Translations under genes and position numbers: made by a program
The notes under the pieces: model-generated
What the model was told of the DNA's origin: nothing
Database searches by the model: none
What the model saw: the letters and a program-made list of their open reading frames with translations, nothing else
Assembly: GCF_024300825.1 (NCBI RefSeq)
Contig: NZ_CP101323.1
Location: 744,001-808,000, forward strand
Direction of reading: 5' to 3'
Length of the DNA: 64,000 nucleotides
Origin: Natronomonas gomsonensis
GTDB lineage: Archaea > Halobacteriota > Halobacteria > Halobacteriales > Haloarculaceae
Shown here: in pieces, positions 1 through 64,000 of the stretch
Position numbering within the stretch: position 1 is the first letter of the stretch
How the letters are laid out: each line of letters opens with the position of its first letter

Positions 1-1033
1 ACCCCGACCCACCGTGAATCTGGACGCACTCGTTGGCTGCGTCGACGGCGATACGGGAGGCGAACTCCTTGGCCATCGAGGCGAGCATCGTGTTCGGCTG
101 GCCGCCGGAGTCGACTTCCCAGGCGGATTTGTAGGTGAGGTTGCGTGCGGCTTCGGTTTCGGTGTGCATGTCGGCGAGTTTGTGCTGGATAGCCTGGAAG
201 TCGCCGATGGGACGGCCGAACTGCTCTCGTTCCTGTGCGTATTCGAGAGCGCGCTCGGCGGCACCTTTCGCAATCCCAATACCCTGTGCGGCGACGCCGG
301 TTCGAGTGGCGTCGAAGAAGTTCATCTGCTGGAGGAAGCCGGCACCTTCCGCACCGACGAGGTTTTCCTCGGGGACACGCACGTTATCGAGGATGAGTTC
401 GGCGGTGTCGGAGGCGCGGATGCCCATCTTGCCCGTGATTTTGTCGGCTTCGAAGCCGTCGCGGTCGGATTCGACGATAATCTGGGAGAAGCCGTTGTAG
501 CGGCCGTCGGCATCCGGGTCCGTTTTACACAACACGACGAAGAAGTCACCAACGCTGCCGTTGGTAATCCACATCTTGTTGCCGTTGATAACCCACTCGT
601 CGCCGTCCTTCTCCGCCCGCGTCGACACCGACGACACGTCAGACCCCGTGTCAGGCTCGGAGATTGCGGCTCCGGAGATGGCATCGCCCCTCGCGACGGG
701 TTCGAGGTACTCCTCTTTCTGCTCTTCGGTGCCGTATTCGAGGATTGCCTCGGTGCCGAAACTCGTGGCGAGAATCGACAGCGCGATACCGGGGTCGGCC
801 GCGAACAGTTCCTCGGCGATGAGAACCGAGTCGACGGCCCCGTAGCCGGCGCCACCGTACTCGATGGGAATCGTCGCTCCACAGAGACCCATCTCGGCGG
901 CCTCGTCGACGATGTCGTGGGGGAACTTCTCTTCGCGGTCGTACTCCTGTGCGTTCGGTCGGACTTCGTTGTCGGCGAAGCGCTTGACCTCTTCTTTGAG
1001 TTGTTGTTGCTCGTCGGAGAGCCCAAAGTCCAT
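1..1033 (-). CDS. Acyl-CoA dehydrogenase, C-terminus cut by window edge
   Basis: Flavin-dependent acyl-CoA dehydrogenase, which makes the trans-2 double bond in the first step of fatty-acid beta-oxidation. The start is the ATG at 1033 (MDFGLSDEQQQLKEEV), typical of the family. About 344 of the usual ~380 residues are visible. They include the substrate/FAD middle-domain signatures AISEPDTGSD and MWITNG, the C-terminal helical segment GIAKGAAERALEYAQERE, and VQIHGGSG at the very edge. The catalytic glutamate, which lies a little after this last motif in most members, is outside the window. The gene is divergent from the HADH/ECH fusion gene, so a shared promoter region in 1034-1168 and a common beta-oxidation role are likely. 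Chain-length specificity cannot be read from the sequence. Confidence 0.93.
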   Translation of the reverse strand, partial: MDFGLSDEQQQLKEEVKRFADNEVRPNAQEYDREEKFPHDIVDEAAEMGLCGATIPIEYGGAGYGAVDSVLIAEELFAADPGIALSILATSFGTEAILEYGTEEQKEEYLEPVARGDAISGAAISEPDTGSDVSSVSTRAEKDGDEWVINGNKMWITNGSVGDFFVVLCKTDPDADGRYNGFSQIIVESDRDGFEADKITGKMGIRASDTAELILDNVRVPEENLVGAEGAGFLQQMNFFDATRTGVAAQGIGIAKGAAERALEYAQEREQFGRPIGDFQAIQHKLADMHTETEAARNLTYKSAWEVDSGGQPNTMLASMAKEFASRIAVDAANECVQIHGGSG

Positions 1034-1168
1034 GATTCTTCAACAGGATTGCCACCACATAACACTTCTCAATTGGCCCAACCGGTTGGGTGGCCGACGC
1101 TTCAGTACGAAAACAAGCCGAGAAGGAAACGTTGAAACACGTTCCGAGTGTGGTCTCGCCTGCTAACA

Positions 1169-3136
1169 ATGGAATTCGACGATATCGAGACCATCGCGGT
1201 GCTCGGGGCCGGTAACATGGGCCACGGCATCGCGGAGGTCGCCGCCCTCGCGGGATACGACGTGAACCTGCGGGACATCAAAGAGGAGTTCGTCCAGAAC
1301 GGCTACGAGCAGATAGAGTGGTCGCTTGAGAAACTCGCCGAGAAAGAACAGATTTCCGAGGAGGAATCCGAGAACGCCATCGACCGCGTGACGCCGTACG
1401 TCGACGTTGAAGACGCCGTCGGCGAGGCCGACTTCGTCATCGAGGCCGTCCCCGAGAAGATGGACATCAAGAAGGACGTCTACGGTGACGTCGAGGAACA
1501 CCTCCCCGAAGACGCCATCATCACCTCCAACACGTCTTCGCTTTCGATTACGGACTTGTCGGAAGTCACCGAGCGGCCCGAGCAGTTCTGCGGGATGCAC
1601 TTCTTCAACCCGCCGGTCCGGATGCAACTCGTCGAGGTCATATCCGGTGCACACACCGCCGATGAGACCCTCGATGCGACCGAGGAACTCGCCGAGGCGT
1701 TCGGCAAAACGCCCGTCCGCGTCCGCAAGGACTCCCCCGGCTTCATCGTCAACCGTATCCTCGTTCCCCTGATGAACGAGGCCTGCTGGATGGTCTCGGA
1801 GGACGCCGCCACGAAGGAGGAAATCGACTCGACGACGAAGTTCGACATGGGCCTGCCGATGGGGTCGTTCGAACTCGGCGACCAAGTCGGCAACGACGTG
1901 ACCTACCACGTCCTGGAGTACATGCACGAGGTATTGGGCGAACCCTACGAGCCCGCACCGTACCTCGAGGAAATCGTCGAAGCGGAGCGCTTCGGCAAGA
2001 AGACCGGCAAGGGCTTCTACGACTACGAGGACGGCGACGGACCGGACATCCCGACCGACGCCGGTAGCGAGGACATCGCCAACCGACTGGTCGCCGTGAT
2101 GGCCAACGAAGTCGGTAACCTCGTCGGCAACGACGTCTCGAACCCCGCCGACATCGACGAGGCAGTCATGCTCGGTGCCGGCTTCCCGGACGGCCCGGCG
2201 AAACTCGCCGACGACGTTGGCCTCGATACGCTCGTCGAGACGCTCGAAGAACTGGGCGAGGAGACGGGCCACCCGCGCTTCGAAGTCTCCGACGGTCTGC
2301 AGGAAGCCGCCGAGGCCGGCGGTTTCCACGGCGGCGACGACGACGGCGAAGTCGAGTTCACCAACATCGAGATTCGCCACCCCGGCGACATGGTCGGTCA
2401 AATCGTCCTCGACCGCGAGGCTCGGATGAACACCATCAACCCGGACCTTCTGGACGAACTCGCCGAAGCCATCGACCTGATGGAGGACGACGACGAGGTC
2501 CGTGCCCTCCTCATCACGGGCAAGGGCGACCGCGCGTTCTCCGCCGGCGCCGACGTGACCTCGATGGCCTCCAACGCCGAACCGCTGGAAGCCATCGAAC
2601 TCTCCCGGAAGGGCCAACAGACCTTCGGCAAGCTCGAAGACTGCGACATGCCGGTCGTCGCCGGCATCGACGGCTTCGCGCTGGGCGGCGGCTTCGAGCT
2701 GTCGCTGTGCTGTGACTTCCGCATCGCCTCCGAGCGGTCGGAACTCGGCACGCCCGAGCACAACCTCGGTCTGCTCCCCGGCTGGGGTGGCACTCAGCGT
2801 CTCGGCCGTATCGCCGGCCTCGGCCGCGCCAAGGAAATCGTCTTCACCGCCGAGCGGTACGACCCCGAGACGATGTACGACTACGACGTGGTCAACGAAG
2901 TCGTCGAGAACGACGAGTTCGACGAGCGCGTCCACGAGTTCGCCGCCGACCTCGCCGCCGGTCCGCCGGTCTCCCAAAAACTGACCAAGCGCGCGATGCA
3001 CCGTGGCTTCGAGGACGTCGAAGCCGGCCTCGAACTCGAAGCCCAGGCGTTCGGTCACCTCATCGGCACGGACGACCTCATGGAGGGCATCACGGCCTTC
3101 ATGGGCGACACCGAACCCGAGTTCGAAGGCAAGTAA
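1169..3136 (+). CDS. 3-hydroxyacyl-CoA dehydrogenase / enoyl-CoA hydratase fusion
   Basis: Bifunctional beta-oxidation enzyme of 655 aa that hydrates enoyl-CoA and oxidises L-3-hydroxyacyl-CoA with NAD. The N-terminal half is the HADH part: a Rossmann glycine motif GAGNMGHGIAEVAALAG near residue 14 and the HFFNPP segment with the catalytic His. The C-terminal ~260 aa are a crotonase domain with the oxyanion-hole segment FSAGADV, GFALGGGFELSL and PEHNLGLLPGWGGTQRL, which carry the two glutamates expected for a hydratase. The order (HADH first, crotonase last) is the reverse of bacterial FadB and is known from archaeal fusions. The ATG at 1169 is preferred to an in-frame GTG 21 nt upstream. A T-rich terminator follows the stop codon. 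Confidence 0.95.
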   Translation: MEFDDIETIAVLGAGNMGHGIAEVAALAGYDVNLRDIKEEFVQNGYEQIEWSLEKLAEKEQISEEESENAIDRVTPYVDVEDAVGEADFVIEAVPEKMDIKKDVYGDVEEHLPEDAIITSNTSSLSITDLSEVTERPEQFCGMHFFNPPVRMQLVEVISGAHTADETLDATEELAEAFGKTPVRVRKDSPGFIVNRILVPLMNEACWMVSEDAATKEEIDSTTKFDMGLPMGSFELGDQVGNDVTYHVLEYMHEVLGEPYEPAPYLEEIVEAERFGKKTGKGFYDYEDGDGPDIPTDAGSEDIANRLVAVMANEVGNLVGNDVSNPADIDEAVMLGAGFPDGPAKLADDVGLDTLVETLEELGEETGHPRFEVSDGLQEAAEAGGFHGGDDDGEVEFTNIEIRHPGDMVGQIVLDREARMNTINPDLLDELAEAIDLMEDDDEVRALLITGKGDRAFSAGADVTSMASNAEPLEAIELSRKGQQTFGKLEDCDMPVVAGIDGFALGGGFELSLCCDFRIASERSELGTPEHNLGLLPGWGGTQRLGRIAGLGRAKEIVFTAERYDPETMYDYDVVNEVVENDEFDERVHEFAADLAAGPPVSQKLTKRAMHRGFEDVEAGLELEAQAFGHLIGTDDLMEGITAFMGDTEPEFEGK

Positions 3137-3151
3137 CGTCGATTCCACCCG

Positions 3152-3164
3152 ATTTTGATTTTTT
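3152..3164 (+). terminator. T-rich transcription terminator
   Basis: The run GATTTTGATTTTTT starts about 15 nt after the stop of the HADH/ECH gene. Archaeal intrinsic terminators are short T-tracts without a required hairpin, so this is a reasonable 3' end for that transcript. No transcript data are available to confirm it. Confidence 0.45.
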
Positions 3165-3226
3165 CCGACGCCCGATAGCAGCCCGCTCCGAAACCGACAA
3201 CCGACAGCCGCGTCTACCCGGACGTG

Positions 3227-3493
3227 ATGGTCGGCTCCAGAACCCTGACGGCGCTGGTGGGACTCCTCGGCAGCCTCGCTGTCAGTGCAGCGCTGTACTG
3301 GTATACGGGGTCGGTGCTGTTCTTCCTGTTCGTCCCCTTCGTTCCGTTCCTGTTCGGCTCAGGCGGCCTCACCGACGAGTCGGGGCGACAGCCGAAACGA
3401 TGTGGCAGGTGTGGGTTCAGGACGACCGAGGAATCCTACGACTACTGTCCGCGGGACGGAAGCCGACTGGTCGAGACGGACGGCGATTACTGA
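3227..3493 (+). CDS. Small membrane protein with C-terminal zinc ribbon
   Basis: Unrecognised 88-aa protein. Two hydrophobic stretches (about residues 6-24 and 26-43) suggest a membrane hairpin. They are followed by a short hydrophilic tail with CGRCGF and YCPRDG, i.e. two CxxC-type knuckles (the second has a single visible Cys), resembling a small zinc ribbon facing the cytosol. The ATG at 3227 is chosen over the overlapping GTG at 3224. The gene converges on the AI-2E-type permease, and the two coding regions overlap by 7 nt. No function is assigned. Such TM-plus-ribbon proteins are common and poorly described in haloarchaea. Confidence 0.7.
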   Translation: MVGSRTLTALVGLLGSLAVSAALYWYTGSVLFFLFVPFVPFLFGSGGLTDESGRQPKRCGRCGFRTTEESYDYCPRDGSRLVETDGDY

Positions 3494-4695
3494 GTGTCCT
3501 CACGTTTGTCGTCTCCCGCATCCTCTTCGACCGGTTCGGACTCGGTGGAGTCAGTCACGTCGGACTCGGCCGCCACCGACTCCGCTGCAGTGGGACTGCT
3601 ATGGTGTGACTGCCGCAGCGCGGCGGGTGAGACAACTATCGGCTGAATCGGCGTGCCGTCGAGCAGTTCCGGGAGGACGAAGCGGGCGAAGTGAAACACC
3701 AACACGAGCAACAGCGGTCCAAGGAACAGCCCGTACCAGCCGAACAACAGTGGTCCGAGGATGTAGGCCACCATCACGAGCCCGACGTGGAGATTCCGGC
3801 CGGAGACGTACGGGCGCAGGAGGAGGTCCGGAATGAAATCGATGAGAATCCCCGAGATGACGAAGAACACCACGGGAAACCACAGTGGGTCGCCCCGGAG
3901 CAGCGCCTGTCCGAACAGCAATCCGCCGACCGGGACGTACACCAGTTTCATTCCGACCACTGGAACGAGACTGGTGACGCCGACGAGAATGCCCAACAGC
4001 GCCGGGTATGGGACTGCGAGCCCGGGCGGGGCGACGAGGTTCAGCAGGCTGTAGGTGATGGTGCCGATGACGGCCGCGATGACGGCGTTGAGGATGTTAC
4101 CGAAGTAGACGCTCTTGAGGTCGCGGTCGACCGCCGTGCCGTAGGCGTCGAGGACACCCGCCTCGTCGCCGAAAACGTCGCGCACCCAGCCGGCGAGTTT
4201 CGGCCCGTCACGGAGCAGGTAGAACGTGAGCGCGAGCGCGACGAACAGGTGCAGGAGCACCGAGACGACGAAGGGAAGGTAGTCGTAAATCCCGTCGAAG
4301 ACGACGAGAAGTGCGTCGACGACGTCGGGGTTTTGGAACAGCGTCGCCGGGTCTTCGACGAGCGCCGACACGTCGAAGTACGGCGAGACGATGCTCTGGA
4401 CCGGACCCAAGTCGACGGTTTGAGCGAGCGTTCTGAGTTCCTGTAGCGCGACCGCGGTCGTGTACGCCAACAGGAGAATGACTGGGACGGAAAGACAGAG
4501 GAGCGATGCTGCGGCGGCGAACGTCGGGCGGAGGTGTCCACGCAGGTGGCGGTACAGCGGCCGCGAGACGTAGTACAGAAACAGGGCCGTGACGACCGTC
4601 CCAACGAAGGCGTAGAACGTCGCGGCGACGACGATGGCGAAAGCGAGACCGACGCCCCACCACGCCAGTCGGCCACGGGAGGATTCGCTGACCAT
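3487..4695 (-). CDS. AI-2E/PerM family membrane permease
   Basis: A 402-aa integral membrane protein of the AI-2E transporter (formerly UPF0118/PerM) family. About eight hydrophobic helices are visible, with a pair near the N-terminus (WWGVGLAFAIVVAATFYAF), the family-typical PGLAVPYPALLGILVGVTSL stretch, and a long hydrophilic, acidic C-terminal tail (about the last 50 residues) rich in E, D and S. The start at 4695 (MVSESSRGRL) removes an unlikely low-complexity extension. Members have been linked to autoinducer-2 export or Na+/H+ antiport, and the substrate here cannot be inferred. It is divergent from the MgtC-like gene with a 76-nt spacer. Confidence 0.85.
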   Translation of the reverse strand: MVSESSRGRLAWWGVGLAFAIVVAATFYAFVGTVVTALFLYYVSRPLYRHLRGHLRPTFAAAASLLCLSVPVILLLAYTTAVALQELRTLAQTVDLGPVQSIVSPYFDVSALVEDPATLFQNPDVVDALLVVFDGIYDYLPFVVSVLLHLFVALALTFYLLRDGPKLAGWVRDVFGDEAGVLDAYGTAVDRDLKSVYFGNILNAVIAAVIGTITYSLLNLVAPPGLAVPYPALLGILVGVTSLVPVVGMKLVYVPVGGLLFGQALLRGDPLWFPVVFFVISGILIDFIPDLLLRPYVSGRNLHVGLVMVAYILGPLLFGWYGLFLGPLLLVLVFHFARFVLPELLDGTPIQPIVVSPAALRQSHHSSPTAAESVAAESDVTDSTESEPVEEDAGDDKREDTQ

Positions 4696-4771
4696 ACCCC
4701 ACCCCGGACCCCGACGATTAAAAATCCGACCCGCCGATGGCCTTACCACCTCCGCCCGCCAACGGCCGTCG

Positions 4772-6034
4772 ATGAGTTCCCTGGGCCCGGTGGTGTTGGA
4801 CGACAGCGTGGTCGCGCTCGTGTTGGCGGCGGCGCTGGGGCTGTTTCTCGGCCTCGAACGCGAGTGGTCCGAGAAGACCGCCGGCATCCGGACCTTCTCG
4901 CTCGTCAGCCTCTCTGCGGCGGTGTTCACCATCCTCGAGGAACCGCTGTTGCTCGTCGCCGGGGCGTTGCTGGTCGTCGCGTTGGGCGTCGTCCTCGGCG
5001 TGCAGGGACTGCTCGGACAGGTCGATACGCTCTCGCTTACGACCTCGGCGTCGCTGCTGGTCGCCTACGGCGTCGGCGCGTTGGTCGCCGCGGGGTTCGT
5101 CGTCGAGGGGGTGACGGTCGCGGTCGTCTCCTCGTTCGTCCTCGTGTTGCGAGAGGAACTGCACGGCATCGCCGAGGCCCTCTCGCGAGAGGAGGTCCGC
5201 TCCGGAACCGAGTTCGCCATCCTCGCGTTCGTCGTCTACCCCCTGTTGCCGACCGGCGAACAGAGCCTCTCGGTCGCCACACTCTCGGTGTCCTTCGAAC
5301 CGCGGGTCGTCTGGTTGATGGTCGTGTTCGTCGCCGGTATCGGCATCGTTAACTACGCCATCGTCAGGATGTACGGCGGTCGCGGCATCGTCGTCACGGG
5401 GTTTTTCGGCGGGTTGGCCTCCTCGACGGCCGTCGTCGGGGCGATACTCGACCACGTCGGCCAGAGCCGGGAGGTGACCGACTACGGCGTGGCGGCGGTG
5501 CTGTTGGCGAACGCCTCGATGGCGCTCCGGAACCTCGCTATCGCCGTCGTGTTCACGCTCGGTGCTGGGGTTCTCTACGAACCACTGATTCCCCTCGGGG
5601 CGGTCATCGTGGGTGCGGTCGTCGTCGCGGCGACCACGGCCGACTGGTCTTCGACTATCGAAATGGAACTGGACACGCCGTTTACGCTTCGGTACGCCCT
5701 CGGTGTCGGCGCCCTGTTCCTCGCGGTGCTGTTGGGCGGCGGCTTCGCGGAAGCGCAGTTCGGCACCGGCGGACTGTACGTCGCCGCGCTGCTCGCCGGG
5801 TTGGTCTCCAGTGCGGGCGCGACCGCCTCTGCGGTCGTTCTCTACTCCAACGGGAGCGTCACTGCCCCGGAGGCGACGATTGCCATTCTGCTGGCGACGG
5901 CCGCCAGCATCGCCGTCAAGGCGGGGTTGAGCGCGATGTCGCCGAACCGGGCGTTCGCTCGGAGCGTTCTCCTCCGAAGCGCCGCGGTGCTGGGCGTCGC
6001 TGCCGTCGTGACTGCACTGGTCTTCATCGCCTGA
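4772..6034 (+). CDS. MgtC/SapB-DUF4010 family membrane protein
   Basis: A 420-aa multi-pass membrane protein. The N-terminal ~140 residues match the MgtC/SapB fold: GLFLGLEREWSEKTAGIRTF, where the arginine/glutamate-rich loop after helix 1 is the family signature, followed by LLVAYGVGALVAAG. The remainder is a DUF4010-type domain of about seven helices, with GFFGGLASSTAVVGAI and LVSSAGATASAVVLYSNG. The ATG at 4772 sits just before the first helix. The MgtC family is associated with Mg2+ limitation and virulence in bacteria. The transported substrate, if any, of the MgtC-DUF4010 fusion is not established. Confidence 0.85.
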   Translation: MSSLGPVVLDDSVVALVLAAALGLFLGLEREWSEKTAGIRTFSLVSLSAAVFTILEEPLLLVAGALLVVALGVVLGVQGLLGQVDTLSLTTSASLLVAYGVGALVAAGFVVEGVTVAVVSSFVLVLREELHGIAEALSREEVRSGTEFAILAFVVYPLLPTGEQSLSVATLSVSFEPRVVWLMVVFVAGIGIVNYAIVRMYGGRGIVVTGFFGGLASSTAVVGAILDHVGQSREVTDYGVAAVLLANASMALRNLAIAVVFTLGAGVLYEPLIPLGAVIVGAVVVAATTADWSSTIEMELDTPFTLRYALGVGALFLAVLLGGGFAEAQFGTGGLYVAALLAGLVSSAGATASAVVLYSNGSVTAPEATIAILLATAASIAVKAGLSAMSPNRAFARSVLLRSAAVLGVAAVVTALVFIA

Positions 6035-6047
6035 ACAGGCAGTGTGA

Positions 6048-6056
6048 ACTATTAAC
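6048..6056 (+). promoter_or_regulatory. TATA-like box of the aminotransferase gene
   Basis: The AT-rich ACTATTAAC lies in the short GC-rich gap about 28 nt before the ATG at 6080. This is the spacing expected for a leaderless or nearly leaderless archaeal transcript, and it supports the chosen start. Confidence 0.4.
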
Positions 6057-6079
6057 ACGCGACTCGACCAATATCGTGT

Positions 6080-7414
6080 ATGGACCGCGAGACGACCTCG
6101 CCGCAGGTCGACGAGATACCCGGACCGAACGCCCGAGAGCGGGTCGATTTCCATCGGTCGCTTGCCGCCCCGAGTACGTACGTCTACGAGTTCGTCTGGG
6201 ACGTGACCGAACCCGCAATCGGACCGTTCTGTACGGACGCCGATGGCAACGTCCTCATGGACTTCACCGGCCACGTCCCCGCCGCGCCGCTGGGGTACAA
6301 CAACCCCGAACTGCTCGAACGGATGGACGCCTTCGACATGATAGACCCGGTGAAGATAGCCGGACAGGATTTTTACTCGACGGCCGGTGACCCCGCTGAC
6401 GTGGATTTTCCGGGGCCGCCGGAGTTGATGGAGCGTCTAGTCGACGCCTCTCCGGAACGCTTCGATACGGTCTTTCTCTCGAACTCCGGCGCCGAAGCCG
6501 TCGAAAACGGCCTGAAAATCAGCTACGACCGGACCGGCGGGAAATACGCCATCACCTTCGAGGGGGCCTTCCACGGCCGGACGCTGGGGACGCTGTCGTT
6601 GAACCGCTCGAAGGAGATCTACCGCCGTGAGTTCCCCGAAATCGGCCCCGTCCACGACGTGCCGTTCTGTCGGGACGGGAGTTGTACGGCGGCGACGTGT
6701 GAGTGTGGGTTCTTCGCGGGCGACACCACGAAACTCCGGCGGATGTTGGACCCCGAGACGGGGTACGTCAACGCCGAGGAGGTGGCGTATCTCATCCTCG
6801 AACCGATACAGGGCGAAGGCGGGTACCACGTCCCCAGCGACGCGTTCATGCGAGAGGTCGCCGACATCTGTGAGCGCCACGACATCGTGCTCATCGCCGA
6901 CGAAATCCAATCCGGGATGGGACGTACCGGCGACTTCTGGGCCTCCGACGGCTTCCCAATCGAACCCGACATCATCTGTGCGGCGAAGGGCGCCCGCGTC
7001 GGTGCGACCATCGCCAACGAGTCGATTTTTCCCGAGGAGGAGTCACGGCTCTCCTCGACGTGGGGGGCCGGTGACATCGTCGACTCCATGCAGGGCGCGC
7101 TCACCATCGACGTGATTCACGAGGAAAACTTACTCGACAACGCCGTCACTCGGGGCGAGCAGGCGACCGCGGAACTCGACGACGCGACCCTTCCGGGAGC
7201 CATCGACATCAGGGGTCGGGGGCTGATGCTCGCCGTCGAGTTCGACACCAAAGAACGCCGCGACGACGTACAGGACGAGGCGATGAAACGCGGCCTGTTG
7301 ACGCTCGGCTGTGGCTACAAGACGCTCCGGCTACTGCCGCCGCTGGACGTTCGGGAACGCGAAATCACGATGGCAATCGGGTTGCTGTCGGACGCTGCGG
7401 AAGCGGCCGCCTGA
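6080..7414 (+). CDS. Class III PLP aminotransferase with cysteine-rich insert
   Basis: A 444-aa fold-type I, class III aminotransferase (acetylornithine / 4-aminobutyrate / ornithine aminotransferase superfamily). The visible signatures are the phosphate-binding NSGAEAVENGLK, GAFHGRTLGTLSL, the PLP-pyridine Asp in LIADEIQSGMGRTG, and the Schiff-base lysine K303 in AAKGARVGA followed by STWGAGDIVDSM. An insertion near residues 195-212 carries four cysteines (C197, C202, C207, C209), absent from textbook members. The gene stands alone with its own TATA box, so pathway context does not reveal the amino donor. A GABA/beta-alanine or ornithine-type substrate is plausible but unproven. Confidence 0.9.
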   Translation: MDRETTSPQVDEIPGPNARERVDFHRSLAAPSTYVYEFVWDVTEPAIGPFCTDADGNVLMDFTGHVPAAPLGYNNPELLERMDAFDMIDPVKIAGQDFYSTAGDPADVDFPGPPELMERLVDASPERFDTVFLSNSGAEAVENGLKISYDRTGGKYAITFEGAFHGRTLGTLSLNRSKEIYRREFPEIGPVHDVPFCRDGSCTAATCECGFFAGDTTKLRRMLDPETGYVNAEEVAYLILEPIQGEGGYHVPSDAFMREVADICERHDIVLIADEIQSGMGRTGDFWASDGFPIEPDIICAAKGARVGATIANESIFPEEESRLSSTWGAGDIVDSMQGALTIDVIHEENLLDNAVTRGEQATAELDDATLPGAIDIRGRGLMLAVEFDTKERRDDVQDEAMKRGLLTLGCGYKTLRLLPPLDVREREITMAIGLLSDAAEAAA

Positions 7415-7423
7415 CCCCGTATC

Positions 7424-7765
7424 TCAGAACTGATATCGGCGTGCGTTGTCGTCCTGCGGTGGGTACTGCTCGCTCACGCCGCCGGCACCGCCGGTCATCT
7501 CCTCGAACGTCATCCCCGAGAGATACTCGTCGTAGGTCACGTCGTAGCCGCTCCGGAGGTGGAAATCGAGGTTTCCGGTCTCGACAGCACCCTGAAACAG
7601 GGTGTGAACCGCACGCCGGAGGAGTTCGTCCACGTCGTCGGGGTCGTACGCGCTGGCCAACATCGCGAGTTCGTTTCGCGTCTCGGCGTCCAACTCGACG
7701 GTGAGTTCCTCGCCCAACTCGGCGTAGGTCGCTTCGATGTCCTCCGAAAGGTCGTCCAATCCCAT
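7424..7765 (-). CDS. Conserved haloarchaeal hypothetical protein
   Basis: A 113-aa acidic soluble protein that I do not recognise. It begins MGLDDLSEDIEATYAELGEE and contains DETRNELAML-like and DPDDVDELLRRAVHTLFQ helices, consistent with a small all-alpha domain, then an extended C-terminus ending in aromatic residues. The ATG at 7765 is preferred over an in-frame upstream codon that would add 28 residues of non-acidic, proline-rich sequence. It converges on the aminotransferase (9 nt apart) and is divergent from mutY. No functional inference is justified. Confidence 0.65.
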   Translation of the reverse strand: MGLDDLSEDIEATYAELGEELTVELDAETRNELAMLASAYDPDDVDELLRRAVHTLFQGAVETGNLDFHLRSGYDVTYDEYLSGMTFEEMTGGAGGVSEQYPPQDDNARRYQF

Positions 7766-7875
7766 ACTGGTCGGTCGGTCCGGGCCGGGGAAGTGGGTTT
7801 CGTTCGGCAAAACGTTCGACTCCGATACCGCCGGAACCGTCACACACAAACGCCGGGCGGGGAAATCGAGGGGTG

Positions 7876-8793
7876 ATGACCGACGCCGCCGAGTTCCTCC
7901 CCGAAGACCCCGATGCGGTGCAGTCGGCGCTCGTCGAGTGGTACGAGGCCGACCACCGCGAGTACCCCTGGCGGCAGACGACGGACCCCTACGAGATTCT
8001 GGTCTCCGAGGTTATGAGCCAGCAGACCCAACTCGACCGCGTGGTCGATGCGTGGACCGATTTCCTCGAGGAGTGGCCCACCGTCGAGGCGCTGGCGGCC
8101 GCCGACCGCGCCGACGTGGTCGGCTTCTGGACCGACCACTCGCTGGGGTACAACAACCGCGCGAAGTACCTTCACGAGGCCGCAACCGAAGTCCTCGAAG
8201 AACACGGCGGCGAGTTTCCAGAAATACCGGAGGGACTACAGGAGTTGATGGGCGTCGGTCCCTACACCGCAAACGCCGTCGCCTCATTCGCGTTCAACAA
8301 CGGCGACGCGGTGGTCGATACGAACGTCAAGCGCGTGCTGTATCGGGCCTTCGACGTGCCCGATGACGACGACGCCTTCGCTGTCGTGGCGTCGGAACTG
8401 CTGCCCGACGGAGCGTCGCGGGTCTGGAACAACGCGATAATGGAGTTGGGCGGCGTCGCCTGCGAAAAGCAGCCGAACTGCGACGAGGCCGGCTGTCCGT
8501 GGCGAGCGTGGTGTCACGCCTACGAGAGCGGCGACTTCACGGCACCCGACGTACCGACACAACCCGAATTCGAGGGGTCGCGTCGGCAGATGCGGGGTCG
8601 CGTCGTCGCGACGCTCCGGGAGTTCGATGAACTCACCCTCGACGAACTCGGGCCACGCGTCCGCGTCGACTACTCGCCAGACGGTGAGTACGGCCGTGAG
8701 TGGCTCCGTGGACTGCTCGAGGACCTCGAAGCCGACGGATTGGTCGAACTCGACGGCGAGGACGAAGAGCCAGTCGCAGGACTGCAGAAGTGA
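7876..8793 (+). CDS. mutY: A/G-specific adenine DNA glycosylase MutY
   Basis: Base-excision repair glycosylase of 305 aa that removes adenine mispaired with 8-oxoguanine or guanine. HhH-GPD fold: E45 in SEVMSQQTQ (the MutY catalytic Glu), the HhH segment LMGVGPYTANAVASFAF, and the catalytic D148 in VVDTNVKR. The [4Fe-4S] loop has C196, C202, C207 and C213, a C-x5-C-x4-C-x5-C spacing rather than the classical C-x6-C-x2-C-x5-C. The Nudix-like C-terminal domain of bacterial MutY is absent. Instead about 80 residues look like a winged helix (MRGRVVATLREFDELTLDEL and onwards). The ATG at 7876 is used rather than the overlapping GTG at 7873. Confidence 0.92.
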   Translation: MTDAAEFLPEDPDAVQSALVEWYEADHREYPWRQTTDPYEILVSEVMSQQTQLDRVVDAWTDFLEEWPTVEALAAADRADVVGFWTDHSLGYNNRAKYLHEAATEVLEEHGGEFPEIPEGLQELMGVGPYTANAVASFAFNNGDAVVDTNVKRVLYRAFDVPDDDDAFAVVASELLPDGASRVWNNAIMELGGVACEKQPNCDEAGCPWRAWCHAYESGDFTAPDVPTQPEFEGSRRQMRGRVVATLREFDELTLDELGPRVRVDYSPDGEYGREWLRGLLEDLEADGLVELDGEDEEPVAGLQK

Positions 8794-8830
8794 CCACATC
8801 CCATTTATTCCCACCACGCCAACGCGCGGT

Positions 8831-9412
8831 ATGACCGATGTACGAGTCGCCGCCCTCGTGGGCAGCCTCCGCGACGACAGTTACACGCGGTTGGCCTGCG
8901 AGGAGGCGCTTGACGCTGCCGGCGAGTTCGACGGCGTCGAGACGGACTGTATCGACCTTCGAACGTTCGACCTCCCGGTGTACGACGCCGACGAAGACGG
9001 CGCTGGTGATGCCGAAGTGCTCAGAGAGCGCGTGACGGCTGCGGACTCGGTGATTCTCGGCACACCCGTGTATCACGCCTCCTACTCCTCGGCGCTGAAG
9101 AACGCACTCGATTACTGCGGCTTCGACGAGTTCGACGAGACTACCGTCGGCTTGCTGTGTGTCGCCGGTGGGTCGTTCCCGACGACGACGCTGGACCACC
9201 TGCGGTCGGTCGGCCGGTCGGTCAACGCGTGGGTCGTCCCCCATCAGGTCGCACTTCCACGCGTCAAAAACGCCTTCGAGGACGGCGTACTGACCGACGA
9301 CGACGCCCGAAAGCGCATCCACACTCTCGGCCGACGGATGGTCGAGTACGCCAACATCGAGCCAGACCCGCGGACGATGGAGGCCGAACAGAACGTCGGC
9401 GCCGACGATTGA
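8831..9412 (+). CDS. NAD(P)H-dependent FMN reductase family protein
   Basis: A 193-aa flavodoxin-fold oxidoreductase of the NADPH-dependent FMN reductase/azoreductase family, predicted to use FMN and NAD(P)H for two-electron reduction of quinones, azo compounds or flavin. The N-terminus VRVAALVGSLRDDSYTR carries the phosphate-binding GS-x-R pattern. GTPVYHASYSSALKNALDY is the family hallmark lining the flavin, and VAGGSFPTTTLDHLR is the second flavin loop. The ATG at 8831 lies 37 nt after mutY, so the two may be co-transcribed and share an oxidative-stress theme, which is inference from position only. Confidence 0.88.
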   Translation: MTDVRVAALVGSLRDDSYTRLACEEALDAAGEFDGVETDCIDLRTFDLPVYDADEDGAGDAEVLRERVTAADSVILGTPVYHASYSSALKNALDYCGFDEFDETTVGLLCVAGGSFPTTTLDHLRSVGRSVNAWVVPHQVALPRVKNAFEDGVLTDDDARKRIHTLGRRMVEYANIEPDPRTMEAEQNVGADD

Positions 9413-9413
9413 G

Positions 9414-10322
9414 TCAGGCCTCGGGACCCTCCCATCTGGCGAGGACGGCACCGGAGTCGCCGCTTTCGGCCTCCCAGATGACCCTGACGACGGCGTTCGG
9501 TGGTGCGTCGACGGCAACGGAATCGCCGGCTGTCACTTCTCCCTCGAAGGGACTTGTCGTCGTCTTGTCGGCGGTGGTTACCACGACTTCGAGTTGGGCA
9601 CCTCGGACGGTGTCACCGCCCTCGTGGGTGATGGTGACTTCTTCGGCGGCGCTGTCGTAGTCGAAGTCCCAAGCCACGTTCGGGGCGGGGGATGAGGTAC
9701 CACCGCTGGAGCCGTTCGTGAGGATGACGCCAGTCAATTCCTCGCCTCCGTTTTGAGCCTCCTCAGGCGGGGCGTCGATGAGGCCGGCCGTCCCCGCGTC
9801 GATTGGCCCGATGATGAATCGTGAGACGCCGTTTTCGACGGGTTCGAACGACGCTCTTCCGGTTTCGGTCGGGTCGTTCGACGGCCCAGAGACGTAGTAC
9901 CAGTCGGCGTATTCGAGAAACGCCTCGTTGGCGAAGACGTGATATTCGAACGCCTCGGCGTCGCCGTCGTAGACTGGGGCGATGAACGCCGCCATCGTCT
10001 CCCCGGAGAGGTCCCTGCTCACGCGGAGTTGGGAGGGGTCGTCGGTGTCACCCTCGTAGGCGTACTGGAACGTGAACGTCGCTTCGGGGTCCTGGTAGGT
10101 AATCTCGCGTTCGTCACCGGAGACCGAGGCGTTGCCGTCGACCATCCCGGGGTAGTCGACGACAGCGCCGTCTCGGAGCACGCCGGCGGCGTTGCTACCG
10201 CCGTTACCACCGTCACCGTTTCCGTCGGTCGGCAGAGAGGAGTCGTCAATACAGCCGGCAGCCGTGACCGCTGCGGTCGAACCGAGGAGTGCGAGCAAGC
10301 GTCGTCGTTGGAGGGCGGACAT
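9414..10322 (-). CDS. Predicted Tat-exported lipoprotein, unknown function
   Basis: A 302-aa extracellular protein. The N-terminus MSALQRRRLLALLGSTAAV has a twin-arginine-like charged stretch and hydrophobic core ending in a lipobox (TAAGC), then a Gly/Asn/Asp-rich linker typical of haloarchaeal lipoproteins anchored outside the membrane. The body is acidic and beta-rich. The last ~90 residues (VAWDFDYDSAAEEVTITHEG, then VTAGDSVAVDAP) resemble the archaeal type IV pilin/Ig-like 'VTITHxGGD' module seen in many haloarchaeal secreted proteins. The start at 10322 is preferred over an ATG seven codons upstream. It is convergent with the FMN reductase gene, one nucleotide apart. Confidence 0.75.
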   Translation of the reverse strand: MSALQRRRLLALLGSTAAVTAAGCIDDSSLPTDGNGDGGNGGSNAAGVLRDGAVVDYPGMVDGNASVSGDEREITYQDPEATFTFQYAYEGDTDDPSQLRVSRDLSGETMAAFIAPVYDGDAEAFEYHVFANEAFLEYADWYYVSGPSNDPTETGRASFEPVENGVSRFIIGPIDAGTAGLIDAPPEEAQNGGEELTGVILTNGSSGGTSSPAPNVAWDFDYDSAAEEVTITHEGGDTVRGAQLEVVVTTADKTTTSPFEGEVTAGDSVAVDAPPNAVVRVIWEAESGDSGAVLARWEGPEA

Positions 10323-10419
10323 ACGCCGGGGTGTGGTCGCCACTCACTAAATACCCCGGTGATAACGCGCCGTGTTCCGTCCCGGAACCCTCATACAGCG
10401 ACCCCACCAACGTCGATGC

Positions 10420-11049
10420 GTGACGCAGTGGGTCGAAAACCCGAGCGGCGGGCGTGCCCGCGGGCCGCGCGGACTCGCGCGGGCGTGGGTAGAGGTACTA
10501 CTTCGACCGAGACGGTTCTTCGAGAACGGGGTCGCACCCGGCGACCAAGCGCCGGGGTTGACCTTCGCCATCGCCGTCGCAATCGCCTACGTTGGCGGTC
10601 GACTCCTCGTAGCCCCCGAGACGCTGTCGGGGTACGGTCGCATCGCTGCGGCGACGGGAAGCGTCTACCTCTCGGCGGCGGTCGTCCTCGTTGCAGCCTG
10701 CTTTCTCGTCGCACCGCTGGTGTTGCACCTCGCGGCCGCTGTCGGAACGCTGGCGTTGATTCCCGTCGCGAAGAACCGCGGCGGCGTCAGCGAGACGGTT
10801 CAGGTTATCGCCTACGCGGCGGCCCCCGGCGCGTTCGTGGCGATTCCGGTCCCGGCGATACAGGCCCTCGCCGCGCTGTACGGCTGTATCCTGCTGGTCG
10901 TCGGAATCAGCGTCGTCCACGAGACGCCGATGCCGCGGGCAGTCCTCGCCGCCAGCGTGCCCGCCCTGTTCGTCTTTGGGTTCGCCTTCGGTGGCATCGG
11001 GGCGTTCGAAGCCGCCGTCGGCATCGACATCACGCCGGACCCGCGGTAG
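10420..11049 (+). CDS. Yip1-like membrane protein
   Basis: A 209-aa membrane protein of the Yip1/YIF1-like family. It has a cytosolic N-terminus with VEVLLRPRRFFENG, the motif that precedes the first helix in archaeal Yip1 proteins, and then five hydrophobic segments. The GTG at 10420 (VTQWVENPSGGRARGPRGL) is chosen because this N-terminus looks like the family start. An upstream in-frame ATG would prepend 16 atypical residues. Eukaryotic Yip1 proteins act in vesicle transport, and the archaeal role is unknown. Confidence 0.7.
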   Translation: MTQWVENPSGGRARGPRGLARAWVEVLLRPRRFFENGVAPGDQAPGLTFAIAVAIAYVGGRLLVAPETLSGYGRIAAATGSVYLSAAVVLVAACFLVAPLVLHLAAAVGTLALIPVAKNRGGVSETVQVIAYAAAPGAFVAIPVPAIQALAALYGCILLVVGISVVHETPMPRAVLAASVPALFVFGFAFGGIGAFEAAVGIDITPDPR

Positions 11050-11068
11050 CGGATAGAATCCGACAACC

Positions 11069-11076
11069 GTTTTAAG
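11069..11076 (+). promoter_or_regulatory. TATA box of the RecJ-like gene
   Basis: GTTTTAAG is centred about 26 nt upstream of the ATG at 11099. Together with the lack of a Shine-Dalgarno sequence, this predicts a leaderless mRNA starting at or just before the ATG. Confidence 0.5.
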
Positions 11077-11098
11077 CCCCGACTGTACGTTCACAGTA

Positions 11099-13249
11099 AT
11101 GCCCGACTGTATCATTTGCGGCACGTCTTCCGACGGGCCGATTTGCGATGTCCACCAGGAGGACGTCGTCTTCGAGTTCAGAGGCGACCAGCCCTCCCAA
11201 CTGACCCCGGGCCGTTTCTACCGGGGAACCGTCGACGGCTACGCCGAATTCGGCGTGTTCATCAACATCGGCAACGTCACCGGCCTGCTCCACCGGAGCA
11301 AACTCGACCGCCGACTCGAGAGCCTCGACTGGGAGGTCGGCGACGACGTGTTCGTGCAGGTGAACAACATCCGAGACAACGGCGACATCGACCTCGGTTG
11401 GTCCATTCGCCAGTCCGAACGAGAGTTCCGCGGCGTTCTCGTCGATTCGCCCGACGGCGACTACCTCGCCGACGAGTACGGCGAGAGCGACGAAGCGGAA
11501 TCCGAGGAGAGCGACACCGACGCATCGACCGAGGAGTCCGCTGCCGAGCCGGAATCAGGACGGGAACCGGAGACGGCCACCGAGGAGGCGACGGAGGACG
11601 AGCCGGCCGAAGCGGAACCGACCGAGGCGAAAGCCGACGAACAGACCGGTGGCAATCCGAGCGACGAGGAACTCGCAGACATCGCAGCCGAAGACGAACC
11701 GGTCACCGAGGAGAGCGACACCGACGAAGCCGAATCGGACGCCGAGGAGCCGGTCGAAGGCGACATCGACCGCGTGCCGGTGGAGACGCTCCGAGAGCAC
11801 GTCGGCGACGTGGTCCGACTCGAAGGCGAAGTCGTCTCTGCACGACAGACGTCCGGCCCCACGGTGTTCGAACTCCGCGATGAGACCGGCGTCGTCGACT
11901 GTGCGGCCTTCGTCGAGGCCGGCGTTCGCGCCTACCCCGACATCGAGGCCGACGACTACGTCCGCCTCGACGGCGAGGTTCGACTCCGACGCGACGAGAT
12001 TCAGGTCGAAACCGAATCCCTCGTCGAACTGGAAGCCGACGCCAAAGCGGAGGTCGAACAGCGGATGGACGCCGCCCTCGACGACCAGGCCAGTGCGGAC
12101 TCCGTCGAGTCGCTGGCCGACGACGACGCCATCGAAGCCATCACCGAGGACATCACCGACGCGGCGACGACCATCCGCCGTGCGGTGCTGGAATCCCGAC
12201 CCGTTGTCGTCCGCCACGACGCGACGACCGACGGCTACGTCGCCGGCGCCGCCGTCGAGCGAGCGATTCTCCCGCTCGTCGAGGAACAGCACGCCACCGC
12301 CGACGCCGTCTACCACTACTTCGACCGGCGACCGCTCGAAGACGGCGTCTACGACATGAACGACGCGACGAAGGACGTGACCCGGATGCTCGGCGACCGC
12401 GAGCGCCACGACGAGAAACTCCCGCTTTTCGTCTTCGCCGCCGCCGGTTCGACCGCCGCCTCCACGGACGGTCTCGAGTTGCTCGACATCTACGGCGCCC
12501 CGCGGGTCGTCCTCGACGGTCGACCCGCCGACAGCGAAGTTGTCGACGAAATCGACTCGCTCGTCACCGTCGCCGAACGGACCGCGACGACCGTCGCGGC
12601 CAACGTCGCCGCTGCCGTCAACGGCGACGTTCGCGACGACCTCACTCACCTGCCGGCTATCAGCTACTGGGACGACACGCCCGAGGCGTACGTCGAGTTG
12701 GCCGCCGAGGCCGGTGTCAACGACGACACCGCCCGGCAACTCCGAGAGGCAATCGCGCTGGAGGCGTTCTATCAGTCCTACGAGGACAAGCGCGAACTCA
12801 TCGTCGACCTCCTGTTCGAGAAGCGCACTGGTCTCGCAGAGCAGGTTTCCGAGCAGTTCGGCCGAAAACTGGAAGACGAACTCGAGACCGCGACCGCGAA
12901 CCTCGACGAACGGAGCGTCGACGGTGCGACGGTGGCCGTCCTCGACACCGACGCCTACACCCACACCTACGACTTCCCGCCGACCCGACTCCTGTTGGAC
13001 GAACTCGCCCGACGCCTCGACGTCGACGCCGTCGTCGGTGTGGCGACCGACGAACTCCACATCCGCTCCGACGCGGCGCTGGACTTGGAGGCCATCGTCG
13101 CCTCGCTGCAACTCGAAGCGCCGGAGGCCGGCGTCGCCAACCCCGGCGCACGCCAGCCAAAACTCGAGTTCCTCGCCGGCGAGCGTGACGCCGTCCTCGA
13201 CGAACTCATCGACGCACTCGCCGAACAGGTCGTCACCGCCTCGGCCTGA
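11099..13249 (+). CDS. S1/OB-fold/DHH RecJ-Cdc45-like protein
   Basis: A 716-aa multidomain protein. In order: a small zinc knuckle (C4, C7, C16, H19); an S1 RNA-binding domain (~34-105, GTVDGYAEFGVFINIG); a very acidic, low-complexity linker (~120-225); an OB-fold nucleic-acid domain (~228-310, VVRLEGEVVSARQTSGPTVF); and a C-terminal ~380-aa DHH/RecJ-like region. The DHH catalytic motifs are degenerate: RHDATTDGY stands where an HxDxDG type motif is expected, and no DHH triplet is visible. Archaeal RecJ homologues include GINS-associated nuclease and catalytically dead, Cdc45-like forms. This may be one of the latter, or an RNA-processing factor given the S1 domain. It has its own TATA box. 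Confidence 0.75.
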   Translation: MPDCIICGTSSDGPICDVHQEDVVFEFRGDQPSQLTPGRFYRGTVDGYAEFGVFINIGNVTGLLHRSKLDRRLESLDWEVGDDVFVQVNNIRDNGDIDLGWSIRQSEREFRGVLVDSPDGDYLADEYGESDEAESEESDTDASTEESAAEPESGREPETATEEATEDEPAEAEPTEAKADEQTGGNPSDEELADIAAEDEPVTEESDTDEAESDAEEPVEGDIDRVPVETLREHVGDVVRLEGEVVSARQTSGPTVFELRDETGVVDCAAFVEAGVRAYPDIEADDYVRLDGEVRLRRDEIQVETESLVELEADAKAEVEQRMDAALDDQASADSVESLADDDAIEAITEDITDAATTIRRAVLESRPVVVRHDATTDGYVAGAAVERAILPLVEEQHATADAVYHYFDRRPLEDGVYDMNDATKDVTRMLGDRERHDEKLPLFVFAAAGSTAASTDGLELLDIYGAPRVVLDGRPADSEVVDEIDSLVTVAERTATTVAANVAAAVNGDVRDDLTHLPAISYWDDTPEAYVELAAEAGVNDDTARQLREAIALEAFYQSYEDKRELIVDLLFEKRTGLAEQVSEQFGRKLEDELETATANLDERSVDGATVAVLDTDAYTHTYDFPPTRLLLDELARRLDVDAVVGVATDELHIRSDAALDLEAIVASLQLEAPEAGVANPGARQPKLEFLAGERDAVLDELIDALAEQVVTASA

Positions 13250-13331
13250 GCGGCCGTCTCGTTTCTGCTGTTCGATACGAATCGACCAACAGCGTCGGTT
13301 GGGTTTTACCCCCGGCGTCCCAACGAGAGGT

Positions 13332-14246
13332 ATGCGCCGACGGACCGTCCTCGCGGCTCTCGCGGCGGGACTCGCCGGCTGTAGCGGTGGCCGGGAGTCG
13401 GAGTCGACGCCGACAGTGACACCCGTAGGAGTTCCGGAGGACACCGGCGGCGACAACGGTCCGCTGTCGCCGACGGACTCGCGCTTCGACGCCGACACCC
13501 CGACGCCCGAGGGTGTTCGGTTGTTCCACCAACTGTCCGGCGACGAACGGATGGCCGTAGAGCCGAACAGAGAGCTGTTCACGGCCGAGCGGAGTAGCGC
13601 ACAGATACGGCTGCGGAACGACCGTGATACGGCGCTGTACGTCTCGTCGGGGTGGGGCCTGCGGAAGTACACCGGCTCGCGGTGGGTCCGAATCCTCGCG
13701 CCACACATCAACCGCGGTGGACTCACGTCGGTCGACCCGAACAGCGTGTGGCGTCGCCGTCACAACATCACGAACGTGTTCAGCCTCCCGGTGTTGGGGC
13801 CGGGGCTGTACGCTCGCATCGAGGACGTTCGCGTCGATAACGGGGAAATCGGTGGCGAGAGCGTTCGGCTCGGCGCGCTGTTCGAGGTATCCGGAACCGA
13901 CTACGAGGTGCGACCCGCCGGGTCGCCGCGAATCGACGGCGACGTAGCCACGCTGGTCCGGAGTCCACTCGCCGAACGGACGGTCGTCTTCGAGCGCGTC
14001 GACGACGACCCGGAGAGCGCGGTCCCCGTGGTTCCGGAGGTCATCGGCGCGATACCGATGTTCCGGGATACGATTCCGCTGCTGTCGGAGGTCCGTTCGG
14101 TTCGAATCAACACGGCGTCGGCGCCGCTGGTGTTTCAGTACCTCTCGGAGGCCCCCGTCAGAGCCGTCGACGTGGGACCGGAGACGCGACTCGAACACGA
14201 CGGGACCGTCTTCACCGTCCGAACCGTCGACAGCGAGGACCGCTAG
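13332..14246 (+). CDS. Predicted lipoprotein, unknown function
   Basis: A 304-aa exported protein. The very short leader MRRRTVLAALAAGLAGC ends in a lipobox (LAGC) and is followed by an S/T/D/P-rich linker, as in other haloarchaeal lipoproteins. The mature part shows beta-strand-like repeats (for example TALYVSSGWGLRKYTGSRW) and no catalytic motif that I recognise. The ATG at 13332 follows a spacer of about 80 nt after the RecJ-like gene. The protein is probably an envelope component with no inferable function. Confidence 0.7.
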   Translation: MRRRTVLAALAAGLAGCSGGRESESTPTVTPVGVPEDTGGDNGPLSPTDSRFDADTPTPEGVRLFHQLSGDERMAVEPNRELFTAERSSAQIRLRNDRDTALYVSSGWGLRKYTGSRWVRILAPHINRGGLTSVDPNSVWRRRHNITNVFSLPVLGPGLYARIEDVRVDNGEIGGESVRLGALFEVSGTDYEVRPAGSPRIDGDVATLVRSPLAERTVVFERVDDDPESAVPVVPEVIGAIPMFRDTIPLLSEVRSVRINTASAPLVFQYLSEAPVRAVDVGPETRLEHDGTVFTVRTVDSEDR

Positions 14247-14281
14247 CCACTTACCGTCGCGCCCCGTTGTCCCGGCAACGA

Positions 14282-15943
14282 ATGAGCGCGGACACGGAAC
14301 CGGACCCTGCGGAGACGGAGGCCTTCGAGCGCGTCTGTGAGTCGCTGGTGGCTGACATCCTCGCCGGCGACATCGACCGCGAGAACCTCGAAGCCGCCAA
14401 GATGGACGCCTGCCGAGAGTACTCTTCTCCGAAGGTGCCGAAGAACACCGAGTTGCTCGATTACGCCCCCGACGAGCGCCGCGATGAGCTAGAGCCGATT
14501 CTCCAGCGCAAGCCCGTCCGCACGGCATCCGGCGTCTCGCCGGTCGCCATCATGACCTCCCCGCACACCTGCCCCCACGGGAAGTGTCTGTACTGCCCCG
14601 GCGGGCCGGCCTCGGAGTTCTCCTCCTCACAGAGCTACACGGGCGAGGAACCGGCCGCGGCCCGCGGCGTCCAGAACGACTACGACCCCTACGGACAGGT
14701 GACGCTTCGGCTCCACCAGCTCCGGAACATCGGCCACCCCGTCGACAAGGTCGAACTCATCCTGATGGGCGGGACGATGACCGCCCGCTCCCACGACTAT
14801 CAGGAGTGGTTCGTCAAGCGGGCACTCGAAGCGATGAACGACTACGACCTCGACAGCGAGCCGAACCCGAGCGAGGAGGAGTCGTTCAAACCGGACCCCT
14901 CCGAAGTCGATTTCCAGTATCTAGAGGATGTCATCGCCGAAAACGAGACCGGCGAGATACGCAACATCGGCACCACCTTCGAGACCAAACCCGACTGGTG
15001 TGACCCCGAACAGATAGACCGCATGCTGGATTTGGGCGGCACGAAGGTCGAAGTCGGCGTCCAGACCACCTACGAGCGCGTCAACCGGGAGATGCACCGC
15101 GGCCACGGAGTGCAGGCCAGCCTCGACGCCAACCGTCGCCTCCGAGATTCGGCGTTCAAGGTCGGCTTCCATATGATGCCTGGCCAACCCGGCATGTCCA
15201 AAGAGATGTGTCTGGAGGACTTCCGGGAGTTGTTCGAGAGCCCCGACTGGCGGCCCGACTACCTGAAAATCTACCCGACGCTCGTCGTCCGCGACACCAT
15301 CACCTACGACATGTGGCGCAACGAGGAGTACGACCCGCTCACGAACGAGGAAGCCGCCGAGTTGGTCGCCGAAATCAAGTCGATGATTCCGCGCTACACC
15401 CGCCTCCAGCGCGTCCAGCGCGACATCCCCGCGGACTTCATCGACGCCGGTGTCTGGAAGTCCAACCTCCGGCAGTTGGCCCGAAAACGGATGGAGGAAC
15501 ACGGCTGGGAGTGTGACTGCATCCGGTGTCGAGAAGTCGGCATGAACGACGAAGCCCCCGAAAACGTCGAGATGGACGTGTTGACCTACGAGGTCGCCGG
15601 CGGGACGGAACACTTCGTCTCTTTCGAGGACTTCGAGAAGGACCTGCTCGTGGGCTTTTGCCGGTTGCGGTTCCCGAACGACCCGGTTCGGCGCGAACTC
15701 GACAACGCCGCCCTCATCCGAGAACTGCACGTCTACGGCAACGAGGTCGGCGTCGGCCAACAGTCCGGTGACGACCACCAACACAAAGGCTACGGTCGCC
15801 GACTGCTGGAGAAAGCCGAACACATGGCCGCGGATGCCGGCTACGACAAACTCTCGGTCATCTCCGGCATCGGCGTCCGCGAGTACTACCGCGAGAAGTT
15901 GGACTACTATCAGGACGGGCCGTACGTCTCCACGCGCCTCTGA
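14282..15943 (+). CDS. elp3: Archaeal Elp3 tRNA wobble-uridine modification enzyme
   Basis: A 553-aa tRNA uridine-34 carboxymethyl synthase (the catalytic subunit equivalent of Elongator). The N-terminal part is radical SAM with C97, C102 and C105 (CPHGKCLYC, CX4CX2C) ligating [4Fe-4S], followed by GGPASEFSSSQSYTGEEPA and LILMGGTMTAR, all Elp3 hallmarks. The C-terminal ~100 aa form a GNAT acetyltransferase domain (ELHVYGNEVGVG, HQHKGYGRRLLEKAE). Archaeal Elp3 acts without the other Elongator subunits. The ATG at 14282 is chosen over a TTG five codons upstream. The gene ends before a ~100-nt gap holding a TATA box for the next unit. Confidence 0.95.
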   Translation: MSADTEPDPAETEAFERVCESLVADILAGDIDRENLEAAKMDACREYSSPKVPKNTELLDYAPDERRDELEPILQRKPVRTASGVSPVAIMTSPHTCPHGKCLYCPGGPASEFSSSQSYTGEEPAAARGVQNDYDPYGQVTLRLHQLRNIGHPVDKVELILMGGTMTARSHDYQEWFVKRALEAMNDYDLDSEPNPSEEESFKPDPSEVDFQYLEDVIAENETGEIRNIGTTFETKPDWCDPEQIDRMLDLGGTKVEVGVQTTYERVNREMHRGHGVQASLDANRRLRDSAFKVGFHMMPGQPGMSKEMCLEDFRELFESPDWRPDYLKIYPTLVVRDTITYDMWRNEEYDPLTNEEAAELVAEIKSMIPRYTRLQRVQRDIPADFIDAGVWKSNLRQLARKRMEEHGWECDCIRCREVGMNDEAPENVEMDVLTYEVAGGTEHFVSFEDFEKDLLVGFCRLRFPNDPVRRELDNAALIRELHVYGNEVGVGQQSGDDHQHKGYGRRLLEKAEHMAADAGYDKLSVISGIGVREYYREKLDYYQDGPYVSTRL

Positions 15944-15992
15944 GCCGCTTTCGCCGTGTAATCCCTGCTTATTGGAGGATACGCTACGAATA

Positions 15993-16000
15993 GCTATATA
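15993..16000 (+). promoter_or_regulatory. TATA box upstream of DUF4013 unit
   Basis: GCTATATA stands out in the gap after elp3. The expected transcription start, about 27 nt downstream, falls near 16025. That is 17 nt before the ATG of the 31-codon ORF and about 110 nt before the DUF4013 ATG. Confidence 0.45.
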
Positions 16001-16041
16001 CCCGGACAGCGTATTCGATTCGACCGCAATGCGGTGTAATC

Positions 16042-16137
16042 ATGTACTCAGAACGTCCGGAAGCACTGTCGTATCGTCGTAGAACCACCGGTAACGAGTC
16101 GACTCGGCTCGCGATAGCGGGGGGTGAGGACCGATGA
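16042..16137 (+). CDS. Possible 31-aa ORF ahead of DUF4013 gene
   Basis: A short ORF starting MYSERPEALSYRRTTG and ending in a TGA that overlaps the ATG of the DUF4013 gene by the ATGA arrangement typical of translational coupling. A TATA box lies about 45 nt upstream of its ATG. The peptide is basic to neutral (arginine-rich), unlike the acidic haloarchaeal norm, so it may be a leader peptide or chance. No homologue is recognised. Confidence 0.3.
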   Translation: MYSERPEALSYRRRTTGNESTRLAIAGGEDR

Positions 16138-16832
16138 TAGAGGACGCGTTCAACTACCCACGGGAGAGCGACGATGTCGTCAAGACGGTCGTCATTGGTG
16201 GATTGTGTCTGCTGTTCGCGTGGCTCCTCGTGCCGGGGTTCCTCGCATTGGGCTACATCCTTCGGGTCATCGACCGCACCGCCGAGGGTGACGACGAACC
16301 GCCGGTGTTCGACGACCACGAGGCGATGATAGTCGACGGCGCGAAGGCGTTCGTGATTCTCTTCGCGTACAGCCTGCTGCCGGCCATCGTGGCGTTTCTC
16401 GCCATCGGCGTCGGCGCCCTCGGCGTCGCGGGTGGCGAGAACACGGCTGCACTCGGGGGGCTGGCACTCGCCGCCGGCCTCCTCGTGGCGTTCGCGCTCA
16501 ACCTCGTCGTCGCGTACGTGACGCCGGCCGCCCTGGCGAACTACACCGAGACGCGCCGCATCGGTTCGGGGTTCGAGTTCAGCACGCTCCGAGGGGTCCT
16601 CTTCGACCGACGATACGCCGTCGGCTGGCTGACCGCCTTCGTGATGATTCTCATCGGCGGGGTCATCGCCGGCGTGTTGAACGTTGTTCCCGTGTTGGGT
16701 TCCATCGTCGGCGTGTTCGTGTCGTTTTACTTCGTGGTCTCGGCGTACTACGTCATCGGACACACCTGGAGCGACGTTCGGTCGAGTGACCCGCCGGAAC
16801 CCGACGCCGTCGGTGGCGGCACCGAAGCCTGA
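16134..16832 (+). CDS. DUF4013 membrane protein
   Basis: A 232-aa polytopic membrane protein of the DUF4013 family. It has the family-typical N-terminus MIEDAFNYPRESDD, then about five to six hydrophobic segments, with the internal NYTETRRIGSGFEF followed by an amphipathic stretch leading into YAVGWLTAFV. The start overlaps the stop of the small upstream ORF by 4 nt. A second family member lies at 24541-25374 and shares the 'M-x-x-DA-x-x-YP' start. Function is unknown for the family. Confidence 0.85.
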   Translation: MIEDAFNYPRESDDVVKTVVIGGLCLLFAWLLVPGFLALGYILRVIDRTAEGDDEPPVFDDHEAMIVDGAKAFVILFAYSLLPAIVAFLAIGVGALGVAGGENTAALGGLALAAGLLVAFALNLVVAYVTPAALANYTETRRIGSGFEFSTLRGVLFDRRYAVGWLTAFVMILIGGVIAGVLNVVPVLGSIVGVFVSFYFVVSAYYVIGHTWSDVRSSDPPEPDAVGGGTEA

Positions 16833-16909
16833 CTGTCCGACCCGCTGACGCCTTCCCTCCCCGCGCCCGACGCACTGGGTTGATACCGCCGGCGCTCCAA
16901 CGTCCGAAT

Positions 16910-17587
16910 ATGGCGCGACCCGTTGCCGACGGCGTGTACCTGCTCGCGGTGAGTTGGCCCGAGCCGGTCGGCTCGAACGCCTACCTCGTCGACGACGGCG
17001 ACGTGACGCTCGTCGACGCCGGGTTGCCGATACCGCGCCGCCCCCTCGAGGGCGAACTCCGCGACGCCGGCTACGAGGCCGCCGACCTCGACCGTATCTT
17101 GGTGACCCACTACGACATCGACCACGTGGGCGGTCTGGCCCGACTCGACGTCGACGCCCCCGTCTACATCGGGGCGGCCGACGCCGACCTCGTCCGCCGT
17201 CGGTGGTCGCCACCATGGAACCACCACAAGGGAGCGTTCCACCGCCTCGTCAGGCGACTGTACTCGCTCGGAAAACTCGACCTCCGGACCGTCGAAGACG
17301 GCGACCGAATCGGTGGGTTTCGGGCGGTTCACACGCCCGGTCACAACCCCGGCCACATCGTGTACCTCAACGACGCCCTCAACACTGGATTGCTCGGCGA
17401 CCTCGTCTGGGAGACCGACGGTCGGTTCGTCGCCCCGCCGTGGCTGGATTCCTACGACACCGACTGCATCGACGAAAGCATCCGCCGGGTCGCAGGGGAG
17501 TCGTTCGAACACGCCTGCGTCGGCCACGGCCGGCCCGTCTCGCCGGGTGGGAGCGACAGGCTTCGGGAACTCGCGGCAGAGTTGTAG
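16910..17587 (+). CDS. MBL-fold metallo-hydrolase with HxDxDH motif
   Basis: A 225-aa metallo-beta-lactamase fold hydrolase. The metal-binding signature reads THYDIDHVGG, i.e. HxDxDH instead of the classical HxHxDH. Later ligand motifs are HTPGHNPGHIVYL and LLGDLVWE, and the C-terminal His lies in VGHGRPVSPGG. A conserved-looking WNHHKGAFHR insert sits between the first and second ligand motifs. The ATG at 16910 gives a compact start (MARPVADGVYLL). Candidates include glyoxalase II-like thioesterases or lactonases, and the substrate cannot be assigned. Confidence 0.85.
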   Translation: MARPVADGVYLLAVSWPEPVGSNAYLVDDGDVTLVDAGLPIPRRPLEGELRDAGYEAADLDRILVTHYDIDHVGGLARLDVDAPVYIGAADADLVRRRWSPPWNHHKGAFHRLVRRLYSLGKLDLRTVEDGDRIGGFRAVHTPGHNPGHIVYLNDALNTGLLGDLVWETDGRFVAPPWLDSYDTDCIDESIRRVAGESFEHACVGHGRPVSPGGSDRLRELAAEL

Positions 17588-17628
17588 GGCGAGCGCGCGC
17601 TTTTGAGGGCGTCGGCCCTACCCGGAGT

Positions 17629-18657
17629 ATGAACCTCGCTATCGTCGGCGCCGGCGCGTCGGGCGCGGCGGCCGCCTACCGCCTCCGGAGGACGGATTGG
17701 AACGTGACCGTCTTCGAGAAGTCCCGGGGCGTCTGTGGCCGTGCCGCGACCCGCCGGAAACACGGCTGTACCTACGACCACGGCGCCAACTACGTCAAAT
17801 CAGGCTCCGACCGCGTGGACCGACTGCTCACCGAAACGTTGTCGTCCGATGGATTGGCCGACATCGAGGCGCCGGTCTGGACGTTCGGCGCCGACGGCGA
17901 CATCGGCCCCGGCGAGGACCGGGACGAACACAAATGGACCTACGAGGCCGGCATCACACAACTCGCAAAGCGACTGTTCGCCGAGACCGACGCCGAGATA
18001 CGATTCGAGACGCGGGTGGGCCGCCTCGACCGCGATGACACAATCTGGCGACTCAACGACACCGACGGTGAGGAACTCGGCGCCTTCGATGCGGTACTTC
18101 TCACGCCGCCGGCACCACAGACCGCCGACCTCCTCGCGGCGTCCTCGTGGGACGACGCCCGACTCGGTGAACTACACGACGCCGTCGATGCCGTCCCGTT
18201 CCGAACTATATACACGGTCGTGTTGAACTACGATTTCGAACTCGAATATCCCTGGTACGCGCTGCTCGACACCGACCGGGAACACGAGGTGGGGTGGCTC
18301 GCACGCGAGGAACTGAAGCCCGGCCACGTCCCCGCCGGCCAGACACTTTTGGTCGCACAGATGTCGCCGGCGTGGTCCAGCGAGCGCTACGACGACCCGA
18401 GTGAGGAGGTGAAGGCCGACGCCGCCCGTCTCGTCGCGGACCTCCTCGGGGACGACCGACTGGCCGACCCCGAATGGACCGACCGGCAGGGGTGGCGCTA
18501 CGCGCTCCCTGACGACGGCGGGGACGCCGAGGTGCTTCGGGTTGCCGAGGGTGCCGGGCTGTACGTCGCCGGCGACTGGACCGTAGGCGAGGGCCGCGTC
18601 CACCGCGCGGTCGAAACCGGACTCGACGTGGCCGAGCGCATCGCAAATGTCGAGTGA
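17629..18657 (+). CDS. Renalase-like FAD-dependent oxidoreductase
   Basis: A 342-aa flavoprotein of the NAD(P)/FAD amine-oxidase superfamily, most like renalase-type proteins. The Rossmann FAD motif AIVGAGASGAAAAYRL is at the N-terminus, followed by VFEKSRGVCGRAATR, typical of the renalase group. It ends with the second FAD contact GLYVAGDWTVGEGRVHRAVETG. Renalase relatives oxidise isomeric dihydro-NAD(P)H. Whether this protein does so is unknown. The ATG at 17629 lies 41 nt after the MBL hydrolase gene, on the same strand, so co-transcription is possible. Confidence 0.85.
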   Translation: MNLAIVGAGASGAAAAYRLRRTDWNVTVFEKSRGVCGRAATRRKHGCTYDHGANYVKSGSDRVDRLLTETLSSDGLADIEAPVWTFGADGDIGPGEDRDEHKWTYEAGITQLAKRLFAETDAEIRFETRVGRLDRDDTIWRLNDTDGEELGAFDAVLLTPPAPQTADLLAASSWDDARLGELHDAVDAVPFRTIYTVVLNYDFELEYPWYALLDTDREHEVGWLAREELKPGHVPAGQTLLVAQMSPAWSSERYDDPSEEVKADAARLVADLLGDDRLADPEWTDRQGWRYALPDDGGDAEVLRVAEGAGLYVAGDWTVGEGRVHRAVETGLDVAERIANVE

Positions 18658-18669
18658 CGGCGCCGGCGC

Positions 18670-19698
18670 CTACACCCGAGCGAGCACCCAAAACGTCGCG
18701 ATGCCGCCGACGCCGACGACGAACCAGTAGCTCGTCAGTCGATAGACGGTCGTCACGGCCAGCGCCTCGTCGGCGGTAAACGCCAACAGCGCCGTGAGGA
18801 GCACAACGAGCGAGCCCTCGATGGCCGCCAACCCGCCCGGGAGGGGCGTCGACCCCGCGATGACCGTCACGGGGACGAGAAACGCCACCAACAACAGCGA
18901 TATCTCGAGTCCAAGCGCCAGCCCCGAGAAGTACAGCGGCAGCGCGAACAGCACCCATCCGACGTAGGCGAAGGCGACTGCGACGAGCAAATCCCACGGC
19001 GACTCCGCGATGAGGTCTATCGACTCGTACAGTCGGTCGATGCGCTTTCGAACTCCCTCGACGGTGAATCGGTCGGTGCGCGTTGCGAGTGGAGCGAACA
19101 GCCTCACGACCGCACGCTGGACGGCGTCTCGGTACCGCCACGCAAGGACGATACCGACCGGGAGGGTGATAGCGAGGCCGAGCAGTAGCGCCGCGAACTG
19201 TTCGGTCCCTTCCGGGAGTTGAGACTGAAGCAACAGGTAGCCGAGACCGACCAACCCGACGTTGAAGAACGGCAACATTCGCAACAGGTCGGCAGTGACG
19301 ACGCTCGCGAGGCTCTGCTCGTAGTTCGCCTCGGTATCTCGCGAGAGGATGTACGCGATGAAGGGTTCACCTCCGGCCTGTCCCATCGGTGTGATGTAGT
19401 TGGCGAACGTCGCCGCGTAGAACGTCACGACGAGTTTGCGAAACGGGACGTTGACACCGGCGGCCCCCAACACGACCTGCCACGTCTTCGTCCACGCGAG
19501 GAGACACAGAAGCGTCGACACGCAGGCGACCCCGACCCAGTAGAGGTCGGCCGTTCGCAACCGCTCGATGGTTCGGTCCCAGCCGATGACGGCACCGAGG
19601 AGGTAGACGAGAACCAGAGCAACCGCGAACCCCACGAGGAGTTTCAGCGTGGTGCCGCGGTCCATCGGCCACGCCATCCCCCCATCGCTTCCGGTCAC
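18670..19698 (-). CDS. UPF0104/LPG-synthase-like flippase membrane protein
   Basis: A 342-aa polytopic membrane protein of the lysylphosphatidylglycerol synthase transmembrane / UPF0104 family. Eight or so helices and the signature TFYAATFANYITPMGQAGGE, then PLPGGLAAIEGSLVVLL, are visible. Haloarchaeal relatives occur fused to glycosyltransferases (AglD-type) or, as here, just downstream of one. A role in handling lipid-linked sugars is therefore a reasonable inference, not proof. Internal ATGs at 19677 and 19665 are alternative starts, and the latter (MDRGTTLKL) begins directly before helix 1. Confidence 0.82.
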   Translation of the reverse strand: MTGSDGGMAWPMDRGTTLKLLVGFAVALVLVYLLGAVIGWDRTIERLRTADLYWVGVACVSTLLCLLAWTKTWQVVLGAAGVNVPFRKLVVTFYAATFANYITPMGQAGGEPFIAYILSRDTEANYEQSLASVVTADLLRMLPFFNVGLVGLGYLLLQSQLPEGTEQFAALLLGLAITLPVGIVLAWRYRDAVQRAVVRLFAPLATRTDRFTVEGVRKRIDRLYESIDLIAESPWDLLVAVAFAYVGWVLFALPLYFSGLALGLEISLLLVAFLVPVTVIAGSTPLPGGLAAIEGSLVVLLTALLAFTADEALAVTTVYRLTSYWFVVGVGGIATFWVLARV

Positions 19699-19809
19699 GA
19701 CGCTCCCTCGTCGTCCTCGAAGGCCCGTGGCGAGGCCCCTGTGGGTCTGACGGTGGCTCGATTCCGAACTGGGGTCGTCATCTGGACGAAGTGTTCGTCA
19801 TAGATGCCC

Positions 19810-21096
19810 TCACGCCTCGGTTTTCGTCACCTGATACCACTCCCCGTCCCACGTCAGGTAGTACTCGAGGAACGCTTTGACGGTGAGCACGCCGTGTCCG
19901 AGGTACACGAGCGGGACGAGAGAGACGGCCCACGTCGGGCGAACGACGCGACCCTCAAGGACGTCCTTGAGCCAGACGGAGCCGACGACGGCCAAAACGA
20001 GGCCGTACGGAACGAAGAAGGCGGATTCGACGTCTTGGGCGACGAGGAAGGGAATCTGTGCGACGACGATGAGCATTAGCGCACCGGCGACCATACTGCC
20101 GGCCGCCCGACCGATAGAGAGAACGTCGCTGAGTCCGAGGTCACCGTCGAGGGCTTCACGGGCGCGAGCGTCGGCGACTTCGACGTGGCCGATGCGCCAG
20201 CGTTTCCGCTGTCCCCAGAGGTCCCGAATCGTGTGCGGGGCCTCCATCGTCGTGGTGCAGCGTCGGTTCTGTCGGACGGTCAAATCCGCCCGATACACCT
20301 TATGCGAGAAGTCGATGTCCTCGGTGAGTTTGTCGTCGTACCCGCCGACGGTTTCGAACGCCTCGCGGGTGAACGCAGTCGAGGAACTCTGACAGTGGGT
20401 GAAGCCGCCCAACTCACCCAGGGCGTAGCCGGTCTGGACTGCGATGCGCTCGCAGTACGCCAGCGTCTCGACGACGCCGTTCGGACGGGGGATGCGTCGA
20501 CCCTGAAACACGTCGGCGTCGCCGAGGAGTTCCGTCATCGCCAGCGGGACGAACTCCGGAGAGACGCGCTCGTCGGCGTCGAAGACGGTGAAGTAGTCTG
20601 CGTCGCTCCACTCGACAGCGTAGTTGATGGCGCCGGCCTTCGACCCGGGATTGCCGTTGACGAGGCAGGTGACCGACTCGTGTTCCTCTGCGAGTTCGCG
20701 GGCCTTCGCCCGCGTCCGGGGGTCGTCCGGCTCTGTGACGACGGCGACCGACAGGGTGTCGTACTCGCTGTCGAGGAGGCTCTCGACGCTGACACCGACG
20801 ATTTCGGCGTCGTTGTACGCCGGCACGATGGCACACACGTCCGGTCCCGAGAGGACTTTCTCGTCGGTGTCGGGGTCGCGCCACACGTCACGGACGACGA
20901 AGGCGCCGCCAGTGACCATGATTGCGGTGGCGATGAACACCGAGACCGCCCCACCGAAGAAGTCGAAGGTGACCGAGAGGGACTCGATGGTGATGGTCAC
21001 GAGTTCGACACCGAAGACGATTCCAAGGACCAGCAGTCCGCCGATCCCACAGACCGTTCCCGCGAGTTCGGAGACACGGCGTGGTGACGGAAGCAT
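19810..21096 (-). CDS. Membrane-bound family 2 glycosyltransferase
   Basis: A 428-aa GT-A glycosyltransferase with two N-terminal and three or four C-terminal membrane helices, the layout of processive cellulose-synthase-like enzymes. It shows CAIVPAYNDAEIVG, the nucleotide-sugar metal motif VFDADERV (D173-D175), the acceptor base region TEDIDFSHKV, and QRKRW (Q296, R299, W300; QxxRW). It probably adds sugars from a nucleotide donor to a lipid or polysaccharide at the cytosolic face. It is upstream of, and co-oriented with, the UPF0104 protein (111-nt gap), suggesting a surface glycan or glycolipid role. Sugar specificity is unknown. Confidence 0.88.
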   Translation of the reverse strand: MLPSPRRVSELAGTVCGIGGLLVLGIVFGVELVTITIESLSVTFDFFGGAVSVFIATAIMVTGGAFVVRDVWRDPDTDEKVLSGPDVCAIVPAYNDAEIVGVSVESLLDSEYDTLSVAVVTEPDDPRTRAKARELAEEHESVTCLVNGNPGSKAGAINYAVEWSDADYFTVFDADERVSPEFVPLAMTELLGDADVFQGRRIPRPNGVVETLAYCERIAVQTGYALGELGGFTHCQSSSTAFTREAFETVGGYDDKLTEDIDFSHKVYRADLTVRQNRRCTTTMEAPHTIRDLWGQRKRWRIGHVEVADARAREALDGDLGLSDVLSIGRAAGSMVAGALMLIVVAQIPFLVAQDVESAFFVPYGLVLAVVGSVWLKDVLEGRVVRPTWAVSLVPLVYLGHGVLTVKAFLEYYLTWDGEWYQVTKTEA

Positions 21097-21258
21097 GTCG
21101 GTTACAACGAACGCATCGGATTATCAACGTTGTGTATTATTCTGACCATGAAAGACAACCGCAAAACAGGTCGCTGAGGGCCTTTCGGAGCGGTTTTCGG
21201 GAGAACTGATATGAAATACTATGAAAAACCGTCAGACATCTCGGGGTGATGTCCCGGC

Positions 21259-21867
21259 TCACCGATAGACGTACGCTGCTAGCTTTTCGCTCGCGCCCGA
21301 CCGAACTGACGACCCGTGGTAGACGAGTCCGGCGTCGAACTCGTAGTCGAGCAGTCGCTTTAGGGACCGCTCGGCCTCGCCAAGGTCGTCGGTGAACGTC
21401 TCCGGCGGCAGGTGGAAGTACCCCTCCGGGAGGCCACGTTGGTCGGCCCCCGAGAGGGAATCGGCCAGCACCGCGACGCCGCGGTCCTCGTCGACGAGGG
21501 CGTGTTGGTGGTCGCGGTGTCCGGGGACGTGGACGGCCTCGAAGGGGCCGATTTCGTCGCCGTCGCCGTAACGGTGGTCGGGGTCAAACTCGGTGTCCAG
21601 TTCCGCACCTTCCGGGACGTAGGTTTCGACCCAGAGGTCACGAACGACGGCGTCGAAGCCGCCGACGTGGTCGGCGTCGGCGTGGGTGATGACGAGGCGT
21701 TCCACGTCGATTCCCGTCTGGGCGATGCCGTCCAGCAGCGTATCGGCCGTGTTCGGAAGCCCGCAGTCGACGAGCGTGCCGTCCTCGAAGCAGAACGCCC
21801 GTATCCGTCCGGACTCGGTCCGGGCACAGGTGATGTCGTAGACGCCGGGGAGGATTTCGATGGACAT
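21259..21867 (-). CDS. MBL-fold metallo-hydrolase with HxDxDH motif
   Basis: A 202-aa metallo-beta-lactamase fold hydrolase. The signature THADADHVGG again replaces the second His of HxHxDH by Asp. Other ligand motifs: VHVPGHRDHQHAL, VLADSLSGADQ, and VYHGSSVRSG near the C-terminus. The N-terminus MSIEILPGVYDIT is the usual first strand of the fold, supporting the ATG at 21867. The gene is short and stands alone. It may be a thioesterase or glyoxalase II-like hydrolase, with no substrate evident. Confidence 0.83.
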   Translation of the reverse strand: MSIEILPGVYDITCARTESGRIRAFCFEDGTLVDCGLPNTADTLLDGIAQTGIDVERLVITHADADHVGGFDAVVRDLWVETYVPEGAELDTEFDPDHRYGDGDEIGPFEAVHVPGHRDHQHALVDEDRGVAVLADSLSGADQRGLPEGYFHLPPETFTDDLGEAERSLKRLLDYEFDAGLVYHGSSVRSGASEKLAAYVYR

Positions 21868-21913
21868 ACACCGGCTACGACTGTGGGGAACCTAAATCTC
21901 AGCGTCCACGTAG

Positions 21914-22270
21914 TCACTTCGCGCGCGAGGCGACGACGGTTCGGTAGGCGCCGGTCCCCACAAGGGCGCAGGCGACCAACGCGAGCCAGAACACGCCGCC
22001 GAATCGCAGCGAACCCGGCGAGAACGCGGCTAAAAGTAACGTCACCGCACCGACGGCCGTCGCCGCCCGCAGCGCGAGGTGGTCGAGTCCCTTCGAAAGA
22101 GCGAGTCCACCCGCAGCAGTCAACAACACTCCGGTTACGACGACGAAGGCGCCCGTCGCGAAGGGGTCGAACGGCGGCGGCGCTCCGGCCGAGAGATACC
22201 GGACTGCGCCGAGGGCGGCGACGGAAACGCCGACGGCGACGGCGACGAGGGCAGTGAAACGGCTGTCCAT
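21914..22270 (-). CDS. Small four-helix membrane protein, unknown
   Basis: A 118-aa protein made almost entirely of four hydrophobic segments (for example FTALVAVAVGVSVAALGAV and GGVFWLALVACALVGTGAY) with short polar loops and a basic C-terminus (VVASRAK). The ATG at 22270 (MDSRFTAL) is preferred over a start 14 codons upstream. The protein is unrecognised. It is divergent from the NFACT gene with a 94-nt spacer. Confidence 0.65.
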   Translation of the reverse strand: MDSRFTALVAVAVGVSVAALGAVRYLSAGAPPPFDPFATGAFVVVTGVLLTAAGGLALSKGLDHLALRAATAVGAVTLLLAAFSPGSLRFGGVFWLALVACALVGTGAYRTVVASRAK

Positions 22271-22364
22271 ACTCGCCGTCGGGCCACCGGCGGTTAATGG
22301 GTTGTGGACCACGCTGGGCGACCCAACCCGTCAGGCATTTCTCCGCGCCGACGGAGACGGGAGT

Positions 22365-24479
22365 ATGGACAGAAAGCGGGCGATGACGAGCGTCGACCTC
22401 GCCGCGTTGGTCGGCGAGTTGCGCGGCTACACCGGTGCCATCGTCGACAAAGCCTACCTCTACGGCGACGACCTCGTGCGGTTGAAGATGCGAGACTACG
22501 ACCGCGGCCGCATCGAACTCATCGTCGAGGTGGGCGACCCCAAACGCGCCCACGTCGCCGCGCCCGAACACGTCCCCGACGCGCCGGGACGACCGCCCAA
22601 CTTCGCGATGATGATGCGCAACCGTATCGCCGGGGCGAACTTCGAGGGCGTCGAGCAGTACGGCTTCGACCGCATCCTCACGTTCCGCTTCGAGCGCGAG
22701 GACCAGACGACGCTGATAGTAGCCGAACTGTTCGGCGAGGGCAACGTCGCCGTCCTCAACGAGGACCACGAGGTCATCGACTGTCTCGACACCGTTCGCC
22801 TACGCTCTCGAACCGTCGCGCCCGGATCGCAGTACGGCTACCCCGACGAGCGATTCAGTCCGCTGGACTGTGATTACGACACCTTCGCCGCCCGAATGGC
22901 GGAATCCGACACCGACCTCGTCCGGACGCTCGCGACCCAGTTGAACTTCGGTGGACTGTACGCCGAGGAGCTGTGTACCCGCGCCGGCGTCGAGAAAACG
23001 CTCGCAATCGAAGAGTCGGACGAGGAGCAGTACGAAGCGCTGTTCGGCGCACTCGAACGCCTCCGGGAGCCGATACTGGAGGGTCGAACCGAGCCGCGAC
23101 TGTACGAGAACGACGAGGGAGAGGTCGTCGACGCGACGCCGCTACCGCTCGAAGAACACGAGGCCGAGGGATACGTCGCGACGGCCTTTGACAGTTTCAA
23201 CGGCGCCATCGACGAGTACTTCCGCCGGCTGGAACTGGAAGACGAGGAAGTCCACGAAGAACCGGGTAGCGACCGGCCGGACTTCGAAGGCGAGATAGCC
23301 AAATACGAACGCATCATCGAACAGCAGGAAGGCGCAATCGAGGACTTCGAGGCCCAAGCGGAGGCCGAACAGCAGAAGGCGGAACTGCTGTACGGCAACT
23401 ACGACCTCGTCGACGACATCTGTTCTACGATTCGGGCGGCCCGCGAAGAAGGCGTCCCGTGGGCGGACATCGAGGAGACGTTCGCGGAGGGGGCCGAACG
23501 CGGCATCGACGAAGCCGAGGCCGTCGTCGGCATCAACGAAGCCGAAGGCACCGTCACCATCGAACTCGACGGCACCGACATCGAGGTCGACCCCTCGATG
23601 GGCGTCGAGAAGAACGCCGACCGACTGTACACCGAGGCAAAGCGAATCCGCGGAAAGAAGGAGGGCGCACAGGCGGCCATCGAGGACACCCGCGAGGACC
23701 TCGAAGCCGTCAAACAGCGCCGCGAACAGTGGGAGGAAGCCGACGAGTCGGACGACGACGAGGACGACGACGGTGAGCAGTTCGAACGCGACTACCTCTC
23801 GATGGGGTCGGTACCCGTTCGCTACGACGAGAAGTGGTACGAGCGGTTCCGGTGGTTCCGGACCAGCGACGGCTTTCTCGTGTTGGGCGGGCGCAACGCC
23901 GACCAAAACGAGGAGTTGGTCAAGAAGTACATGGAGCCCTCCGACCGGTTCTTCCACGCACAGGCCCACGGCGCGCCCGTCACGGTGCTGAAGGCGACCG
24001 AACCGGACGAGGCCGCCCGTGAGGTCGACATCCCCGAATCGAGCAAGGAGGAGGCGGCCCAGTTCGCCGTCTCCTACTCGTCGGTATGGAAGGACGGCAA
24101 GTTCGAGGGCGACGCCTACGAGGTCGACCCCGACCAGGTGTCGAAGACTCCCGAGAGCGGTGAGTACATCGAGAAAGGCAGTTTCGTCATCCGCGGTGAC
24201 CGAACTTACCACCGGGACGTGCCCGTCGGCGTCTCAATCGGCATCAAATGCGAACCCGACACGCGCGTCGTCGGCGGTCCGCCGGCGGCCATCGAGTCCC
24301 GCGTCGAAACCTCGGTCCGTCTCGAACCCGGGCAGTACGCCCAAAACGACATCGCCAAGCGCATCTACCGGACGTTCCGAGAACGGTTCGAGGATACGAG
24401 TTTCGTCCGCAAAATCGCCAGTGCAGACCGGGTTCAGGAGTTCTGTCCGAACGGTGGCAGTCGGATGGTCGATAACTGA
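22365..24479 (+). CDS. rqcH: NFACT/RqcH ribosome-associated quality control protein
   Basis: A 704-aa NFACT family protein (Rqc2/NEMF/RqcH). In bacteria and eukaryotes it binds the split large ribosomal subunit carrying a stalled peptidyl-tRNA and recruits Ala-tRNA to add C-terminal tails. The NFACT-N domain has the conserved DR pair at D102/R103 (GFDRILTF). Two long acidic coiled-coil regions follow (~300-380 and ~430-480), then the NFACT-R domain (KWYERFRWFRTSDGFLVLGG), with a C-terminal part reaching the stop. The ATG at 22365 is used because upstream in-frame codons give non-family sequence. It lies near pelA, another stalled-ribosome rescue gene. Confidence 0.93.
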   Translation: MDRKRAMTSVDLAALVGELRGYTGAIVDKAYLYGDDLVRLKMRDYDRGRIELIVEVGDPKRAHVAAPEHVPDAPGRPPNFAMMMRNRIAGANFEGVEQYGFDRILTFRFEREDQTTLIVAELFGEGNVAVLNEDHEVIDCLDTVRLRSRTVAPGSQYGYPDERFSPLDCDYDTFAARMAESDTDLVRTLATQLNFGGLYAEELCTRAGVEKTLAIEESDEEQYEALFGALERLREPILEGRTEPRLYENDEGEVVDATPLPLEEHEAEGYVATAFDSFNGAIDEYFRRLELEDEEVHEEPGSDRPDFEGEIAKYERIIEQQEGAIEDFEAQAEAEQQKAELLYGNYDLVDDICSTIRAAREEGVPWADIEETFAEGAERGIDEAEAVVGINEAEGTVTIELDGTDIEVDPSMGVEKNADRLYTEAKRIRGKKEGAQAAIEDTREDLEAVKQRREQWEEADESDDDEDDDGEQFERDYLSMGSVPVRYDEKWYERFRWFRTSDGFLVLGGRNADQNEELVKKYMEPSDRFFHAQAHGAPVTVLKATEPDEAAREVDIPESSKEEAAQFAVSYSSVWKDGKFEGDAYEVDPDQVSKTPESGEYIEKGSFVIRGDRTYHRDVPVGVSIGIKCEPDTRVVGGPPAAIESRVETSVRLEPGQYAQNDIAKRIYRTFRERFEDTSFVRKIASADRVQEFCPNGGSRMVDN

Positions 24480-24540
24480 CTGCCGACTGAGAACCCACCG
24501 CTTTCCCGAGATATAAAGCCGGTCCGTGCGTCTTTCAGGT

Positions 24541-25374
24541 ATGTTCCGCGATGCGCTGGACTACCCGACCAGACCGCCGATAGGTGGCCGGTCGGTTCTG
24601 GTCGGCGGCGCGCTGTTGCTCTTCGTCGGCATCCCAATCGCAATCGCGGGAATCGGTATCGAATATGCGCCGGTCGGCCTCGTCGCCGTGCTGCCGTGGC
24701 TCCTCGTCCGCGGTTACTACGTCCGCGTGGTTCGGACGACCGCTGGGCGTACCTATCCGACGCCACCACGTTTCGGCGACGTCGACCGACTGTTCGCCGA
24801 CGGTATCCGAGCGGTCGCCATCGCCGCCCTCTATCTGCTTCCGGGCGTCGTCGTCCTCGGGCCGCTCGTCGTCGCCCGGACGACAGGCGTCGAGTTGCCG
24901 ACGCTGTTCGCCCGAGTCGGGCTTCCAGCGGCGCTTTCGAACGCTGCGCTCTCGGTGACGGGACTGCTTGCGCTGTTCGCACTGTTGTATCTCATCGGCG
25001 CGCTGTACGCCCTTCCCGTGGCTGTCGCCAACTTCGCTTACACCGACCGCTTCGCCGCGGCGTTCGACCTCCGGACGGTTCTCGGTGGCTCCCTCACCGA
25101 AGACTACGCCGTCGCGTGGGTCGTTTCGGTGGTGATTCAGGCGCTTTTGATTCCGGTCGCCTACCCACTCAGGGCGGTTCTCGTCGGGTTCTTCCTGCAT
25201 TTCTTCGCTGCGGTCGCCGTCCGCTACTGTTACGGACAGGGCGTCGGCGCCGCCCTCGGGTGGGAACCGGTCGGCACCACGCCCGACGAGGAATCGCGGG
25301 ACGGTGCTGGCGAGGTCACCGCCGCCATCAGGCACATCGACGGCGAGTGGGAGGAATCGAAGACACGACGCTGA
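24541..25374 (+). CDS. DUF4013 membrane protein between rqcH and pelA
   Basis: A 277-aa membrane protein of the DUF4013 family. Its start [13 protein letters not shown] resembles that of the paralogue at 16134. About six hydrophobic segments follow, including the pair [20 protein letters not shown] and [20 protein letters not shown], then a charged C-terminal tail of ~45 residues. It begins 61 nt after the rqcH stop and ends 55 nt before pelA, all on the same strand, so the three may form one unit. No function is known. A link to ribosome rescue is only suggested by position. Confidence 0.8.
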
Positions 25375-25429
25375 GACGAAGCCACGGTCGAACAGTACGC
25401 ACTTAGGGGCCCCGCCCGGAGGAGTCGGT

Positions 25430-26497
25430 ATGCGCATCGCCGACCGGACACGCACGGAGGGCGGCCGCGAGCGGATTTCGGTGGTCCCCGAGAGCCTCGA
25501 CGACCTCTGGCATCTCACCTACGTCTTGGAACCGGGCGACCACGTCGACGGCGACACGACGCGTCGCATCCAGCGGGACGACGACAAGACCCGCGACACC
25601 GGCGGCCAACGCGAACCGATGTGGGTGAAAATCGAGGTGTCGGACGTGGAGTTCGCGAAGTTCGCAAACCGCCTCCGGGTCGGCGGGGAGATAATCGAGT
25701 GTTCCCGAGAGGACCAACTCGGCTTCCACCACACGCTCAACATCGAGGAACACGACGAGTTGACAATCGAGAAGGTCTGGCAGGTCGACCAACTCGAACG
25801 GCTTCAGGAGGCCGTCGAGGCCGCCGAGAACCCGGAGGTCGCGATCGCGACCGTCGAGGAGGGAGAAGCCCACGTCCACACCGTCGCCCAGTACGGCGTC
25901 GACGAGCGGGCCTCGATTACCGGAACGACGGGAAAAGGCGAGTACGCCCGCGGCCGCGACGAACTGTTCGCGGAGTTGACCGAGGTGCTCAAGCGGATGG
26001 ACGTTTCCGCCATCATCCTCGCGGGCCCCGGCTTCACGAAACAGGACGCCCTCGAATACATCGAAGACGAGACCCCGGAAGTCACGGAGAAGATACAGAC
26101 CGTCGACACCGCATCCGTCGGTGACCGTGGTGTCCACGAAGTGCTGAAGCGCGGCGCCGTCGACCGCGTCCAGACGGAGACCCGAATCTCCAAGGAGGCC
26201 GAACTAATCGACGAGTTGATGACACAGATTGGGGAGGGCGCGAAAGCAGCCTACGGTATCGACGAAGTGATGAAGGCCGCAGACTACGGCGCCGTCGAGA
26301 CCCTCCTGTTGCTCGACGAGCGTCTCCGTGAGGAACGGGCCGGCGAGGGCGAGTGGGACGTCGACGCCAACGAACTCGTCGAAACCGTCGAGCGGCAGGG
26401 CGGTGACGTGACCGTCTTCTCTCACGAGTTCGACCCCGGCAAGCAACTCTCGAATCTCGGTGGCGTCGCCGCGCTGTTGCGCTATCGTCTCGATTAA
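25430..26497 (+). CDS. pelA: Pelota (Dom34) mRNA surveillance protein
   Basis: A 355-aa archaeal Pelota. With aEF1A as delivery GTPase (and ABCE1) it enters the empty A site of stalled ribosomes and splits them. It is colinear with the family: an N-terminal Sm-like domain ([20 protein letters not shown], then [16 protein letters not shown]), a central eRF1-domain-2-like part, and a C-terminal eRF1-domain-3 part ([19 protein letters not shown] and [20 protein letters not shown]). The catalytic GGQ of eRF1 is absent, as expected. The ATG at 25430 fits the family start. Its stop overlaps the convergent kinase gene by 4 nt. Confidence 0.95.
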
Positions 26498-28020
26498 AAC
26501 TGGGTCTGAAGCCGGATTTCGAACCGTGCGCCGCCGTCGGCACTCTCCATCACTTCGATTTCCCAGCCGTGAGCCCGGACGATTCGCTCGACGATGGCGA
26601 GGCCGAGGCCCGTCCCGCTTTCGCTTGTGGTGTACCCCTCCTGAAACACTGCTTCCCGAGTTTCGGCAGGGATTCCGACACCGTCGTCCTCGACGTAGAA
26701 CCCTTTCTCGAGGGGCCCGACCTCGATGGTGAGTTCGGCGTCGTCGGACCCTATCCGACTGTCCGTGGAACCGTGTTCCACGCTGTCCTGACGAGTGTGC
26801 GAGTCAGGGCACGTCGGGCCGTGCTCGACGGCATTTCGAAAGAGGTTCTCAAGGAGCGTCTGTAGTCGGGTCTCGTCGGCCTGAAGCGTCGGCAGCGAGT
26901 CGATTGACAGCACCGCACCGTCGGTTCGGACGGACCGCCACGCGTCGTCGACGACCGACTCGAGGTCGACCCGTTCCGCATCGGTCACGAGTTCGCCCTG
27001 TCGTGCGGTTTCGAGCATGTTGTCGATGAGCCTCTCCTGGCGTTCCAGCGCCTCCAAAGCGGTGTCGATACGCTCGTCGTCGAGGTCCTCGGCCAGCAGT
27101 TCGAGGTTCCCGCTCGCGACGGTCAGGGGGTTCCGTAGGTCGTGGCTCACGGTCGACGTGAACTCCTCGAGTCGCTCGTTCTGCCGTCGGAGTCGCAGTT
27201 CCCGTTGCTTCCGTTCGATTTCGTAGCCCGCCCAGCGAGCCAGCAGGTCGACGATGGCCCGGTCCGTCTCGGTGAAGTTCCCTTCGCGGGGGTCGGTGTC
27301 GGCGAAACACAGGGTGCCGTAGGTGGAGTCGTCGACGTACACCTTCGAGCCGATGTAACAGCCGAGACCGAACGTCCGGTAAGCGATGTCGTCTTCCCAC
27401 CCCTCTTCGAGGGCGTCTTCGACCACCATCGCGCCCTCGGTGTCGAGGGTTCGCCGGCAGTAGGTGGTGGCCAACGGCGCGGTCGCACCCTCGGTGAGAC
27501 GGTCGTGGTCGCCGAGGGCGGCGACGACTTCGAAGGTGTCGTCTATCATCGAGAGGAAGGCGATTTCGAGGTCGAACCGCTCAAGGCCGACCGCAAGCAT
27601 CGCCTCGATTTTTTCGTCCAACTCTCGGCTGCCGTCCGACGATATCTCGTGGAGTCGCCGGAGGTCACGCTGGGTTCTGAAGTGGTTGGTAACGTCGTAC
27701 AGCGCGACCTGTCCCCAAGCCCTGTCGCCGTCGTGAGGGAGCCACTCGATGTCGACGTATCGCTCGGTGTCGAGAACGCGGAACGACTCCCCTCGCCGCG
27801 GCGCTTCACCGGTGAGGGCGGCCGCGAGACGTGTTCTGACTCCTTCCCGAGCGTCGGGAGCGAACAACTCGGCGAACTCTCGGCCGACGAGTGAGTCGGG
27901 GGCGGCGTCGAACAGCGTCGCGGCGGCGGCGTTACAGCGGGTGATGCACCCGTCGCTGTCGAAGACTACCGTCGGTGCCGGCAGTGAGTCAAACGAGACA
28001 GTGTCTCCCGCCGTAGTCAT
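26494..28020 (-). CDS. PAS-GAF sensor histidine kinase
   Basis: A 508-aa cytosolic histidine kinase. Domains: PAS (~10-115, [20 protein letters not shown]), GAF (~125-275, including [19 protein letters not shown]), then HisKA with the phospho-acceptor His in [16 protein letters not shown] (about residue 293), and HATPase with N-box [11 protein letters not shown]1 DDGVGIP and G2 GTGLGLAI. A polar insert ([16 protein letters not shown]) between the N and G1 boxes is longer than usual. No transmembrane helix and no adjacent response regulator are seen, so partner and signal are unknown. A TATA-like box 26 nt upstream of the ATG implies a leaderless mRNA. Confidence 0.9.
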
Positions 28021-28041
28021 ACCGTCCGTTATCGGTCAGAA

Positions 28042-28050
28042 TAGATAAAT
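28042..28050 (-). promoter_or_regulatory. TATA box of the sensor kinase gene
   Basis: On the minus strand this reads ATTTATCTA, centred about 26 nt before the ATG at 28020. The spacing predicts a leaderless transcript. Confidence 0.5.
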
Positions 28051-28081
28051 AGCCGGGGAAAAGCGGTGTTGTATTCAAATA

Positions 28082-28840
28082 TCACGTTCGCTCGACCGAG
28101 ACGGTGAGACCGTCCCGTGCCATCCGCACGTCGCCGTCGAAGCGCTCACGAACCGACTCCAGCATCTCGTCGTGGTGGCCGTCCGTGTGGGGATAGAGGT
28201 GCGTCAGATACACCCGTCCAACGTCACGCCCGGCGAGGCTCTCGCCCAGTTGGGACGGCGTTGGGTGGTTGTCAACGTCGATGTCGTCGGGAAACGAGCA
28301 GTCGTGAGCGAGGATGGCCGACCCCTCGGCCAGCTCCGAGACGGCATCGCAGGCTTCGGTGTCCGCCGAGAACGTGAACGTCGCACCGGCACTCTCGAAG
28401 CGATAGGCGAGACAGTACATCGAGTGAATCGTCTCGACAGCCTCGATGTCGTAGCCAGCCACAGAGAACGTCCCCGGTTCGACCTCTCGGAACGTGAGTT
28501 CGAAGCGATCCTCCATGTAGTCGTGAGCCGTCAGCAGGTCCTCGACGAGGGCTTGGGTCCCCTCGGGACCGACGATTTCGAGGTCGGTTTCGCCGGCCAG
28601 CCAGCGGGCCTTCAACAGCGGTATGAGGTCGGAGACGTGGTCGAGGTGGTGGTGGGTCAGCAGGACGGTCCCGATATCGGCGTAGCCTACGTCGGTGCGG
28701 GCGAGGCCGTGAAGGGCGCCGCTGCCGCAGTCGACGAGAAGCGGGTCGGCCTCGCCGTCCGGGTCTTCCAGCAACAGGCCGGTCTGGAACCGCTCGCCGG
28801 TCGGCATCGCGGCGCCGGTTCCGAGGAAGGTCACGCGCAT
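28082..28840 (-). CDS. RNase Z-like MBL-fold hydrolase
   Basis: A 252-aa metallo-beta-lactamase protein with the RNase Z/ELAC-type layout: FLGTGAAMPTG at the N-terminus, the metal motif TVLLTHHHLDHVSD (full HxHxDH), FSADTEACDAV and LAHDCSFPDD as later ligands, and YLTHLYPHTDG at the C-terminus. It is shorter than haloarchaeal RNase Z and shows no obvious flexible exosite arm, so tRNA 3'-end processing is uncertain. Arylsulfatase- or phosphodiesterase-like activity is an alternative. The ATG at 28840 is the only sensible start. Confidence 0.83.
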   Translation of the reverse strand: MRVTFLGTGAAMPTGERFQTGLLLEDPDGEADPLLVDCGSGALHGLARTDVGYADIGTVLLTHHHLDHVSDLIPLLKARWLAGETDLEIVGPEGTQALVEDLLTAHDYMEDRFELTFREVEPGTFSVAGYDIEAVETIHSMYCLAYRFESAGATFTFSADTEACDAVSELAEGSAILAHDCSFPDDIDVDNHPTPSQLGESLAGRDVGRVYLTHLYPHTDGHHDEMLESVRERFDGDVRMARDGLTVSVERT

Positions 28841-28938
28841 ACCGACGCCTCGGCGGCGAGGGGCAAGTGCCCTGCGGTCGGTTCACTTTCACTCCGGTGT
28901 CGGAACCCACTTGCCGCTCGGAGACGTAGCCGGCGTCG

Positions 28939-31719
28939 ATGGAGGGTGGCCCGTCGGAGGAAGCCGAGGCCGTCGCCCGGGAGGCACTCGACCACCACGG
29001 GATCGACGCGGCGTCGGTCGAGATAGACGATGCCGACGCGTTCGCCCGCCTCGACCCCGCCGTCCGGGAGTGGTGGGTCGAGCAGTTCGGCGCGTTCGTC
29101 CCCGACAACGGCGGGTTCTTCACCCCACCGCAGAAGGAGGCCGTCCCGCTCATCGACGAGGGTCGGAACTGTCTGGTCGCGGCACCGACGGGGTCGGGCA
29201 AGACCCTCGCCTCCTTCACCGCCATCATCGACGACCTCTTCGAGCGTGCGCGGACCGACGACGGTCTCGACAACAGCGTCTACTGTCTGTACGTCTCGCC
29301 GCTGAAATCGCTGGCCAACGACATCCACCGCAATCTCGCGGAGCCGCTGGACGGTATCACCGAGAAGCTCGACGCACGTGGGGAGTCCGTCGAGTTGCGG
29401 CACGCGATTCGGCACGGCGACACCTCCGATAGCGACCGACAGGCGATGCTTGAGGAGACGCCGCACATTCTCAACACGACGCCGGAGACGCTCGCAATCC
29501 TCCTCAACAGCCCGAAGTTCAAGGAGAAACTCGAAACCGTCGAGTACGTCGTCGTCGACGAGATTCACTCCCTCGCGGACAACAAACGCGGGACACACCT
29601 CTCGGTGTCGCTGGAGCGACTCGAACGCCTGTGTGAGACCTCGCCGACACGCATCGGCTGTTCGGCGACGGTCGAACCGCTCGATGCGATGGCCGATTTT
29701 CTGGTCGGTGGCGACCCCGACGATGACGGGACGTGGCACGCTCGCGACTGCCAAATCGTCGACGCGCGGTTCGTTCGCGAGTTCGACATGGAGCTTCGCT
29801 GTCCGACGGACGACCTCATCAACACGCCACACGGCGTGGTGACGGAGCGGTTCTACCGGGAACTAGACGAACTCGTCGCAGACCACACGAACACTTTGGT
29901 GTTCACGAACACGCGGTCGGGCGCCGAACGCGTTCTCAACAACCTCCGGGAACGTGGCGACTACGACGAGTCGAACTCCGGTTGTCACCACGGCTCGCTG
30001 TCGAAGGACCGGCGGCAGGAAATCGAGGCGGGGCTGAAATCGGGGACGCTCGACGTGGTGACGACCTCGACCTCACTGGAGTTGGGCATCGACATGCCGC
30101 ACATCGACCTCGTGGTGCAGGTCGGGTCCCCGAAATCCGTCGCCTCGCTGCTCCAGCGGGTCGGACGGGCCGGCCACCAGTTGGGCGAGACGGTCAAGGG
30201 TCGGGTGTTCGCCTTGGACCGCGACGAACTCATCGAGTGTGCCGTGATGTTGAAGAAGGCCGAAGAGGGATTCGTCGACCGCGTGTTCGTCCCCGAGAAC
30301 GCACACGACGTGGCCGTCCAACAGGTCTACGGAATGGCCATCAACGGGCCGCTTCCGGAATCCGAACTGCTGTCGACGCTCCAGTCTGCCTACCCGTTTC
30401 GGAACTACGACGAGGACGACATCGAGTCGCTGTTCCGGTATCTCACGGCCGACTACGAGGGGATGGAGGACAAGAACGTCTACGCGAAGGTGTGGCGCGA
30501 CGAGAACGACCCACCCGGCGGCGAACACCACTACGAGGCGTTCGACCCCGGGACGCCGCTCGTCGGCAAACGCGGTCGTCTCGCCCGCGTCATCTACATG
30601 ACGAACATCGGCACGATTCCGGACTCCTTCGATTGTGACGTGTTCACCCGGTCGAGCGAGGAGTGGGTCGGACAGTTGGACGAGTCGTATCTCGATACGC
30701 TCGAATCCGGCGACGTGTTCGTGTTGGGCGGACAGAACTACGAGTACAGTTACCGACGGGGGTCGAAGGTGTACGTCGACCCGACGAGCGCCCGAGCGAC
30801 GGTTCCATCGTGGTACTCCGAGCGCCTGCCGCTGTCCTACGACCTCGGCCGAGAGGTGTTGACCTTCCAGCGAGAGTTGTGCGACCGGCTCGAATCCGGC
30901 GGGCCGCCCGAGGTCCGCCGGTGGCTCCGGGAGTTCCCGCTGGACGAAAGTACCGTCCGGGCGATAACGCGGATGTTCGACGCGCAAGTTCGCTACGCCG
31001 GCGTCGAGAGCGTCTCGACGGACCGACGACTCGCCGTCGAAATCGAACTCGACCGCGAGGCCTACCGCCGGAACTACCACGTCCACGCCAACTACGGCCG
31101 GCGGTTCAACGACGGACTCTCGCGACTGCTGGCCTACCGGTGTGCCCAGCAGGCCAACGCCAACGTGAAAGTCGCCGTCGCCGACCACGGGTTTACGCTG
31201 TCGATGCCGCTCAATCGCAAGGTCGACATCGACGGTATCATCGCCGACATCGAACCGTGGGAGGTGCGTGGCGACTTGCGGGCCGCACTGGACGGAACCG
31301 ACCTCCTGAAGCGGTACTTCCGCATCAACGCCACCCGCGCGCTGATGATTCTGAAGCGCTACAAGGGCTACGAAAAGTCGGCGAGCCAACAGCAGGTTTC
31401 CAGTGAAATGCTCATCGGCTTCGCCCGCGAAAAGGAGGATTTCGCCGTGATGGAAGAGACCTATCGCGAGATACTGGCGGACAAACTCGACGTGGACGCC
31501 GTCGAGACGTTCGTCGCCGGGGTGGCCTCCGGCGACATCGACGTCTGCGTCCAGACGGTCGACTCACCGACACCACGGGCGTTCGGGCTGGCGACGTTGA
31601 TGGCCAGCGACGTGGTGCTCGCCGAGGACGAATCCGCCGTCCTCCAGGAGTTCCACGACCGTGTGATGGCCGAAATCGGCGACGATGGCGACGGAGTCAC
31701 CGTCGGGACTGACGATTGA
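28939..31719 (+). CDS. Lhr-type superfamily 2 DNA helicase
   Basis: A 926-aa ATP-dependent helicase of the Lhr family. Walker A is AAPTGSGKT (~81-89), motif II VVVDEIHSLADNKRGTH (~204), motif III CSATVEP, motif IV region FTNTRSGAERV, motif V SLELGIDMPHIDLVVQVGSP and motif VI LLQRVGRAGHQ. The C-terminal ~350 aa form the Lhr winged-helix/beta-barrel extension. Lhr-core enzymes translocate 3'-5' and are linked to DNA repair and replication-fork processing. The gene stands alone with its start at 28939. The name lhr2-like is also possible. Subgroup assignment needs a tree. Confidence 0.92.
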   Translation: MEGGPSEEAEAVAREALDHHGIDAASVEIDDADAFARLDPAVREWWVEQFGAFVPDNGGFFTPPQKEAVPLIDEGRNCLVAAPTGSGKTLASFTAIIDDLFERARTDDGLDNSVYCLYVSPLKSLANDIHRNLAEPLDGITEKLDARGESVELRHAIRHGDTSDSDRQAMLEETPHILNTTPETLAILLNSPKFKEKLETVEYVVVDEIHSLADNKRGTHLSVSLERLERLCETSPTRIGCSATVEPLDAMADFLVGGDPDDDGTWHARDCQIVDARFVREFDMELRCPTDDLINTPHGVVTERFYRELDELVADHTNTLVFTNTRSGAERVLNNLRERGDYDESNSGCHHGSLSKDRRQEIEAGLKSGTLDVVTTSTSLELGIDMPHIDLVVQVGSPKSVASLLQRVGRAGHQLGETVKGRVFALDRDELIECAVMLKKAEEGFVDRVFVPENAHDVAVQQVYGMAINGPLPESELLSTLQSAYPFRNYDEDDIESLFRYLTADYEGMEDKNVYAKVWRDENDPPGGEHHYEAFDPGTPLVGKRGRLARVIYMTNIGTIPDSFDCDVFTRSSEEWVGQLDESYLDTLESGDVFVLGGQNYEYSYRRGSKVYVDPTSARATVPSWYSERLPLSYDLGREVLTFQRELCDRLESGGPPEVRRWLREFPLDESTVRAITRMFDAQVRYAGVESVSTDRRLAVEIELDREAYRRNYHVHANYGRRFNDGLSRLLAYRCAQQANANVKVAVADHGFTLSMPLNRKVDIDGIIADIEPWEVRGDLRAALDGTDLLKRYFRINATRALMILKRYKGYEKSASQQQVSSEMLIGFAREKEDFAVMEETYREILADKLDVDAVETFVAGVASGDIDVCVQTVDSPTPRAFGLATLMASDVVLAEDESAVLQEFHDRVMAEIGDDGDGVTVGTDD

Positions 31720-31722
31720 GGG

Positions 31723-32949
31723 TTACACGAGAAGCGTGTTCAGGGCGTCCGGAACGACCAGCACGTCGCTTTCCGGTTCGATGGCCTCGTCGACGGAGTC
31801 GCAGGCGGACATCAGACACTCCTCGACGATGTCCGGTGATTCGCTGTTCGTGATGTACACGTCGTGGTCACGAAGCGCACGAGCGACGACGAAGGCCCGC
31901 TGGGCGCCGGCCTCGTACCCGCCCCGCATCGTCTCGTACAGTTCCTCGGCACTTTCGGCTCCCGAGAGCCACTCGTAGAAGCGTTGTTCGCCGCGCCCTT
32001 CGCCGGCACCCTCCTGAAGGAGGGCGGGGAGGACGACCCGCCCGTCGTCGCGGAGTGGGTTGTTCGCGCCCAACAGGATGTACGTCGCCGCCCGTGTCGT
32101 CTGATAGAGGTTGGCGTCCTTCGGCGCGCCGACGCCGCCGACGACGGCGTCGTACTCGCCGTCGACGCTCACCGATAGGGCCGTCTTTGCGCTGTCGGCC
32201 AGCGACCGCACGACGCGTTTCGGCTCGCCCGCCGCAACGTCGAGAATCCCCGGTGGGCCGTGGGTGACGTTGAGACAGAACTCGACGCCGCAGGCCTCAC
32301 CGGCGGCGTCGATGGCGTCTCTGAAGGGGTTGCCATCGATGCTTCCGAGGCGGACGCCGTCCTCGGAGAGCATATCGGGGCCGTGGGTGTAGCCGATGAG
32401 CGATTCGCCGCCGGCACCGATGGCGACCGTCTTCCCGCCGCCCGAGAAGCCGGCGTACTGGTGGGGTTCGACCATCCCCGTCGCGAGCACGCGGTCGGCG
32501 CGGGCGACGGTGCGGTTGAGTTCGACGGGCGTTCCGTCGACCGACCCCACCTCGACGGTATCGTCTGGGTCGTGGTTGACCGCGAGGTCGGCGTGCTCAC
32601 CGAGCATCTCCGTGAGTTCGTCGTCGGTCATCGGCCGGTGGAGGCCCAATCCGACGACGACGGTCACCTGCTCGCGGTAGACGCCGGCGCGTTCGAGTTC
32701 CGACAGCAGGATGTCGACGAGGACGCCGTCTGGGGTCGCACGGGTGATGTCGGTGACGACGACGGCGACGGTGTCGTCGGGGTCGACGAGCGTCGTAAGG
32801 TCGGGGCCGAGGGGGTCGGCGAGCGCCGCCTCCGCGGCCAGTCGGACCTCGACCGCCTTTCCACCGGCCGGTTCGGCGACGGTCACCGAACACTCCGGAA
32901 AGTCGACCGACACGGTTCCGTCGCCGAACGAGAGTTCGACGGCCGACAT
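31723..32949 (-). CDS. LarA-family nickel-pincer racemase homologue
   Basis: A 408-aa protein of the LarA (DUF2088) family, whose founding member racemises lactate using a nickel-pincer (NPN) cofactor covalently held on a lysine. By family spacing the key residues are present: D67/R70 (DITR), H104 (GLHRP), H163 (PHQ), K173 (GFSGGGKT, the cofactor lysine) and H189 (GYTHGP). The QxxK motif of lactate racemase appears as YQTTRA, with Arg for Lys, hinting at another 2-hydroxyacid substrate. The cofactor-synthesis genes larB, larC and larE are not in the window. Its ATG overlaps the rtcB stop (TGATG), so it is translationally coupled to rtcB. Confidence 0.85.
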   Translation of the reverse strand: MSAVELSFGDGTVSVDFPECSVTVAEPAGGKAVEVRLAAEAALADPLGPDLTTLVDPDDTVAVVVTDITRATPDGVLVDILLSELERAGVYREQVTVVVGLGLHRPMTDDELTEMLGEHADLAVNHDPDDTVEVGSVDGTPVELNRTVARADRVLATGMVEPHQYAGFSGGGKTVAIGAGGESLIGYTHGPDMLSEDGVRLGSIDGNPFRDAIDAAGEACGVEFCLNVTHGPPGILDVAAGEPKRVVRSLADSAKTALSVSVDGEYDAVVGGVGAPKDANLYQTTRAATYILLGANNPLRDDGRVVLPALLQEGAGEGRGEQRFYEWLSGAESAEELYETMRGGYEAGAQRAFVVARALRDHDVYITNSESPDIVEECLMSACDSVDEAIEPESDVLVVPDALNTLLV

Positions 32950-34406
32950 CAGCCCTTGATGTTGCAGACCGGGTAGACGCGGGCGACCTTGTCACCGATG
33001 CCGAGTTCGTCGCTGACGCGAACCACCTCGTCTACGTCCTTGTACACGCCCGGTGCCTCCTCGGCGATTGTCGCGCCGCTCTGGGCTTTAACGTACACTT
33101 GCTGGTCGCGGAGGTCGTCCTGTACGTCGCCGCCCCAGAACTCGCTTTTCGCCTGCGTCCGACTCATCAGGCGACCGGCGCCGTGGGCCGTCGAGCCGAA
33201 GGAGAGACCCATCGACTCCGACCCGCCACAGAGGACGTACGACCCAGCACCCATGCTGCCGGGAATGATGACCGGCTGTCCCACGTCGCGGTAGGCCTTC
33301 GGCACCTCGCTCCGGCCCGCCGGGAACGCCCGGGTTGCGCCCTTGCGGTGGACGAACAACTCACGGTCCTCGCCCTCGATTTCGTGGACTTCCTTCTTGG
33401 CGATGTTGTGGGAAACGTCGTACAGCAACTCCATATCCAACTCCTCCCACGGGCGGCCGAACACGTCGGCAAACACCTCCCGGGTCTGGTGGGTGATGAG
33501 TTGGCGGTTCACCCACGCGAAGTTGATGGCCGCACACATCGCGTCGTAGTAGTCCTCTGCGAGTTGGGACCCGGCGGGTGCCGCCGCGAGTTCCTTGTCG
33601 GGCAACTGTGACAGCAGGCCGCTGTGGGCCTGTTCGATGTCTCGGAGGTAGTCGTTGCATACCTGATGGCCTAGCCCCCGGGAACCACAGTGAATGAGGA
33701 CGACGATTTGGTCCTCTTCGAGCCCGTAGGCGTCGGCTATCTCCTCGTCGAAGATGTCGGTGACGCGCTGGACTTCGAGGAAGTGATTCCCCGACCCCAG
33801 CGAGCCGAGTTGGTTGCGCCCGCGGTCCTTGGCTTTCTTCGAGACCGCGGCGGCGTCGGCATCGTGGCGGACGCCCTCGTCTTCGCAGTGGGCGAGGTCG
33901 TCGGCCGTGGCATACCCCTCCTCGTGGGCCCAGTCCATTCCGCGTTCGAGGACGGCTTCGACGGTGCCGGAATCGCCCTCGACGACGCCACCGCCGCCGA
34001 GTCCGGAGGGAACCGCCTCGAACAGCGCGTCGACGAGTTCCTCCTCGTTGCCTTCGAGGTCGTCGTAGGTGAGGTTCGTCTTCACCATTCGGACGCCGCA
34101 GTTGATGTCGTAGCCGACCGCTCCGGGGGATATACAGCCGTCTTCGGCGTCGATGGCGGCGACCCCACCCACCGGGAAGCCGTACCCCTGGTGGCCGTCG
34201 GGCATACAGAGGGCGTACTTTTGGACGCCCGGGAGATGCGTCGTGTTCTTCAGTTGTTCGAGGGTCTTGTCCTCCGAAATCTCTTCGAGGAGTTCCTCGC
34301 TGGCCAGCACCCGCGCCGGAACGCGCATGCCGCCCTCGGGTGGAATCTCCCAGACGTAGTCGCGGACCTTGTGCAGCGTCACGTCGCCCGCGTCGAACGT
34401 GGTCAT
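32949..34406 (-). CDS. rtcB: RtcB tRNA-splicing/RNA-repair ligase
   Basis: A 485-aa GTP- and Mn2+-dependent RNA ligase that joins 2',3'-cyclic phosphate and 5'-OH ends of tRNA exons. Hallmarks: GYDINCGVRMV (metal Cys), CGSRGLGHQVCNDY, HNIAKKEVHEI, PGSMGAGSYVLCGG and the guanylated-His region HGAGRLMSRTQAK. Length and colinearity match intein-free RtcB. The start at 34406 (MTTFDAGDVTLHKVRDYVWE) is a standard archaeal RtcB start. Archease, the usual activator, is not nearby. It is co-transcribed with, and 1 nt overlapping, the LarA-like gene downstream. Confidence 0.96.
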   Translation of the reverse strand: MTTFDAGDVTLHKVRDYVWEIPPEGGMRVPARVLASEELLEEISEDKTLEQLKNTTHLPGVQKYALCMPDGHQGYGFPVGGVAAIDAEDGCISPGAVGYDINCGVRMVKTNLTYDDLEGNEEELVDALFEAVPSGLGGGGVVEGDSGTVEAVLERGMDWAHEEGYATADDLAHCEDEGVRHDADAAAVSKKAKDRGRNQLGSLGSGNHFLEVQRVTDIFDEEIADAYGLEEDQIVVLIHCGSRGLGHQVCNDYLRDIEQAHSGLLSQLPDKELAAAPAGSQLAEDYYDAMCAAINFAWVNRQLITHQTREVFADVFGRPWEELDMELLYDVSHNIAKKEVHEIEGEDRELFVHRKGATRAFPAGRSEVPKAYRDVGQPVIIPGSMGAGSYVLCGGSESMGLSFGSTAHGAGRLMSRTQAKSEFWGGDVQDDLRDQQVYVKAQSGATIAEEAPGVYKDVDEVVRVSDELGIGDKVARVYPVCNIKG

Positions 34407-34466
34407 ACCCGGGGTTCGACGCGAGCGGCCCAATAAGTTACGACCGGTGGGCGTCTTGGGCGGCGC

Positions 34467-35429
34467 TCAGTCGTCGGCAGGTGCCGGGTCGTCGGCGCCT
34501 TCGATTTTCACGAGTTCCTCGACGGGTGGCAATTCGGCGTCGGCGTCGGTGATGATTTCGATGCGCTTCGAGAGTTTCTCTTGGGCGTACTCGATGAGCG
34601 GTGCGGGGTCGGCGCCGGTGTCGAACTCCGTCTGGACGGTGCCGGCGACGAGCGGCAGGAGGTCCGTGAGAATCCCCTGGACGATGTCGGGGTCGACGCC
34701 CTCCTCGGCGATGAGGTGCTGAACCTTGTGCATCCCGAAGCCGACGTGGCGGCCCTCATCGGAACGGATGCGCGTGATGCCCTCGATGAGGCCGTCGAGG
34801 TAGATGTCTTCGGTGTCGGCCTCCTCGCCCCAGTCGTCTGGGCCGGCGTCGCTGAACGTCGCCTGGAAGCCGTAGTAGCCGGTCTGAGCCAGTACGGACT
34901 CGACGACGAGGTGGTAGTGACAGAACGCCTTCGCCCGGTTTTCGGGAGTATCCTCCTCCAGCAGTCGGTGCATCGCTTCCTCGGTACGGTCGAACAACTC
35001 GACGTACTCCTCGGGGAAGTACCGCTGGTCGGTTGGCGGGGTGACTTCCCACCCCTTGGCCTCGGCGACTGGGTCGATGACGGTCCGCCAGTAGCGGTCG
35101 AAGAACTGGGTGTGTTTGGCCTCCTCGTAAATCTGGCTGGAGACGAACATCTGGTCGTTGATGTCCGAAAGCGTGAGCATCAGCGGCGCGAGGTCCTCCG
35201 TGACCGCCTCCTCCCCGGCGCCGAACTTCGCGACGCTTGCGCGGAACGCCTCGAACTGCTCGAAGTCCATATCGGAGTCGACGAGTCGCCGCCGGTCCTG
35301 CTGGAGCAACTCTTCGGCGATGTCCTCGTAGGGGTCCCAGTGTCGGTAGACGGCGTTCCGGAAGTAGCCGCCGGCGAAGGAGTCGGGGTCGATACGCATC
35401 TCACGACCGGTGTCTCGTATCTGAGTCAT
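34467..35429 (-). CDS. R2-like ligand-binding oxidase (R2lox)
   Basis: A 320-aa ferritin-like di-metal protein, often labelled ribonucleotide reductase beta. Ligands by spacing: E73, E103 and H106 (EEAKH), E177, E225 and H228 (DEGRH). The residues expected for the R2lox Val-Tyr ether cross-link are in register: V76, three after the first Glu, and Y172, five before E177. Y185 is also in place. R2lox has a Mn/Fe cofactor and binds a fatty acid; its substrate is unknown. Haloarchaea typically make deoxynucleotides with a B12 reductase, so an RNR role is unlikely. It is divergent from trxB, and the ATG at 35429 was chosen. Confidence 0.85.
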   Translation of the reverse strand: MTQIRDTGREMRIDPDSFAGGYFRNAVYRHWDPYEDIAEELLQQDRRRLVDSDMDFEQFEAFRASVAKFGAGEEAVTEDLAPLMLTLSDINDQMFVSSQIYEEAKHTQFFDRYWRTVIDPVAEAKGWEVTPPTDQRYFPEEYVELFDRTEEAMHRLLEEDTPENRAKAFCHYHLVVESVLAQTGYYGFQATFSDAGPDDWGEEADTEDIYLDGLIEGITRIRSDEGRHVGFGMHKVQHLIAEEGVDPDIVQGILTDLLPLVAGTVQTEFDTGADPAPLIEYAQEKLSKRIEIITDADAELPPVEELVKIEGADDPAPADD

Positions 35430-35566
35430 ACCCCATGATAGATGCACACATACAAACCGCTTCCCCCTGCATACGACGCCAGTTTAACAAGCGGGCGACG
35501 GCGGGACGTGTGCGGTCGACACCCCACAGCACAACTTACATACCCCACGGAAGGCAACGTTCTGGC

Positions 35567-36604
35567 ATGACCGAGGACGCCGAACACCGTCGACTCGTCA
35601 TCGCTGGCTCCGGTATCGCAGGACTCACGGCGGCGATTTACGCCGCACGCTCGAACAACGACCCGCTCGTGTTGGAGGGGCCCGAACCCGGCGGTCAACT
35701 CACCCTGACGACCGACGTGGCGAACTACCCCGGCTTCCCCGACGGCATCGGCGGACCGGACCTCGTCAACAACATGAAAGAGCAGGCCGAGCAGTTCGGC
35801 ACCGAAATCGACCACGGCGTCATCGTCGACGTAGAGCCCGGCCAACCCCACCGCATCGAAATGCGCGACGGCACCGTCTACACCGCCGACGCCTTCATCG
35901 CCGCCTCGGGCGCCTCCGCGCGCACTCTCGGCGTCCCCGGCGAAGACGAGTTGATGGGCTACGGCGTCTCCACCTGTGCCACCTGCGATGGCGCGTTCTT
36001 CCGCGGCGAGGACATGCTCGTCGTCGGGGGCGGCGACGCCGCCTGCGAGGAGGCCGCCTTCCTCACGAAGTTCGCCGACACCGTCTACATCGCCCACCGC
36101 CGCGAGGAGTTCCGAGCGGAAGACTACTGGACCGATCGCATCCGCGAACTCGAAGACGAGGGTGCCGTCGAGGTGATGACCAACACCGAACTCCTCGAAA
36201 TCGAGGGCACCGCCGAGGAGGGCATCGAAAGCGTCCGCCTCGCGCGCAACCCCGAGGGGTACCCGAAGGAGAAACTCGACGACCCCGACACCGAGGAGTT
36301 CGACCTCCCCGTCGGCGCCGTGTTCATGGCCATCGGCCACACGCCGAACACCGACTACCTCGAAGACACCGGCGTCGAGATGGACGACACCGGCTACATC
36401 CAGACCGTCGGCGGTTCCGGCGGCGGGCAGACGAAGACGGACGTTTCCGGCATCTTCGGCGCCGGCGACGTGGTCGACTATCACTACCAGCAGGCCATCA
36501 CGGCCGGTGGGATGGGATGTAAGGCCGCCATCGACGCCGACGAGTATCTCGAAGAACTGGAGCGCGCCGAGAAGACGGCTGACGCCGCGGCGGCCGACGA
36601 CTGA
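35567..36604 (+). CDS. trxB: Thioredoxin-disulfide reductase
   Basis: A 345-aa FAD/NAD(P)H flavoprotein that passes electrons to thioredoxin. It has the N-terminal FAD motif VIAGSGIAGLTAAIYAARS, then GGQLTLTTDVANYPGFPDG and the redox-active disulfide C137-x-x-C140 (STCATCDGAFF). The second Rossmann motif VVGGGDAACEEA is followed by HRREEF, and the C-terminal FAD contact is FGAGDVVDY. The ATG at 35567 follows an AT-rich ACTTACAT about 32 nt upstream. The C-terminal ~20 residues are an acidic Ala/Asp tail. It shares a 137-nt divergent promoter region with the R2lox gene. Confidence 0.94.
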   Translation: MTEDAEHRRLVIAGSGIAGLTAAIYAARSNNDPLVLEGPEPGGQLTLTTDVANYPGFPDGIGGPDLVNNMKEQAEQFGTEIDHGVIVDVEPGQPHRIEMRDGTVYTADAFIAASGASARTLGVPGEDELMGYGVSTCATCDGAFFRGEDMLVVGGGDAACEEAAFLTKFADTVYIAHRREEFRAEDYWTDRIRELEDEGAVEVMTNTELLEIEGTAEEGIESVRLARNPEGYPKEKLDDPDTEEFDLPVGAVFMAIGHTPNTDYLEDTGVEMDDTGYIQTVGGSGGGQTKTDVSGIFGAGDVVDYHYQQAITAGGMGCKAAIDADEYLEELERAEKTADAAAADD

Positions 36605-36673
36605 CGCGACCGCGCTGGCAGCAGCGACGCATCCGACCGGAAATTCCTTTTGTGGGCACGCGGTAAGTCACCT

Positions 36674-36958
36674 ATGGCAGACGAAACCGTTACCCTACAC
36701 ATCGACGGCCCCGACGGCGACGACGAAGTGACCCTTCCCACCGAGATGCTGGATTTGATGCGCGAAAACGACGAGTCCAACGCCGAAATCGTCGGCGACC
36801 TCGCGCTGTTCTCCTGTGCCCAGCGCATCCACGCGACCGTCCACCACGCCGAGGGCGGCGACACCGAGGAGTACGAGGCCATCGAGGAACAGACGATGGA
36901 CCTGTTCGAGGACCGCTTCGGCGCCTCCTACGCCGAGTTGACCGGCCACCAGCACTAA
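36674..36958 (+). CDS. Small acidic conserved hypothetical protein
   Basis: A 94-aa acidic protein, unrecognised. It starts MADETVTLHIDGPDGDDEV (a beta-strand-like ubiquitin/S4-sized segment), followed by helical sequence with a single Cys (FSCAQRIHATVHHAEGG) and a His-rich C-terminus ending in HQH. The ATG at 36674 is preferred over an in-frame codon eight residues upstream. It is co-oriented with trxB, 69 nt after it. Function is unknown. Confidence 0.65.
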   Translation: MADETVTLHIDGPDGDDEVTLPTEMLDLMRENDESNAEIVGDLALFSCAQRIHATVHHAEGGDTEEYEAIEEQTMDLFEDRFGASYAELTGHQH

Positions 36959-36984
36959 GCGGCTAACTGTACTTCTCGCGTAGA

Positions 36985-37644
36985 CTACGGCACCGTCCAG
37001 TGGAGGACGACGCCGTCGTCGACTCGTTCCACTTCTTCGAGTTCCAACTCAGGGAAGTCGTCGACGAACCCCTCGCCGTCGGCCAGCGTCGGCGCCTCAC
37101 GGCCGCCGATAACGAGGTTCCCGACGTACACCGAACACTCATCGACGAGGCCGGCCTCGAACAGCGAGAAGATGAGTTCACCGCCGCCTTCGACCATGAG
37201 GCGCTCGATGCCCTCGGCTTCGAGAGCGTCGAACGCTCGCGGAAGGTCGACCCGCTCCGTCCCCGCGACGACGAGGGTGGCGCCCGCGGCTTCGAGACAG
37301 TCACGTCGGTCGGTCGGCGCCGCCTCGCTCGTCAACACGTACGTCTCGCGGTCGCCATCGAGTACGGCAGCGTCAGCGGCCGTTCGGCATCGGGAATCCG
37401 CGACGACGCAAACAGGCGGGTCGGAATCGGCGCCCCGAACATCTCTGCGGTGGCTCTCGTCGTAGCGGACCAAGGAAGGGTCATCGGCCAACACGGTTCC
37501 GACGCCGACCATCACGGCATCGGCTTCCGCCCGCAGGCGGTCGACGCGTGCGAAATCGGCCTCGCCGCTGATGGCGATTTGCTCGCGCCGCCGAGAGGAG
37601 AGTTTGCCGTCGGCGCTGACCGCGGCGTTGACGAACACGTCCAT
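36985..37644 (-). CDS. Diaminohydroxyphosphoribosylaminopyrimidine-type reductase (RibD C-domain)
   Basis: A 219-aa stand-alone RibD C-terminal (DHFR-like) reductase. In archaea this reduces the ribosyl side chain of 2,5-diamino-6-(ribosylamino)-4(3H)-pyrimidinone 5'-phosphate in riboflavin/F420 deazaflavin precursor synthesis, using NAD(P)H. Hallmarks: FVNAAVSADGKLSSRRREQI, AVMVGVGTVLADDPSL (substrate/NADPH loop), and LMVEGGGELIFSLFEAGLVDE. It is compact with no deaminase domain, as in other archaea. The start is the ATG at 37644. It converges on the hypothetical gene at 36674 and lies downstream of copA in the same orientation (54 nt). Confidence 0.9.
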   Translation of the reverse strand: MDVFVNAAVSADGKLSSRRREQIAISGEADFARVDRLRAEADAVMVGVGTVLADDPSLVRYDESHRRDVRGADSDPPVCVVADSRCRTAADAAVLDGDRETYVLTSEAAPTDRRDCLEAAGATLVVAGTERVDLPRAFDALEAEGIERLMVEGGGELIFSLFEAGLVDECSVYVGNLVIGGREAPTLADGEGFVDDFPELELEEVERVDDGVVLHWTVP

Positions 37645-37698
37645 ACCACGTCTCCGATGGCCGACGACAAAAGGGCTGTAGTCCGACCCGGCGCCGAC

Positions 37699-40269
37699 TT
37701 ACCGTCGGAGCGCCGCGAGGGGCCGCAACGGCAGCGGGACGTAGTCGTGGTCGGGCGTGTATCGGGCGAACGCGAGGCTGTTGGACATCACCGAGACGCT
37801 GGAGGCGGCCATCGCCGCGCCCGCAAGCGCCGGGTTCAGCAGGCCGAGCGAGGCAACCGGAATGAGCGCCGCGTTGTAGCCGAGCGCCCAAAACAGGTTC
37901 TGCCACACCTTCGAGATGGTAGCCTGCGAAACCCGGATGGCCTTCAGAACGTCGGCGGGGTCCGACCGCATCAGTGTCACGTCTGCGGCCTCCATCGCCA
38001 CGTCGGTTCCCGACCCGATGGCGACGCCGATGTGGGCGGTCGTCAGCGCGGGGGCGTCGTTGACGCCGTCACCGACCATCATCGCCCGGATGCCGTCCGA
38101 CTGGATGGCCTCGATTTCGTCGGCCTTCTCCTCGGGGAGGACGCCCGCGTGGACGTTCTCGGCGAGGATACCGACCTCCTCGGCGACGGCACGGGCCGTC
38201 CGCTCGTTGTCACCGGTAATCATGTACACGTCGTAGTCGCGTTCGGTCAGCGCCGCGACCGTCTCCTTGGCGGTCGGGCGAACGGTGTCGGCGGTGGCGA
38301 CGACGCCGACGACTGACCCGCCGACGGCCACCAACATCGCCGTCTTGCCCTCGCGTTCGAGCCGTTCCATCGCCTCGTCGGCGGGGTCGGTGTCGATGCC
38401 CGATTCGGCGAGTAGCGCCCGGTTGCCGACCAGCACCTCGCCGTACTCCGTGGTCGCTCGGACGCCCTTCCCGGGGACGTTCTCGAAGGACTCGACCGAC
38501 TGGAGGTCGATGTCCCGTTCCTCGGCGCCGTCGACGATGGCCTCTCCGAGTGGGTGTTCCGACCCGGATTCGGCGCTGGCGGCGACTTCGAGGACGAACG
38601 ACTCGTCGATTTCGGGTTCCAGCATCGCGCCACCGTCGGTTCGGGTGGCGTCGACTCCCTCAACGGCGACGACGTCGGTCAGAGACATCTCGCCCTCGGT
38701 GAGCGTGCCGGTCTTGTCGAAGACGACCGCGTCGACCTCCCGGACCTGTTCGAGCACGTCGCCGCCCTTGAACAGGACGCCGTTCTTCGCGGAGATGGTC
38801 GAACCGACCATCGTCGCCGCGGGGGTCGCAAGCCCCAGCGCACAGGGACAGGCGATGAGCACCGCCGAAGCGAACACAATCATCGAGAACTCGAACAGCG
38901 GGACGCCGCCCACGACCGGGCCACCGCCGACCTGCCCGAACGGGAGCAGTTCGACGAGTCCGTACAGTTGTCCGGGGAACAGATACCACAGCGTCGCCCA
39001 GAGGACGGCATTAGCCAACACCGCGGGGACGAAGTAGGCGCTGACGGTGTCCGCCACCCGCTGGATGTCGGGCTGTCGCGACTGGGCTTCCTTCACCCGA
39101 CGGACGATTTGTTGGATGGTGGTGTCCGAACCCACTTTCGTCGCCTCGACGACGAGGGCGCCGTTTTCGTTGACCGTCGACCCGACGACCTCGTCTCCGG
39201 GCGATTTCTCGACAGGGACGGACTCGCCGGTGAGCATCGATTCGTCGACGGCCGATTGGCCGTCACGGACGACGCCGTCGGTCGGGATTCGCTCACCCGG
39301 ACGGACCTTCATCCGGTCGCCGACCTCGACCTCGGACAGCGGGACGGTGACCTCCTTTCCATCGCGAATGACCGTCGCCTCCTCGGCTTCCATCTGCAAC
39401 AGCTCTTTGAGGGCATCGGAAGCCTGGGCTTTCGAGCGGGCCTCCAGCCAGTTGCCGACGGTGATGAACCAGAGGATGAACGCGACCGCTTCGAAGTACA
39501 GGCCGGCGGGGAGTTCGAAGACGAGAACGGCCGTGCTGAACAGGTACCCCGAACTGGTGCCGACGGCGACCAGTGTGTCCATGTTCGCGGTACGATTGCG
39601 GGTGGCTTTGTAGGCGCCGACGAGGAATTCACGGCCCAGCGTCGCCATCAGCGCCGTCGCGATGGCGAACTCGACAATCCCGAAGTCGACGCCGAACAGC
39701 GATTCCGGCCGCGGAAGCGGCGTTACCATCGTCGCCATCAGGTAGATGAACGGCGCGGTGAGAACGGCCCCGCCGACCACGAGGCGGCGCTGTTTCCGGA
39801 GTTCTCGCTCGGCGGGCGACTCGCCGTCTTCATCCGTCGACCCTTCGTCGTCGGCCCGGACGGGTTCGTAGCCCGCATCCTCGATGGCCTCGTAGACGGC
39901 GTCCAGCGAGAACGATTCGGGGTTGTACTCGATGGTTGCCTCGTCGGTCGCGTAGTTCACGTCCGCACGGACGACCCCCGGAACCCCGTCGAGTGCGTTC
40001 TCGACGGTCTCCGAGCAGTTCGTACAGTGCATGCCGACGACTTCGACCGTTCGGCGTTCGATGGTGGGGTCGTAGCCCGCATCCTCGATGGCCTCGTAGA
40101 TGGCCGACAGCGACACTTCTTCGGGGTCGTACTCGACGGTTGTATCGTCGGTCGCGTAGTTCGCCGACGCCGCAACGACTCCATCGAGTACTTCGACTGC
40201 GTCGGCGATGGTTTCCGAACACGTCGCACAGTGCATCCCGCCAACACCGATGCGTTCTCGTCTGGTCAT
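37699..40269 (-). CDS. copA: Copper-translocating P1B-type ATPase CopA
   Basis: An 856-aa heavy-metal P-type ATPase exporting Cu(I). Two N-terminal heavy-metal-binding domains have GMHCATC (C14/C17) and GMHCTNC (C82/C85). About eight membrane helices follow. The intramembrane CPC ([10 protein letters not shown], about residue 473), phosphorylation site [10 protein letters not shown] (about 518), HP motif SEHPLGEAI and hinge [10 protein letters not shown] complete the set. CPC plus double HMA supports Cu(I)/Ag(I) over Zn/Cd. The ATG at 40269 ([11 protein letters not shown]) trims an unlikely 29-residue extension. It is divergent from copZ across a 151-nt region, and the Lrp-TRASH gene beyond copZ is the probable regulator. 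Confidence 0.95.
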
Positions 40270-40374
40270 GGAGATACATACGGGCCCCTCGTTGATGCGG
40301 TTTGTCCCTTGAACACCGACCACTACAACGTCGCAAACCTTCGAAACCAAACTCAAAAACCGGATCTGTTTGGG

Positions 40375-40382
40375 TTATAAAA
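40375..40382 (+). promoter_or_regulatory. TATA box of copZ
   Basis: TTATAAAA is a near-consensus archaeal TATA box. A start about 27 nt downstream (around 40405) leaves a ~15-nt leader before the copZ ATG. It lies in the divergent copA-copZ spacer, where a copper-responsive regulator would be expected to bind. Confidence 0.55.
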
Positions 40383-40420
40383 GAGAAAACGGCAATAACG
40401 TGGGTCCCATATGAGTGAAT

Positions 40421-40618
40421 ATGCAAACGACACTGAACGTCGACGACATGGCGTGTGATGGGTGCGAAGCGAACGTCGAGGAAGCGATTCGTGGCGTCGC
40501 GGGCGTCACCGGCGTCGAAGCCGACCACGAGTCCGGGACCGTCGTCGTCGAGGGCGAGGCTGACACCGACGCGCTGGTCGCGGCCGTCGACGATGCCGGA
40601 TACGAGGCGTCGGCCTAA
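40421..40618 (+). CDS. copZ: CopZ-like copper chaperone (HMA domain)
   Basis: A 65-aa heavy-metal-associated domain with metal motif MACDGC near the N-terminus (M-x-C-x-x-C), the ferredoxin-like HMA fold and a length typical of CopZ. It probably hands Cu(I) to CopA, which is encoded divergently. The protein is more acidic than bacterial CopZ, as usual in haloarchaea. The ATG at 40421 is preferred to a GTG two codons upstream. Its stop codon overlaps the tail of the convergent regulator gene by 4 nt. Confidence 0.9.
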   Translation: MQTTLNVDDMACDGCEANVEEAIRGVAGVTGVEADHESGTVVVEGEADTDALVAAVDDAGYEASA

Positions 40619-41205
40619 GCCCCTTCTTTCAGTTCCTCGTAGCGCTCGACGAACCGCGCTTCACAGGAGCCACAGCAGAACTCGTAGCGTTCGCCGTCGA
40701 GCGTCGCGGTGACGCCCTCGCTGGTCACGGTGTTGCCGCACTCGGCACACTCCATGCCGAGCGTCGCCTCGCCCAACGCCGGGTGCCAGTCGGCGGCCAC
40801 GAGCGGTGACGCCGACACCGCCTCGATTGCGCCGGTGTCGAACGCCGCCGCGAGGTGGCGCTCTACGTCGCCGTCGGGAACCGACGCGACGACGAACAGT
40901 CGGCTATCGGCGGTCGCAAAGACGTGTTCGACGCCGTCGACGGAGCCGAGCGCCTCCCGGGCCGTCGTCGTTTCGCCGGGCGTCACATCGAGCGTCACGG
41001 CGACACGAACCCCATCGCTGAGTCGGGACCGGTCGATGTCGACGGTAAAACGCTCGACGATTCCCAACTCCCGAAGTCGGTCGATGCGGTCGCTCACGGC
41101 CGGCGCCGACAGCCCCACCTCCTCGGCCAAGTCGCTGTACGGTCGTCGCCCGTCGTCGAGTAGCAATCGAAGCAATCGCCTGTCGGTTTCGTCGAGGTCG
41201 CGCAT
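40615..41205 (-). CDS. Lrp/AsnC-type regulator with TRASH metal-sensing domain
   Basis: A 196-aa transcription factor. The N-terminal HTH is Lrp-like (DETDRRLLRLLLDDGRRPYS, then LSAPAVSDRIDRLRELGIVE), followed by a ligand-binding-like middle domain. The C-terminal TRASH zinc/copper-sensing module has CAECGNTV and, after about 16 residues, FCCGSCEARF. Relatives in archaea (CopR/CopT type) control copA and copZ, so this is the likely copper sensor for the adjacent pair. The start at 41205 (MRDLDETD) fits the Lrp family. Its 3' end overlaps copZ. Confidence 0.88.
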   Translation of the reverse strand: MRDLDETDRRLLRLLLDDGRRPYSDLAEEVGLSAPAVSDRIDRLRELGIVERFTVDIDRSRLSDGVRVAVTLDVTPGETTTAREALGSVDGVEHVFATADSRLFVVASVPDGDVERHLAAAFDTGAIEAVSASPLVAADWHPALGEATLGMECAECGNTVTSEGVTATLDGERYEFCCGSCEARFVERYEELKEGA

Positions 41206-41247
41206 ACCGGCGATTCGGTGGCGGGCCACAAACGGCTTGCGCCGCCG

Positions 41248-41727
41248 TCAGTCGACGCGTTCGGCGTAGCGGAAATCCGCTTCGCGTGCTTCGGGGAACG
41301 TCTCGTCGAAGCGTATCTGCCACCCCTCCAGTACGGTCGGGTCTCCAAGCGCGTTCGTCAACCGCGTCCGAACGTCAAGCACGTCGACGCCGTAGAAATC
41401 GTTCGGCACGCCCTGAAAGTACTGCAGTGCCGTCCGAAACAGCGAGCGCATCCCGTCGTCGTCCTCGAAGTCGAAGTGCTTGTAGGCGCCGGCGGCGACT
41501 TGGACCATCCCGTGAAGGAACTTGCTCTCGGTGGTGCCGCGACCGTAGTTGTACCACTCCGCCTCGAAACAGTCGTGTGACTCGTGGAACGCCGTCGAGT
41601 TGTACAGGCGGACGCCGTGTTCGGTCGCCCGGCGGAGCGTGGCGTGTTCCCACCGCCCGTCGGAGCGCCAGCCCGTCGGATTGCCGGCCGGCGGGTCGAC
41701 GCTCGAATCACGGGTGTGGTCGTCCAT
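41248..41727 (-). CDS. DUF309 family protein
   Basis: A 159-aa protein with the DUF309 signature: [16 protein letters not shown], then [19 protein letters not shown], and [14 protein letters not shown]. The fold is a small helical bundle with conserved His/Glu/Trp, biochemically undefined. The N-terminal ~25 residues are polar and probably disordered. It lies 9 nt after the end of the next gene upstream (41737-42186), same strand, so the two are probably co-transcribed. Confidence 0.85.
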
Positions 41728-41736
41728 CGTCGGAAC

Positions 41737-42186
41737 CTACAGGTCCTTCGCGATGCCGCGCAGGTCGTTCATTCGCTCGCGTTTGCTTCGGATGTCTTCG
41801 GGCGACATGACCGTCGACAACGAGCTCTCGCGGACGTGTTCTTCGACGGTATCGACGGCGTGTTGGTCGATTTCGACGCTCGTGAGGTACTCCGCAAGTC
41901 GCTGGAGTTCCGCCTCCGAGGCGCGTTTGCCGCCATCGGCACCGGTTATCGACCACGCCAACTCCCGGGCGTCGGTCTTCTCGTCGTAGAGGTACGCGCC
42001 GCCGCCGAGGGCCAGCGTCTTCGTCGTGACCCACGGAACGACGTCGCGGTTGCCGTAGCCGAGGTCGTCGACGAGCATCGTCATCGCGCGATCCGACAGC
42101 GCGAACTGCCGGCGGCCGGACTGTCCGACCGAGACGTCGAGTTTCAGTTCGCCGTCTTCCTCGACGAGGTGTGGAGCGGTGGCCAT
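41737..42186 (-). CDS. Conserved haloarchaeal hypothetical protein
   Basis: A 149-aa soluble protein, unrecognised. The first half (HLVEEDGELKLDVSVGQSGR, then LSDRAMTMLVDDLGYG) looks alpha/beta. The C-terminal half is a long helix with charged periodicity (ELQRLAEYLTSVEIDQHA, then SPEDIRSKRERMNDLRGI), possibly a coiled coil. The start is the ATG at 42186. It is in a unit with DUF309 downstream and divergent from the tRNA-Leu(CAA) gene. Confidence 0.65.
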   Translation of the reverse strand: MATAPHLVEEDGELKLDVSVGQSGRRQFALSDRAMTMLVDDLGYGNRDVVPWVTTKTLALGGGAYLYDEKTDARELAWSITGADGGKRASEAELQRLAEYLTSVEIDQHAVDTVEEHVRESSLSTVMSPEDIRSKRERMNDLRGIAKDL

Positions 42187-42277
42187 ACCGGACCTTGCGG
42201 CTCCGGGTACTTCGGTCGCGCGGTTCGACCGAAAGACGCAACGCTTTACCCGACGCCTCTCTCAGAAACGGTTGCGT

Positions 42278-42361
42278 GCGAGGGTAGCCAAGCCCGGAAA
42301 CGGCGGCGGACTCAAGATCCGCTCCTGTAGAGGTCCGAGGGTTCAAATCCCTTCCCTCGCA
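42278..42361 (+). tRNA. tRNA-Leu (anticodon CAA)
   Basis: An 84-nt class II tRNA. Acceptor GCGAGGG pairs with CCCTCGC, the discriminator is A, and CCA is not encoded. The anticodon stem GCGGA/TCCGC closes the loop CTCAAGA, giving anticodon CAA (leucine, UUG). A long variable arm (TCCTGTAGAGGTCC-type) and T-arm GAGGG-TTCAAAT-CCCTT are visible. A TATA-like CTTTAC lies about 32 nt upstream. The 3' flank carries an unusual set of hairpins. Confidence 0.95.
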
Positions 42362-42364
42362 TGG

Positions 42365-42383
42365 CGAGGCGCCACGCGCCTCG
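42365..42383 (+). repeat. Hairpin 1 behind tRNA-Leu(CAA)
   Basis: A perfect 8-bp inverted repeat, CGAGGCGC / GCGCCTCG with loop CAC, starting 3 nt after the tRNA discriminator base. It could pair in the 3' trailer and influence processing or termination. A similar stem sits at the same distance behind the tRNA-Leu(UAG) gene. Confidence 0.6.
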
Positions 42384-42392
42384 GGAAGTCGA

Positions 42393-42407
42393 GCGGCCTC
42401 GTGCCGC
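42393..42407 (+). repeat. Hairpin 2 behind tRNA-Leu(CAA)
   Basis: A 5-bp inverted repeat GCGGC / GCCGC with loop CTCGT, the second of three successive stems in the 3' flank of the tRNA. Confidence 0.35.
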
Positions 42408-42421
42408 GAGACGCAACATGC

Positions 42422-42448
42422 GGAAGACCGCTCTTGGAGCGGCCTTCC
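42422..42448 (+). repeat. Hairpin 3 behind tRNA-Leu(CAA)
   Basis: A strong 12-bp stem with one A-C mismatch: GGAAGACCGCTC, loop TTG, GAGCGGCCTTCC. Its right arm runs into a 12-nt copy of the tRNA 3' end (42443-42454). It could be a terminator or a remnant of an attachment-like duplication. Confidence 0.5.
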
Positions 42449-42487
42449 CTCGCAAGATTCCTCACGAAACCGCCCACATAGCCGCGG

Positions 42488-42802
42488 CTACAGGTCCTCG
42501 GACAGTTCGTCGAAGCGGTTCTGGGCGGCCTCGTATCGCCGCTCGGTCTCGGCGGCGTCGTAGGTCCACTCGCCGTCGACGCGCTGTAGGACGGCGTTTT
42601 CGTGGCGACCCTCTTCGGGCAGGTCGGTCGTCTCGACGAGTCGGCCCTCCTGTTGGCCGCCCTCTTCGACGAAAATCAGTGCGTACTCCTCGCCGACCTG
42701 GTCGACGACGGCGGTATCACCACCGTCGGCGGCGACCACCGACCCGGAAACGAGCGTCATCGAAAGCAGTGCGACCACCAACAGCGCAAGTATCGAGCGC
42801 AT
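42488..42802 (-). CDS. Exported DUF3006-like small protein
   Basis: A 104-aa protein with a Sec-type signal peptide (MRSILALLVVALLSMTLVSG, cleavage near SVVAA). The mature part is a short beta-barrel-like domain resembling DUF3006: AVVDQVGEEYALIFVEEGGQ, then TTDLPEEGRHENAVL, with a C-terminal helix ERRYEAAQNRFDEL. It has no cysteine, so it is secreted rather than lipid-anchored. The ATG at 42802 was taken. Function is unknown. Confidence 0.7.
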   Translation of the reverse strand: MRSILALLVVALLSMTLVSGSVVAADGGDTAVVDQVGEEYALIFVEEGGQQEGRLVETTDLPEEGRHENAVLQRVDGEWTYDAAETERRYEAAQNRFDELSEDL

Positions 42803-42842
42803 CGCGGCAAGGTGGCCGCGTTTCGGTACATAAACTCGAGGG

Positions 42843-43106
42843 TCAGTCTTCGGCCGCTTCGACGGCGGCGACTTCGCCGACCGAGGCCCACCCGTCGTCT
42901 GTCTCGCGGCCGGCGACGAGGGGGTCGTCCTCGCCGTCGGTGACTAGCCGGTAGGTCGTTCCCTCGCTATCGACGCCCTCGGCCTGAAACGCCTCTTGGA
43001 AGAACTCCGCCGAGCGCATCTTCAAGACGACCGTCGCATCGTCTTCGAACGTCAGTCGAACGTCACGGGGCGTGATGTTGTGGATGCGCTTTGCGAGGGT
43101 GTTCAT
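42843..43106 (-). CDS. Conserved haloarchaeal hypothetical protein
   Basis: An 87-aa protein, unrecognised, starting MNTLAKRIHNITPRDVRLTF. It has a mixed alpha/beta pattern and a low-complexity Ala/Glu/Val tail (GEVAAVEAAED). The ATG at 43106 is preferred over an in-frame start nine codons upstream. It is upstream of, and co-oriented with, the DUF3006-like gene (40 nt), and divergent from the IMPase gene. Confidence 0.6.
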   Translation of the reverse strand: MNTLAKRIHNITPRDVRLTFEDDATVVLKMRSAEFFQEAFQAEGVDSEGTTYRLVTDGEDDPLVAGRETDDGWASVGEVAAVEAAED

Positions 43107-43171
43107 ATCGGATACAGCGAATTGGGTCGGCAAATCGGTGGCGCTTTCCGCGCCGCTTTCGGAGTTCCGGT

Positions 43172-43963
43172 ATGAGCGAGCGTGCGGACTGTGCCTTGCG
43201 GGCGGCCGAGGCGGGCGCGGCGGTGGCCTCGGGGTCGTTCCGGGAAGGCATCGCCGTCGAGACGAAGGGACAGAAGACGGACGTGGTGACCCAAGCCGAC
43301 CACGACGCTCAGGCGCAGGTCGTCTCGACGATTCGGGACCACTACGCCGACGACCCTATCGTCGGCGAAGAGGACGAAGAACTCGGTGCCGTTCCCGACA
43401 GGGGTTCGGCGTGGGTCGTCGACCCAATCGACGGGACGAACAACTTCGTTCGGGGGATACGGACGTGGGCGACGAGCGTCGCGGCGACGGTCGACGGCGA
43501 ACCACACGCGGGGGCGACCGTCTGTCCCGCGCTGGAGGATACCTACCTGCTCGATTCGGGAACTGCACACCGAAACGGCGAGGAACTGTCGGTCAGCGAC
43601 CGAACCGACCCCGAGGAGTTCGTCGTCGTGCCGACGGTGTGGTGGGAGTTCGACCGCCGCGAGGAGTACGCTGCCGCCTGTGCGGGCATCGTCGAACGGT
43701 TCGGCGACATGCGCCGGTTCGGCTCGGCCCAACTCGAACTCGCGCTGTGTGCGGCCGGTGCCATCGACGGCGTGATTACGAACGTCCGCGTGAGCCCGTG
43801 GGATAGCCTCGTCGGCGTCGGACTGGTCGAAGCCGCAGGCGGCGTCGTCACCGACATCGACGGTGACCCGTGGCGCCACGACAGCCGTGGACTGGTCGCC
43901 TCCAACGGCCAAGCCCACGACGCGGTGCTGGCGGCGGCCCGAGAAGCAGAGAGCGTTCGATAA
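43172..43963 (+). CDS. Inositol monophosphatase family phosphatase
   Basis: A 263-aa Li+-sensitive phosphatase family member (IMPase/FBPase/CysQ type), hydrolysing inositol phosphates, fructose-1,6-bisphosphate or PAP with Mg2+. Metal motifs are VVTQADHDAQ with IVGEEDEE (first Glu) and the signature WVVDPIDGTNNFVRG (about residues 82-95). The C-terminal Asp motif is in NVRVSPWDSLVGVGLVEAAG. The catalytic set is complete. In archaea many such enzymes are dual IMPase/FBPase, and specificity cannot be read here. The ATG at 43172 is used. Confidence 0.9.
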   Translation: MSERADCALRAAEAGAAVASGSFREGIAVETKGQKTDVVTQADHDAQAQVVSTIRDHYADDPIVGEEDEELGAVPDRGSAWVVDPIDGTNNFVRGIRTWATSVAATVDGEPHAGATVCPALEDTYLLDSGTAHRNGEELSVSDRTDPEEFVVVPTVWWEFDRREEYAAACAGIVERFGDMRRFGSAQLELALCAAGAIDGVITNVRVSPWDSLVGVGLVEAAGGVVTDIDGDPWRHDSRGLVASNGQAHDAVLAAAREAESVR

Positions 43964-44030
43964 CCCCGGCCGTGTACGACCCTCGCCAGCGACCGGAAGG
44001 GTGAAAACACCACAAGCCGGGCATTCGGGC

Positions 44031-45164
44031 ATGGAGTTGTCCGACGGACTCGACCTCGAACGCGCGTGGCTGGCGACGTTCCTCGGCGGCATCGCCGCCC
44101 TCGTCGTTGGCTCGCTGGCGTTTCCCCAACGCGTCTACGACGGGTTCCTGTGGCGGTACTTCTGGGGCCCGGTCGACGCGGACGCCCACGGCGCGACGTG
44201 TGCCGTCCGTGACGGCGGCGTGACCGAACGGCTGTACGGACAAACCGCTTGTGCCGGCGCCGACGGCATCGTCGCCACCCCAGGCTACACCACCGTTTCG
44301 ACGGTGAGTTACGCTATCGTCCTCGTGTTCATGCTCGTGGGTGTGCTGCTGTTGCTCCGCCGACTCGACATTCGAATGTCCAAGCGGTTCTACTTCGCGC
44401 TGTTCCCGTTCATGCTGTTCGGCGGCGCACTTCGGGTCGTAGAGGACGTCAACGCCACGTTCGTCCGGGAGGGCGTCGGGATGCTTATCCCGTTTCCTAC
44501 TGTCGGCCTCATTATCAGTCCGTTCATCTACTTCACGATGTTCGGCATCACGCTCGCCGCCCTCGTCGGTACCATCTCGCTGTCGAAGCGAGGCGTCATC
44601 GACGAGTTCGAAACCGTACTCGGTGGCGTCGGCGCAGTCGCACTCGCGGCCACCCTCGCCGTCCTTCTGTACGTCTCCGCGACCTCCGACATCGTCGGCT
44701 TCTACCCCGCCGTCGCCGTCATCGTTCTCGTCGGCGCGACGCTCACCGCGGCGGCGTTTTGGGTGCTCTCGGAGCGATACGCACCGCGAATCAACGCCGG
44801 CACCGGAGCGATGGGGCCACTCGTCGTCTGGGGGCACTCCGTCGACGGCATCGCCAACGTGTTGAGCCTCGATTGGCACGAGGAACTCGGTCTCCCCGTC
44901 GAGTACGGCTCGAAACACGTCGTCAATGCCGCTGTCGACCGCTACACCGGTATCATTCAACCCGAGTGGCTCACCGACGCCATCGGCACCGTCTGGCCGT
45001 TCCTCCTCATCAAAGTCTTCGCCGCGGTCGCCGTCGTCTGGGTGTTCGACCGGGAAATCTTCGAGGAAAGCCCCCGGTATGCCTACCTGCTCCTCATCGC
45101 CATCCTCGCGGTCGGACTCGGCCCCGGAACCCGAGACATGATTCGGGCGACGCTGGGTATCTGA
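44031..45164 (+). CDS. DUF63 family membrane protein
   Basis: A 377-aa euryarchaeal membrane protein of the DUF63 family with about eight to nine helices. Family-like features: FPQRVYDGFLWRYFWGPVDA near the N-terminus, LLLLRRLDIRMSKRFYFALF, MLFGGALRVVED, and the C-terminal HSVDGIANVLSLDWHEELG followed by FLLIKVFAAVAVVWVFD. Function is unknown. It starts 67 nt after the IMPase gene, same strand. Confidence 0.88.
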   Translation: MELSDGLDLERAWLATFLGGIAALVVGSLAFPQRVYDGFLWRYFWGPVDADAHGATCAVRDGGVTERLYGQTACAGADGIVATPGYTTVSTVSYAIVLVFMLVGVLLLLRRLDIRMSKRFYFALFPFMLFGGALRVVEDVNATFVREGVGMLIPFPTVGLIISPFIYFTMFGITLAALVGTISLSKRGVIDEFETVLGGVGAVALAATLAVLLYVSATSDIVGFYPAVAVIVLVGATLTAAAFWVLSERYAPRINAGTGAMGPLVVWGHSVDGIANVLSLDWHEELGLPVEYGSKHVVNAAVDRYTGIIQPEWLTDAIGTVWPFLLIKVFAAVAVVWVFDREIFEESPRYAYLLLIAILAVGLGPGTRDMIRATLGI

Positions 45165-45257
45165 GAGCCATCTCGTTGTCTTTCTTCAGTCGTAGCTCGT
45201 GATACAGTCAGTCGATAAATCCAGCTCTGCTCTTCCTCACGTTCGTTCAGTGCTCTC

Positions 45258-45278
45258 ACGGCTCGCTTCGCTCGCCGT
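45258..45278 (-). repeat. Hairpin 2 behind tRNA-Leu(UAG)
   Basis: A 5-bp stem ACGGC / GCCGT (plus-strand notation) with an 11-nt loop TCGCTTCGCTC. The loop resembles the 11-nt loop of the next hairpin (TCACTCCGTTC; 8 of 11 identical), so the two look like diverged copies of one element. Confidence 0.4.
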
Positions 45279-45287
45279 TCGAGTTCT

Positions 45288-45314
45288 CGAGGTGCTCACT
45301 CCGTTCGCACCTCG
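45288..45314 (-). repeat. Hairpin 1 behind tRNA-Leu(UAG)
   Basis: A perfect 8-bp inverted repeat CGAGGTGC / GCACCTCG with an 11-nt loop. It begins 3 nt after the discriminator base of the minus-strand tRNA, the same spacing and nearly the same stem as behind tRNA-Leu(CAA). Confidence 0.6.
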
Positions 45315-45317
45315 CTA

Positions 45318-45402
45318 TGCGCGGGACCGGATTTGAACCGGCGGACCCCTACGGGACAGCGTCCTAAGCGCTGCGCCTTTGGCCTGGCTCGGCAACCCGC
45401 GC
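45318..45402 (-). tRNA. tRNA-Leu (anticodon UAG)
   Basis: An 85-nt class II tRNA on the minus strand. Acceptor GCGCGGG pairs with CCCGCGC and the discriminator is A. The anticodon stem CAGCG/CGCTG closes the loop CTTAGGA, giving anticodon UAG (leucine, CUA). Long variable arm and T-arm GCCGG-TTCAAAT-CCGGT are present. CCA is not encoded. It converges on the DUF63 gene and lies just downstream of the MOSC gene. Confidence 0.95.
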
Positions 45403-45441
45403 GCACGCTTCCGTACCGCCGTCACCCAAAAATACCTGTCG

Positions 45442-45951
45442 CTACCGCCCGACGCGGTCCCGGATGCTCGCAACCATCCCCTCGAAGTTGCCCATCTCCT
45501 CGATGCCCTCGATTTTGTCGCCGACGGCGATTTCGCCCGGCTCGTCGACCCGCGCACAGATACCACCGCGACCCTCACCAAGTGCGCGCATCAGCCCATC
45601 TTCGTCGTTCAACTGTTCGATATAGCGACAGGGCGGTCGGGGGCGCGTCCCTTCGAAGGTCGCCTCTCCGAGTCGGAACCGGCTGTTCAATAGGTCGTGG
45701 ACATCGCCGCCCCGGACGACGAGATTGCGGCGGTGTTGACCGTCCGAGAGGTCGATGCCCGTGGTCCGTTCGATTTCTTCGAGCGCTTCGGCCTGTACGA
45801 ACGTCACCTCACAGACGTCGAACGGCGAGTAGTGGCCGCGGCCGGTGCAGTAGCGGTCGTTGTCCAGTCCTCCCGCGACGGCGTCGATGCGCTGTCGGGA
45901 CTGCATCGGTTCGCCTCCGGCCTCCGTGACGTAGATGTCCTCCAGACGCAT
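45442..45951 (-). CDS. MOSC domain protein
   Basis: A 169-aa MOSC (molybdenum cofactor sulfurase C-terminal) domain protein. The family fold shows DRYCTGRGHYSP, LSDGQHRRNLVVRGGDVHDL and the Cys-containing RPRPPCRYIEQL, where the invariant MOSC cysteine is expected to bind or transfer Moco sulfur/ligand. It has no fused beta-barrel or ferredoxin domain, so it resembles YiiM-like small MOSC proteins linked to molybdenum-dependent reduction of N-hydroxylated compounds. The ATG at 45951 fits (MRLEDIYVTEAGG). Confidence 0.87.
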   Translation of the reverse strand: MRLEDIYVTEAGGEPMQSRQRIDAVAGGLDNDRYCTGRGHYSPFDVCEVTFVQAEALEEIERTTGIDLSDGQHRRNLVVRGGDVHDLLNSRFRLGEATFEGTRPRPPCRYIEQLNDEDGLMRALGEGRGGICARVDEPGEIAVGDKIEGIEEMGNFEGMVASIRDRVGR

Positions 45952-45973
45952 GGCTTCGGTTAGAGCGGCAACC

Positions 45974-45982
45974 GTTTATATG
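45974..45982 (+). promoter_or_regulatory. TATA box of the mini-TFB gene
   Basis: GTTTATATG, one of the clearest TATA boxes in the window, is centred 27 nt before the ATG at 46005. This predicts a leaderless mRNA and argues that the short ORF is expressed. Confidence 0.55.
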
Positions 45983-46004
45983 CCTGCGTGCCGGAACTGG
46001 TCAC

Positions 46005-46313
46005 ATGTACCGGGCGCGGGACCACGTCGAAAACGAGGAGTGGCTGGCCGCCATCGACGACGCCGCCGAACGGCTGGACCTCGGCACGGCGGCCCGCTCG
46101 CGTGCGACGGACCTCTTTCTGTCGACGGTGCCGGAGGCTGACCGCTCGAAGCGGGCGACCGTCGCGGCGAGTCTGTACGCGGGCGCGCTCATCGCAGGTG
46201 AGCGTCGCTCCCAATCGGACGTGGCCGACGCCGCCGGTGTCTCGCGGTTGACCGTCCAGAAACGTTGGAAGGAGTTGATGGCCGAGGCGGGACTGGAACC
46301 ACCGAAGTGGTAG
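46005..46313 (+). CDS. Stand-alone TFB cyclin-repeat protein (mini-TFB)
   Basis: A 102-aa protein whose residues ~50-92 (KRATVAASLYAGALIAGERR, then SQSDVADAAGVSRLTVQKRW) match the second cyclin repeat of archaeal TFB/TFIIB, including the BRE-reading helix-turn-helix. The zinc ribbon, B-reader/linker and first cyclin repeat of a full ~300-aa TFB are missing; only one five-helix repeat fits. A clear TATA box 27 nt upstream supports expression. It might bind BRE-like DNA, or compete with or modulate full TFBs. It converges on coaD, whose stop directly abuts it. Confidence 0.8.
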   Translation: MYRARDHVENEEWLAAIDDAAERLDLGTAARSRATDLFLSTVPEADRSKRATVAASLYAGALIAGERRSQSDVADAAGVSRLTVQKRWKELMAEAGLEPPKW

Positions 46314-46805
46314 TTACTCCCGAGCGGGCGGGCGGCCGTCGGAATCCGGCGTGAGGTTGCCGTGTTCGTCGATTTCTCCGGAGACCACTCGCGTCGAGGA
46401 GATGACCGCTCCGTCTTCGGCGTAGACGTGGTCGACGACTTCGATGTCGAGTTCGTCGAGACCCTTCTCTCGCCGGACCTCGTTGACGGCGTGGCCGCCG
46501 TCTTCGGTCTCCGGGGAGACGATGAGCACGTCGAAGCCGGGTTCGGTCGCGACGCCGGTCGGCTCTTCGAGCGTCCGGATGTGGAACTCGCGGTCGTACT
46601 CCTCGGCGAAGTTCGATAGTTCGGCTTCGAGGTCCGCCCGACGCTCCTCGAAGGAGCGGACGTAACGGTCGACGCTGCGCGTCCGGGGTGCGAGCTCGTC
46701 GCTGGTGAGGCCGACGGTCACGTCACCGAGTTCGAACGCTCGTTCGAACAGCGCCCGATGGCCGTCGTGAATCGGGTCGAAGGTCCCACCCAAAACGACG
46801 TTCAT
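46314..46805 (-). CDS. coaD: Archaeal phosphopantetheine adenylyltransferase
   Basis: A 163-aa nucleotidyltransferase for the dephospho-CoA-forming step of coenzyme A synthesis (4'-phosphopantetheine + ATP). The HxGH-type motif is in GGTFDPIHDGHRALFERAFE, and ISSTRVVSGEID is the second signature (bacterial ISSTxVR). The archaeal PPAT is sequence-divergent from bacterial CoaD but has this layout. The C-terminal ~20 residues are polar. The ATG at 46805 is the first codon of the family start (MNVVLGGTFDP). Confidence 0.93.
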   Translation of the reverse strand: MNVVLGGTFDPIHDGHRALFERAFELGDVTVGLTSDELAPRTRSVDRYVRSFEERRADLEAELSNFAEEYDREFHIRTLEEPTGVATEPGFDVLIVSPETEDGGHAVNEVRREKGLDELDIEVVDHVYAEDGAVISSTRVVSGEIDEHGNLTPDSDGRPPARE

Positions 46806-46859
46806 GACGACGGCAACGCAGGGACCGGGTTTAGTGGCTTCGATGCGAAAACGGGGTGG

Positions 46860-47396
46860 TCAGTCGTCCGTATCGTCGGCCCCGTCCGCCGACTCGGTGT
46901 CGTCGGAGTTCTCGGACCCGTCTTCGACGGTGATGTCGACGGGGTCGACGCTCTCTCGGTTGCCGATACCGAGGTGTGAATCGAGGTTGAACACGGTGTT
47001 CAACTCCTCTTGGAGGTCATCGACGATGGTGCCGACGAGGTCGCTCGGCGCCATCGCCGTGTACTCGTAGGGGTTGTTGCCCGCGCCGCTGGACTCCCGC
47101 TTGCTCCGGTCGAGTTTCTCCTCTTCATGGAGTGCGGCGAGTGCTTCCCGGACGGTACTCGGATACAGCCCAGTGCCCTCGGCGACCTCTTCGCTCGTGC
47201 TGCCGGGGTTCTGTCGGAGATACACGTAGATTCGCGCCCGGGTTTCGGTGTCGAGCACCCACGCCAACAGGTCGACGATGCCCTCATCGAACTGTTCGGC
47301 TGCCCGCTCGGCCTCCTGTTCGAGTTTCTCCCGGACGCCCTCTTCGCTCTCCCCAATCTCGGATTCCCCCTCCTTGGAACTGTCGTCAGTAGACAT
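46860..47396 (-). CDS. Winged-helix transcriptional regulator
   Basis: A 178-aa regulator. The N-terminal ~45 residues are acidic and coiled-coil-like (SEEGVREKLEQEAERAAEQF). A winged helix-turn-helix follows at ~45-115 (DTETRARIYVYLRQNPGSTS, then GLYPSTVREALAALHEEEKL) of the ArsR/TrmB-like group. The C-terminal ~45 residues are again acidic low complexity (SENSDDTESADGADDTDD). No effector domain is seen. A TATA-like ATTTATATAC lies about 37 nt upstream of the ATG at 47396. Targets are unknown; it sits between coaD and gshA, both on its strand. Confidence 0.8.
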   Translation of the reverse strand: MSTDDSSKEGESEIGESEEGVREKLEQEAERAAEQFDEGIVDLLAWVLDTETRARIYVYLRQNPGSTSEEVAEGTGLYPSTVREALAALHEEEKLDRSKRESSGAGNNPYEYTAMAPSDLVGTIVDDLQEELNTVFNLDSHLGIGNRESVDPVDITVEDGSENSDDTESADGADDTDD

Positions 47397-47451
47397 GCGT
47401 CGTAATCAATCGGACACAAGGAATACCCGTATATAAATCCAATGCTGAACG

Positions 47452-48528
47452 TCACTCGAGAAGCAGGTCCGCACAGACGGCATCGAGACCGTCGCTGTCG
47501 TGGAGTCGTCGCTGGCGCTCGGCGCCGCTTTCGGCGTCGTACATCTCGCGGATACCATCCACCCCGAGCCGACTGCTCTCGCGGTCGACGAGTTCGCCGA
47601 GCGGGAGAGCCTCCGAGAAGTCCTTCGAGAGCAGTTCGGCGTCGTGGCCGTAGCGCAAAGCCCGCCACTTGTTCTCGTCGAGCGGTTCCCGGCGGTGGCG
47701 GCGTCCATTCTCACCGTCCTCGTAGCGGGCGGCGAGGTCCTCGACGAGCGCCTTCGTGTACTCGACGAACGCCAACACCCGCTCGGGGTCGGCCTGGCCG
47801 TCCGGCGTCCGCACCTCGACGGTGCCGTGTTCGGAGTGAGGGCGCACGTCGTACCACAGTTCGCCACGGTCGTTTATCGACCCGTTTTCGACCATCATCC
47901 GCTCGAAGGACTGGAACGCCTCGAAGTCCTCGAAGGTGGTGGGCATCCCGGTGTTGGGAAGCGCTTCGAAAATCTTCGCACGAGCCGAGGCCAACCCGGT
48001 GTCGAACCCATTCCAGAACGGCGAGTTCGCCGAAAGCGCGAGCATAATCGGGAGATACCAGCGCATCTCGTTTGCGACCCAGACGGCCTTGTCGGCGTCG
48101 TCGACGCCGACGTGGACGTGGAGTCCGGCCGTCGTGTTTCGGTGCTGTGGGTACTGAATCCGGTCGAGTTGTGCGCGATACCGTGGCTTCTCTGCGTGTT
48201 CGAGTTCGCGCCACTTCGCCGCCGGGTGGAGGCCCGCCGCCGCGATGCCGAACCCCTGACCCTCGGCGTGGTCGACTACCGCCTCCCGAACGTTGGCGAG
48301 GGCATCACGGGCGGCCGACAGCGACCCGATGGTCGGCGTCTGGGTTTCGATGACACATTTGAACAGTTCGTGGTCGAGTCGCCCGTCCAGTATCTCCGGT
48401 GGGTCGGACTCGTAGACGAGTTCGTCCGTGCCGGCGGTGGGGCGCCCGGTCTCGTCGACGACGAAGAACTCCTCTTCGATGCCGAGCGTTCCCATCCGGT
48501 CGAAGGCATCCCGCGAGCCCAGTTCCAT
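47452..48528 (-). CDS. gshA: Glutamate-cysteine ligase (haloarchaeal GshA)
   Basis: A 358-aa carboxylate-amine ligase of the GCS2 family. In haloarchaea this makes gamma-glutamylcysteine, their main low-molecular-weight thiol. Hallmarks: [18 protein letters not shown] near the N-terminus, [18 protein letters not shown], and the metal/substrate region [19 protein letters not shown]. The ATG at 48528 (MELGSRDAF) matches the usual haloarchaeal start. A TATA box about 27 nt upstream makes a leaderless transcript likely. Confidence 0.92.
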
Positions 48529-48550
48529 CGACGACACCTTGGCCGGGGCG

Positions 48551-48560
48551 GATTAAATAC
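48551..48560 (-). promoter_or_regulatory. TATA box of gshA
   Basis: On the minus strand this reads GTATTTAATC, centred about 27 nt before the gshA ATG at 48528. It supports the ATG choice and a leaderless mRNA. Confidence 0.5.
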
Positions 48561-48622
48561 CATTTGACCTGCTGTGACCGGACCGCACAGCCGTCCCCGG
48601 CCCAGTCGCCGAATCGACGGAC

Positions 48623-49060
48623 TCATCGCGTCCAAATCGTCCGATTCACGAGCGCGAACACCACCTCGCCGTCGACGGTCGCCTCCCGGTTGGTCGTGAC
48701 GATGCCGCGTTGTTCGTTGCGCTTCGAGCGTCGCTTGTCCGCGATTTCGAGCGTGACAGCCATCGTGTCGCCGGGTCGGAGCGGCGCCGGCAGTCGCATC
48801 TCCTCGATGTGGCCGGCGGCGACGAGGTCCGAATCGCCGTAGAAGTGCTCGACGACCGGTCGCTGGGTCAGCGCGAAGGTGTGGATGCCGCTTGCGATGA
48901 TGTCGCCGAACGGCGAGTCGGCGGCGGCCGCTTCGTCGGTGTGGATGCCGAGCGGGTCGTACTCCTCGGCGAAGGCGACGATTTCCTCGCGGCTCACCGA
49001 CCGTGTCCCGCAGTCGATGGTTTCGCCGACAGTCAACCCCTCGAAGGTACGATGGCTCAT
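48623..49060 (-). CDS. MaoC-like dehydratase
   Basis: A 145-aa hotdog-fold protein with the MaoC/(R)-hydratase signature: TFEGLTVGETIDCGTRSVSR, then EIVAFAEEYDPLGIHTDEAA and SPFGDIIASGIHTFAL. The Asp/His pair of the hydratase motif (D-x4-H: DPLGIH) is intact. It probably hydrates enoyl-CoA in fatty-acid or polyhydroxyalkanoate metabolism, and the exact substrate is unknown. The ATG at 49060 (MSHRTFEGL) is preferred to an upstream start. Confidence 0.88.
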   Translation of the reverse strand: MSHRTFEGLTVGETIDCGTRSVSREEIVAFAEEYDPLGIHTDEAAAADSPFGDIIASGIHTFALTQRPVVEHFYGDSDLVAAGHIEEMRLPAPLRPGDTMAVTLEIADKRRSKRNEQRGIVTTNREATVDGEVVFALVNRTIWTR

Positions 49061-49111
49061 TATCGAACGAAGAATCACCGAGCGCATAGTGATTGCGCCC
49101 GACGGTTGTCG

Positions 49112-49741
49112 TTACTCCGGTCGGGCGACGACCGCGAGGTGGTCGTCGTGGAACGGCTCCAGCGACCGCGTCTCAAGTATCTCGTAGCCGTCTTTCAGCG
49201 CCGTCAGCGTCTCCTCGAACACCGCATCGGGGTCCCGAGCCACGTCCTCACTTCGGGCCTTCACGGCCAACAGGAGTCGGCCGTCGTCGTCGAGGAACCG
49301 TCGATTCGCGAGCGCCACCTTCGCCTGTCCGCGCGTGGCCACGTCCTGAATCAGGACGTCGACCGGTTCGACGACGTGGGCGTACGTCTCCGGCTTTCGG
49401 GCGTCCTTCAACAGCGGGAAGAGGTTCTTTCGCGGTTCGGCGGCATCGAGTAAGTCCCTCGCCGGCCGCGCCGCGAACTCGACGGCGTAGGTCGGCCCCG
49501 AGAAGTCGGCGACGTGGCTAACCGTCGTCCCCGCCGCCGCGCCGAGATACAGCACCGTCTCGCCGCCGGCGAGGTTCGTGTCCATTCCCTTCTCCAACAT
49601 CGCGCCGAGTTTCGAGCGACGAACGTCCCACTTCCGCCAGCCGTCGACGGTCGGCTCGCCGTACACCGACTCTCCCTCCGTCGCCAGCGACTCGCGGCCG
49701 TCGAAGGCGCGGCGCTCGACGCCCGCCGGCAGGTCACTCAT
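49112..49741 (-). CDS. flpA: Fibrillarin-like rRNA/tRNA 2'-O-methyltransferase
   Basis: A 209-aa catalytic subunit of the C/D box sRNP that 2'-O-methylates rRNA and tRNA guided by C/D sRNAs. It is an S-adenosylmethionine Rossmann methyltransferase: VYGEPTVDGWRKWDVRRSKL, ETVLYLGAAAGTTVSHVADF (SAM motif I), VEPVDVLIQDVATRGQA (the Asp of the K-D-K-E set) and LLLAVKARSED. The start at 49741 (MSDLPAGVERRAF) overlaps the nop5 stop by 8 nt, so the two subunits are translationally coupled. Confidence 0.95.
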   Translation of the reverse strand: MSDLPAGVERRAFDGRESLATEGESVYGEPTVDGWRKWDVRRSKLGAMLEKGMDTNLAGGETVLYLGAAAGTTVSHVADFSGPTYAVEFAARPARDLLDAAEPRKNLFPLLKDARKPETYAHVVEPVDVLIQDVATRGQAKVALANRRFLDDDGRLLLAVKARSEDVARDPDAVFEETLTALKDGYEILETRSLEPFHDDHLAVVARPE

Positions 49742-50573
49742 CGACATCACGCGCCTGGATGCGCTCGATGCGTTCGGCGAGTTCGGCGTCGAGTTCCGGT
49801 TTCCGCTCCCCGGAGTAGTGGTCGACGCGAGCGGCGATGGAGAGTTTGCCCGCCAGCGCACGCGCCGCCGAGCCCCGGTTGTCGGGGTGAGTTCCCTGAA
49901 CCGCCTCGTGGACGAAGATGACGCCGTGTTTCGGCGACGGCGCCCGCCCTCGGAGGTGGGCGAACAGCGCCTCCTCGGCGCCCAGCACCTGAACCGTCCC
50001 GGCGGGCTTGCGGGCGAGTTGCTTCAGTCCGCCGGCGAGTGCGATGAGTCGGGCCGCCAACACGGGCCCGGCCAGCGCCGAGAGGTTCGGCGCCACCTCC
50101 GGCGCCGTCCGCTCGACGTGTGCCCTGAGTGCGTCCGCCTCGTCGTCGAGGTCACGGACCCGACGCGAAAGCGAGACGAGCGGGTCATCGTCGTCGGTCT
50201 CTGCTAACTCTCGGGCGTATTCGACCCCCGTCTCCGCATCCTCGTGTCTGCTCCCGGCCCACTCGGCGACGCGTTCGGCGAGTTCGTTGGCAACGCGCTC
50301 ACAGTCGTCCATCGCCCGAATGCTATGCATCAACTGTTTGTCATCGGAGCGTTCTGCCTCCTGTACGGCCTCTCGCGTCGCTCGCACCGTCGCATCGTGT
50401 AGAATTTCGTAGTACTCGTCTCGTTCGTCGGCAAACCCCGACTCGACTGCGCGCTCCGGCCACGCCGCCGGCGATTCGGCACTGCCCGTCCGAATCGCCT
50501 CGGTGACCGATTCGGCGTCCTCGCGGTCGACGTTCTCGAACCACCCCCCGGACGAGGGGTCGGCTTCGTTCAT
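49734..50573 (-). CDS. nop5: Nop5 (Nop56/58) C/D sRNP scaffold protein
   Basis: A 279-aa archaeal Nop5, which bridges fibrillarin and L7Ae on the guide RNA. The N-terminal acidic fibrillarin-binding part is followed by a coiled-coil stretch (~100-150) and the Nop domain, with ALAGPVLAARLIALAGGLKQ and GAEEALFAHLRGRAPSPKHG, then KHGVIFVHEAVQGTHPDNRG. The protein is shorter than eukaryotic Nop56/58 and lacks the lysine-rich tail. It is the first gene of the nop5-flpA operon. The ATG at 50573 is unambiguous. Confidence 0.95.
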   Translation of the reverse strand: MNEADPSSGGWFENVDREDAESVTEAIRTGSAESPAAWPERAVESGFADERDEYYEILHDATVRATREAVQEAERSDDKQLMHSIRAMDDCERVANELAERVAEWAGSRHEDAETGVEYARELAETDDDDPLVSLSRRVRDLDDEADALRAHVERTAPEVAPNLSALAGPVLAARLIALAGGLKQLARKPAGTVQVLGAEEALFAHLRGRAPSPKHGVIFVHEAVQGTHPDNRGSAARALAGKLSIAARVDHYSGERKPELDAELAERIERIQARDVDE

Positions 50574-50650
50574 GGTATCCCGTTTCGGAGTCGGTCACAT
50601 AGGTGTCCCGGTGTCACTCGTTTGTCGGCACCGAGGGCCGAGAAGCTCGG

Positions 50651-50817
50651 TTAGAGGTTCGCTACTGCTCTCTGTAACAGCTGTCCAGCTATCGCCCTGA
50701 TGTCGGCGAAATGGACCTCATCGAAAACACCCTTCCGAGGAGGTTGTATTTCACCGCCACTCCGTGAGTCGGAGTCGAGTTCGGCAACGTCTTCGCTGTA
50801 ATCTCTTGATGCAATGG
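50651..50817 (-). pseudogene. Decayed C-terminal coding tail
   Basis: On the minus strand an open frame of about 55 codons ends at a stop at 50651 (...DSDSRSGGEIQPPRKGV and HFADIRAIAGQLLQRAVANL). It has acidic haloarchaeal composition but no ATG, GTG or TTG in frame after it leaves the fkpA-like gene's 5' region. It looks like the preserved C-terminus of a lost gene, possibly removed by a deletion or insertion. No family is recognised. Confidence 0.3.
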
Positions 50818-50846
50818 CTTTTCCGCGTGTCGCTCCTCGATTACCC

Positions 50847-51317
50847 ATGACGATTGCTACTGGCGATTCTGTAACGCTGGAATACACGGGTCGACTGGAC
50901 GACGACACGGTCTTCGACACCTCACGGGAGGCCGTCGCCGAAGAAGCAGGACTGGCCGAAGCCCAACCGGACCGAGAGTACGCACCGCTGACCGTCGACG
51001 TCGGTGCCGAACAGGTCATCGAAGGCATGGAAGAGGGACTTATCGGGCTGGAAGCCGGCGAGACGACGACGCTGACGATTCCCCCGGAGAAGGCCTACGG
51101 CGAGCCGAGCGAGGAGAATATCCAGGAGTTCGAGACCGACGAACTTCGGGAGATGCTCGGCGGCCAGTTGCCCGAAGAAGGCGATTATCTCGAAGCACAG
51201 AACGGCCAACCCGGCGAGGTCATCCACGTCGGCGAGGATGTCGTCCGGGTGGACTTCAATCCGCGACTCGCCGGCGAAACGCTCACCTTCGAAATCGAGA
51301 TTATCGACATCAACTAA
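50847..51317 (+). CDS. FKBP-type (SlyD-like) peptidyl-prolyl isomerase
   Basis: A 156-aa PPIase of the archaeal/SlyD-like FKBP group. The FKBP core is split by an insert-in-flap domain: VTLEYTGRLDDDTVFDTS, GAEQVIEGMEEGLIGLEAGE and TLTIPPEKAYGEPSEE, then the IF domain (~85-130) and the closing strands VVRVDFNPRLAGETLTFEIE. It catalyses proline isomerisation and acts as a chaperone for folding proteins. The ATG at 50847 fits, with a TATA-like GCTTTTCC about 27 nt upstream. Confidence 0.92.
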   Translation: MTIATGDSVTLEYTGRLDDDTVFDTSREAVAEEAGLAEAQPDREYAPLTVDVGAEQVIEGMEEGLIGLEAGETTTLTIPPEKAYGEPSEENIQEFETDELREMLGGQLPEEGDYLEAQNGQPGEVIHVGEDVVRVDFNPRLAGETLTFEIEIIDIN

Positions 51318-51405
51318 CCCCGACGCTGGGGTTTCTTGGCCTGATTGCGGACCCCCGAACGAAGTTTCAATACCGCCGCCGAACTGGAACTACGTACAAA
51401 AGACC

Positions 51406-51804
51406 ATGAGCGACACTCGTTCAGCTACCGATGTCTTTCGACCTCGTGCTGACGATACTCGGGTCGCTATTCTTCGCGCTGTCGCTGTTGCCCAACACGA
51501 CCTTGAACGGGTTGGGTCGGGGGCTACTGAGGACATCGCACGAATCAACCGTGCTATCGAGCAGTACAGTCTCCCGGACTCACTCGATATTGACGCGCCG
51601 GTGCTTTTGCTGACCAGGACTGAGGGGCCACCCCACCTCCAAGACGGTGTCCGTGCAGTGGATGCCGCCCTCTCGAACAGTCAACTGGTCGAGTTCGAGA
51701 GCGTCGGTCACGGCGGTCCGACAGAAGCGCCGGACCGCGTCATGGCTGCGGTGCGCGATTTCATCGACGAAACGGAGACGCCAGTTCCGGAGAGCGGCAA
51801 CTGA
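51406..51804 (+). CDS. Chimeric ORF: HTH-regulator N-terminus joined to alpha/beta-hydrolase tail
   Basis: A 132-aa ORF made of two unrelated pieces. Residues 1-~32 (MSDTRSATDVFRPRADDTRV, then AILRAVAVAQ) are the usual start of haloarchaeal ArsR-like HTH proteins. Residues ~60-120 (DIDAPVLLLTRTEGPPHLQD, then LVEFESVGHGGPTEAPDRV) match the C-terminal part of alpha/beta-hydrolases with the catalytic His in GHGG. The winged helix is incomplete, and the nucleophile elbow of a hydrolase is absent. The likely origin is a deletion that fused two genes. It may be a pseudogene. Confidence 0.55.
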   Translation: MSDTRSATDVFRPRADDTRVAILRAVAVAQHDLERVGSGATEDIARINRAIEQYSLPDSLDIDAPVLLLTRTEGPPHLQDGVRAVDAALSNSQLVEFESVGHGGPTEAPDRVMAAVRDFIDETETPVPESGN

Positions 51805-52171
51805 CTCCGCCTCAACTGATTATTTTGTAGCGGAACGATCGTTGTAATGCCGTACACGCCGTGGCTCTGTGTTTCGTGGATGATTTGCAGCAGTACTCTT
51901 CGAACAGCCTATTACCTCGACGATATCTCGGACGCTCGTTTGCCGAGGGATTTCGTAGTATCATGACTGCGCGTTCTCGTTTGCGAACGGTGACCGAAGT
52001 GTGCCGTGGGCAAGCGGAGGGCGGCAGCACCGAACGGAGCCGTAAGTCGAACACCAAACCTTCGATATGGGTATGTGTTGGTTCCGTCGTAAACCCTGAC
52101 CAACACCAACTCGGGGCTGGCTCCCGGAGTTATATATGGAAGTCAGGCAATGTTGACTCAAGCTTGATACG
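51805..52171 (+). other. Gap without convincing gene; PiT promoter at its end
   Basis: A 367-bp stretch, less GC-rich than its surroundings. The short open frames in it (for example a 39-codon one at 51847) lack acidic bias, family features and a promoter. The only supported element is the TATA box of the phosphate permease at 52130. The sequence may be remnant of past rearrangement next to the chimeric ORF. Confidence 0.5.
52130..52137 (+). promoter_or_regulatory. TATA box of the PiT permease gene
   Basis: TTATATAT is centred about 38 nt before the ATG at 52172, predicting a leader of about 10 nt. Confidence 0.5.
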
Positions 52172-53416
52172 ATGGTGTTGGTACTAACCGTCGTTGGTAT
52201 CGCTGTCGCCGTATTCGTGGGGTTCAATATCGGAGGCTCGTCGACGGGCGTAGCGTTCGGTCCGGCAGTCGGCTCACGCTTGATTCGGAAGCCGACTGCC
52301 GGCGCCTTGTTCGTCGGCTTCGGCTTTTTGGGTGCGTGGACCGTCGGCCGGAACGTCATCGAGACGATGAGCAGCAGTATCGTGCCTGCGGCTCAGTTCA
52401 CGCCCATTGCAAGCGTCGCTGTCTTATTTTTCACAGGCGCGTCGTTGTTGATTTCGAATCTCTATGGCGTTCCAGCCTCGACCTCGATGACGGCTGTCGG
52501 TGCCATCGTCGGCTTGGGTCTTGCATCCGGCACCCTCAATCGGGCACTCATGTTCGTCATCGTCTCGGCGTGGATTGTCGCACCGCTTTTGTGCTTCGTC
52601 ATCGGCGTCGTAGTCGGGCGGTACATCTACCCATATCTCGACCGCTACATCGCGTTCACGAAGTTCGACCTCCATTTCATCCAACTCGACCGCTCGGGGG
52701 CGATTCCACGCCCGTATCTAAATGTAAACGCATCACCACAGGACGTCGTCGGGTCTCTCTTGGTGATTCTCATCGCCTGCTATATGGCGTTCTCTGCGGG
52801 AGCGTCGAACGCGGCGAACGCTGTGGCTCCCCTCGTCGGCGAGGGGGGTTCGCTCACCGTCAATCAGGGCGTCCTGCTCGCGGTGGCGGCTTTCGGTTTG
52901 GGCAGTTTCACCATCGCCCGTCGCACGCTGGAGACGGTTGGTGACAATATTACGGAGCTGCCGATTCTCGCGTCACTGATTGTCTCCGTGGTCGGTGGTA
53001 CAGTTATCACGATGCTCTCCTATTTCGGCATTCCCGCGAGTCTCGCGGTAAGTACGACATCGACGATTATTGGGCTCGGGTGGGGCCGGGCGAGTCGGGC
53101 AGCGACACTAGCGGAGTTAGCGACGCCAGCACCCGAGCGTCCGGATTTAGAAGTCGCGACAGGGGCATTGGTTACCTCACGCGTCGAGGAGGCCCCTGCT
53201 GGCCCGACCATCGGAGATATCGCTCGACAAGAGAAACCCGCAGAAAAGCCGGAGGAGATTCCGGACGTACCGGGCGTCGGCGCGGAGGGACCGGCCGACC
53301 TCGACGAGCGGAGTCTCTTTGACCCGAGAGCGGCCAAGCGTATCGTGACGATGTGGGTGTTGACGCCGTCGCTGGCGATTGTCACCTCTTACCCGGTGTT
53401 CGCGTTTCTGCTGTGA
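52172..53416 (+). CDS. PiT-family inorganic phosphate transporter
   Basis: A 414-aa PiT/Pho-4 permease taking up inorganic phosphate (usually as metal-phosphate with H+ or Na+). The duplicated family signature is visible: FNIGGSSTGVAFGPAVGSR in the N-half and AFSAGASNAANAVAPLVG in the C-half. About ten hydrophobic helices are separated by a large hydrophilic C-proximal loop (~305-385, rich in E/P/A). The ATG at 52172 is the first codon after the TATA box. GC and codon use are somewhat lower than neighbouring genes, compatible with recent acquisition. Confidence 0.92.
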   Translation: MVLVLTVVGIAVAVFVGFNIGGSSTGVAFGPAVGSRLIRKPTAGALFVGFGFLGAWTVGRNVIETMSSSIVPAAQFTPIASVAVLFFTGASLLISNLYGVPASTSMTAVGAIVGLGLASGTLNRALMFVIVSAWIVAPLLCFVIGVVVGRYIYPYLDRYIAFTKFDLHFIQLDRSGAIPRPYLNVNASPQDVVGSLLVILIACYMAFSAGASNAANAVAPLVGEGGSLTVNQGVLLAVAAFGLGSFTIARRTLETVGDNITELPILASLIVSVVGGTVITMLSYFGIPASLAVSTTSTIIGLGWGRASRAATLAELATPAPERPDLEVATGALVTSRVEEAPAGPTIGDIARQEKPAEKPEEIPDVPGVGAEGPADLDERSLFDPRAAKRIVTMWVLTPSLAIVTSYPVFAFLL

Positions 53417-53530
53417 GTGCCGGCCACTCGAACGAATCCTACATCGACCACATCCAAGTCAAATATGCAATGTGAGTTCAATGGAGCCAACCAAGAGTAT
53501 ATCCGACAACCTAGCATACACTCCGTGGTA

Positions 53531-53965
53531 ATGGCTGGCTCGGGTGGTCGGTACGATTTGCAGCGCTTCGTTGAGGCACAAAACCCGGTGATTTCGCAGG
53601 TGAAACAGGAACTCAACTCGGGCCAGAAGCGTACTCATTGGATGTGGTATATCTTCCCGCAAGTGGCTGGCCTCGGCAGTAGTCGGAAGGCACAGCGATA
53701 TGGGATCTCCTCACGCGAAGAGGCCGAAGCCTATCTGGAGCATCCGATATTGGGTCCTCGGTTGCGCGAATGCACGGAAACCGTCAATGGCATCGATGGA
53801 CGCTCTGCGAACGATGTTTTCGGGTCACCGGATGACCTGAAGTTTCAGTCATCCATGACGCTCTTCGAGACAGTCGCAGATGATGCAACCCCGTTCAGAA
53901 CGGCTTTAGAGAAGTATTACGACGGTGAGCGCGACGAAAGAACCTTGGAGTTCATCTCGGAATAA
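53531..53965 (+). CDS. DUF1810 family protein
   Basis: A 144-aa DUF1810 protein. The signature is YDLQRFVEAQNPVISQVKQE, then THWMWYIFPQVAGLGSSRKA and EAYLEHPILGPRLRECTETV. The fold is a small alpha-helical domain, and the family is mostly bacterial with no established activity. The start at 53531 (MAGSGGRYDLQRF) matches family length (~140 aa). The in-frame ATG 38 codons upstream adds foreign sequence. It is less acidic than its neighbours and has lower-GC codon use, suggesting horizontal transfer from bacteria. Confidence 0.82.
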   Translation: MAGSGGRYDLQRFVEAQNPVISQVKQELNSGQKRTHWMWYIFPQVAGLGSSRKAQRYGISSREEAEAYLEHPILGPRLRECTETVNGIDGRSANDVFGSPDDLKFQSSMTLFETVADDATPFRTALEKYYDGERDERTLEFISE

Positions 53966-54069
53966 TCGCCCTCTGTTTCTGGATGCCGTGAGTGTGTCCG
54001 TCCACGGCGTCCCGCAGTGGCTCAGATTTGCGCGTCGGTGGGGGCTCGACGCAAGCCAGAACGGAACTT

Positions 54070-54651
54070 TCAGACGTTGCGAACGGCGTAAATCACCGCG
54101 CCGGGAACCGCGAGCAGCGCGAAAATCGCTGCCAGTTCCAGCCGGTGACCGAAGACGACGTAGGTGTCGCTCAATTTGCCCGCTTCGGTCCCGTAGACGA
54201 ACAGCGTTCCACTCACGCCACCCAACCCGACGCCCCGCTTGCCGCCGACCGCGCGGGAGAGGCGCTCAAATCGGGACACGCCGAACCACGGGAGCCGTTC
54301 GGTAAATTCACGGTGCGGCAGGCGCTTGGCGAGGCGGCCGGCGAACGGTATCGATGCGACCGCTGGCAGCGCCGGCAGGCCGACGCCAAGCGAGAGGCCG
54401 CCGACGGCGAGGCCCTTCAGTACGGTTCGTTTGAGTTTGCGGAGTATGACGCGAACGAGCAACCGCCCGAGTGCAACCCCGAGAATCAGCAATCCGACCT
54501 CGAGAACCGACATGCGAACACCGGCGACCCCGAACCGCCACGCGAGCGTCTCGGTGAACAGTCCGGCCGCCAACACGAACAGGCCGGTGGAGACGAGGTA
54601 CTTCCCGCTCGTGCCTTTCTGTCTGTCCCGACGGAGCCTATCGACGACCAC
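54070..54651 (-). CDS. Membrane protein of unknown function
   Basis: A 193-aa protein with about four hydrophobic segments (GLFVLAAGLFTETLAWRFGV, VLEVGLLILGVALGRLLVRV, VGGLSLGVGLPALPAVASI, LELAAIFALLAVPGAVIYAV) and unusually many basic residues between them (KLKRTVLKG, RFERLSRAVGGKRG). The start is a GTG at 54651 (MVVDRLRRDRQ), with an internal ATG (MSVLEV) as alternative. No family was recognised, and no related neighbours give context. Confidence 0.55.
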   Translation of the reverse strand: MVVDRLRRDRQKGTSGKYLVSTGLFVLAAGLFTETLAWRFGVAGVRMSVLEVGLLILGVALGRLLVRVILRKLKRTVLKGLAVGGLSLGVGLPALPAVASIPFAGRLAKRLPHREFTERLPWFGVSRFERLSRAVGGKRGVGLGGVSGTLFVYGTEAGKLSDTYVVFGHRLELAAIFALLAVPGAVIYAVRNV

Positions 54652-54751
54652 CGGAAACCGACCTCCGTGTGCGACTCATTGGACGAGGGGACTCGATGAG
54701 TCGACAAAAACCAACTGGCCGATGAGCGTGCGATGGCAGCGCAAGAACAGT

Positions 54752-54781
54752 GGGTGGCCCTCACACGGGTGGCCCTCACAC
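54752..54781 (+). repeat. Two tandem 15-bp repeats
   Basis: GGGTGGCCCTCACAC occurs twice in direct succession in the non-coding spacer between the membrane protein and ferritin-like genes. It could be a slippage duplication or a paired binding site. No other copy was noticed in the window. Confidence 0.6.
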
Positions 54782-54796
54782 GCCGCTCCGTCTCTC

Positions 54797-55423
54797 TCAG
54801 CAGACCGGTTTGGGGTTGACGCCCATCGACTCCAGCCGTTCGGTGTACTCCTCGTAGGCCGTTTGAATCGCCTCGGAGGCGGCCTCCTCGGCGCGTTCCC
54901 AGCAGTCCTCGTCGTCGCCACAGTGGGCTTCGAGGAGCGTGATTGCGCGTTCGAGTTGCGCATCGAGGTCGTCTCCCATCCCGCGGAACAGACTCGCCGT
55001 CTGTGGGTCGGCCTTGCCGACGAAGAAGCCGGTCATCTGTTCTTTGGACTTTTCGGCCGCCAGCGTCCGGCCGACGAACCCACCGAGACGCTCGATGTCG
55101 TCGTCGAGGCCGCGGAGGTACGACTGGATGGCGGGCACCTCGCCGGGGTCGTGGTCATCCAGTTCGCCGACGACGGTGTCGTAGTGGTCCCGTTCCTCTT
55201 CGGCCGTCTCGGCGAAGGCATCGGCCACGTCCCCGTCGACGGTCTCGACCCACGTCTCGTAGGTCTCGGCGGCGTGATGTTCGGCCGTCGCGGCGGCCCG
55301 AAGCACCTCATCGATGTCCATCTCGCCCATCGTGTCGGCGTACAGCGACTTCGAGGAGCCGAGCCGCGAGAGCGCGGTGTTGTTTGCCTCCCGAACCGAC
55401 TCGACGAACTCCGAATCTGTCAT
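54797..55423 (-). CDS. Ferritin-like/rubrerythrin-type diiron protein
   Basis: A 208-aa ferritin-like protein. Two half-bundle metal motifs are visible: AEHHAAETYE and AEEERDHYDTVV, supplying the Glu/ExxH sets of a diiron site. The C-terminal ~45 residues have three cysteines (CGDDEDCW and a terminal C), without a rubredoxin domain. It may act in peroxide detoxification or iron handling. The ATG at 55423 (MTDSEFVESVREANN) was chosen. It lies 107 nt after the rhodanese gene on the same strand, hinting at a redox/sulfur stress unit. Confidence 0.78.
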   Translation of the reverse strand: MTDSEFVESVREANNTALSRLGSSKSLYADTMGEMDIDEVLRAAATAEHHAAETYETWVETVDGDVADAFAETAEEERDHYDTVVGELDDHDPGEVPAIQSYLRGLDDDIERLGGFVGRTLAAEKSKEQMTGFFVGKADPQTASLFRGMGDDLDAQLERAITLLEAHCGDDEDCWERAEEAASEAIQTAYEEYTERLESMGVNPKPVC

Positions 55424-55530
55424 GTGCCGGTGTAAGTTCGGTGAGCGCTTGTAACCAGCGGTCCGAGGTAGGGTCGATACCGACGGCTGCGGGGCTATCG
55501 GCCGTGAAAAATGCGAGAACCGATGTCGGC

Positions 55531-56391
55531 TCAGTTGCCGGTCTCGATTTCGGCGCCGACGAGGTTGCCCCACTCCGTCCACGAACCGTCGTAGTTGGAG
55601 GTGTCCTCGTAGCCCAGCAGTTCGTGCAGCGCAAACCACGCAACCGACGAGCGCTCGGCGATACGGCAGTAGGCGATGGTCGTCTCGCCGCCGTCGATGC
55701 CGTACTCGGCGTAGAGCTCTTCGAGTTCGTCGCGGGTCTTGAACGTGCCGTCGTCGTTGGTCACGTCGGCCCACGAGATGTTCTCCGCGCCGGGGACGTG
55801 GCCGCCACGCTGGGCGGTCTCCTGCAGTCCCGGCGGCGCGAGAATCTCACCGGAGTACTCCTCGGGGGAGCGAACGTCGACGAGCGGCAGGCCCTTGTCG
55901 ATGGCCTTCTCGACGTCCTCGCGGTAGGCACGGATGGATTCTTTGGGGCCGCTTGCGGCGTACTCAGTCGATGGGTACTCCGGCACCTCGTCGGTGAGCG
56001 GGTAGTCGTTTTCGACCCAGTAGTCGCGGCCGCCGTCCATCAGGCGCACGTCGTCGTGGCCGTAGTACTTGAACTCCCAGTAGGTGTAGGCCGCGAACCA
56101 GTTGGCGTTGTCACCGTAGAGAACGACGGTGGTGTCCTCGGTGATGCCGAGTCGTTCCATCAGGGCCTCGAAGTCCTCCTTCGAGAGCAGGTCCCGCTGG
56201 ACCTGGTCGCGGAGGTCTCGCTCCCAGTCGAGGCCGATTGCGCCGGGAACGTGGCCCTCCTCGTCGTACACTTCCGTGTCAACGTCGACTTCGAGGATGC
56301 GATAGTCCGGGTCGTCGCTCTGGAAGGCGTCGAGGTGGTCCTCCACCCAGTCCGCCGAGACAAGTACGTCAGGATTCGCGTAGTCGCTCAT
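55531..56391 (-). CDS. Thiosulfate sulfurtransferase (tandem rhodanese)
   Basis: A 286-aa tandem rhodanese. The N-terminal domain is inactive-like (LEVDVDTEVYDEEGHVPGAI, with no catalytic Cys near TVVLYGDNANW). The C-terminal domain is active, with C242 in AYCRIAERSS (the CRxGxR-type persulfide loop, here CRIAER). It transfers the sulfane sulfur of thiosulfate (or mercaptopyruvate) to cyanide or protein acceptors. The ATG at 56391 is used. It is divergent from another tandem rhodanese gene with a 252-bp spacer. Confidence 0.9.
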   Translation of the reverse strand: MSDYANPDVLVSADWVEDHLDAFQSDDPDYRILEVDVDTEVYDEEGHVPGAIGLDWERDLRDQVQRDLLSKEDFEALMERLGITEDTTVVLYGDNANWFAAYTYWEFKYYGHDDVRLMDGGRDYWVENDYPLTDEVPEYPSTEYAASGPKESIRAYREDVEKAIDKGLPLVDVRSPEEYSGEILAPPGLQETAQRGGHVPGAENISWADVTNDDGTFKTRDELEELYAEYGIDGGETTIAYCRIAERSSVAWFALHELLGYEDTSNYDGSWTEWGNLVGAEIETGN

Positions 56392-56643
56392 GTTACAACC
56401 CCTATTACTCCAACCACGACCATAACAGTACGACTCTCGGCACGTTCAGCCACGCCTCCCATCTACCAGCAACAGTTGCCGCTACTGTCGCGCCGTTTCT
56501 CGACGACCCCCGACGCTGGAGAGTCGTCGGGAGACGGATCGGAGTGGCGAGTGGCCTGCGGGACACGTACCAGCAAAATAATCCGCTATCTCCGAGCGCC
56601 GCCGAGTGAACGGATTGAAGCCGTCGTAGCCGGAGAAACGGAT

Positions 56644-57429
56644 ATGAGCGACGTAGTGGTGTCGGCGGCGTGGTTGGCCGACCGACTCGAGGAGGTGCAC
56701 GTGGTCGACGTTCGGGACGCCTGGGAGTACGACGGCATCGGTCACATCGCCGGGGCGGTGAACGTCCCCTTCGAGACGTTCCGGTCCGAAGACGACGGCG
56801 AGGCCGGCATGCTTCCCGGCGCCGAGGCCTTCGCCGAGTTGTTGGGCGATGTCGGTATCGGAACCGACGACGAAATCGTCGCCTACGACGACATGCACGG
56901 CGTCTTCGCCGCGCGGCTGCTCGTGACCGCCGAACTGTACGGCCACGACCCCGAGAGACTCCACCTGCTGGACGGCGATTACTCCGCGTGGAGCCTCGAA
57001 CACCCCGTCAGCGAGACGACACCGCCAACCGAATCGGCCGACTACGAGGCGTCGTTCCGGACCGACGGCCCCCTCGTGGGACTCGACGCCGTCGAGTCAG
57101 CCATCGACGATGCCGACACCGTCATCGTCGACACCCGCGAGGAATGGGAGTACGAGGAGGGCCACATTCCCGGAGCGGTCCGCCTCGATTGGCGCGAACT
57201 CGTCGACGACGACAGTCGAGGAATCAACCCGGAATCCGAGATTCGGAGCCTCCTCGAAGAACGGGGCATCACGCCGGGAAAGCGCGTCCTCCTGTACTGC
57301 AACACCGCCCGTCGCATCAGCCACACCTACACAGTCCTCCGGCATCTCGGCTATCCGAACCTCGCCTTCTACGAGGGGAGCCTCACGGAGTGGGAAGCCG
57401 AGGGAGGCGAGTTGGAAACCGCCGACTAG
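56644..57429 (+). CDS. Second tandem rhodanese sulfurtransferase
   Basis: A 261-aa two-domain rhodanese. The N-domain (VVDVRDAWEYDGIGHIAGAV) lacks the catalytic Cys (EIVAYDDMHGVF). The C-domain has VIVDTREEWEYEEGHIPGAV and C219 in LLYCNTARRISHT, a persulfide loop different from that of its neighbour, suggesting another acceptor. The ATG at 56644 lies in a 252-bp divergent region that should hold both promoters. No obvious TATA box is resolvable there, so I list none. Confidence 0.88.
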   Translation: MSDVVVSAAWLADRLEEVHVVDVRDAWEYDGIGHIAGAVNVPFETFRSEDDGEAGMLPGAEAFAELLGDVGIGTDDEIVAYDDMHGVFAARLLVTAELYGHDPERLHLLDGDYSAWSLEHPVSETTPPTESADYEASFRTDGPLVGLDAVESAIDDADTVIVDTREEWEYEEGHIPGAVRLDWRELVDDDSRGINPESEIRSLLEERGITPGKRVLLYCNTARRISHTYTVLRHLGYPNLAFYEGSLTEWEAEGGELETAD

Positions 57430-57430
57430 C

Positions 57431-57940
57431 TCACCAACACTCCATCGTCTTCGCATCCTCCAGCGTCAGTTCGGCGTCGTGGCGCTCCCCCGCTGCCCGC
57501 AGGAGTCTGTCATCCGCGAGGAGATAGTGAACTCGGAAGTACGGACTGTCGGTGTGGACCTCCCCGCGGTCGGTATCCTCCTCGTAATAGAAGTTCGTCC
57601 GCATCTCGACGCGGTAGCCGCGTTCGACCTCCCGTATCGATTCGAGCGATTCGCTGTGGCCGTAGGCCGTCGTGTTCTCCGAGAGAATCAGGTGCTGACG
57701 GTACGCGCTCTCGTACGCCCGGAGATACGATTCGACGGTCTCGTCGGTCCTTTCTTCGGGACGCTCGGGGAGTTCTCGCGGCTCCATCTGGCCGCCGGGG
57801 TCGACGGGGGCTCTCCGGTCGACCGTACACGGGTCCGGTTTCTTCGAATCGCCGTAGTTCAACGGGTCGAGGCCGACGAGACAGCCGGAGAGGGCGACGG
57901 TACTCGAGCCGACGGCAGCGAGGAGGGCACGACGCTTCAT
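57431..57940 (-). CDS. Predicted lipoprotein, unknown function
   Basis: A 169-aa exported protein. The leader MKRRALLAAVGSSTVALSGC ends in a lipobox (LSGC). The mature part has a Pro/Glu-rich segment (PRELPERPEERTDETVES), then an alpha/beta domain with paired aromatic residues (NFYYEEDTDRGEVHTDSPYF) and a C-terminal Cys-Trp. No family is recognised. It converges on the second rhodanese gene (1 nt between stops). Confidence 0.7.
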   Translation of the reverse strand: MKRRALLAAVGSSTVALSGCLVGLDPLNYGDSKKPDPCTVDRRAPVDPGGQMEPRELPERPEERTDETVESYLRAYESAYRQHLILSENTTAYGHSESLESIREVERGYRVEMRTNFYYEEDTDRGEVHTDSPYFRVHYLLADDRLLRAAGERHDAELTLEDAKTMECW

Positions 57941-58040
57941 GAGTCGAACTACTGGGCGTACCGATAAGGGCCTTCAGGAGACTCAAACGGACTTTTGAGT
58001 CACCCGTGTAGGTTTCGACGTACAGGATGGAACACCCGGC

Positions 58041-58050
58041 ATATTTATTC
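58041..58050 (+). promoter_or_regulatory. TATA box of the lipoprotein gene at 58074
   Basis: ATATTTATTC is centred about 28 nt before the ATG at 58074 and supports that start over the GTG 12 nt upstream. Confidence 0.5.
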
Positions 58051-58073
58051 GAACAAATGACGTGTTCTATGAC

Positions 58074-59003
58074 ATGAATACCCCTCCATCGGTTGCCGCT
58101 CCGGACCGACGCTGGAGTCGACGGTCCATACTCAAGGGGACGAGCGCACTCACAGCGACGGGGCTGACTGCCGCACTCGCCGGCTGTTCGATACTCGGCG
58201 CCGACCACGCCACCTACTGGTCCGACAGCGGACAGTTCGAGGTCGACTACGACGCCGTGATGGCGGCGGCTCGCGAAGCCGGCTACGACGTTGAGGAGCC
58301 GTACTACGTCAACGCCGAGGAACCCAGAGGAGTCCACCCCGACGGACTCACCGACCTCGACGAGCAGTTCGGCCCGGACTATCGGGTGTTTGGGTTCGCC
58401 CGCTACCACACCGAGACGGTGTTTCTGGAAGTCTCACTCACCGGCGAGCAGCCGTCGGCATCGCTGTTCGACGACCGAGGTACAGTCGAGGGGATTCCGG
58501 TCGATTCCGTGCCGCCGGAGACGTGGCTCACGAAGCAGTTCACGCTGGCGTTCGACGTTTCCGAGACGGATGCCCGGGAGTACGCCGCGGCGTTGCGCGA
58601 GCAGGCCGCCGAAGGGACTGACATCCCTCGAATCGAGGTGAGCGAGGCGCTCGATTTTCCCGCCTTCTACGGAGCGATCGAGTCGGAACGAACGGACGTT
58701 CTCGGCTCCGAGACAGGCGGCGACGGCTGGTACAACGAGACATCTCTCTTGGACGGCCAGCGGTTTGCAACCGTCTCTTTCATCGTCCAGAGTATGGCTA
58801 TCGTCCACCGCGATGGCTCTCGGACGTACCGGCTCAAACTCGACCGACTCGGTGGATTCAATCTGGAGGTTCGGCTGCCGGTCGGTGAGGAGATTCCCGA
58901 AGAGGAGTATCGTGACGTGTTCCGACAGATGTTCGAAGACGTTGGCCTCCCGCCGGAGACGGTCGACGGCCTGACCTTCGAGTACTCGCCATCGGTGTGG
59001 TAG
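58074..59003 (+). CDS. Tat-exported lipoprotein, unknown function
   Basis: A 309-aa protein with a Tat-type leader (RRWSRRSILKGTSALTATGL) and lipobox LAGC, so it should be folded in the cytosol before export and lipid anchoring. The mature part is alpha/beta with regular spacing of tyrosines and acidic residues (AAREAGYDVEEPYYVNAEE), and no catalytic signature that I know. It is monocistronic with a good TATA box. It is divergent from the lipoprotein at 57431-57940 and converges on the paa operon. Confidence 0.78.
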   Translation: MNTPPSVAAPDRRWSRRSILKGTSALTATGLTAALAGCSILGADHATYWSDSGQFEVDYDAVMAAAREAGYDVEEPYYVNAEEPRGVHPDGLTDLDEQFGPDYRVFGFARYHTETVFLEVSLTGEQPSASLFDDRGTVEGIPVDSVPPETWLTKQFTLAFDVSETDAREYAAALREQAAEGTDIPRIEVSEALDFPAFYGAIESERTDVLGSETGGDGWYNETSLLDGQRFATVSFIVQSMAIVHRDGSRTYRLKLDRLGGFNLEVRLPVGEEIPEEEYRDVFRQMFEDVGLPPETVDGLTFEYSPSVW

Positions 59004-59022
59004 CGTCCCGCTCTCGTCGCAG

Positions 59023-59193
59023 TCAGCCGAACGCCTCGAAGGGTTCCCCACAGTCCCGACAGTAGTGCATCGACCGACACAGCGACGGCCCCTTCGGGTG
59101 TTCTCGGTCGGTGTTCTCCGACCCGCAGTAGGGGCAAGTCGCCGCCTCGCCGCCGGCATCGGTGTCCGTCGAGGGGTCCGGTCGCCGTCTCAT
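59023..59193 (-). CDS. Zinc-ribbon half of split PaaD
   Basis: A 56-aa protein, MRRRPDPSTDTDAGGEAATC followed by a four-cysteine ribbon: CPYCGSENT, then CRSMHYCRDCGEPF (the second pair is C-x2-C, with one extra Cys before). It matches the C-terminal zinc domain of bacterial PaaD, which there follows the DUF59 domain in one chain. Here its ATG overlaps the paaD stop (ATGA), so it is translated right after it. It is the last gene of the paa operon and too short to be called by many gene finders. Confidence 0.8.
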   Translation of the reverse strand: MRRRPDPSTDTDAGGEAATCPYCGSENTDREHPKGPSLCRSMHYCRDCGEPFEAFG

Positions 59194-59630
59194 ACCGACA
59201 CCCCGAACTCACGGAGGTCGGCTTTGCCGTCGTCGGTGACCATCTCGACGTTCCACTCGGGGCTCCAGACCAACTCGACGGTGGCCGTCTCGACGCCCTC
59301 CGCGGCCGCGGCCGCCCGCCGTACGTCCTCTTGAAGGTAATCACGCGCCGGACAGCCGGTGTATGTGAGCGTCATCGTCACCGTCGCGTGGCCCCCCTCG
59401 ACGGTCAGGCCGTAGATGAGTCCCAAATCGACCACCGAGATCGGCATTTCGGGGTCTTCGACCTCGTGGAGTCGCCTCCAGACCGCCGCCTCGACGCCGG
59501 TGGCCCCCTCGCCGGTCGCCGGCAACCCGTCCGCGGCGTCGCCGGCCTCGTAGTCGGTGTACGCACAGTACTCCGGGCCGCCCTCGAAGAGGTCCGGGTC
59601 CGGTTGCTCGGGCGGCTCAGACATCGACAT
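59190..59630 (-). CDS. paaD: PaaD, DUF59 domain part
   Basis: A 146-aa DUF59 (MIP18-like) protein of the phenylacetyl-CoA epoxidase operon, probably needed for iron(-sulfur) assembly of the complex. It has VDLGLIYGLTVEGGHATVTM and the conserved Cys in TYTGCPARDYLQEDV, then ATVELVWSPEWNVEMVTDDG. The zinc ribbon that normally ends PaaD is missing and is encoded by the overlapping downstream ORF. ATGs at 59630 and 59624 are both possible starts; the former overlaps the paaC stop by 14 nt. Confidence 0.9.
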   Translation of the reverse strand: MSMSEPPEQPDPDLFEGGPEYCAYTDYEAGDAADGLPATGEGATGVEAAVWRRLHEVEDPEMPISVVDLGLIYGLTVEGGHATVTMTLTYTGCPARDYLQEDVRRAAAAAEGVETATVELVWSPEWNVEMVTDDGKADLREFGVSV

Positions 59631-60450
59631 CGGCCTCCTCGGGGGCAGGCATCAGCGACGGCGCCTCGCTCCGCCCCAGTTGTCGGTAGGTGAACGTGAA
59701 CTCGTCGTACAGCGACCGCCAGGCCTCGGTGTGGATGCCGTTTCGGCCGCGAGCCTCGGGAAGCAGTTCCTCGGCTGACTCGACCGGTACCTCGACACCG
59801 AGACCAGCGAGGAACCCGGAGACGATATCACGCCACTCCACTCGGAGGTCCGCGATTGGTTCCGGTCGAACACCGGTGTCGACGATGGCCTCCTCGTGGT
59901 CGGTCCGCTCGAACAGCGTTAGCGCGTGAGGGAACAGTCGGTCGACGGCCCCCTGGACACGCTCGCGTCCCTCTCGACTCTCGGCCAACCGTTCAAGCCA
60001 GTTTTGGGCGTGCTCGCGGTGGTAGTGTTCCTCGCCGCGGACCTTCCCCACTCGGTCGGCGATGGGTACGTAGGCACTGTCTTCGAGCGCCTGCAGACGC
60101 AGGTGTTCGTGGGTGTCGTAGAGGTAGCCGCGGACGACGCAGTCGGCCCAGTCACCGTCCTCGAACGGCAACTCGACGAGCGTCGTGTGACGAAAGTCGT
60201 CGGGGTCGCGCTCCCAGATGAGGTCGACCTGGTCGTAGCCGAACGCCTCCAGTAGGTCGTACCACAGGCGGGCGTGCCCCAACTCGTCTTGGGCGATGTT
60301 CGCGATGGCGATATCGGCCTCCAGCGTCGGCCCGCGAACCTGCCACTCGGTGTAGCGTTCGGCGACGACGAACTCGTCGTCGGCCAGCGTCCGGAGTTCC
60401 GCCTCGACGGCCGCCCGCTCGCGGTCGCTCAGTTCCTCGGTCGCGACCAT
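59617..60450 (-). CDS. paaC: PaaC, structural subunit of phenylacetyl-CoA epoxidase
   Basis: A 277-aa ferritin-like protein that pairs with PaaA in the multicomponent monooxygenase converting phenylacetyl-CoA to its ring-1,2-epoxide. It shows FVVAERYTEWQVRGPTLEAD and IANIAQDELGHARLWYDLLE. In characterised systems PaaC is the non-catalytic partner. The start at 60450 overlaps the paaB stop by 1 nt (TGATG). It is part of the paaA-B-C-D unit. Confidence 0.93.
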   Translation of the reverse strand: MVATEELSDRERAAVEAELRTLADDEFVVAERYTEWQVRGPTLEADIAIANIAQDELGHARLWYDLLEAFGYDQVDLIWERDPDDFRHTTLVELPFEDGDWADCVVRGYLYDTHEHLRLQALEDSAYVPIADRVGKVRGEEHYHREHAQNWLERLAESREGRERVQGAVDRLFPHALTLFERTDHEEAIVDTGVRPEPIADLRVEWRDIVSGFLAGLGVEVPVESAEELLPEARGRNGIHTEAWRSLYDEFTFTYRQLGRSEAPSLMPAPEEADVDV

Positions 60451-60779
60451 CAGTTATCCGCCTCCGCGAGGTCGCGTTCGGCTTCCTCCTGTTCGCGTTG
60501 GCTGGCCTCGATTTCCTCGGCGAACGTCTCGTCGGTGTTGTAGTTCGTCGCCCAGCGGTACTGCTTTTGGGTGGTGCCGCCCATCTCGGTTCCAGGGTCG
60601 TCGGCGTGAACCGTCTCGATTTTCTCTTTCGGGACGACCCACAGGCTGTTGGCCGGCTTCCGGCGGGCGTGCATAATCTGGGCGTACTGTTTCGCCAACT
60701 CGGCGTCCGGCGCGTGGACGTTGCCGACGTGGGTGTGGTAGTCCTTCTCTTTTTCCTGTCTGAACACTTCCCAAATCAT
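60450..60779 (-). CDS. paaB: PaaB, small subunit of phenylacetyl-CoA epoxidase
   Basis: A 109-aa PaaB. The family-typical start MIWEVFRQEKEKDYHTHVGN and NVHAPDAELAKQYAQIMHAR are visible, then SLWVVPKEKI and QKQYRWATNYNTDETF. It bridges the PaaA/PaaC core. The ATG at 60779 (not the TTG two codons upstream) is used and lies 3 nt after the paaA stop. Confidence 0.93.
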   Translation of the reverse strand: MIWEVFRQEKEKDYHTHVGNVHAPDAELAKQYAQIMHARRKPANSLWVVPKEKIETVHADDPGTEMGGTTQKQYRWATNYNTDETFAEEIEASQREQEEAERDLAEADN

Positions 60780-60781
60780 GG

Positions 60782-61723
60782 TCAATCGTCCGCTGTCGCA
60801 GGGGTTACCCCGCCCTGCTCGGGGGATTCGATGGCCTCACGAACCCACTCGACGGCCGCCTGCGTGCGTTCGCGTTTTTCGATTTGACCGACGCCGGTTG
60901 GGTGCTCGTTTTTCGCGACGGTGAAGAACTCCTCCCAGTCGAGGTCCTCCTCGTAGACCTCGTAGTAGTCGTCGGACTCGTGGTACTCGACGCGGGGGTA
61001 CTCCGGCAGTTCGAGGCCGTACTTCTCCGCCTTCGGGACGTAGGCGTTGAGGAAGGCGTTCCGGAGGTCGTCGTTGCTCATCGTCTTCAGGCCGACCTCC
61101 ATCGCGAACTCGCCGTGGGTCGATTGGTCGTCTGTCGGCCCGAAGAACTGCAGGATGCGCGGCCACCACTTCTCGAAGGCCGCCTGCAGACGCTCGCGGT
61201 CGCGTTTCGACCCCGTAGCGATGGTCCGCAGGATGTCCTCGCCGTGTTTGATGTGGAACCCCTCCTCGAAGCAAATCTTGTCGATGGCGTGGGCGTACGG
61301 TTCCCACGAGGTGCGCTTCAGCGTCGCCTGCCGGCGCATCGCCGCGCCGTCGACGAAGAACATTATCATCGGCAGTTCGTACCAGTCGTCCAACGGGTAG
61401 TGAAAGCAGTTGAGGAACTTCCCCTCGCCCGCTTCGAGTTCTTCCAGCATCTCCTCGCGCGTTTTGATGCCCAACTCCTCGGCGGCCCGGTACAGCAGTT
61501 GGCCGTGGCCGACCTCGTCTTGGACCTGCGCCGAGATGGCGAGTTTTCTGTCGAGACTCGGCGCCTGCCGGATGAACGGACGCTCGATGTAGGCGCCCAT
61601 GATTTCGCTGTTGGCGTGGAACTGAATCATCCGCGTGGCGGCTTCCCGATACTCCCGTGGCATGTCGTCGCCGGGGCCGAACTCCCGCGGCCCGGCGCGC
61701 CGTTTCACTGTGTCGATGTCCAT
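60782..61723 (-). CDS. paaA: PaaA, catalytic subunit of phenylacetyl-CoA epoxidase
   Basis: A 313-aa diiron oxygenase subunit performing the epoxidation of phenylacetyl-CoA. Carboxylate/His ligand motifs are QVQDEVGHGQLLYRAAEELG and ICFEEGFHIKHGED, with conserved ATRMIQFHANSEIMGAYIER upstream. It is the first gene of the operon. The ATG at 61723 is preferred to an upstream in-frame ATG at 61753 because a TATA-like GTTAATTC lies 27 nt before it, giving a leaderless mRNA. Confidence 0.94.
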   Translation of the reverse strand: MDIDTVKRRAGPREFGPGDDMPREYREAATRMIQFHANSEIMGAYIERPFIRQAPSLDRKLAISAQVQDEVGHGQLLYRAAEELGIKTREEMLEELEAGEGKFLNCFHYPLDDWYELPMIMFFVDGAAMRRQATLKRTSWEPYAHAIDKICFEEGFHIKHGEDILRTIATGSKRDRERLQAAFEKWWPRILQFFGPTDDQSTHGEFAMEVGLKTMSNDDLRNAFLNAYVPKAEKYGLELPEYPRVEYHESDDYYEVYEEDLDWEEFFTVAKNEHPTGVGQIEKRERTQAAVEWVREAIESPEQGGVTPATADD

Positions 61724-61743
61724 CCCACGCGAACTATTATCAT

Positions 61744-61753
61744 GAATTAACAT
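61744..61753 (-). promoter_or_regulatory. TATA-like box of the paa operon
   Basis: On the minus strand this reads ATGTTAATTC, centred about 25-27 nt before the paaA ATG at 61723. It directly abuts the inverted repeat at 61761-61780. Confidence 0.5.
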
Positions 61754-61760
61754 ACTGTTT

Positions 61761-61780
61761 GACCAGCCTATGGACTGGTT
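61761..61780. promoter_or_regulatory. Inverted repeat between paa and regulator promoters
   Basis: ACCAGCCTATGGACTGGT is a 7-bp dyad (6 of 7 pairs) with a 4-nt centre. It sits immediately upstream of the paa TATA box and just before and overlapping the TATA of the divergent HTH_10 gene. It is the obvious candidate operator for regulation of both genes. Confidence 0.5.
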
Positions 61781-61786
61781 TTAAAT
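61779..61786 (+). promoter_or_regulatory. TATA box of the HTH_10 regulator gene
   Basis: TTTTAAAT is centred 27 nt before the ATG at 61809, giving a leaderless start. It overlaps the right end of the inverted repeat. Confidence 0.5.
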
Positions 61787-61808
61787 GTGAATCGTGCGAA
61801 CAAGCCCC

Positions 61809-62444
61809 ATGATTTCGGAGTGTCTCGTCGTCGAGTTCCGGGTTACCGGCGACGACTGCCCGCTTGCGGCGGCATCTCGGAGCGCCGAGGGACCCATCGA
61901 GGCCGCACCACCGCTCCGACGGGGAGACGGCAACACGCTGTTGCGGTTTTCGGCCGTCGACGCCGCCGTCGGTGACTCCCTCGATGCCGACGACCGCATC
62001 CGATATCTCCATCGGACGAGCGTCGACGGCCGCCACACCTTTCGCTGTCTCTCGAAGGACCGCTGTGTCATCCACGAACTCATCGACGAGGGGTTTCTCG
62101 TCGATTCGGTTCAGTACCGCGACGGCGTCGAGCGACACGTCGGCGCGGTCGTCGGCCAAGAGGTACTTCACGGCGTCCTCGAGGCGGCGGGAGAGGCCGT
62201 CGGCGTGAAACTCGAACGAATCTCGCCGCTGGGCGACGACGGCGAGACCGCCGTCGAGACGCGCTGGAATCTGACACCGGGACAGGCCCTCGCGTTGGAA
62301 ACTGCCTACGAGATGGGCTACTTCGAGGTCCCGAAAGACGTGACCTCCGCGGAGGTCGCGGCGGAACTCGGCGTTTCGAAATCCGCGTTTCTGGAGCGGC
62401 TGCGGCGGGGACAGGCAAGGCTCCTTGGGGCCGTATTCTCCTAA
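61809..62444 (+). CDS. HTH_10 (Bat-like) transcriptional regulator, divergent from paa
   Basis: A 211-aa regulator with an N-terminal sensor-like domain (~1-150) and a C-terminal HTH_10 domain: LTPGQALALETAYEMGYFEV, then PKDVTSAEVAAELGVSKSAF and LERLRRGQARLLGAVF. HTH_10 proteins of haloarchaea (bacterio-opsin activator type) control aromatic and other catabolic genes. Because it is divergent from paaA across an 85-bp spacer with an inverted repeat, it is the likely paa regulator. The ATG at 61809 (MISECLVVEFRV) is standard. Confidence 0.87.
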   Translation: MISECLVVEFRVTGDDCPLAAASRSAEGPIEAAPPLRRGDGNTLLRFSAVDAAVGDSLDADDRIRYLHRTSVDGRHTFRCLSKDRCVIHELIDEGFLVDSVQYRDGVERHVGAVVGQEVLHGVLEAAGEAVGVKLERISPLGDDGETAVETRWNLTPGQALALETAYEMGYFEVPKDVTSAEVAAELGVSKSAFLERLRRGQARLLGAVFS

Positions 62445-62468
62445 ACCGTCGGCAAGCCTACATACCCG

Positions 62469-62475
62469 TTTATTA
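62469..62475 (+). promoter_or_regulatory. TATA box of the sensor protein gene
   Basis: TTTATTA is centred 28 nt before the GTG at 62500, supporting that GTG as a leaderless start. Confidence 0.45.
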
Positions 62476-62499
62476 CCCTGAGGTACCTCTTGAGAGTGG

Positions 62500-64000
62500 G
62501 TGCCCAGCGAACACGTGCAGACCCCGACCGTAACCTACGTCAGTCCTCCCGAGGGGACCACAATCGAAGCCGAACTTCTCCCGGAGGTCCCGTTCGAACG
62601 AGTCACGTCTGCGGCGGCCGTCGACAGCACAACCAAGTGCGTCGTCATCTCCGCCCACGACGGCTGGACCGACACTACCGAGGGCCTCCGGCGACGAATC
62701 CCAGAGGTCCCGATTATCGTCACTGGAGCGGCCGACCCCGGCGTCGGAGCACTCGCCTCCAGACTCGGCGTCGAGTACGCACCGACGGAGCTGTTCACGA
62801 ACGGCGACGAGACCCTCGCCGAACGGATACACGCGGTGGTCGACAGCAGCGACGCCCCGGCTGGGCGCAACGAACGGGCGTTGCGCGATTTACACTCGCT
62901 TTCGACCGGCGACGGTGACTTCGAGGCGAAACTCGAACGCATCCTCGAAGTCGGCCGGGAGTATCTGGACCTCGACATCGGCTTTGCCACCTCCATCGAT
63001 ACGGGCAAGAAGACGTTGGAGATGCTCGCCGTCGCTGGCGATGCCGCGTTCGACGCTGGCGACGTGTTTCCGCTTGAAGAAGCCTATTGCAAAGCGACCG
63101 TCCGCGGAAACGGGCTGTTGGCAATCGCCGACGCGACCGACGGCTGGCAGGATGACCCGGCCTATGAATCCGGTTTGCGGTGTTATCTCGGTGGCACGCT
63201 CAGTATCGACGGCGAGGCCTACGGGACGGTGTGTTTCGGTGGGACCGAACCGAGAGCGGCCTCGTTCACAGAGTCCGAGCGGACGTTCGTCGAGTTGCTC
63301 ATCGACCGTGCAAGCTATGAACTCGAACGAGAACACCGGGAGGCGGAACTGCAGACGGCACGAGACGAGTTCGAGACCGTCTTAGAGCGCATCGACGACG
63401 GGTTCTTCGCGCTCGATACCGATTGGTGTATCACCTACGTTAACGACAGCGGATACGAGGTTCTCAGCGAGGCCGCGGCGGAGAGCTACGCAAAAAGCGA
63501 CCTCCTGGGAGAAAACCTCTGGGCGGCCATCCCGGACGCCGTTGGTGGGCTCTTCGAAGAGCACTACCGACGGTCGATGGAGACTCAAAAACCGGAGTCG
63601 TTCGAAGCGTACTACGAGCCGCTCGGCGTTCACCTTGGCGTCGAAGCGTACCCCTCCGACGAGGGACTGTCAGTGTTCTTCCGAGACGTGACCGACGAAA
63701 AGCGTCGCAAACGAGCGCTCAACGACCTTCACTCGACGACCCGAGAGTTGATGAGTGCGACCGACCGGACGGAAATCGCAGAAATCGTCAGCAGGGCCGC
63801 CGGTGATATCCTCGGACTCTCGTTTAATGCCGTCCGGTTGTACGACGAGAAGGCCGACCGACTGGTCCCCACGGCCCTCAGCGAGAAGGCCACCGAGGAG
63901 ATGGAGCCCCTCCCGGCGTACGTCCCCGGTGAGGGGTTGTCGGGGACGGCGTTCCAGCGACAACGGATTCTCGACACCGAAGAACACGACAGACCGATTC
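62500..64000 (+). CDS. GAF/PAS sensor protein, cut by right edge
   Basis: About 500 residues are visible. The N-terminal ~105 residues resemble a degenerate receiver-like domain (TVTYVSPPEGTTIEAELLPE, then VPIIVTGAADPGVGALASRL). A GAF domain (~130-285: EVGREYLDLDIGFATSIDTG, and TLSIDGEAYGTVCFGG) is followed by a PAS domain (~290-410: FETVLERIDDGFFALDTDWC) and the start of a second GAF (~425 onwards: EIAEIVSRAAGDILGLSFNA). The output domain lies beyond the edge: a histidine kinase or a Bat-type HTH_10 protein are the main options. The GTG at 62500 is chosen for its TATA spacing. Confidence 0.82.
   Translation, partial: MPSEHVQTPTVTYVSPPEGTTIEAELLPEVPFERVTSAAAVDSTTKCVVISAHDGWTDTTEGLRRRIPEVPIIVTGAADPGVGALASRLGVEYAPTELFTNGDETLAERIHAVVDSSDAPAGRNERALRDLHSLSTGDGDFEAKLERILEVGREYLDLDIGFATSIDTGKKTLEMLAVAGDAAFDAGDVFPLEEAYCKATVRGNGLLAIADATDGWQDDPAYESGLRCYLGGTLSIDGEAYGTVCFGGTEPRAASFTESERTFVELLIDRASYELEREHREAELQTARDEFETVLERIDDGFFALDTDWCITYVNDSGYEVLSEAAAESYAKSDLLGENLWAAIPDAVGGLFEEHYRRSMETQKPESFEAYYEPLGVHLGVEAYPSDEGLSVFFRDVTDEKRRKRALNDLHSTTRELMSATDRTEIAEIVSRAAGDILGLSFNAVRLYDEKADRLVPTALSEKATEEMEPLPAYVPGEGLSGTAFQRQRILDTEEHDRPI

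Follow-up and report, generated by a model that had tools for sequence, protein, structure and literature searches.

Which kind of enzyme is encoded at positions 34467 to 35429 of the 64,000-nucleotide stretch of Natronomonas gomsonensis DNA analyzed here (the window), and what might it do for the cell? The original prediction placed a gene for R2lox at these coordinates. They hold one open reading frame, to which we add the strand: the coding sequence lies on the minus strand (34467..35429, stop codon included), begins with the ATG at 35429, ends with the stop codon at 34467, and encodes 320 amino acids.

Metal ligands and cross-link residues are in the register of a structurally studied R2lox

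The window protein has a dinuclear metal site made up of six Glu and His residues, the first of which is Glu. To compare this site with that of a known R2lox, we used the phmmer alignment to PDB 4hr0, in which the chain numbering minus an offset of 14 residues gives the numbering of GkR2loxI from Geobacillus kaustophilus. In this alignment, the metal ligands are E73 (codon 35211..35213; GkR2lox E69), E103 (35121..35123; E102), H106 (35112..35114; H105), E177 (34899..34901; E167), E225 (34755..34757; E202), and H228 (34746..34748; H205), all on the minus strand, as are the codons that follow. The valine and tyrosine of the cross-link correspond to V76 (35202..35204; V72) and Y172 (34914..34916; Y162), and A181 (34887..34889) matches A171, an alanine of the GkR2lox ligand tunnel whose role is described in the available text of PMC6399176. 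The other eight GkR2loxI residues (E69, V72, E102, H105, Y162, E167, E202, and H205) are named in the accessible portion of PMC10867098. The ligands and the Val-Tyr pair are thus where the original prediction had put them, at the spacing of GkR2lox.

E73, V76, E103, H106, Y172, E177, E225, and H228 are invariant in 67/67 haloarchaeal homologues, the five paralogues of this genome included, and A181 is likewise present in all 67 aligned rows, which are not independent and include near-identical sequences. This invariance, together with E values of 1e-34 (NCBIfam) and 6.4e-21 (PDB chain), means that the register of the site is not due to chance.

The protein belongs to a divergent haloarchaeal branch of R2lox

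Profile searches against NCBIfam returned R2lox models exclusively, with NF006200 as the best (E = 1e-34), and phmmer retrieved PDB 4hr0 (6.4e-21) followed by further R2lox chains. None of the five NCBIfam R2lox models, NF006198 to NF006202, reached its curated cut-off (best score, 120.3 versus 194 bits), and the NF006200 cut-off was passed in 0 of 37 genomes of the same taxonomic family. Because the scores lie below all five cut-offs, we place the protein in a divergent haloarchaeal branch outside the curated subfamilies. Its closest homologues are proteins of N. gomsonensis (98% identical) and Natronomonas sp. CBA1123 (97%).

Six residues (G, P, K, A, Y, and R) are listed as unique to R2lox in the available part of PMC3824934. 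The window protein carries all six, as G72, P82, K105, A181, Y185, and R227, and so do 26/26 other archaeal R2lox rows compared; the five bacterial rows keep them with one exception, an Ala for Gly in a Geobacillus plasmid copy. Haloarchaeal R2 proteins (loci L087-L100) have the fold superfamily and the metal ligands in common with the window protein, but the six rows compared differ from it at all six unique positions, K105, R227, and P82 among them, and carry T, F, and F in place of V76, Y172, and A181. A tree separated 32 R2lox rows from 6 R2 rows with support of 100/100; for the tree and the residue comparison we took 6 of the 14 R2 loci and 23 of the 67 family rows. Two long branches within R2lox, the Geobacillus plasmid row and a haloarchaeal sequence, L081 (genome G199), are of unsure placement. 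L081 and a gene at G183:C2:158083-158862 belong to an R2lox-like group of haloarchaea that is much more distant (approximately 30 to 35% identity), in which L081 retains the same eight site residues.

We regard it as nearly certain that the window gene encodes a haloarchaeal R2lox. The type of enzyme is known, this member of it is divergent, and its active site is ordinary.

Residues and genome content argue against a ribonucleotide reductase

Reductase R2 proteins share the fold superfamily of the window protein, which also gives a weak match to PF00268, the reductase small chain (19.9 bits; cut-off, 33.6), and homologues on haloarchaeal plasmids are annotated in public records as ribonucleotide reductase subunits. 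The protein sequence by itself nearly refutes a class I small subunit (R2a, R2b, or R2c). F110 stands at the place of the radical Tyr of class Ia/Ib R2, as judged by the spacing from H106; A181 replaces the radical-pocket Phe (ScY2 243) of all R2, class Ic included; and the C-terminal Tyr is absent, the final 22 residues containing none. The full set of R2lox-unique residues and a position on the non-R2 side of the tree also weigh against this reading.

We found no class I partner in the genome. No PF00268 match exceeds the cut-off there, and R2lox paralogues account for both weak matches. PF02867, the large chain, has a single match, which passes the cut-off for the B12 (adenosylcobalamin)-dependent NrdJ (722.7 versus 399.95 bits). 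With no R2 over the cut-off and a large chain of class II, our searches thus detected no class I system in the genome. On the combined grounds of residues, tree, and genome content we reject the reductase subunit, which we consider extremely improbable. Mislabeling of R2lox as ribonucleotide reductase subunits occurs in plasmid records such as NZ_CP119994.1 and NC_013747.1.

The predicted fold is nearest to R2lox crystal structures

We modeled the protein with AlphaFold2, using 57 of the 67 rows as the input alignment (six near-copies and the four other paralogues of the genome were left out). The model has a mean pLDDT of 87.1 and a pTM of 0.87. The metal ligands fall on predicted helices 56-86, 90-124, 162-192, and 212-243; pLDDT averages 93 to 97 in the 10-residue blocks that contain them. 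As in GkR2lox, V76 lies one helical turn from E73 on the same predicted helix, and Y172 precedes E177 by five residues.

Among the matches listed by VIA-align, every R2lox crystal entry (Z 33.1 to 29.2) ranks above the best RNR R2 (Z 27.3); the 50 best rows consist of R2lox and reductase entries, so that this ranking says nothing against other families. Foldseek agrees, with R2lox entries at ranks 1 to 34. Structure prediction had been named as a check on the original prediction, and the fold is indeed nearest to R2lox and not to RNR R2. At the level of alignment and model, the protein is a predicted ferritin-like helical bundle with six Glu/His ligands, the tunnel residue A181, and the Val-Tyr pair. 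Together, residues, tree, fold, and genome content support the view that this is an R2lox and not a nucleotide reductase.

The best structural matches listed are the actinobacterial R2lox proteins of Mycobacterium tuberculosis (PDB 3ee4 and 4ac8; Z 33.1 for 4ac8) and Saccharopolyspora erythraea (7qbp; Z 32.8), which are 23 to 28% identical to the window protein. GkR2loxI (PDB 4hr0 and variants) shares its ligands, Val-Tyr pair, tunnel Ala, and six R2lox-only residues, and its fold (Z 31.3; root mean square deviation of 2.3 over 268 residues), but is only about 28% identical over aligned residues and has different genomic neighbors. Relative to GkR2loxI, the window protein has a 13-residue insert at approximately 199-211, where pLDDT is low. 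The archaeal R2lox proteins of Sulfolobus acidocaldarius, SaR2loxI (6qrz) and SaR2loxII (7qbk), have the same fold (Z 30.0 and 31.7, respectively) but are 25 to 31% identical, and their host is not a haloarchaeon. Natronomonas pharaonis belongs to the same genus as the nearest homologues, and an N. pharaonis protein already lies within the R2lox clade in the available text of PMC3824934.

The divergent thioredoxin reductase is probably an incidental neighbor

As originally described, the R2lox gene is divergent from a thioredoxin reductase gene, the frame of which starts at 35567 on the plus strand (35567..36604) and encodes a CATC motif. The two starts are separated by an intergenic region of 137 bp (35430..35566). 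This arrangement raises the question of whether the reductase could be the dedicated electron donor of the window R2lox. The two genes are divergent in 4/4 orthologous Natronomonas loci, including where the downstream genes are not the same, and Rhodococcus R2lox clusters encode an oxidoreductase of thioredoxin reductase fold along with a ferredoxin. However, the two Rhodococcus R2lox-linked oxidoreductases lack any CxxC, in contrast to the CATC of the window enzyme, and the reductase gene, housekeeping in the genus, is present in 20/21 genomes searched. Among 12 reductase loci of the genus, 3 have an R2lox adjacent and 8 do not, while one (L129) ends too close to the gene to judge; R2lox is thus missing beside the reductase in 8/11 loci with enough upstream sequence. 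Given how widespread the reductase is and how often it occurs without R2lox, the linkage says little about function. A functional partnership is weakened by these R2lox-free loci and by the CxxC contrast with Rhodococcus; we consider the pairing probably incidental and a dedicated donor role very unlikely. A gene for a DUF7545 protein (36674-36958, plus strand) stays near the thioredoxin reductase across the genus.

Downstream of R2lox and on the same strand are genes for an RtcB RNA ligase (32949..34406, minus strand) and, further on, a LarA-like lactate racemase family protein (31723..32949, minus strand). The shared strand and the distance of 60 bp to RtcB led us to consider both as operon partners; RtcB is not kept there in genome G288, and we rejected them.

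Haloarchaeal R2lox genes are expanded and often adjoin HTH_10 regulators

The genome encodes five R2lox family members (53 to 100% identity). Across the class, 94/292 genomes have a match at an E value of 1e-10 or below, and 41 of these 94 have two or more, a count that split genes can inflate, as in genome G252. Two R2lox copies of identical protein sequence (L009 and L014) reside on a single 130-kb plasmid of Halomarina halobia, NZ_CP119994.1.

At 25/67 loci, a gene next to R2lox belongs to a single cluster of HTH_10 regulators and is in most cases divergent; Pfam assigns HVO_0513_N and HTH_10 to a cluster member. The cluster accounts for 25/133 adjacent genes versus 0/564 genes further away (Fisher p of approximately 1e-19), a p value that is too small, as the loci are related, with 11 of the 25 in Halorientalis, and the profile was itself built from this cluster. 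For an independent background, 13 genes match PF24278 in the 3.65-Mb genome, and 2 of these lie beside R2lox paralogues. The regulator beside paralogue L004 belongs to the HTH_10 cluster; it was missed by our gene calling, which is rough and also took some antisense frames. A homologue on a Haloterrigena turkmenica plasmid has a divergent helix-turn-helix gene with a weak score against the regulator profile. Approximately 5 kb from L004 is a cytochrome P450 gene (L070:1334-2659, minus strand), whose best NCBIfam match, albaflavenone monooxygenase/terpene synthase, is below the cut-off.

Neither an HTH_10 regulator nor a catabolic gene adjoins the window R2lox. The one HTH_10-family match in the window (61794-62444) is situated by Paa genes, 26 kb from R2lox, and we rejected it as a regulator of this gene. 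With these Paa genes, a PaaA, PaaB, PaaC, and PaaD phenylacetyl-CoA epoxidase set (59190-61753, minus strand) beside the HTH_10-type gene on the plus strand, the window contains a second ferritin-like oxygenase system.

Catabolic genes recur beside R2lox

Downstream of paralogue L002 are an isocitrate/methylisocitrate-lyase-like gene, which scores below the NCBIfam cut-offs, and a gene for the haloarchaeal malate synthase AceB (832 bits; cut-off, 780). Genes of the same lyase-like kind are adjacent to R2lox at 8/67 loci, acyl-CoA synthetase genes at 5/67, and enoyl-CoA hydratase genes at 3/67. On a Halomarina plasmid, R2lox is found amid AMP-binding, MaoC, enoyl-CoA hydratase, and thiolase genes. 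In bacteria, two Rhodococcus plasmids carry R2lox with an alcohol dehydrogenase, the thioredoxin-reductase-fold oxidoreductase, the ferredoxin, and an aldehyde dehydrogenase, one of the two stretches with a fatty acid-CoA ligase nearby as well, and a Mycobacterium plasmid carries R2lox with a fatty acid-CoA ligase and an alcohol dehydrogenase. The Geobacillus plasmid copy instead has genes for a UbiD-type decarboxylase, an adenylate-forming enzyme, and xanthine dehydrogenase. Taken as a whole, the HTH_10, glyoxylate-shunt, beta-oxidation, and acyl-CoA synthetase neighbors suggest that long-chain aliphatic compounds are oxidized in an inducible manner.

Discussion

Our overall explanation is that this gene encodes a haloarchaeal R2lox that holds Mn/Fe, forms the cross-link, and hydroxylates an aliphatic compound, to which we assign a probability of roughly 0.6. 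By analogy with structurally studied relatives, Mn would occupy site 1 and Fe site 2, O2 would be reduced on cofactor assembly, and a two-electron oxidation would create the ether cross-link between V76 and Y172; the mechanism of assembly and cross-linking is taken from the accessible part of PMC6399176. Neighborhoods and literature suggest that the mature enzyme may then hydroxylate a long-chain aliphatic compound bound in the tunnel, consuming O2 and two electrons, with an alkane, a fatty acyl, or an isoprenoid chain as candidate substrates. The product would pass through alcohol and aldehyde oxidation to beta-oxidation and the glyoxylate shunt, and each of the five paralogues may have a different substrate or inducer.

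The original prediction held that the substrate of R2lox is unknown. This is partly dated, since PMC10867098 (2024), in its available text, reports loss of alkanes with GkR2loxI and claims hydroxylation of n-alkanes; it also stands in part, as the evidence is modest. The assay was performed in crude lysate, and an E202A/H205A double mutant of metal ligands lost activity only in part. Because this mutant kept much of its activity, we treat alkanes as a likely but unproven substrate. According to the same portion of that article, hexadecane induces a haloarchaeal R2lox (Kumar et al. 2020, as cited there), R2lox proteins lack aldehyde-deformylating activity, and octadecanoic acid is an unlikely substrate. 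In the genus, N. pharaonis grows on long-chain fatty acids and makes wax esters (PMC11948995, available text), which suggests that Natronomonas meets long-chain compounds.

Several observations count against an aliphatic role. Lipid-type neighbors occur at 8, 5, and 3 of the 67 loci, so that most loci lack them; the window copy has no catabolic neighbor; the Geobacillus plasmid neighbors differ; and we identified no reductase partner for the archaeal copies. R2lox might therefore act outside aliphatic catabolism, as a stoichiometric oxidant, in O2 or peroxide defense, in metal handling, or in the modification of a lipid such as a membrane isoprenoid. The upstream region that the window copy shares with thioredoxin reductase in the four orthologous loci would fit such a role, as would the many other R2lox loci that adjoin non-lipid genes, and earlier papers call the function of R2lox unidentified (PMC6399176, in the part available). 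That thioredoxin reductase pairing is, however, probably incidental, and catabolic neighbors recur in both haloarchaea and bacteria. A non-catabolic role therefore seems to us the less probable course, though a serious one, and we lean, by a modest degree, toward aliphatic hydroxylation as the role of haloarchaeal R2lox, on the strength of neighborhoods and literature.

New here are the five family members in one genome, the pairing with HTH_10, and the catabolic neighbors of haloarchaeal R2lox; our search, which most subscription papers lay outside, found no literature on R2lox paired with HTH_10 regulators. As a tentative generalization, which we think possible but do not favor, haloarchaeal R2lox proteins could be diversified inducible Mn/Fe hydroxylases. 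A cell would have as many as five, many of them controlled by a dedicated HTH_10 (HVO_0513-type) regulator, and each would make a different long-chain compound, aliphatic or isoprenoid, accessible to beta-oxidation and the glyoxylate shunt. If this were true, the diversified R2lox set would correspond, in archaea, to the alkane hydroxylases of the AlkB or P450 families. What R2lox does physiologically has long been a question, and five paralogues in one haloarchaeon give genetics a point of entry. Expansion in haloarchaea, together with the regulators and catabolic genes nearby, makes this role testable by genetics, and the paralogues linked to a regulator or to the glyoxylate shunt open an approach by induction and knockout on defined carbon sources.

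Follow-up and report, generated by a model that had tools for sequence, protein, structure and literature searches.

Hairpin units with a terminal tRNA-tail copy behind tRNA genes of Halobacteria

Results

The two tRNA-Leu trailers

The window, a stretch of 64,000 nucleotides from the genome of Natronomonas gomsonensis, contains two tRNA-Leu genes on opposite strands (Table 1). We made a small correction to the first of them, tRNA-Leu(CAA), whose discriminator base is at 42361, one base short of the end given by ARAGORN. An earlier note on this DNA had pointed to hairpin stems 3 nt behind both genes, and direct reading of the sequence found them in place. Behind tRNA-Leu(CAA) a TGG spacer is followed by CGAGGCGC-CAC-GCGCCTCG (42365-42383), and behind tRNA-Leu(UAG) a TAG spacer is followed by CGAGGTGC-GAACGGAGTGA-GCACCTCG (45314-45288 on the minus strand, with a loop of 11 nt), confirming the shared 8-bp CGAGGYGC stem at the same spacing. 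The further stems behind these two also fold as described (z -2.85 and -1.73), and the two loops behind the UAG gene, GAACGGAGTGA and GAGCGAAGCGA, are identical at 8 of 11 positions. The likeness goes beyond chance, as the note had held. Across 3.65 Mb the pattern CGAGGYGC N3-12 GCRCCTCG was found five times, twice at 3 nt behind a tRNA, and the reversed-pattern control not once.

Table 1. Features of the two tRNA-Leu loci (positions in the window)
Feature	Position	Strand	Evidence or remark
tRNA-Leu(CAA)	42278-42361	+	ARAGORN, Rfam RF00005
tRNA-Leu(CAA) tail copied by units (last 21 nt), GTTCAAATCCCTTCCCTCGCA	42341-42361	+	
B element, two hairpins, CAA trailer	42364-42411	+	model R2, 64.2 bits, E=2.9e-10
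Short tail hairpin, CAA trailer	42419-42454	+	12-nt copy at +82; recurs in congeners
tRNA-Leu(UAG)	45318-45402	-	ARAGORN
tRNA-Leu(UAG) tail, GTTCAAATCCGGTCCCGCGCA	45318-45338	-	
B element, UAG trailer	45254-45315	-	model R2, 44.0 bits, E=1.6e-6; GA/GA scan
Probable truncated class I unit start, GAACGAACGTGAGGAAGAGCAGAGCTGGATTT	45217-45248	-	local alignment to L184 Leu-UAG unit
Empty junction behind tRNA-Leu(UAG)	45317-45318	-	93-bp insertion (72-bp unit + 21-bp tail copy) in G016

Judged by their sequence, both trailer stems are copies of one small dispersed two-hairpin repeat, here called B. Its covariance model, R2, was built from copies in relatives and the CAA copy, so that the CAA score in Table 1 is that of a training member; the UAG copy was left out of the training. 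The two trailers were the two best matches of R2 in the window, the next best over the 64 kb having E=0.24. The CAA copy consists of stem 1, CGAGGCGC/GCGCCTCG, and stem 2, TCGAGCGG/CCGCGAGA (42389-42411). In the UAG copy, stem 1 (CGAGGTGC/GCACCTCG, 45288-45314) has the loop GA-AC-GGA-GT-GA and stem 2 (around 45258-45278) the loop GA-GC-GAA-GC-GA.

Beyond B the two trailers differ. Behind tRNA-Leu(CAA) there is a short tail hairpin. It opens with the tail in inverted and shortened form, TGCGGAAG (42419-42426), continues with an inner hairpin and closes with 12 nt, CCTTCCCTCGCA (42443-42454), that repeat the tRNA 3' end exactly. Most genomes of the genus have this hairpin behind the same tRNA, at variable distance and with up to 97% identity over 38 nt, and a similar one carrying its own tail is found behind tRNA-Leu(GAG). 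We take the CAA trailer to be a short cassette (unit) of the kind described below. The DNA beyond tRNA-Leu(UAG) varies among congeners. This trailer is an empty site that carries B and a probable cassette remnant: 45217-45248 aligned locally to the Leu-UAG unit of L184 with a score of 40 (best of 1000 shuffles, 32), the alignments to other units being weaker or not significant.

A dispersed two-hairpin repeat

Searching the genus with the CAA trailer (blastn) retrieved copies of B also inside open reading frames of relatives, where it translates roughly as SEAPRASExSSGExxxPRDGDE. Three of the proteins bearing it were identified with Pfam as a FAD_binding_2 protein, tryptophan synthase alpha (TrpA) and arginyl-tRNA synthetase (ArgRS). 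The window's own genome has a copy at C1:603795 that forms a precise 51-nt in-frame insertion, which congener G016 lacks. Comparing the CAA locus with phages and plasmids by blastn gave a single B-like match, within a gene for phosphoenolpyruvate carboxylase, the other matches being only pieces of tRNA. Five genomes of the genus have 3 to 22 copies of B, the majority away from tRNAs. The CGAGGYGC stem, which the note had proposed to look for at all tRNA genes, is missing from most of the 48 tRNAs of the genome, which have plain, often T-rich trailers instead. Since the element is dispersed and lies in frame even within protein genes, its stem on its own is no tRNA 3' trailer element. A genome-wide repeat with no tRNA association, the outcome foreseen as fatal to the note's proposal, thus describes the stem and not the locus. 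The common layout of the two trailers does have a cause specific to tRNAs: in Halobacteria, tRNA 3' ends receive hairpin units with tail copies, which are present or absent among close relatives.

Units with a terminal copy of the tRNA tail

About eight tRNAs of the window's own genome have 12-22 nt of their 3' end repeated roughly 80-160 nt downstream, the longest of these copies starting at position 53 (GTTCRAATCC...) and ending at the discriminator base. Throughout Halobacteria the tRNA 3' flanks contain non-coding units (median length 105 nt), each closed by 21 nt that copy the cognate tail (positions 53-73). These class I cassettes, mostly of ~70-160 nt, are made up, in this order, of a 5' hairpin, an inverted and partly degenerate cognate tail, an apical hairpin, CGTCTTNCTCCG and the direct 21-nt tail copy. 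The conserved palindrome that precedes each tail copy commonly ends in CGTCTTNCTCCG. The copies were exact over the 21 nt in 50 of 74 cases and had at most one mismatch in 60; over positions 63-73 they showed a mean of 0.8 mismatches to the cognate tail and 6.1 to other tails. The inverted arm beyond the T-loop is weakly cognate (5.86 versus 5.41, sd 0.11). At some loci the units stand in tandem with the tail as the repeat. A CRISPR array was rejected for this arrangement, the "spacers" being one conserved hairpin family and the repeat a tRNA tail.

The structure was examined in an alignment of 22 unit hairpins, in which 93.5% of the cells of the long stem were paired. The stem covaries: two-sided changes number 50, compared with 16.6 in shuffles and no more than 6 when the partner was slid. 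Its base is the T-loop palindrome GGTTCRAATCC paired with its own inverted copy, which covaries as well, and the pair of columns 7/65 changes jointly (UA in 13, CG in 9). The apical loop is usually GA-NC-GNA-GN-GA; 54 of 74 units have its NC-GNA-GN core on the tRNA strand, and 2 have it on the opposite strand. DNA folding energy gave no strand preference for the unit strands. In the window and 18 unit loci only tRNAs matched Rfam, and no other known RNA family reached its gathering score. The units in the 74 loci are 87-265 nt long, too short for an integrase gene, and hence they are non-autonomous at best.

Range and association with tRNA genes

The class I signature was found in 91 stretches of GTDB species genomes, and the 80 stretches listed are all halobacterial or on a contig with no label beyond euryarchaeal MAG. 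Its occurrences lay within 600 nt behind a called tRNA in 74 of 83 cases, involving 21 tRNA kinds; of those without a called tRNA, four are closely preceded by a further copy of the same tail or by the 3' end of the tRNA proper, and two are at the edge of the examined stretch. The model of the covarying unit hairpin, R1, matched 93 of 97 Halobacteria genomes with 1 to 32 copies each. In a 119-genome sample of the phylum all 20 R1 matches fell in genomes of the window's own order and none in genomes outside Halobacteria. Three complete genomes gave 83 R1 matches, 79 of which lie downstream of a tRNA on its strand, at less than 800 nt from its 3' end (~0.5 expected), and 61 of their 126 tRNAs had at least one.

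Among the viral contigs of IMG/VR the exact class I signature had no match, and a looser pattern hit 35 contigs, none of which passed the unit model. The class I palindrome had no blastn match in phages or plasmids. A viral or plasmid origin of the units was rejected on these searches.

Presence and absence among close relatives

We have compared three close Natronomonas genomes at their tRNAs. Tail copies within 450 nt were found at 22 of 128 tRNA loci (1.05 expected from other tails), and they differ among the three genomes at 11 of 13 comparable tRNA kinds. Filled and empty alleles could be aligned with clean edges in four cases. Gly-CCC has 120 bp (99+21) in the window's own genome that both congeners lack, Ser-CGA has 105 bp (84+21) that G016 lacks, and G016 carries 132 bp (111+21) at Ala-GGC and 93 bp (72+21) at Leu-UAG, where the allele of the window is empty. 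Between the alleles the tRNA is left intact and a unit plus a tail is added, the duplicated 3' end lying at the far junction as in elements targeted to tRNA genes. The direction of change is a matter of inference here, since deletion between 21-bp direct repeats would leave the same precise absence; for Gly-CCC one gain or two losses are needed and parsimony favours the gain.

Discussion

A proposed recombination model for the tRNA 3' flanks

We consider, with a probability of roughly 0.6, that the trailers carry the dispersed B and that tRNA 3' flanks are a repeated insertion site of non-autonomous cassettes moved by a tRNA-specific recombinase. Site-specific recombination would join two copies of one tail, the tRNA's as attB and the cassette's as attP, with the crossover in the T-loop, at the start of the identity block. 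The cassettes would be moved in trans by a tyrosine integrase, an option we favour because the block from T-loop to discriminator is the stretch such an enzyme requires if the tRNA is to be made whole again. The 3' ends of tRNA genes, T stem-loop included, are preferred by archaeal tyrosine integrases (PMC8371274), and haloarchaeal proviruses in tRNA genes leave duplications of 22-43 nt of these ends (PMC3119063). The base of the unit hairpin rebuilds the T-loop palindrome GGTTCRAATCC and may let the integrase act on a folded single strand. The folded strand as substrate is a guess, to which the rebuilt palindrome and the GNA-capped mini-hairpins lend support. Published work mentions the sequence GCGAAGC in connection with extraordinarily stable DNA hairpins. 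Several observations count against the model: no match came from viral, phage or plasmid collections, in which one could have looked for an autonomous partner; the inverted arm is weakly cognate beyond the T-loop; folding energy does not prefer a strand; and deletion between the 21-bp repeats would equally produce the precise absences.

Among other explanations, independent and meaningless hairpins of the ordinary intergenic kind in GC-rich haloarchaea are extremely improbable. The genome does contain 132 occurrences of the motif GARCGNAGYGA and 84 of its reversed control, but both trailers fit a single two-hairpin model far better than any other place in the window, eight of the nine GA/GA hairpins with a GNA loop in 376 kb of sequence sampled around tRNAs lie no more than ~150 nt 3' of one, and the association of R1 matches with the tRNA strand disfavours it further. 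We also find it quite unlikely that the hairpins are functional trailers that direct tRNase Z to the 3' end for processing or signal the termination of transcription. Such a role would agree with the covarying stems, with the location of all 79 tRNA-linked R1 matches on the tRNA strand and with the palindrome behind half of the tRNAs of Methanopyrus kandleri, a proposed maturation signal (PMC5217627). However, a directional insertion site would fix the strand anyway, about half of the tRNAs have plain trailers without units, congeners gain or lose units at the same tRNA, and a processing signal leaves the exact 21-nt tail copy unexplained. As the main reading, we rejected a pure tRNA-trailer signal because of the presence and absence among relatives and the tail copies. 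The note had proposed a functional 3' trailer element for processing, termination or recombination; recombination fits the data, while the other two roles found no support.

The tail copies could instead be footprints of lost large integrative elements (proviruses, islands), with the hairpins as their conserved attachment arms. Proviruses and other large elements in haloarchaeal tRNA genes do duplicate 22-43 nt of the tRNA 3' end (PMC3119063), and the DNA beyond tRNA-Leu(UAG) differs among congeners. We regard this as unlikely: the unit sequence is common to 21 tRNA kinds and absent from viral, phage and plasmid collections, the Gly-CCC and Ala-GGC junctions are clean small insertions, and some loci have units in tandem.

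If cassette insertion is true, the tRNA 3' ends of a whole archaeal class would be decorated by one small mobile element family, explaining many puzzling hairpins in haloarchaeal tRNA trailers and providing a natural record of recombination at tRNA genes. The question that becomes testable is which recombinase moves ~100-bp gene-free DNA, and in what form. The units bear on the interpretation of tRNA trailers in RNA-seq and on the choice of tRNA sites by large elements. The family is absent from Rfam, no description of the system was found in open-access literature, and it looks mobile.

Comparison with known systems

The palindrome CGTTA(N)9TAACG of Methanopyrus kandleri lies ~10 bp behind half of its tRNAs (PMC5217627). 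It resembles the units in standing close behind about half of an archaeon's tRNA genes, but it is a short, spaced motif with no tail copy reported. Integrative elements and proviruses of archaeal tRNA genes share with the units the 3' target, the intact tRNA and a 3'-end duplication of ~22 nt; the Haloquadratum prophage in tRNA-Ala, for example, ends in a 22-nt tRNA duplication (PMC3119063). The units differ in being mostly 72-265 nt long without an integrase gene, and in having one hairpin core over 21 tRNA kinds and the possibility of tandem arrangement. Haloquadratum also has short, non-coding, palindromic mobile DNA, the MITEs, PATEs and SMRs; PATEs are related to IS605, and for PATEs and SMRs no target duplication is reported (PMC3119063). 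The units are likewise short, non-coding and palindromic, but unlike PATEs and SMRs they carry the 21-nt tRNA tail copy and occur almost only behind tRNAs. A PATE derived from IS200/IS605, or a REP, was ruled out by the 21-nt direct repeat that flanks each class I unit.

Rickettsia palindromic elements are palindromic repeats found both between genes and in frame within protein genes. B is like them in these respects, in-frame insertion in protein genes included, but it is halobacterial, has another sequence and also lies directly behind tRNAs. The attC sites of integrons are imperfect palindromes whose folded stem rebuilds the recombination site, and their cassettes form tandem arrays. The units are imperfect palindromes that can stand in tandem too, and their stem, with GGTTCRAATCC paired to its inverted copy at the base, may rebuild such a site; they are gene-free, their target is the tRNA 3' end and their recombinase is putative. 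We suggest only tentatively, as a rather doubtful extension, that Halobacteria might possess an integron-like system in which tRNA 3' ends would receive gene-free cassettes as folded single strands through a T-loop recombinase, and in which these would accumulate in tandem behind about half of the tRNAs.

Related hairpins and extra tRNA genes

Class I units, the non-coding hairpin cassettes found 3' of tRNA genes, carry at two loci (L176 and L136) B-like hairpins nested in their apical loop, suggesting that these units and the B element, a dispersed two-hairpin repeat, move independently. The B element was found in frame within genes coding for TrpA, a FAD_binding_2 protein, ArgRS and others (L049; L105-L117), and one such insertion of 51 nt in the N. 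gomsonensis genome itself is missing from one congener. In a second class of units the tail copy reaches only ~10-14 nt, and the loop sense of the Ala-GGC copy is reversed (CTCGCTTCGCTCG).

The mini-hairpin behind tRNA-Leu(CAA), which mimics the tRNA tail, recurs in most Natronomonas genomes with variable spacing from the tRNA and at most 97% identity; a comparable one lies 3' of tRNA-Leu(GAG) and bears the acceptor end of that tRNA itself. Past tRNA-Leu(UAG) the sequence is mostly unrelated among close congeners (compared with L120-L122), as expected of an integration hotspot. Extra tRNA genes are densely clustered in this genome (G000) and in another (G002), and these clusters look like the tRNA arrays of integrated elements.

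Coordinates of the features described
Feature	Position
Mini-hairpin 3' of tRNA-Leu(CAA)	window 42418-42454
Mini-hairpin behind tRNA-Leu(GAG)	G000:C1:922289-922350
Sequence past tRNA-Leu(UAG)	window 45165-45317
Second unit class, 3' of Gly-TCC, Arg-CCT, Ala-GGC	G000:C1:553617-553790, 565075-565160, 1333890-1333970
In-frame B insertion	G000:C1:603795-603846
Extra tRNA genes	G000:C1:3503175-3507010
Extra tRNA genes	G002:C1:451742-455837
Extra tRNA genes	G002:C2:1246049-1250641
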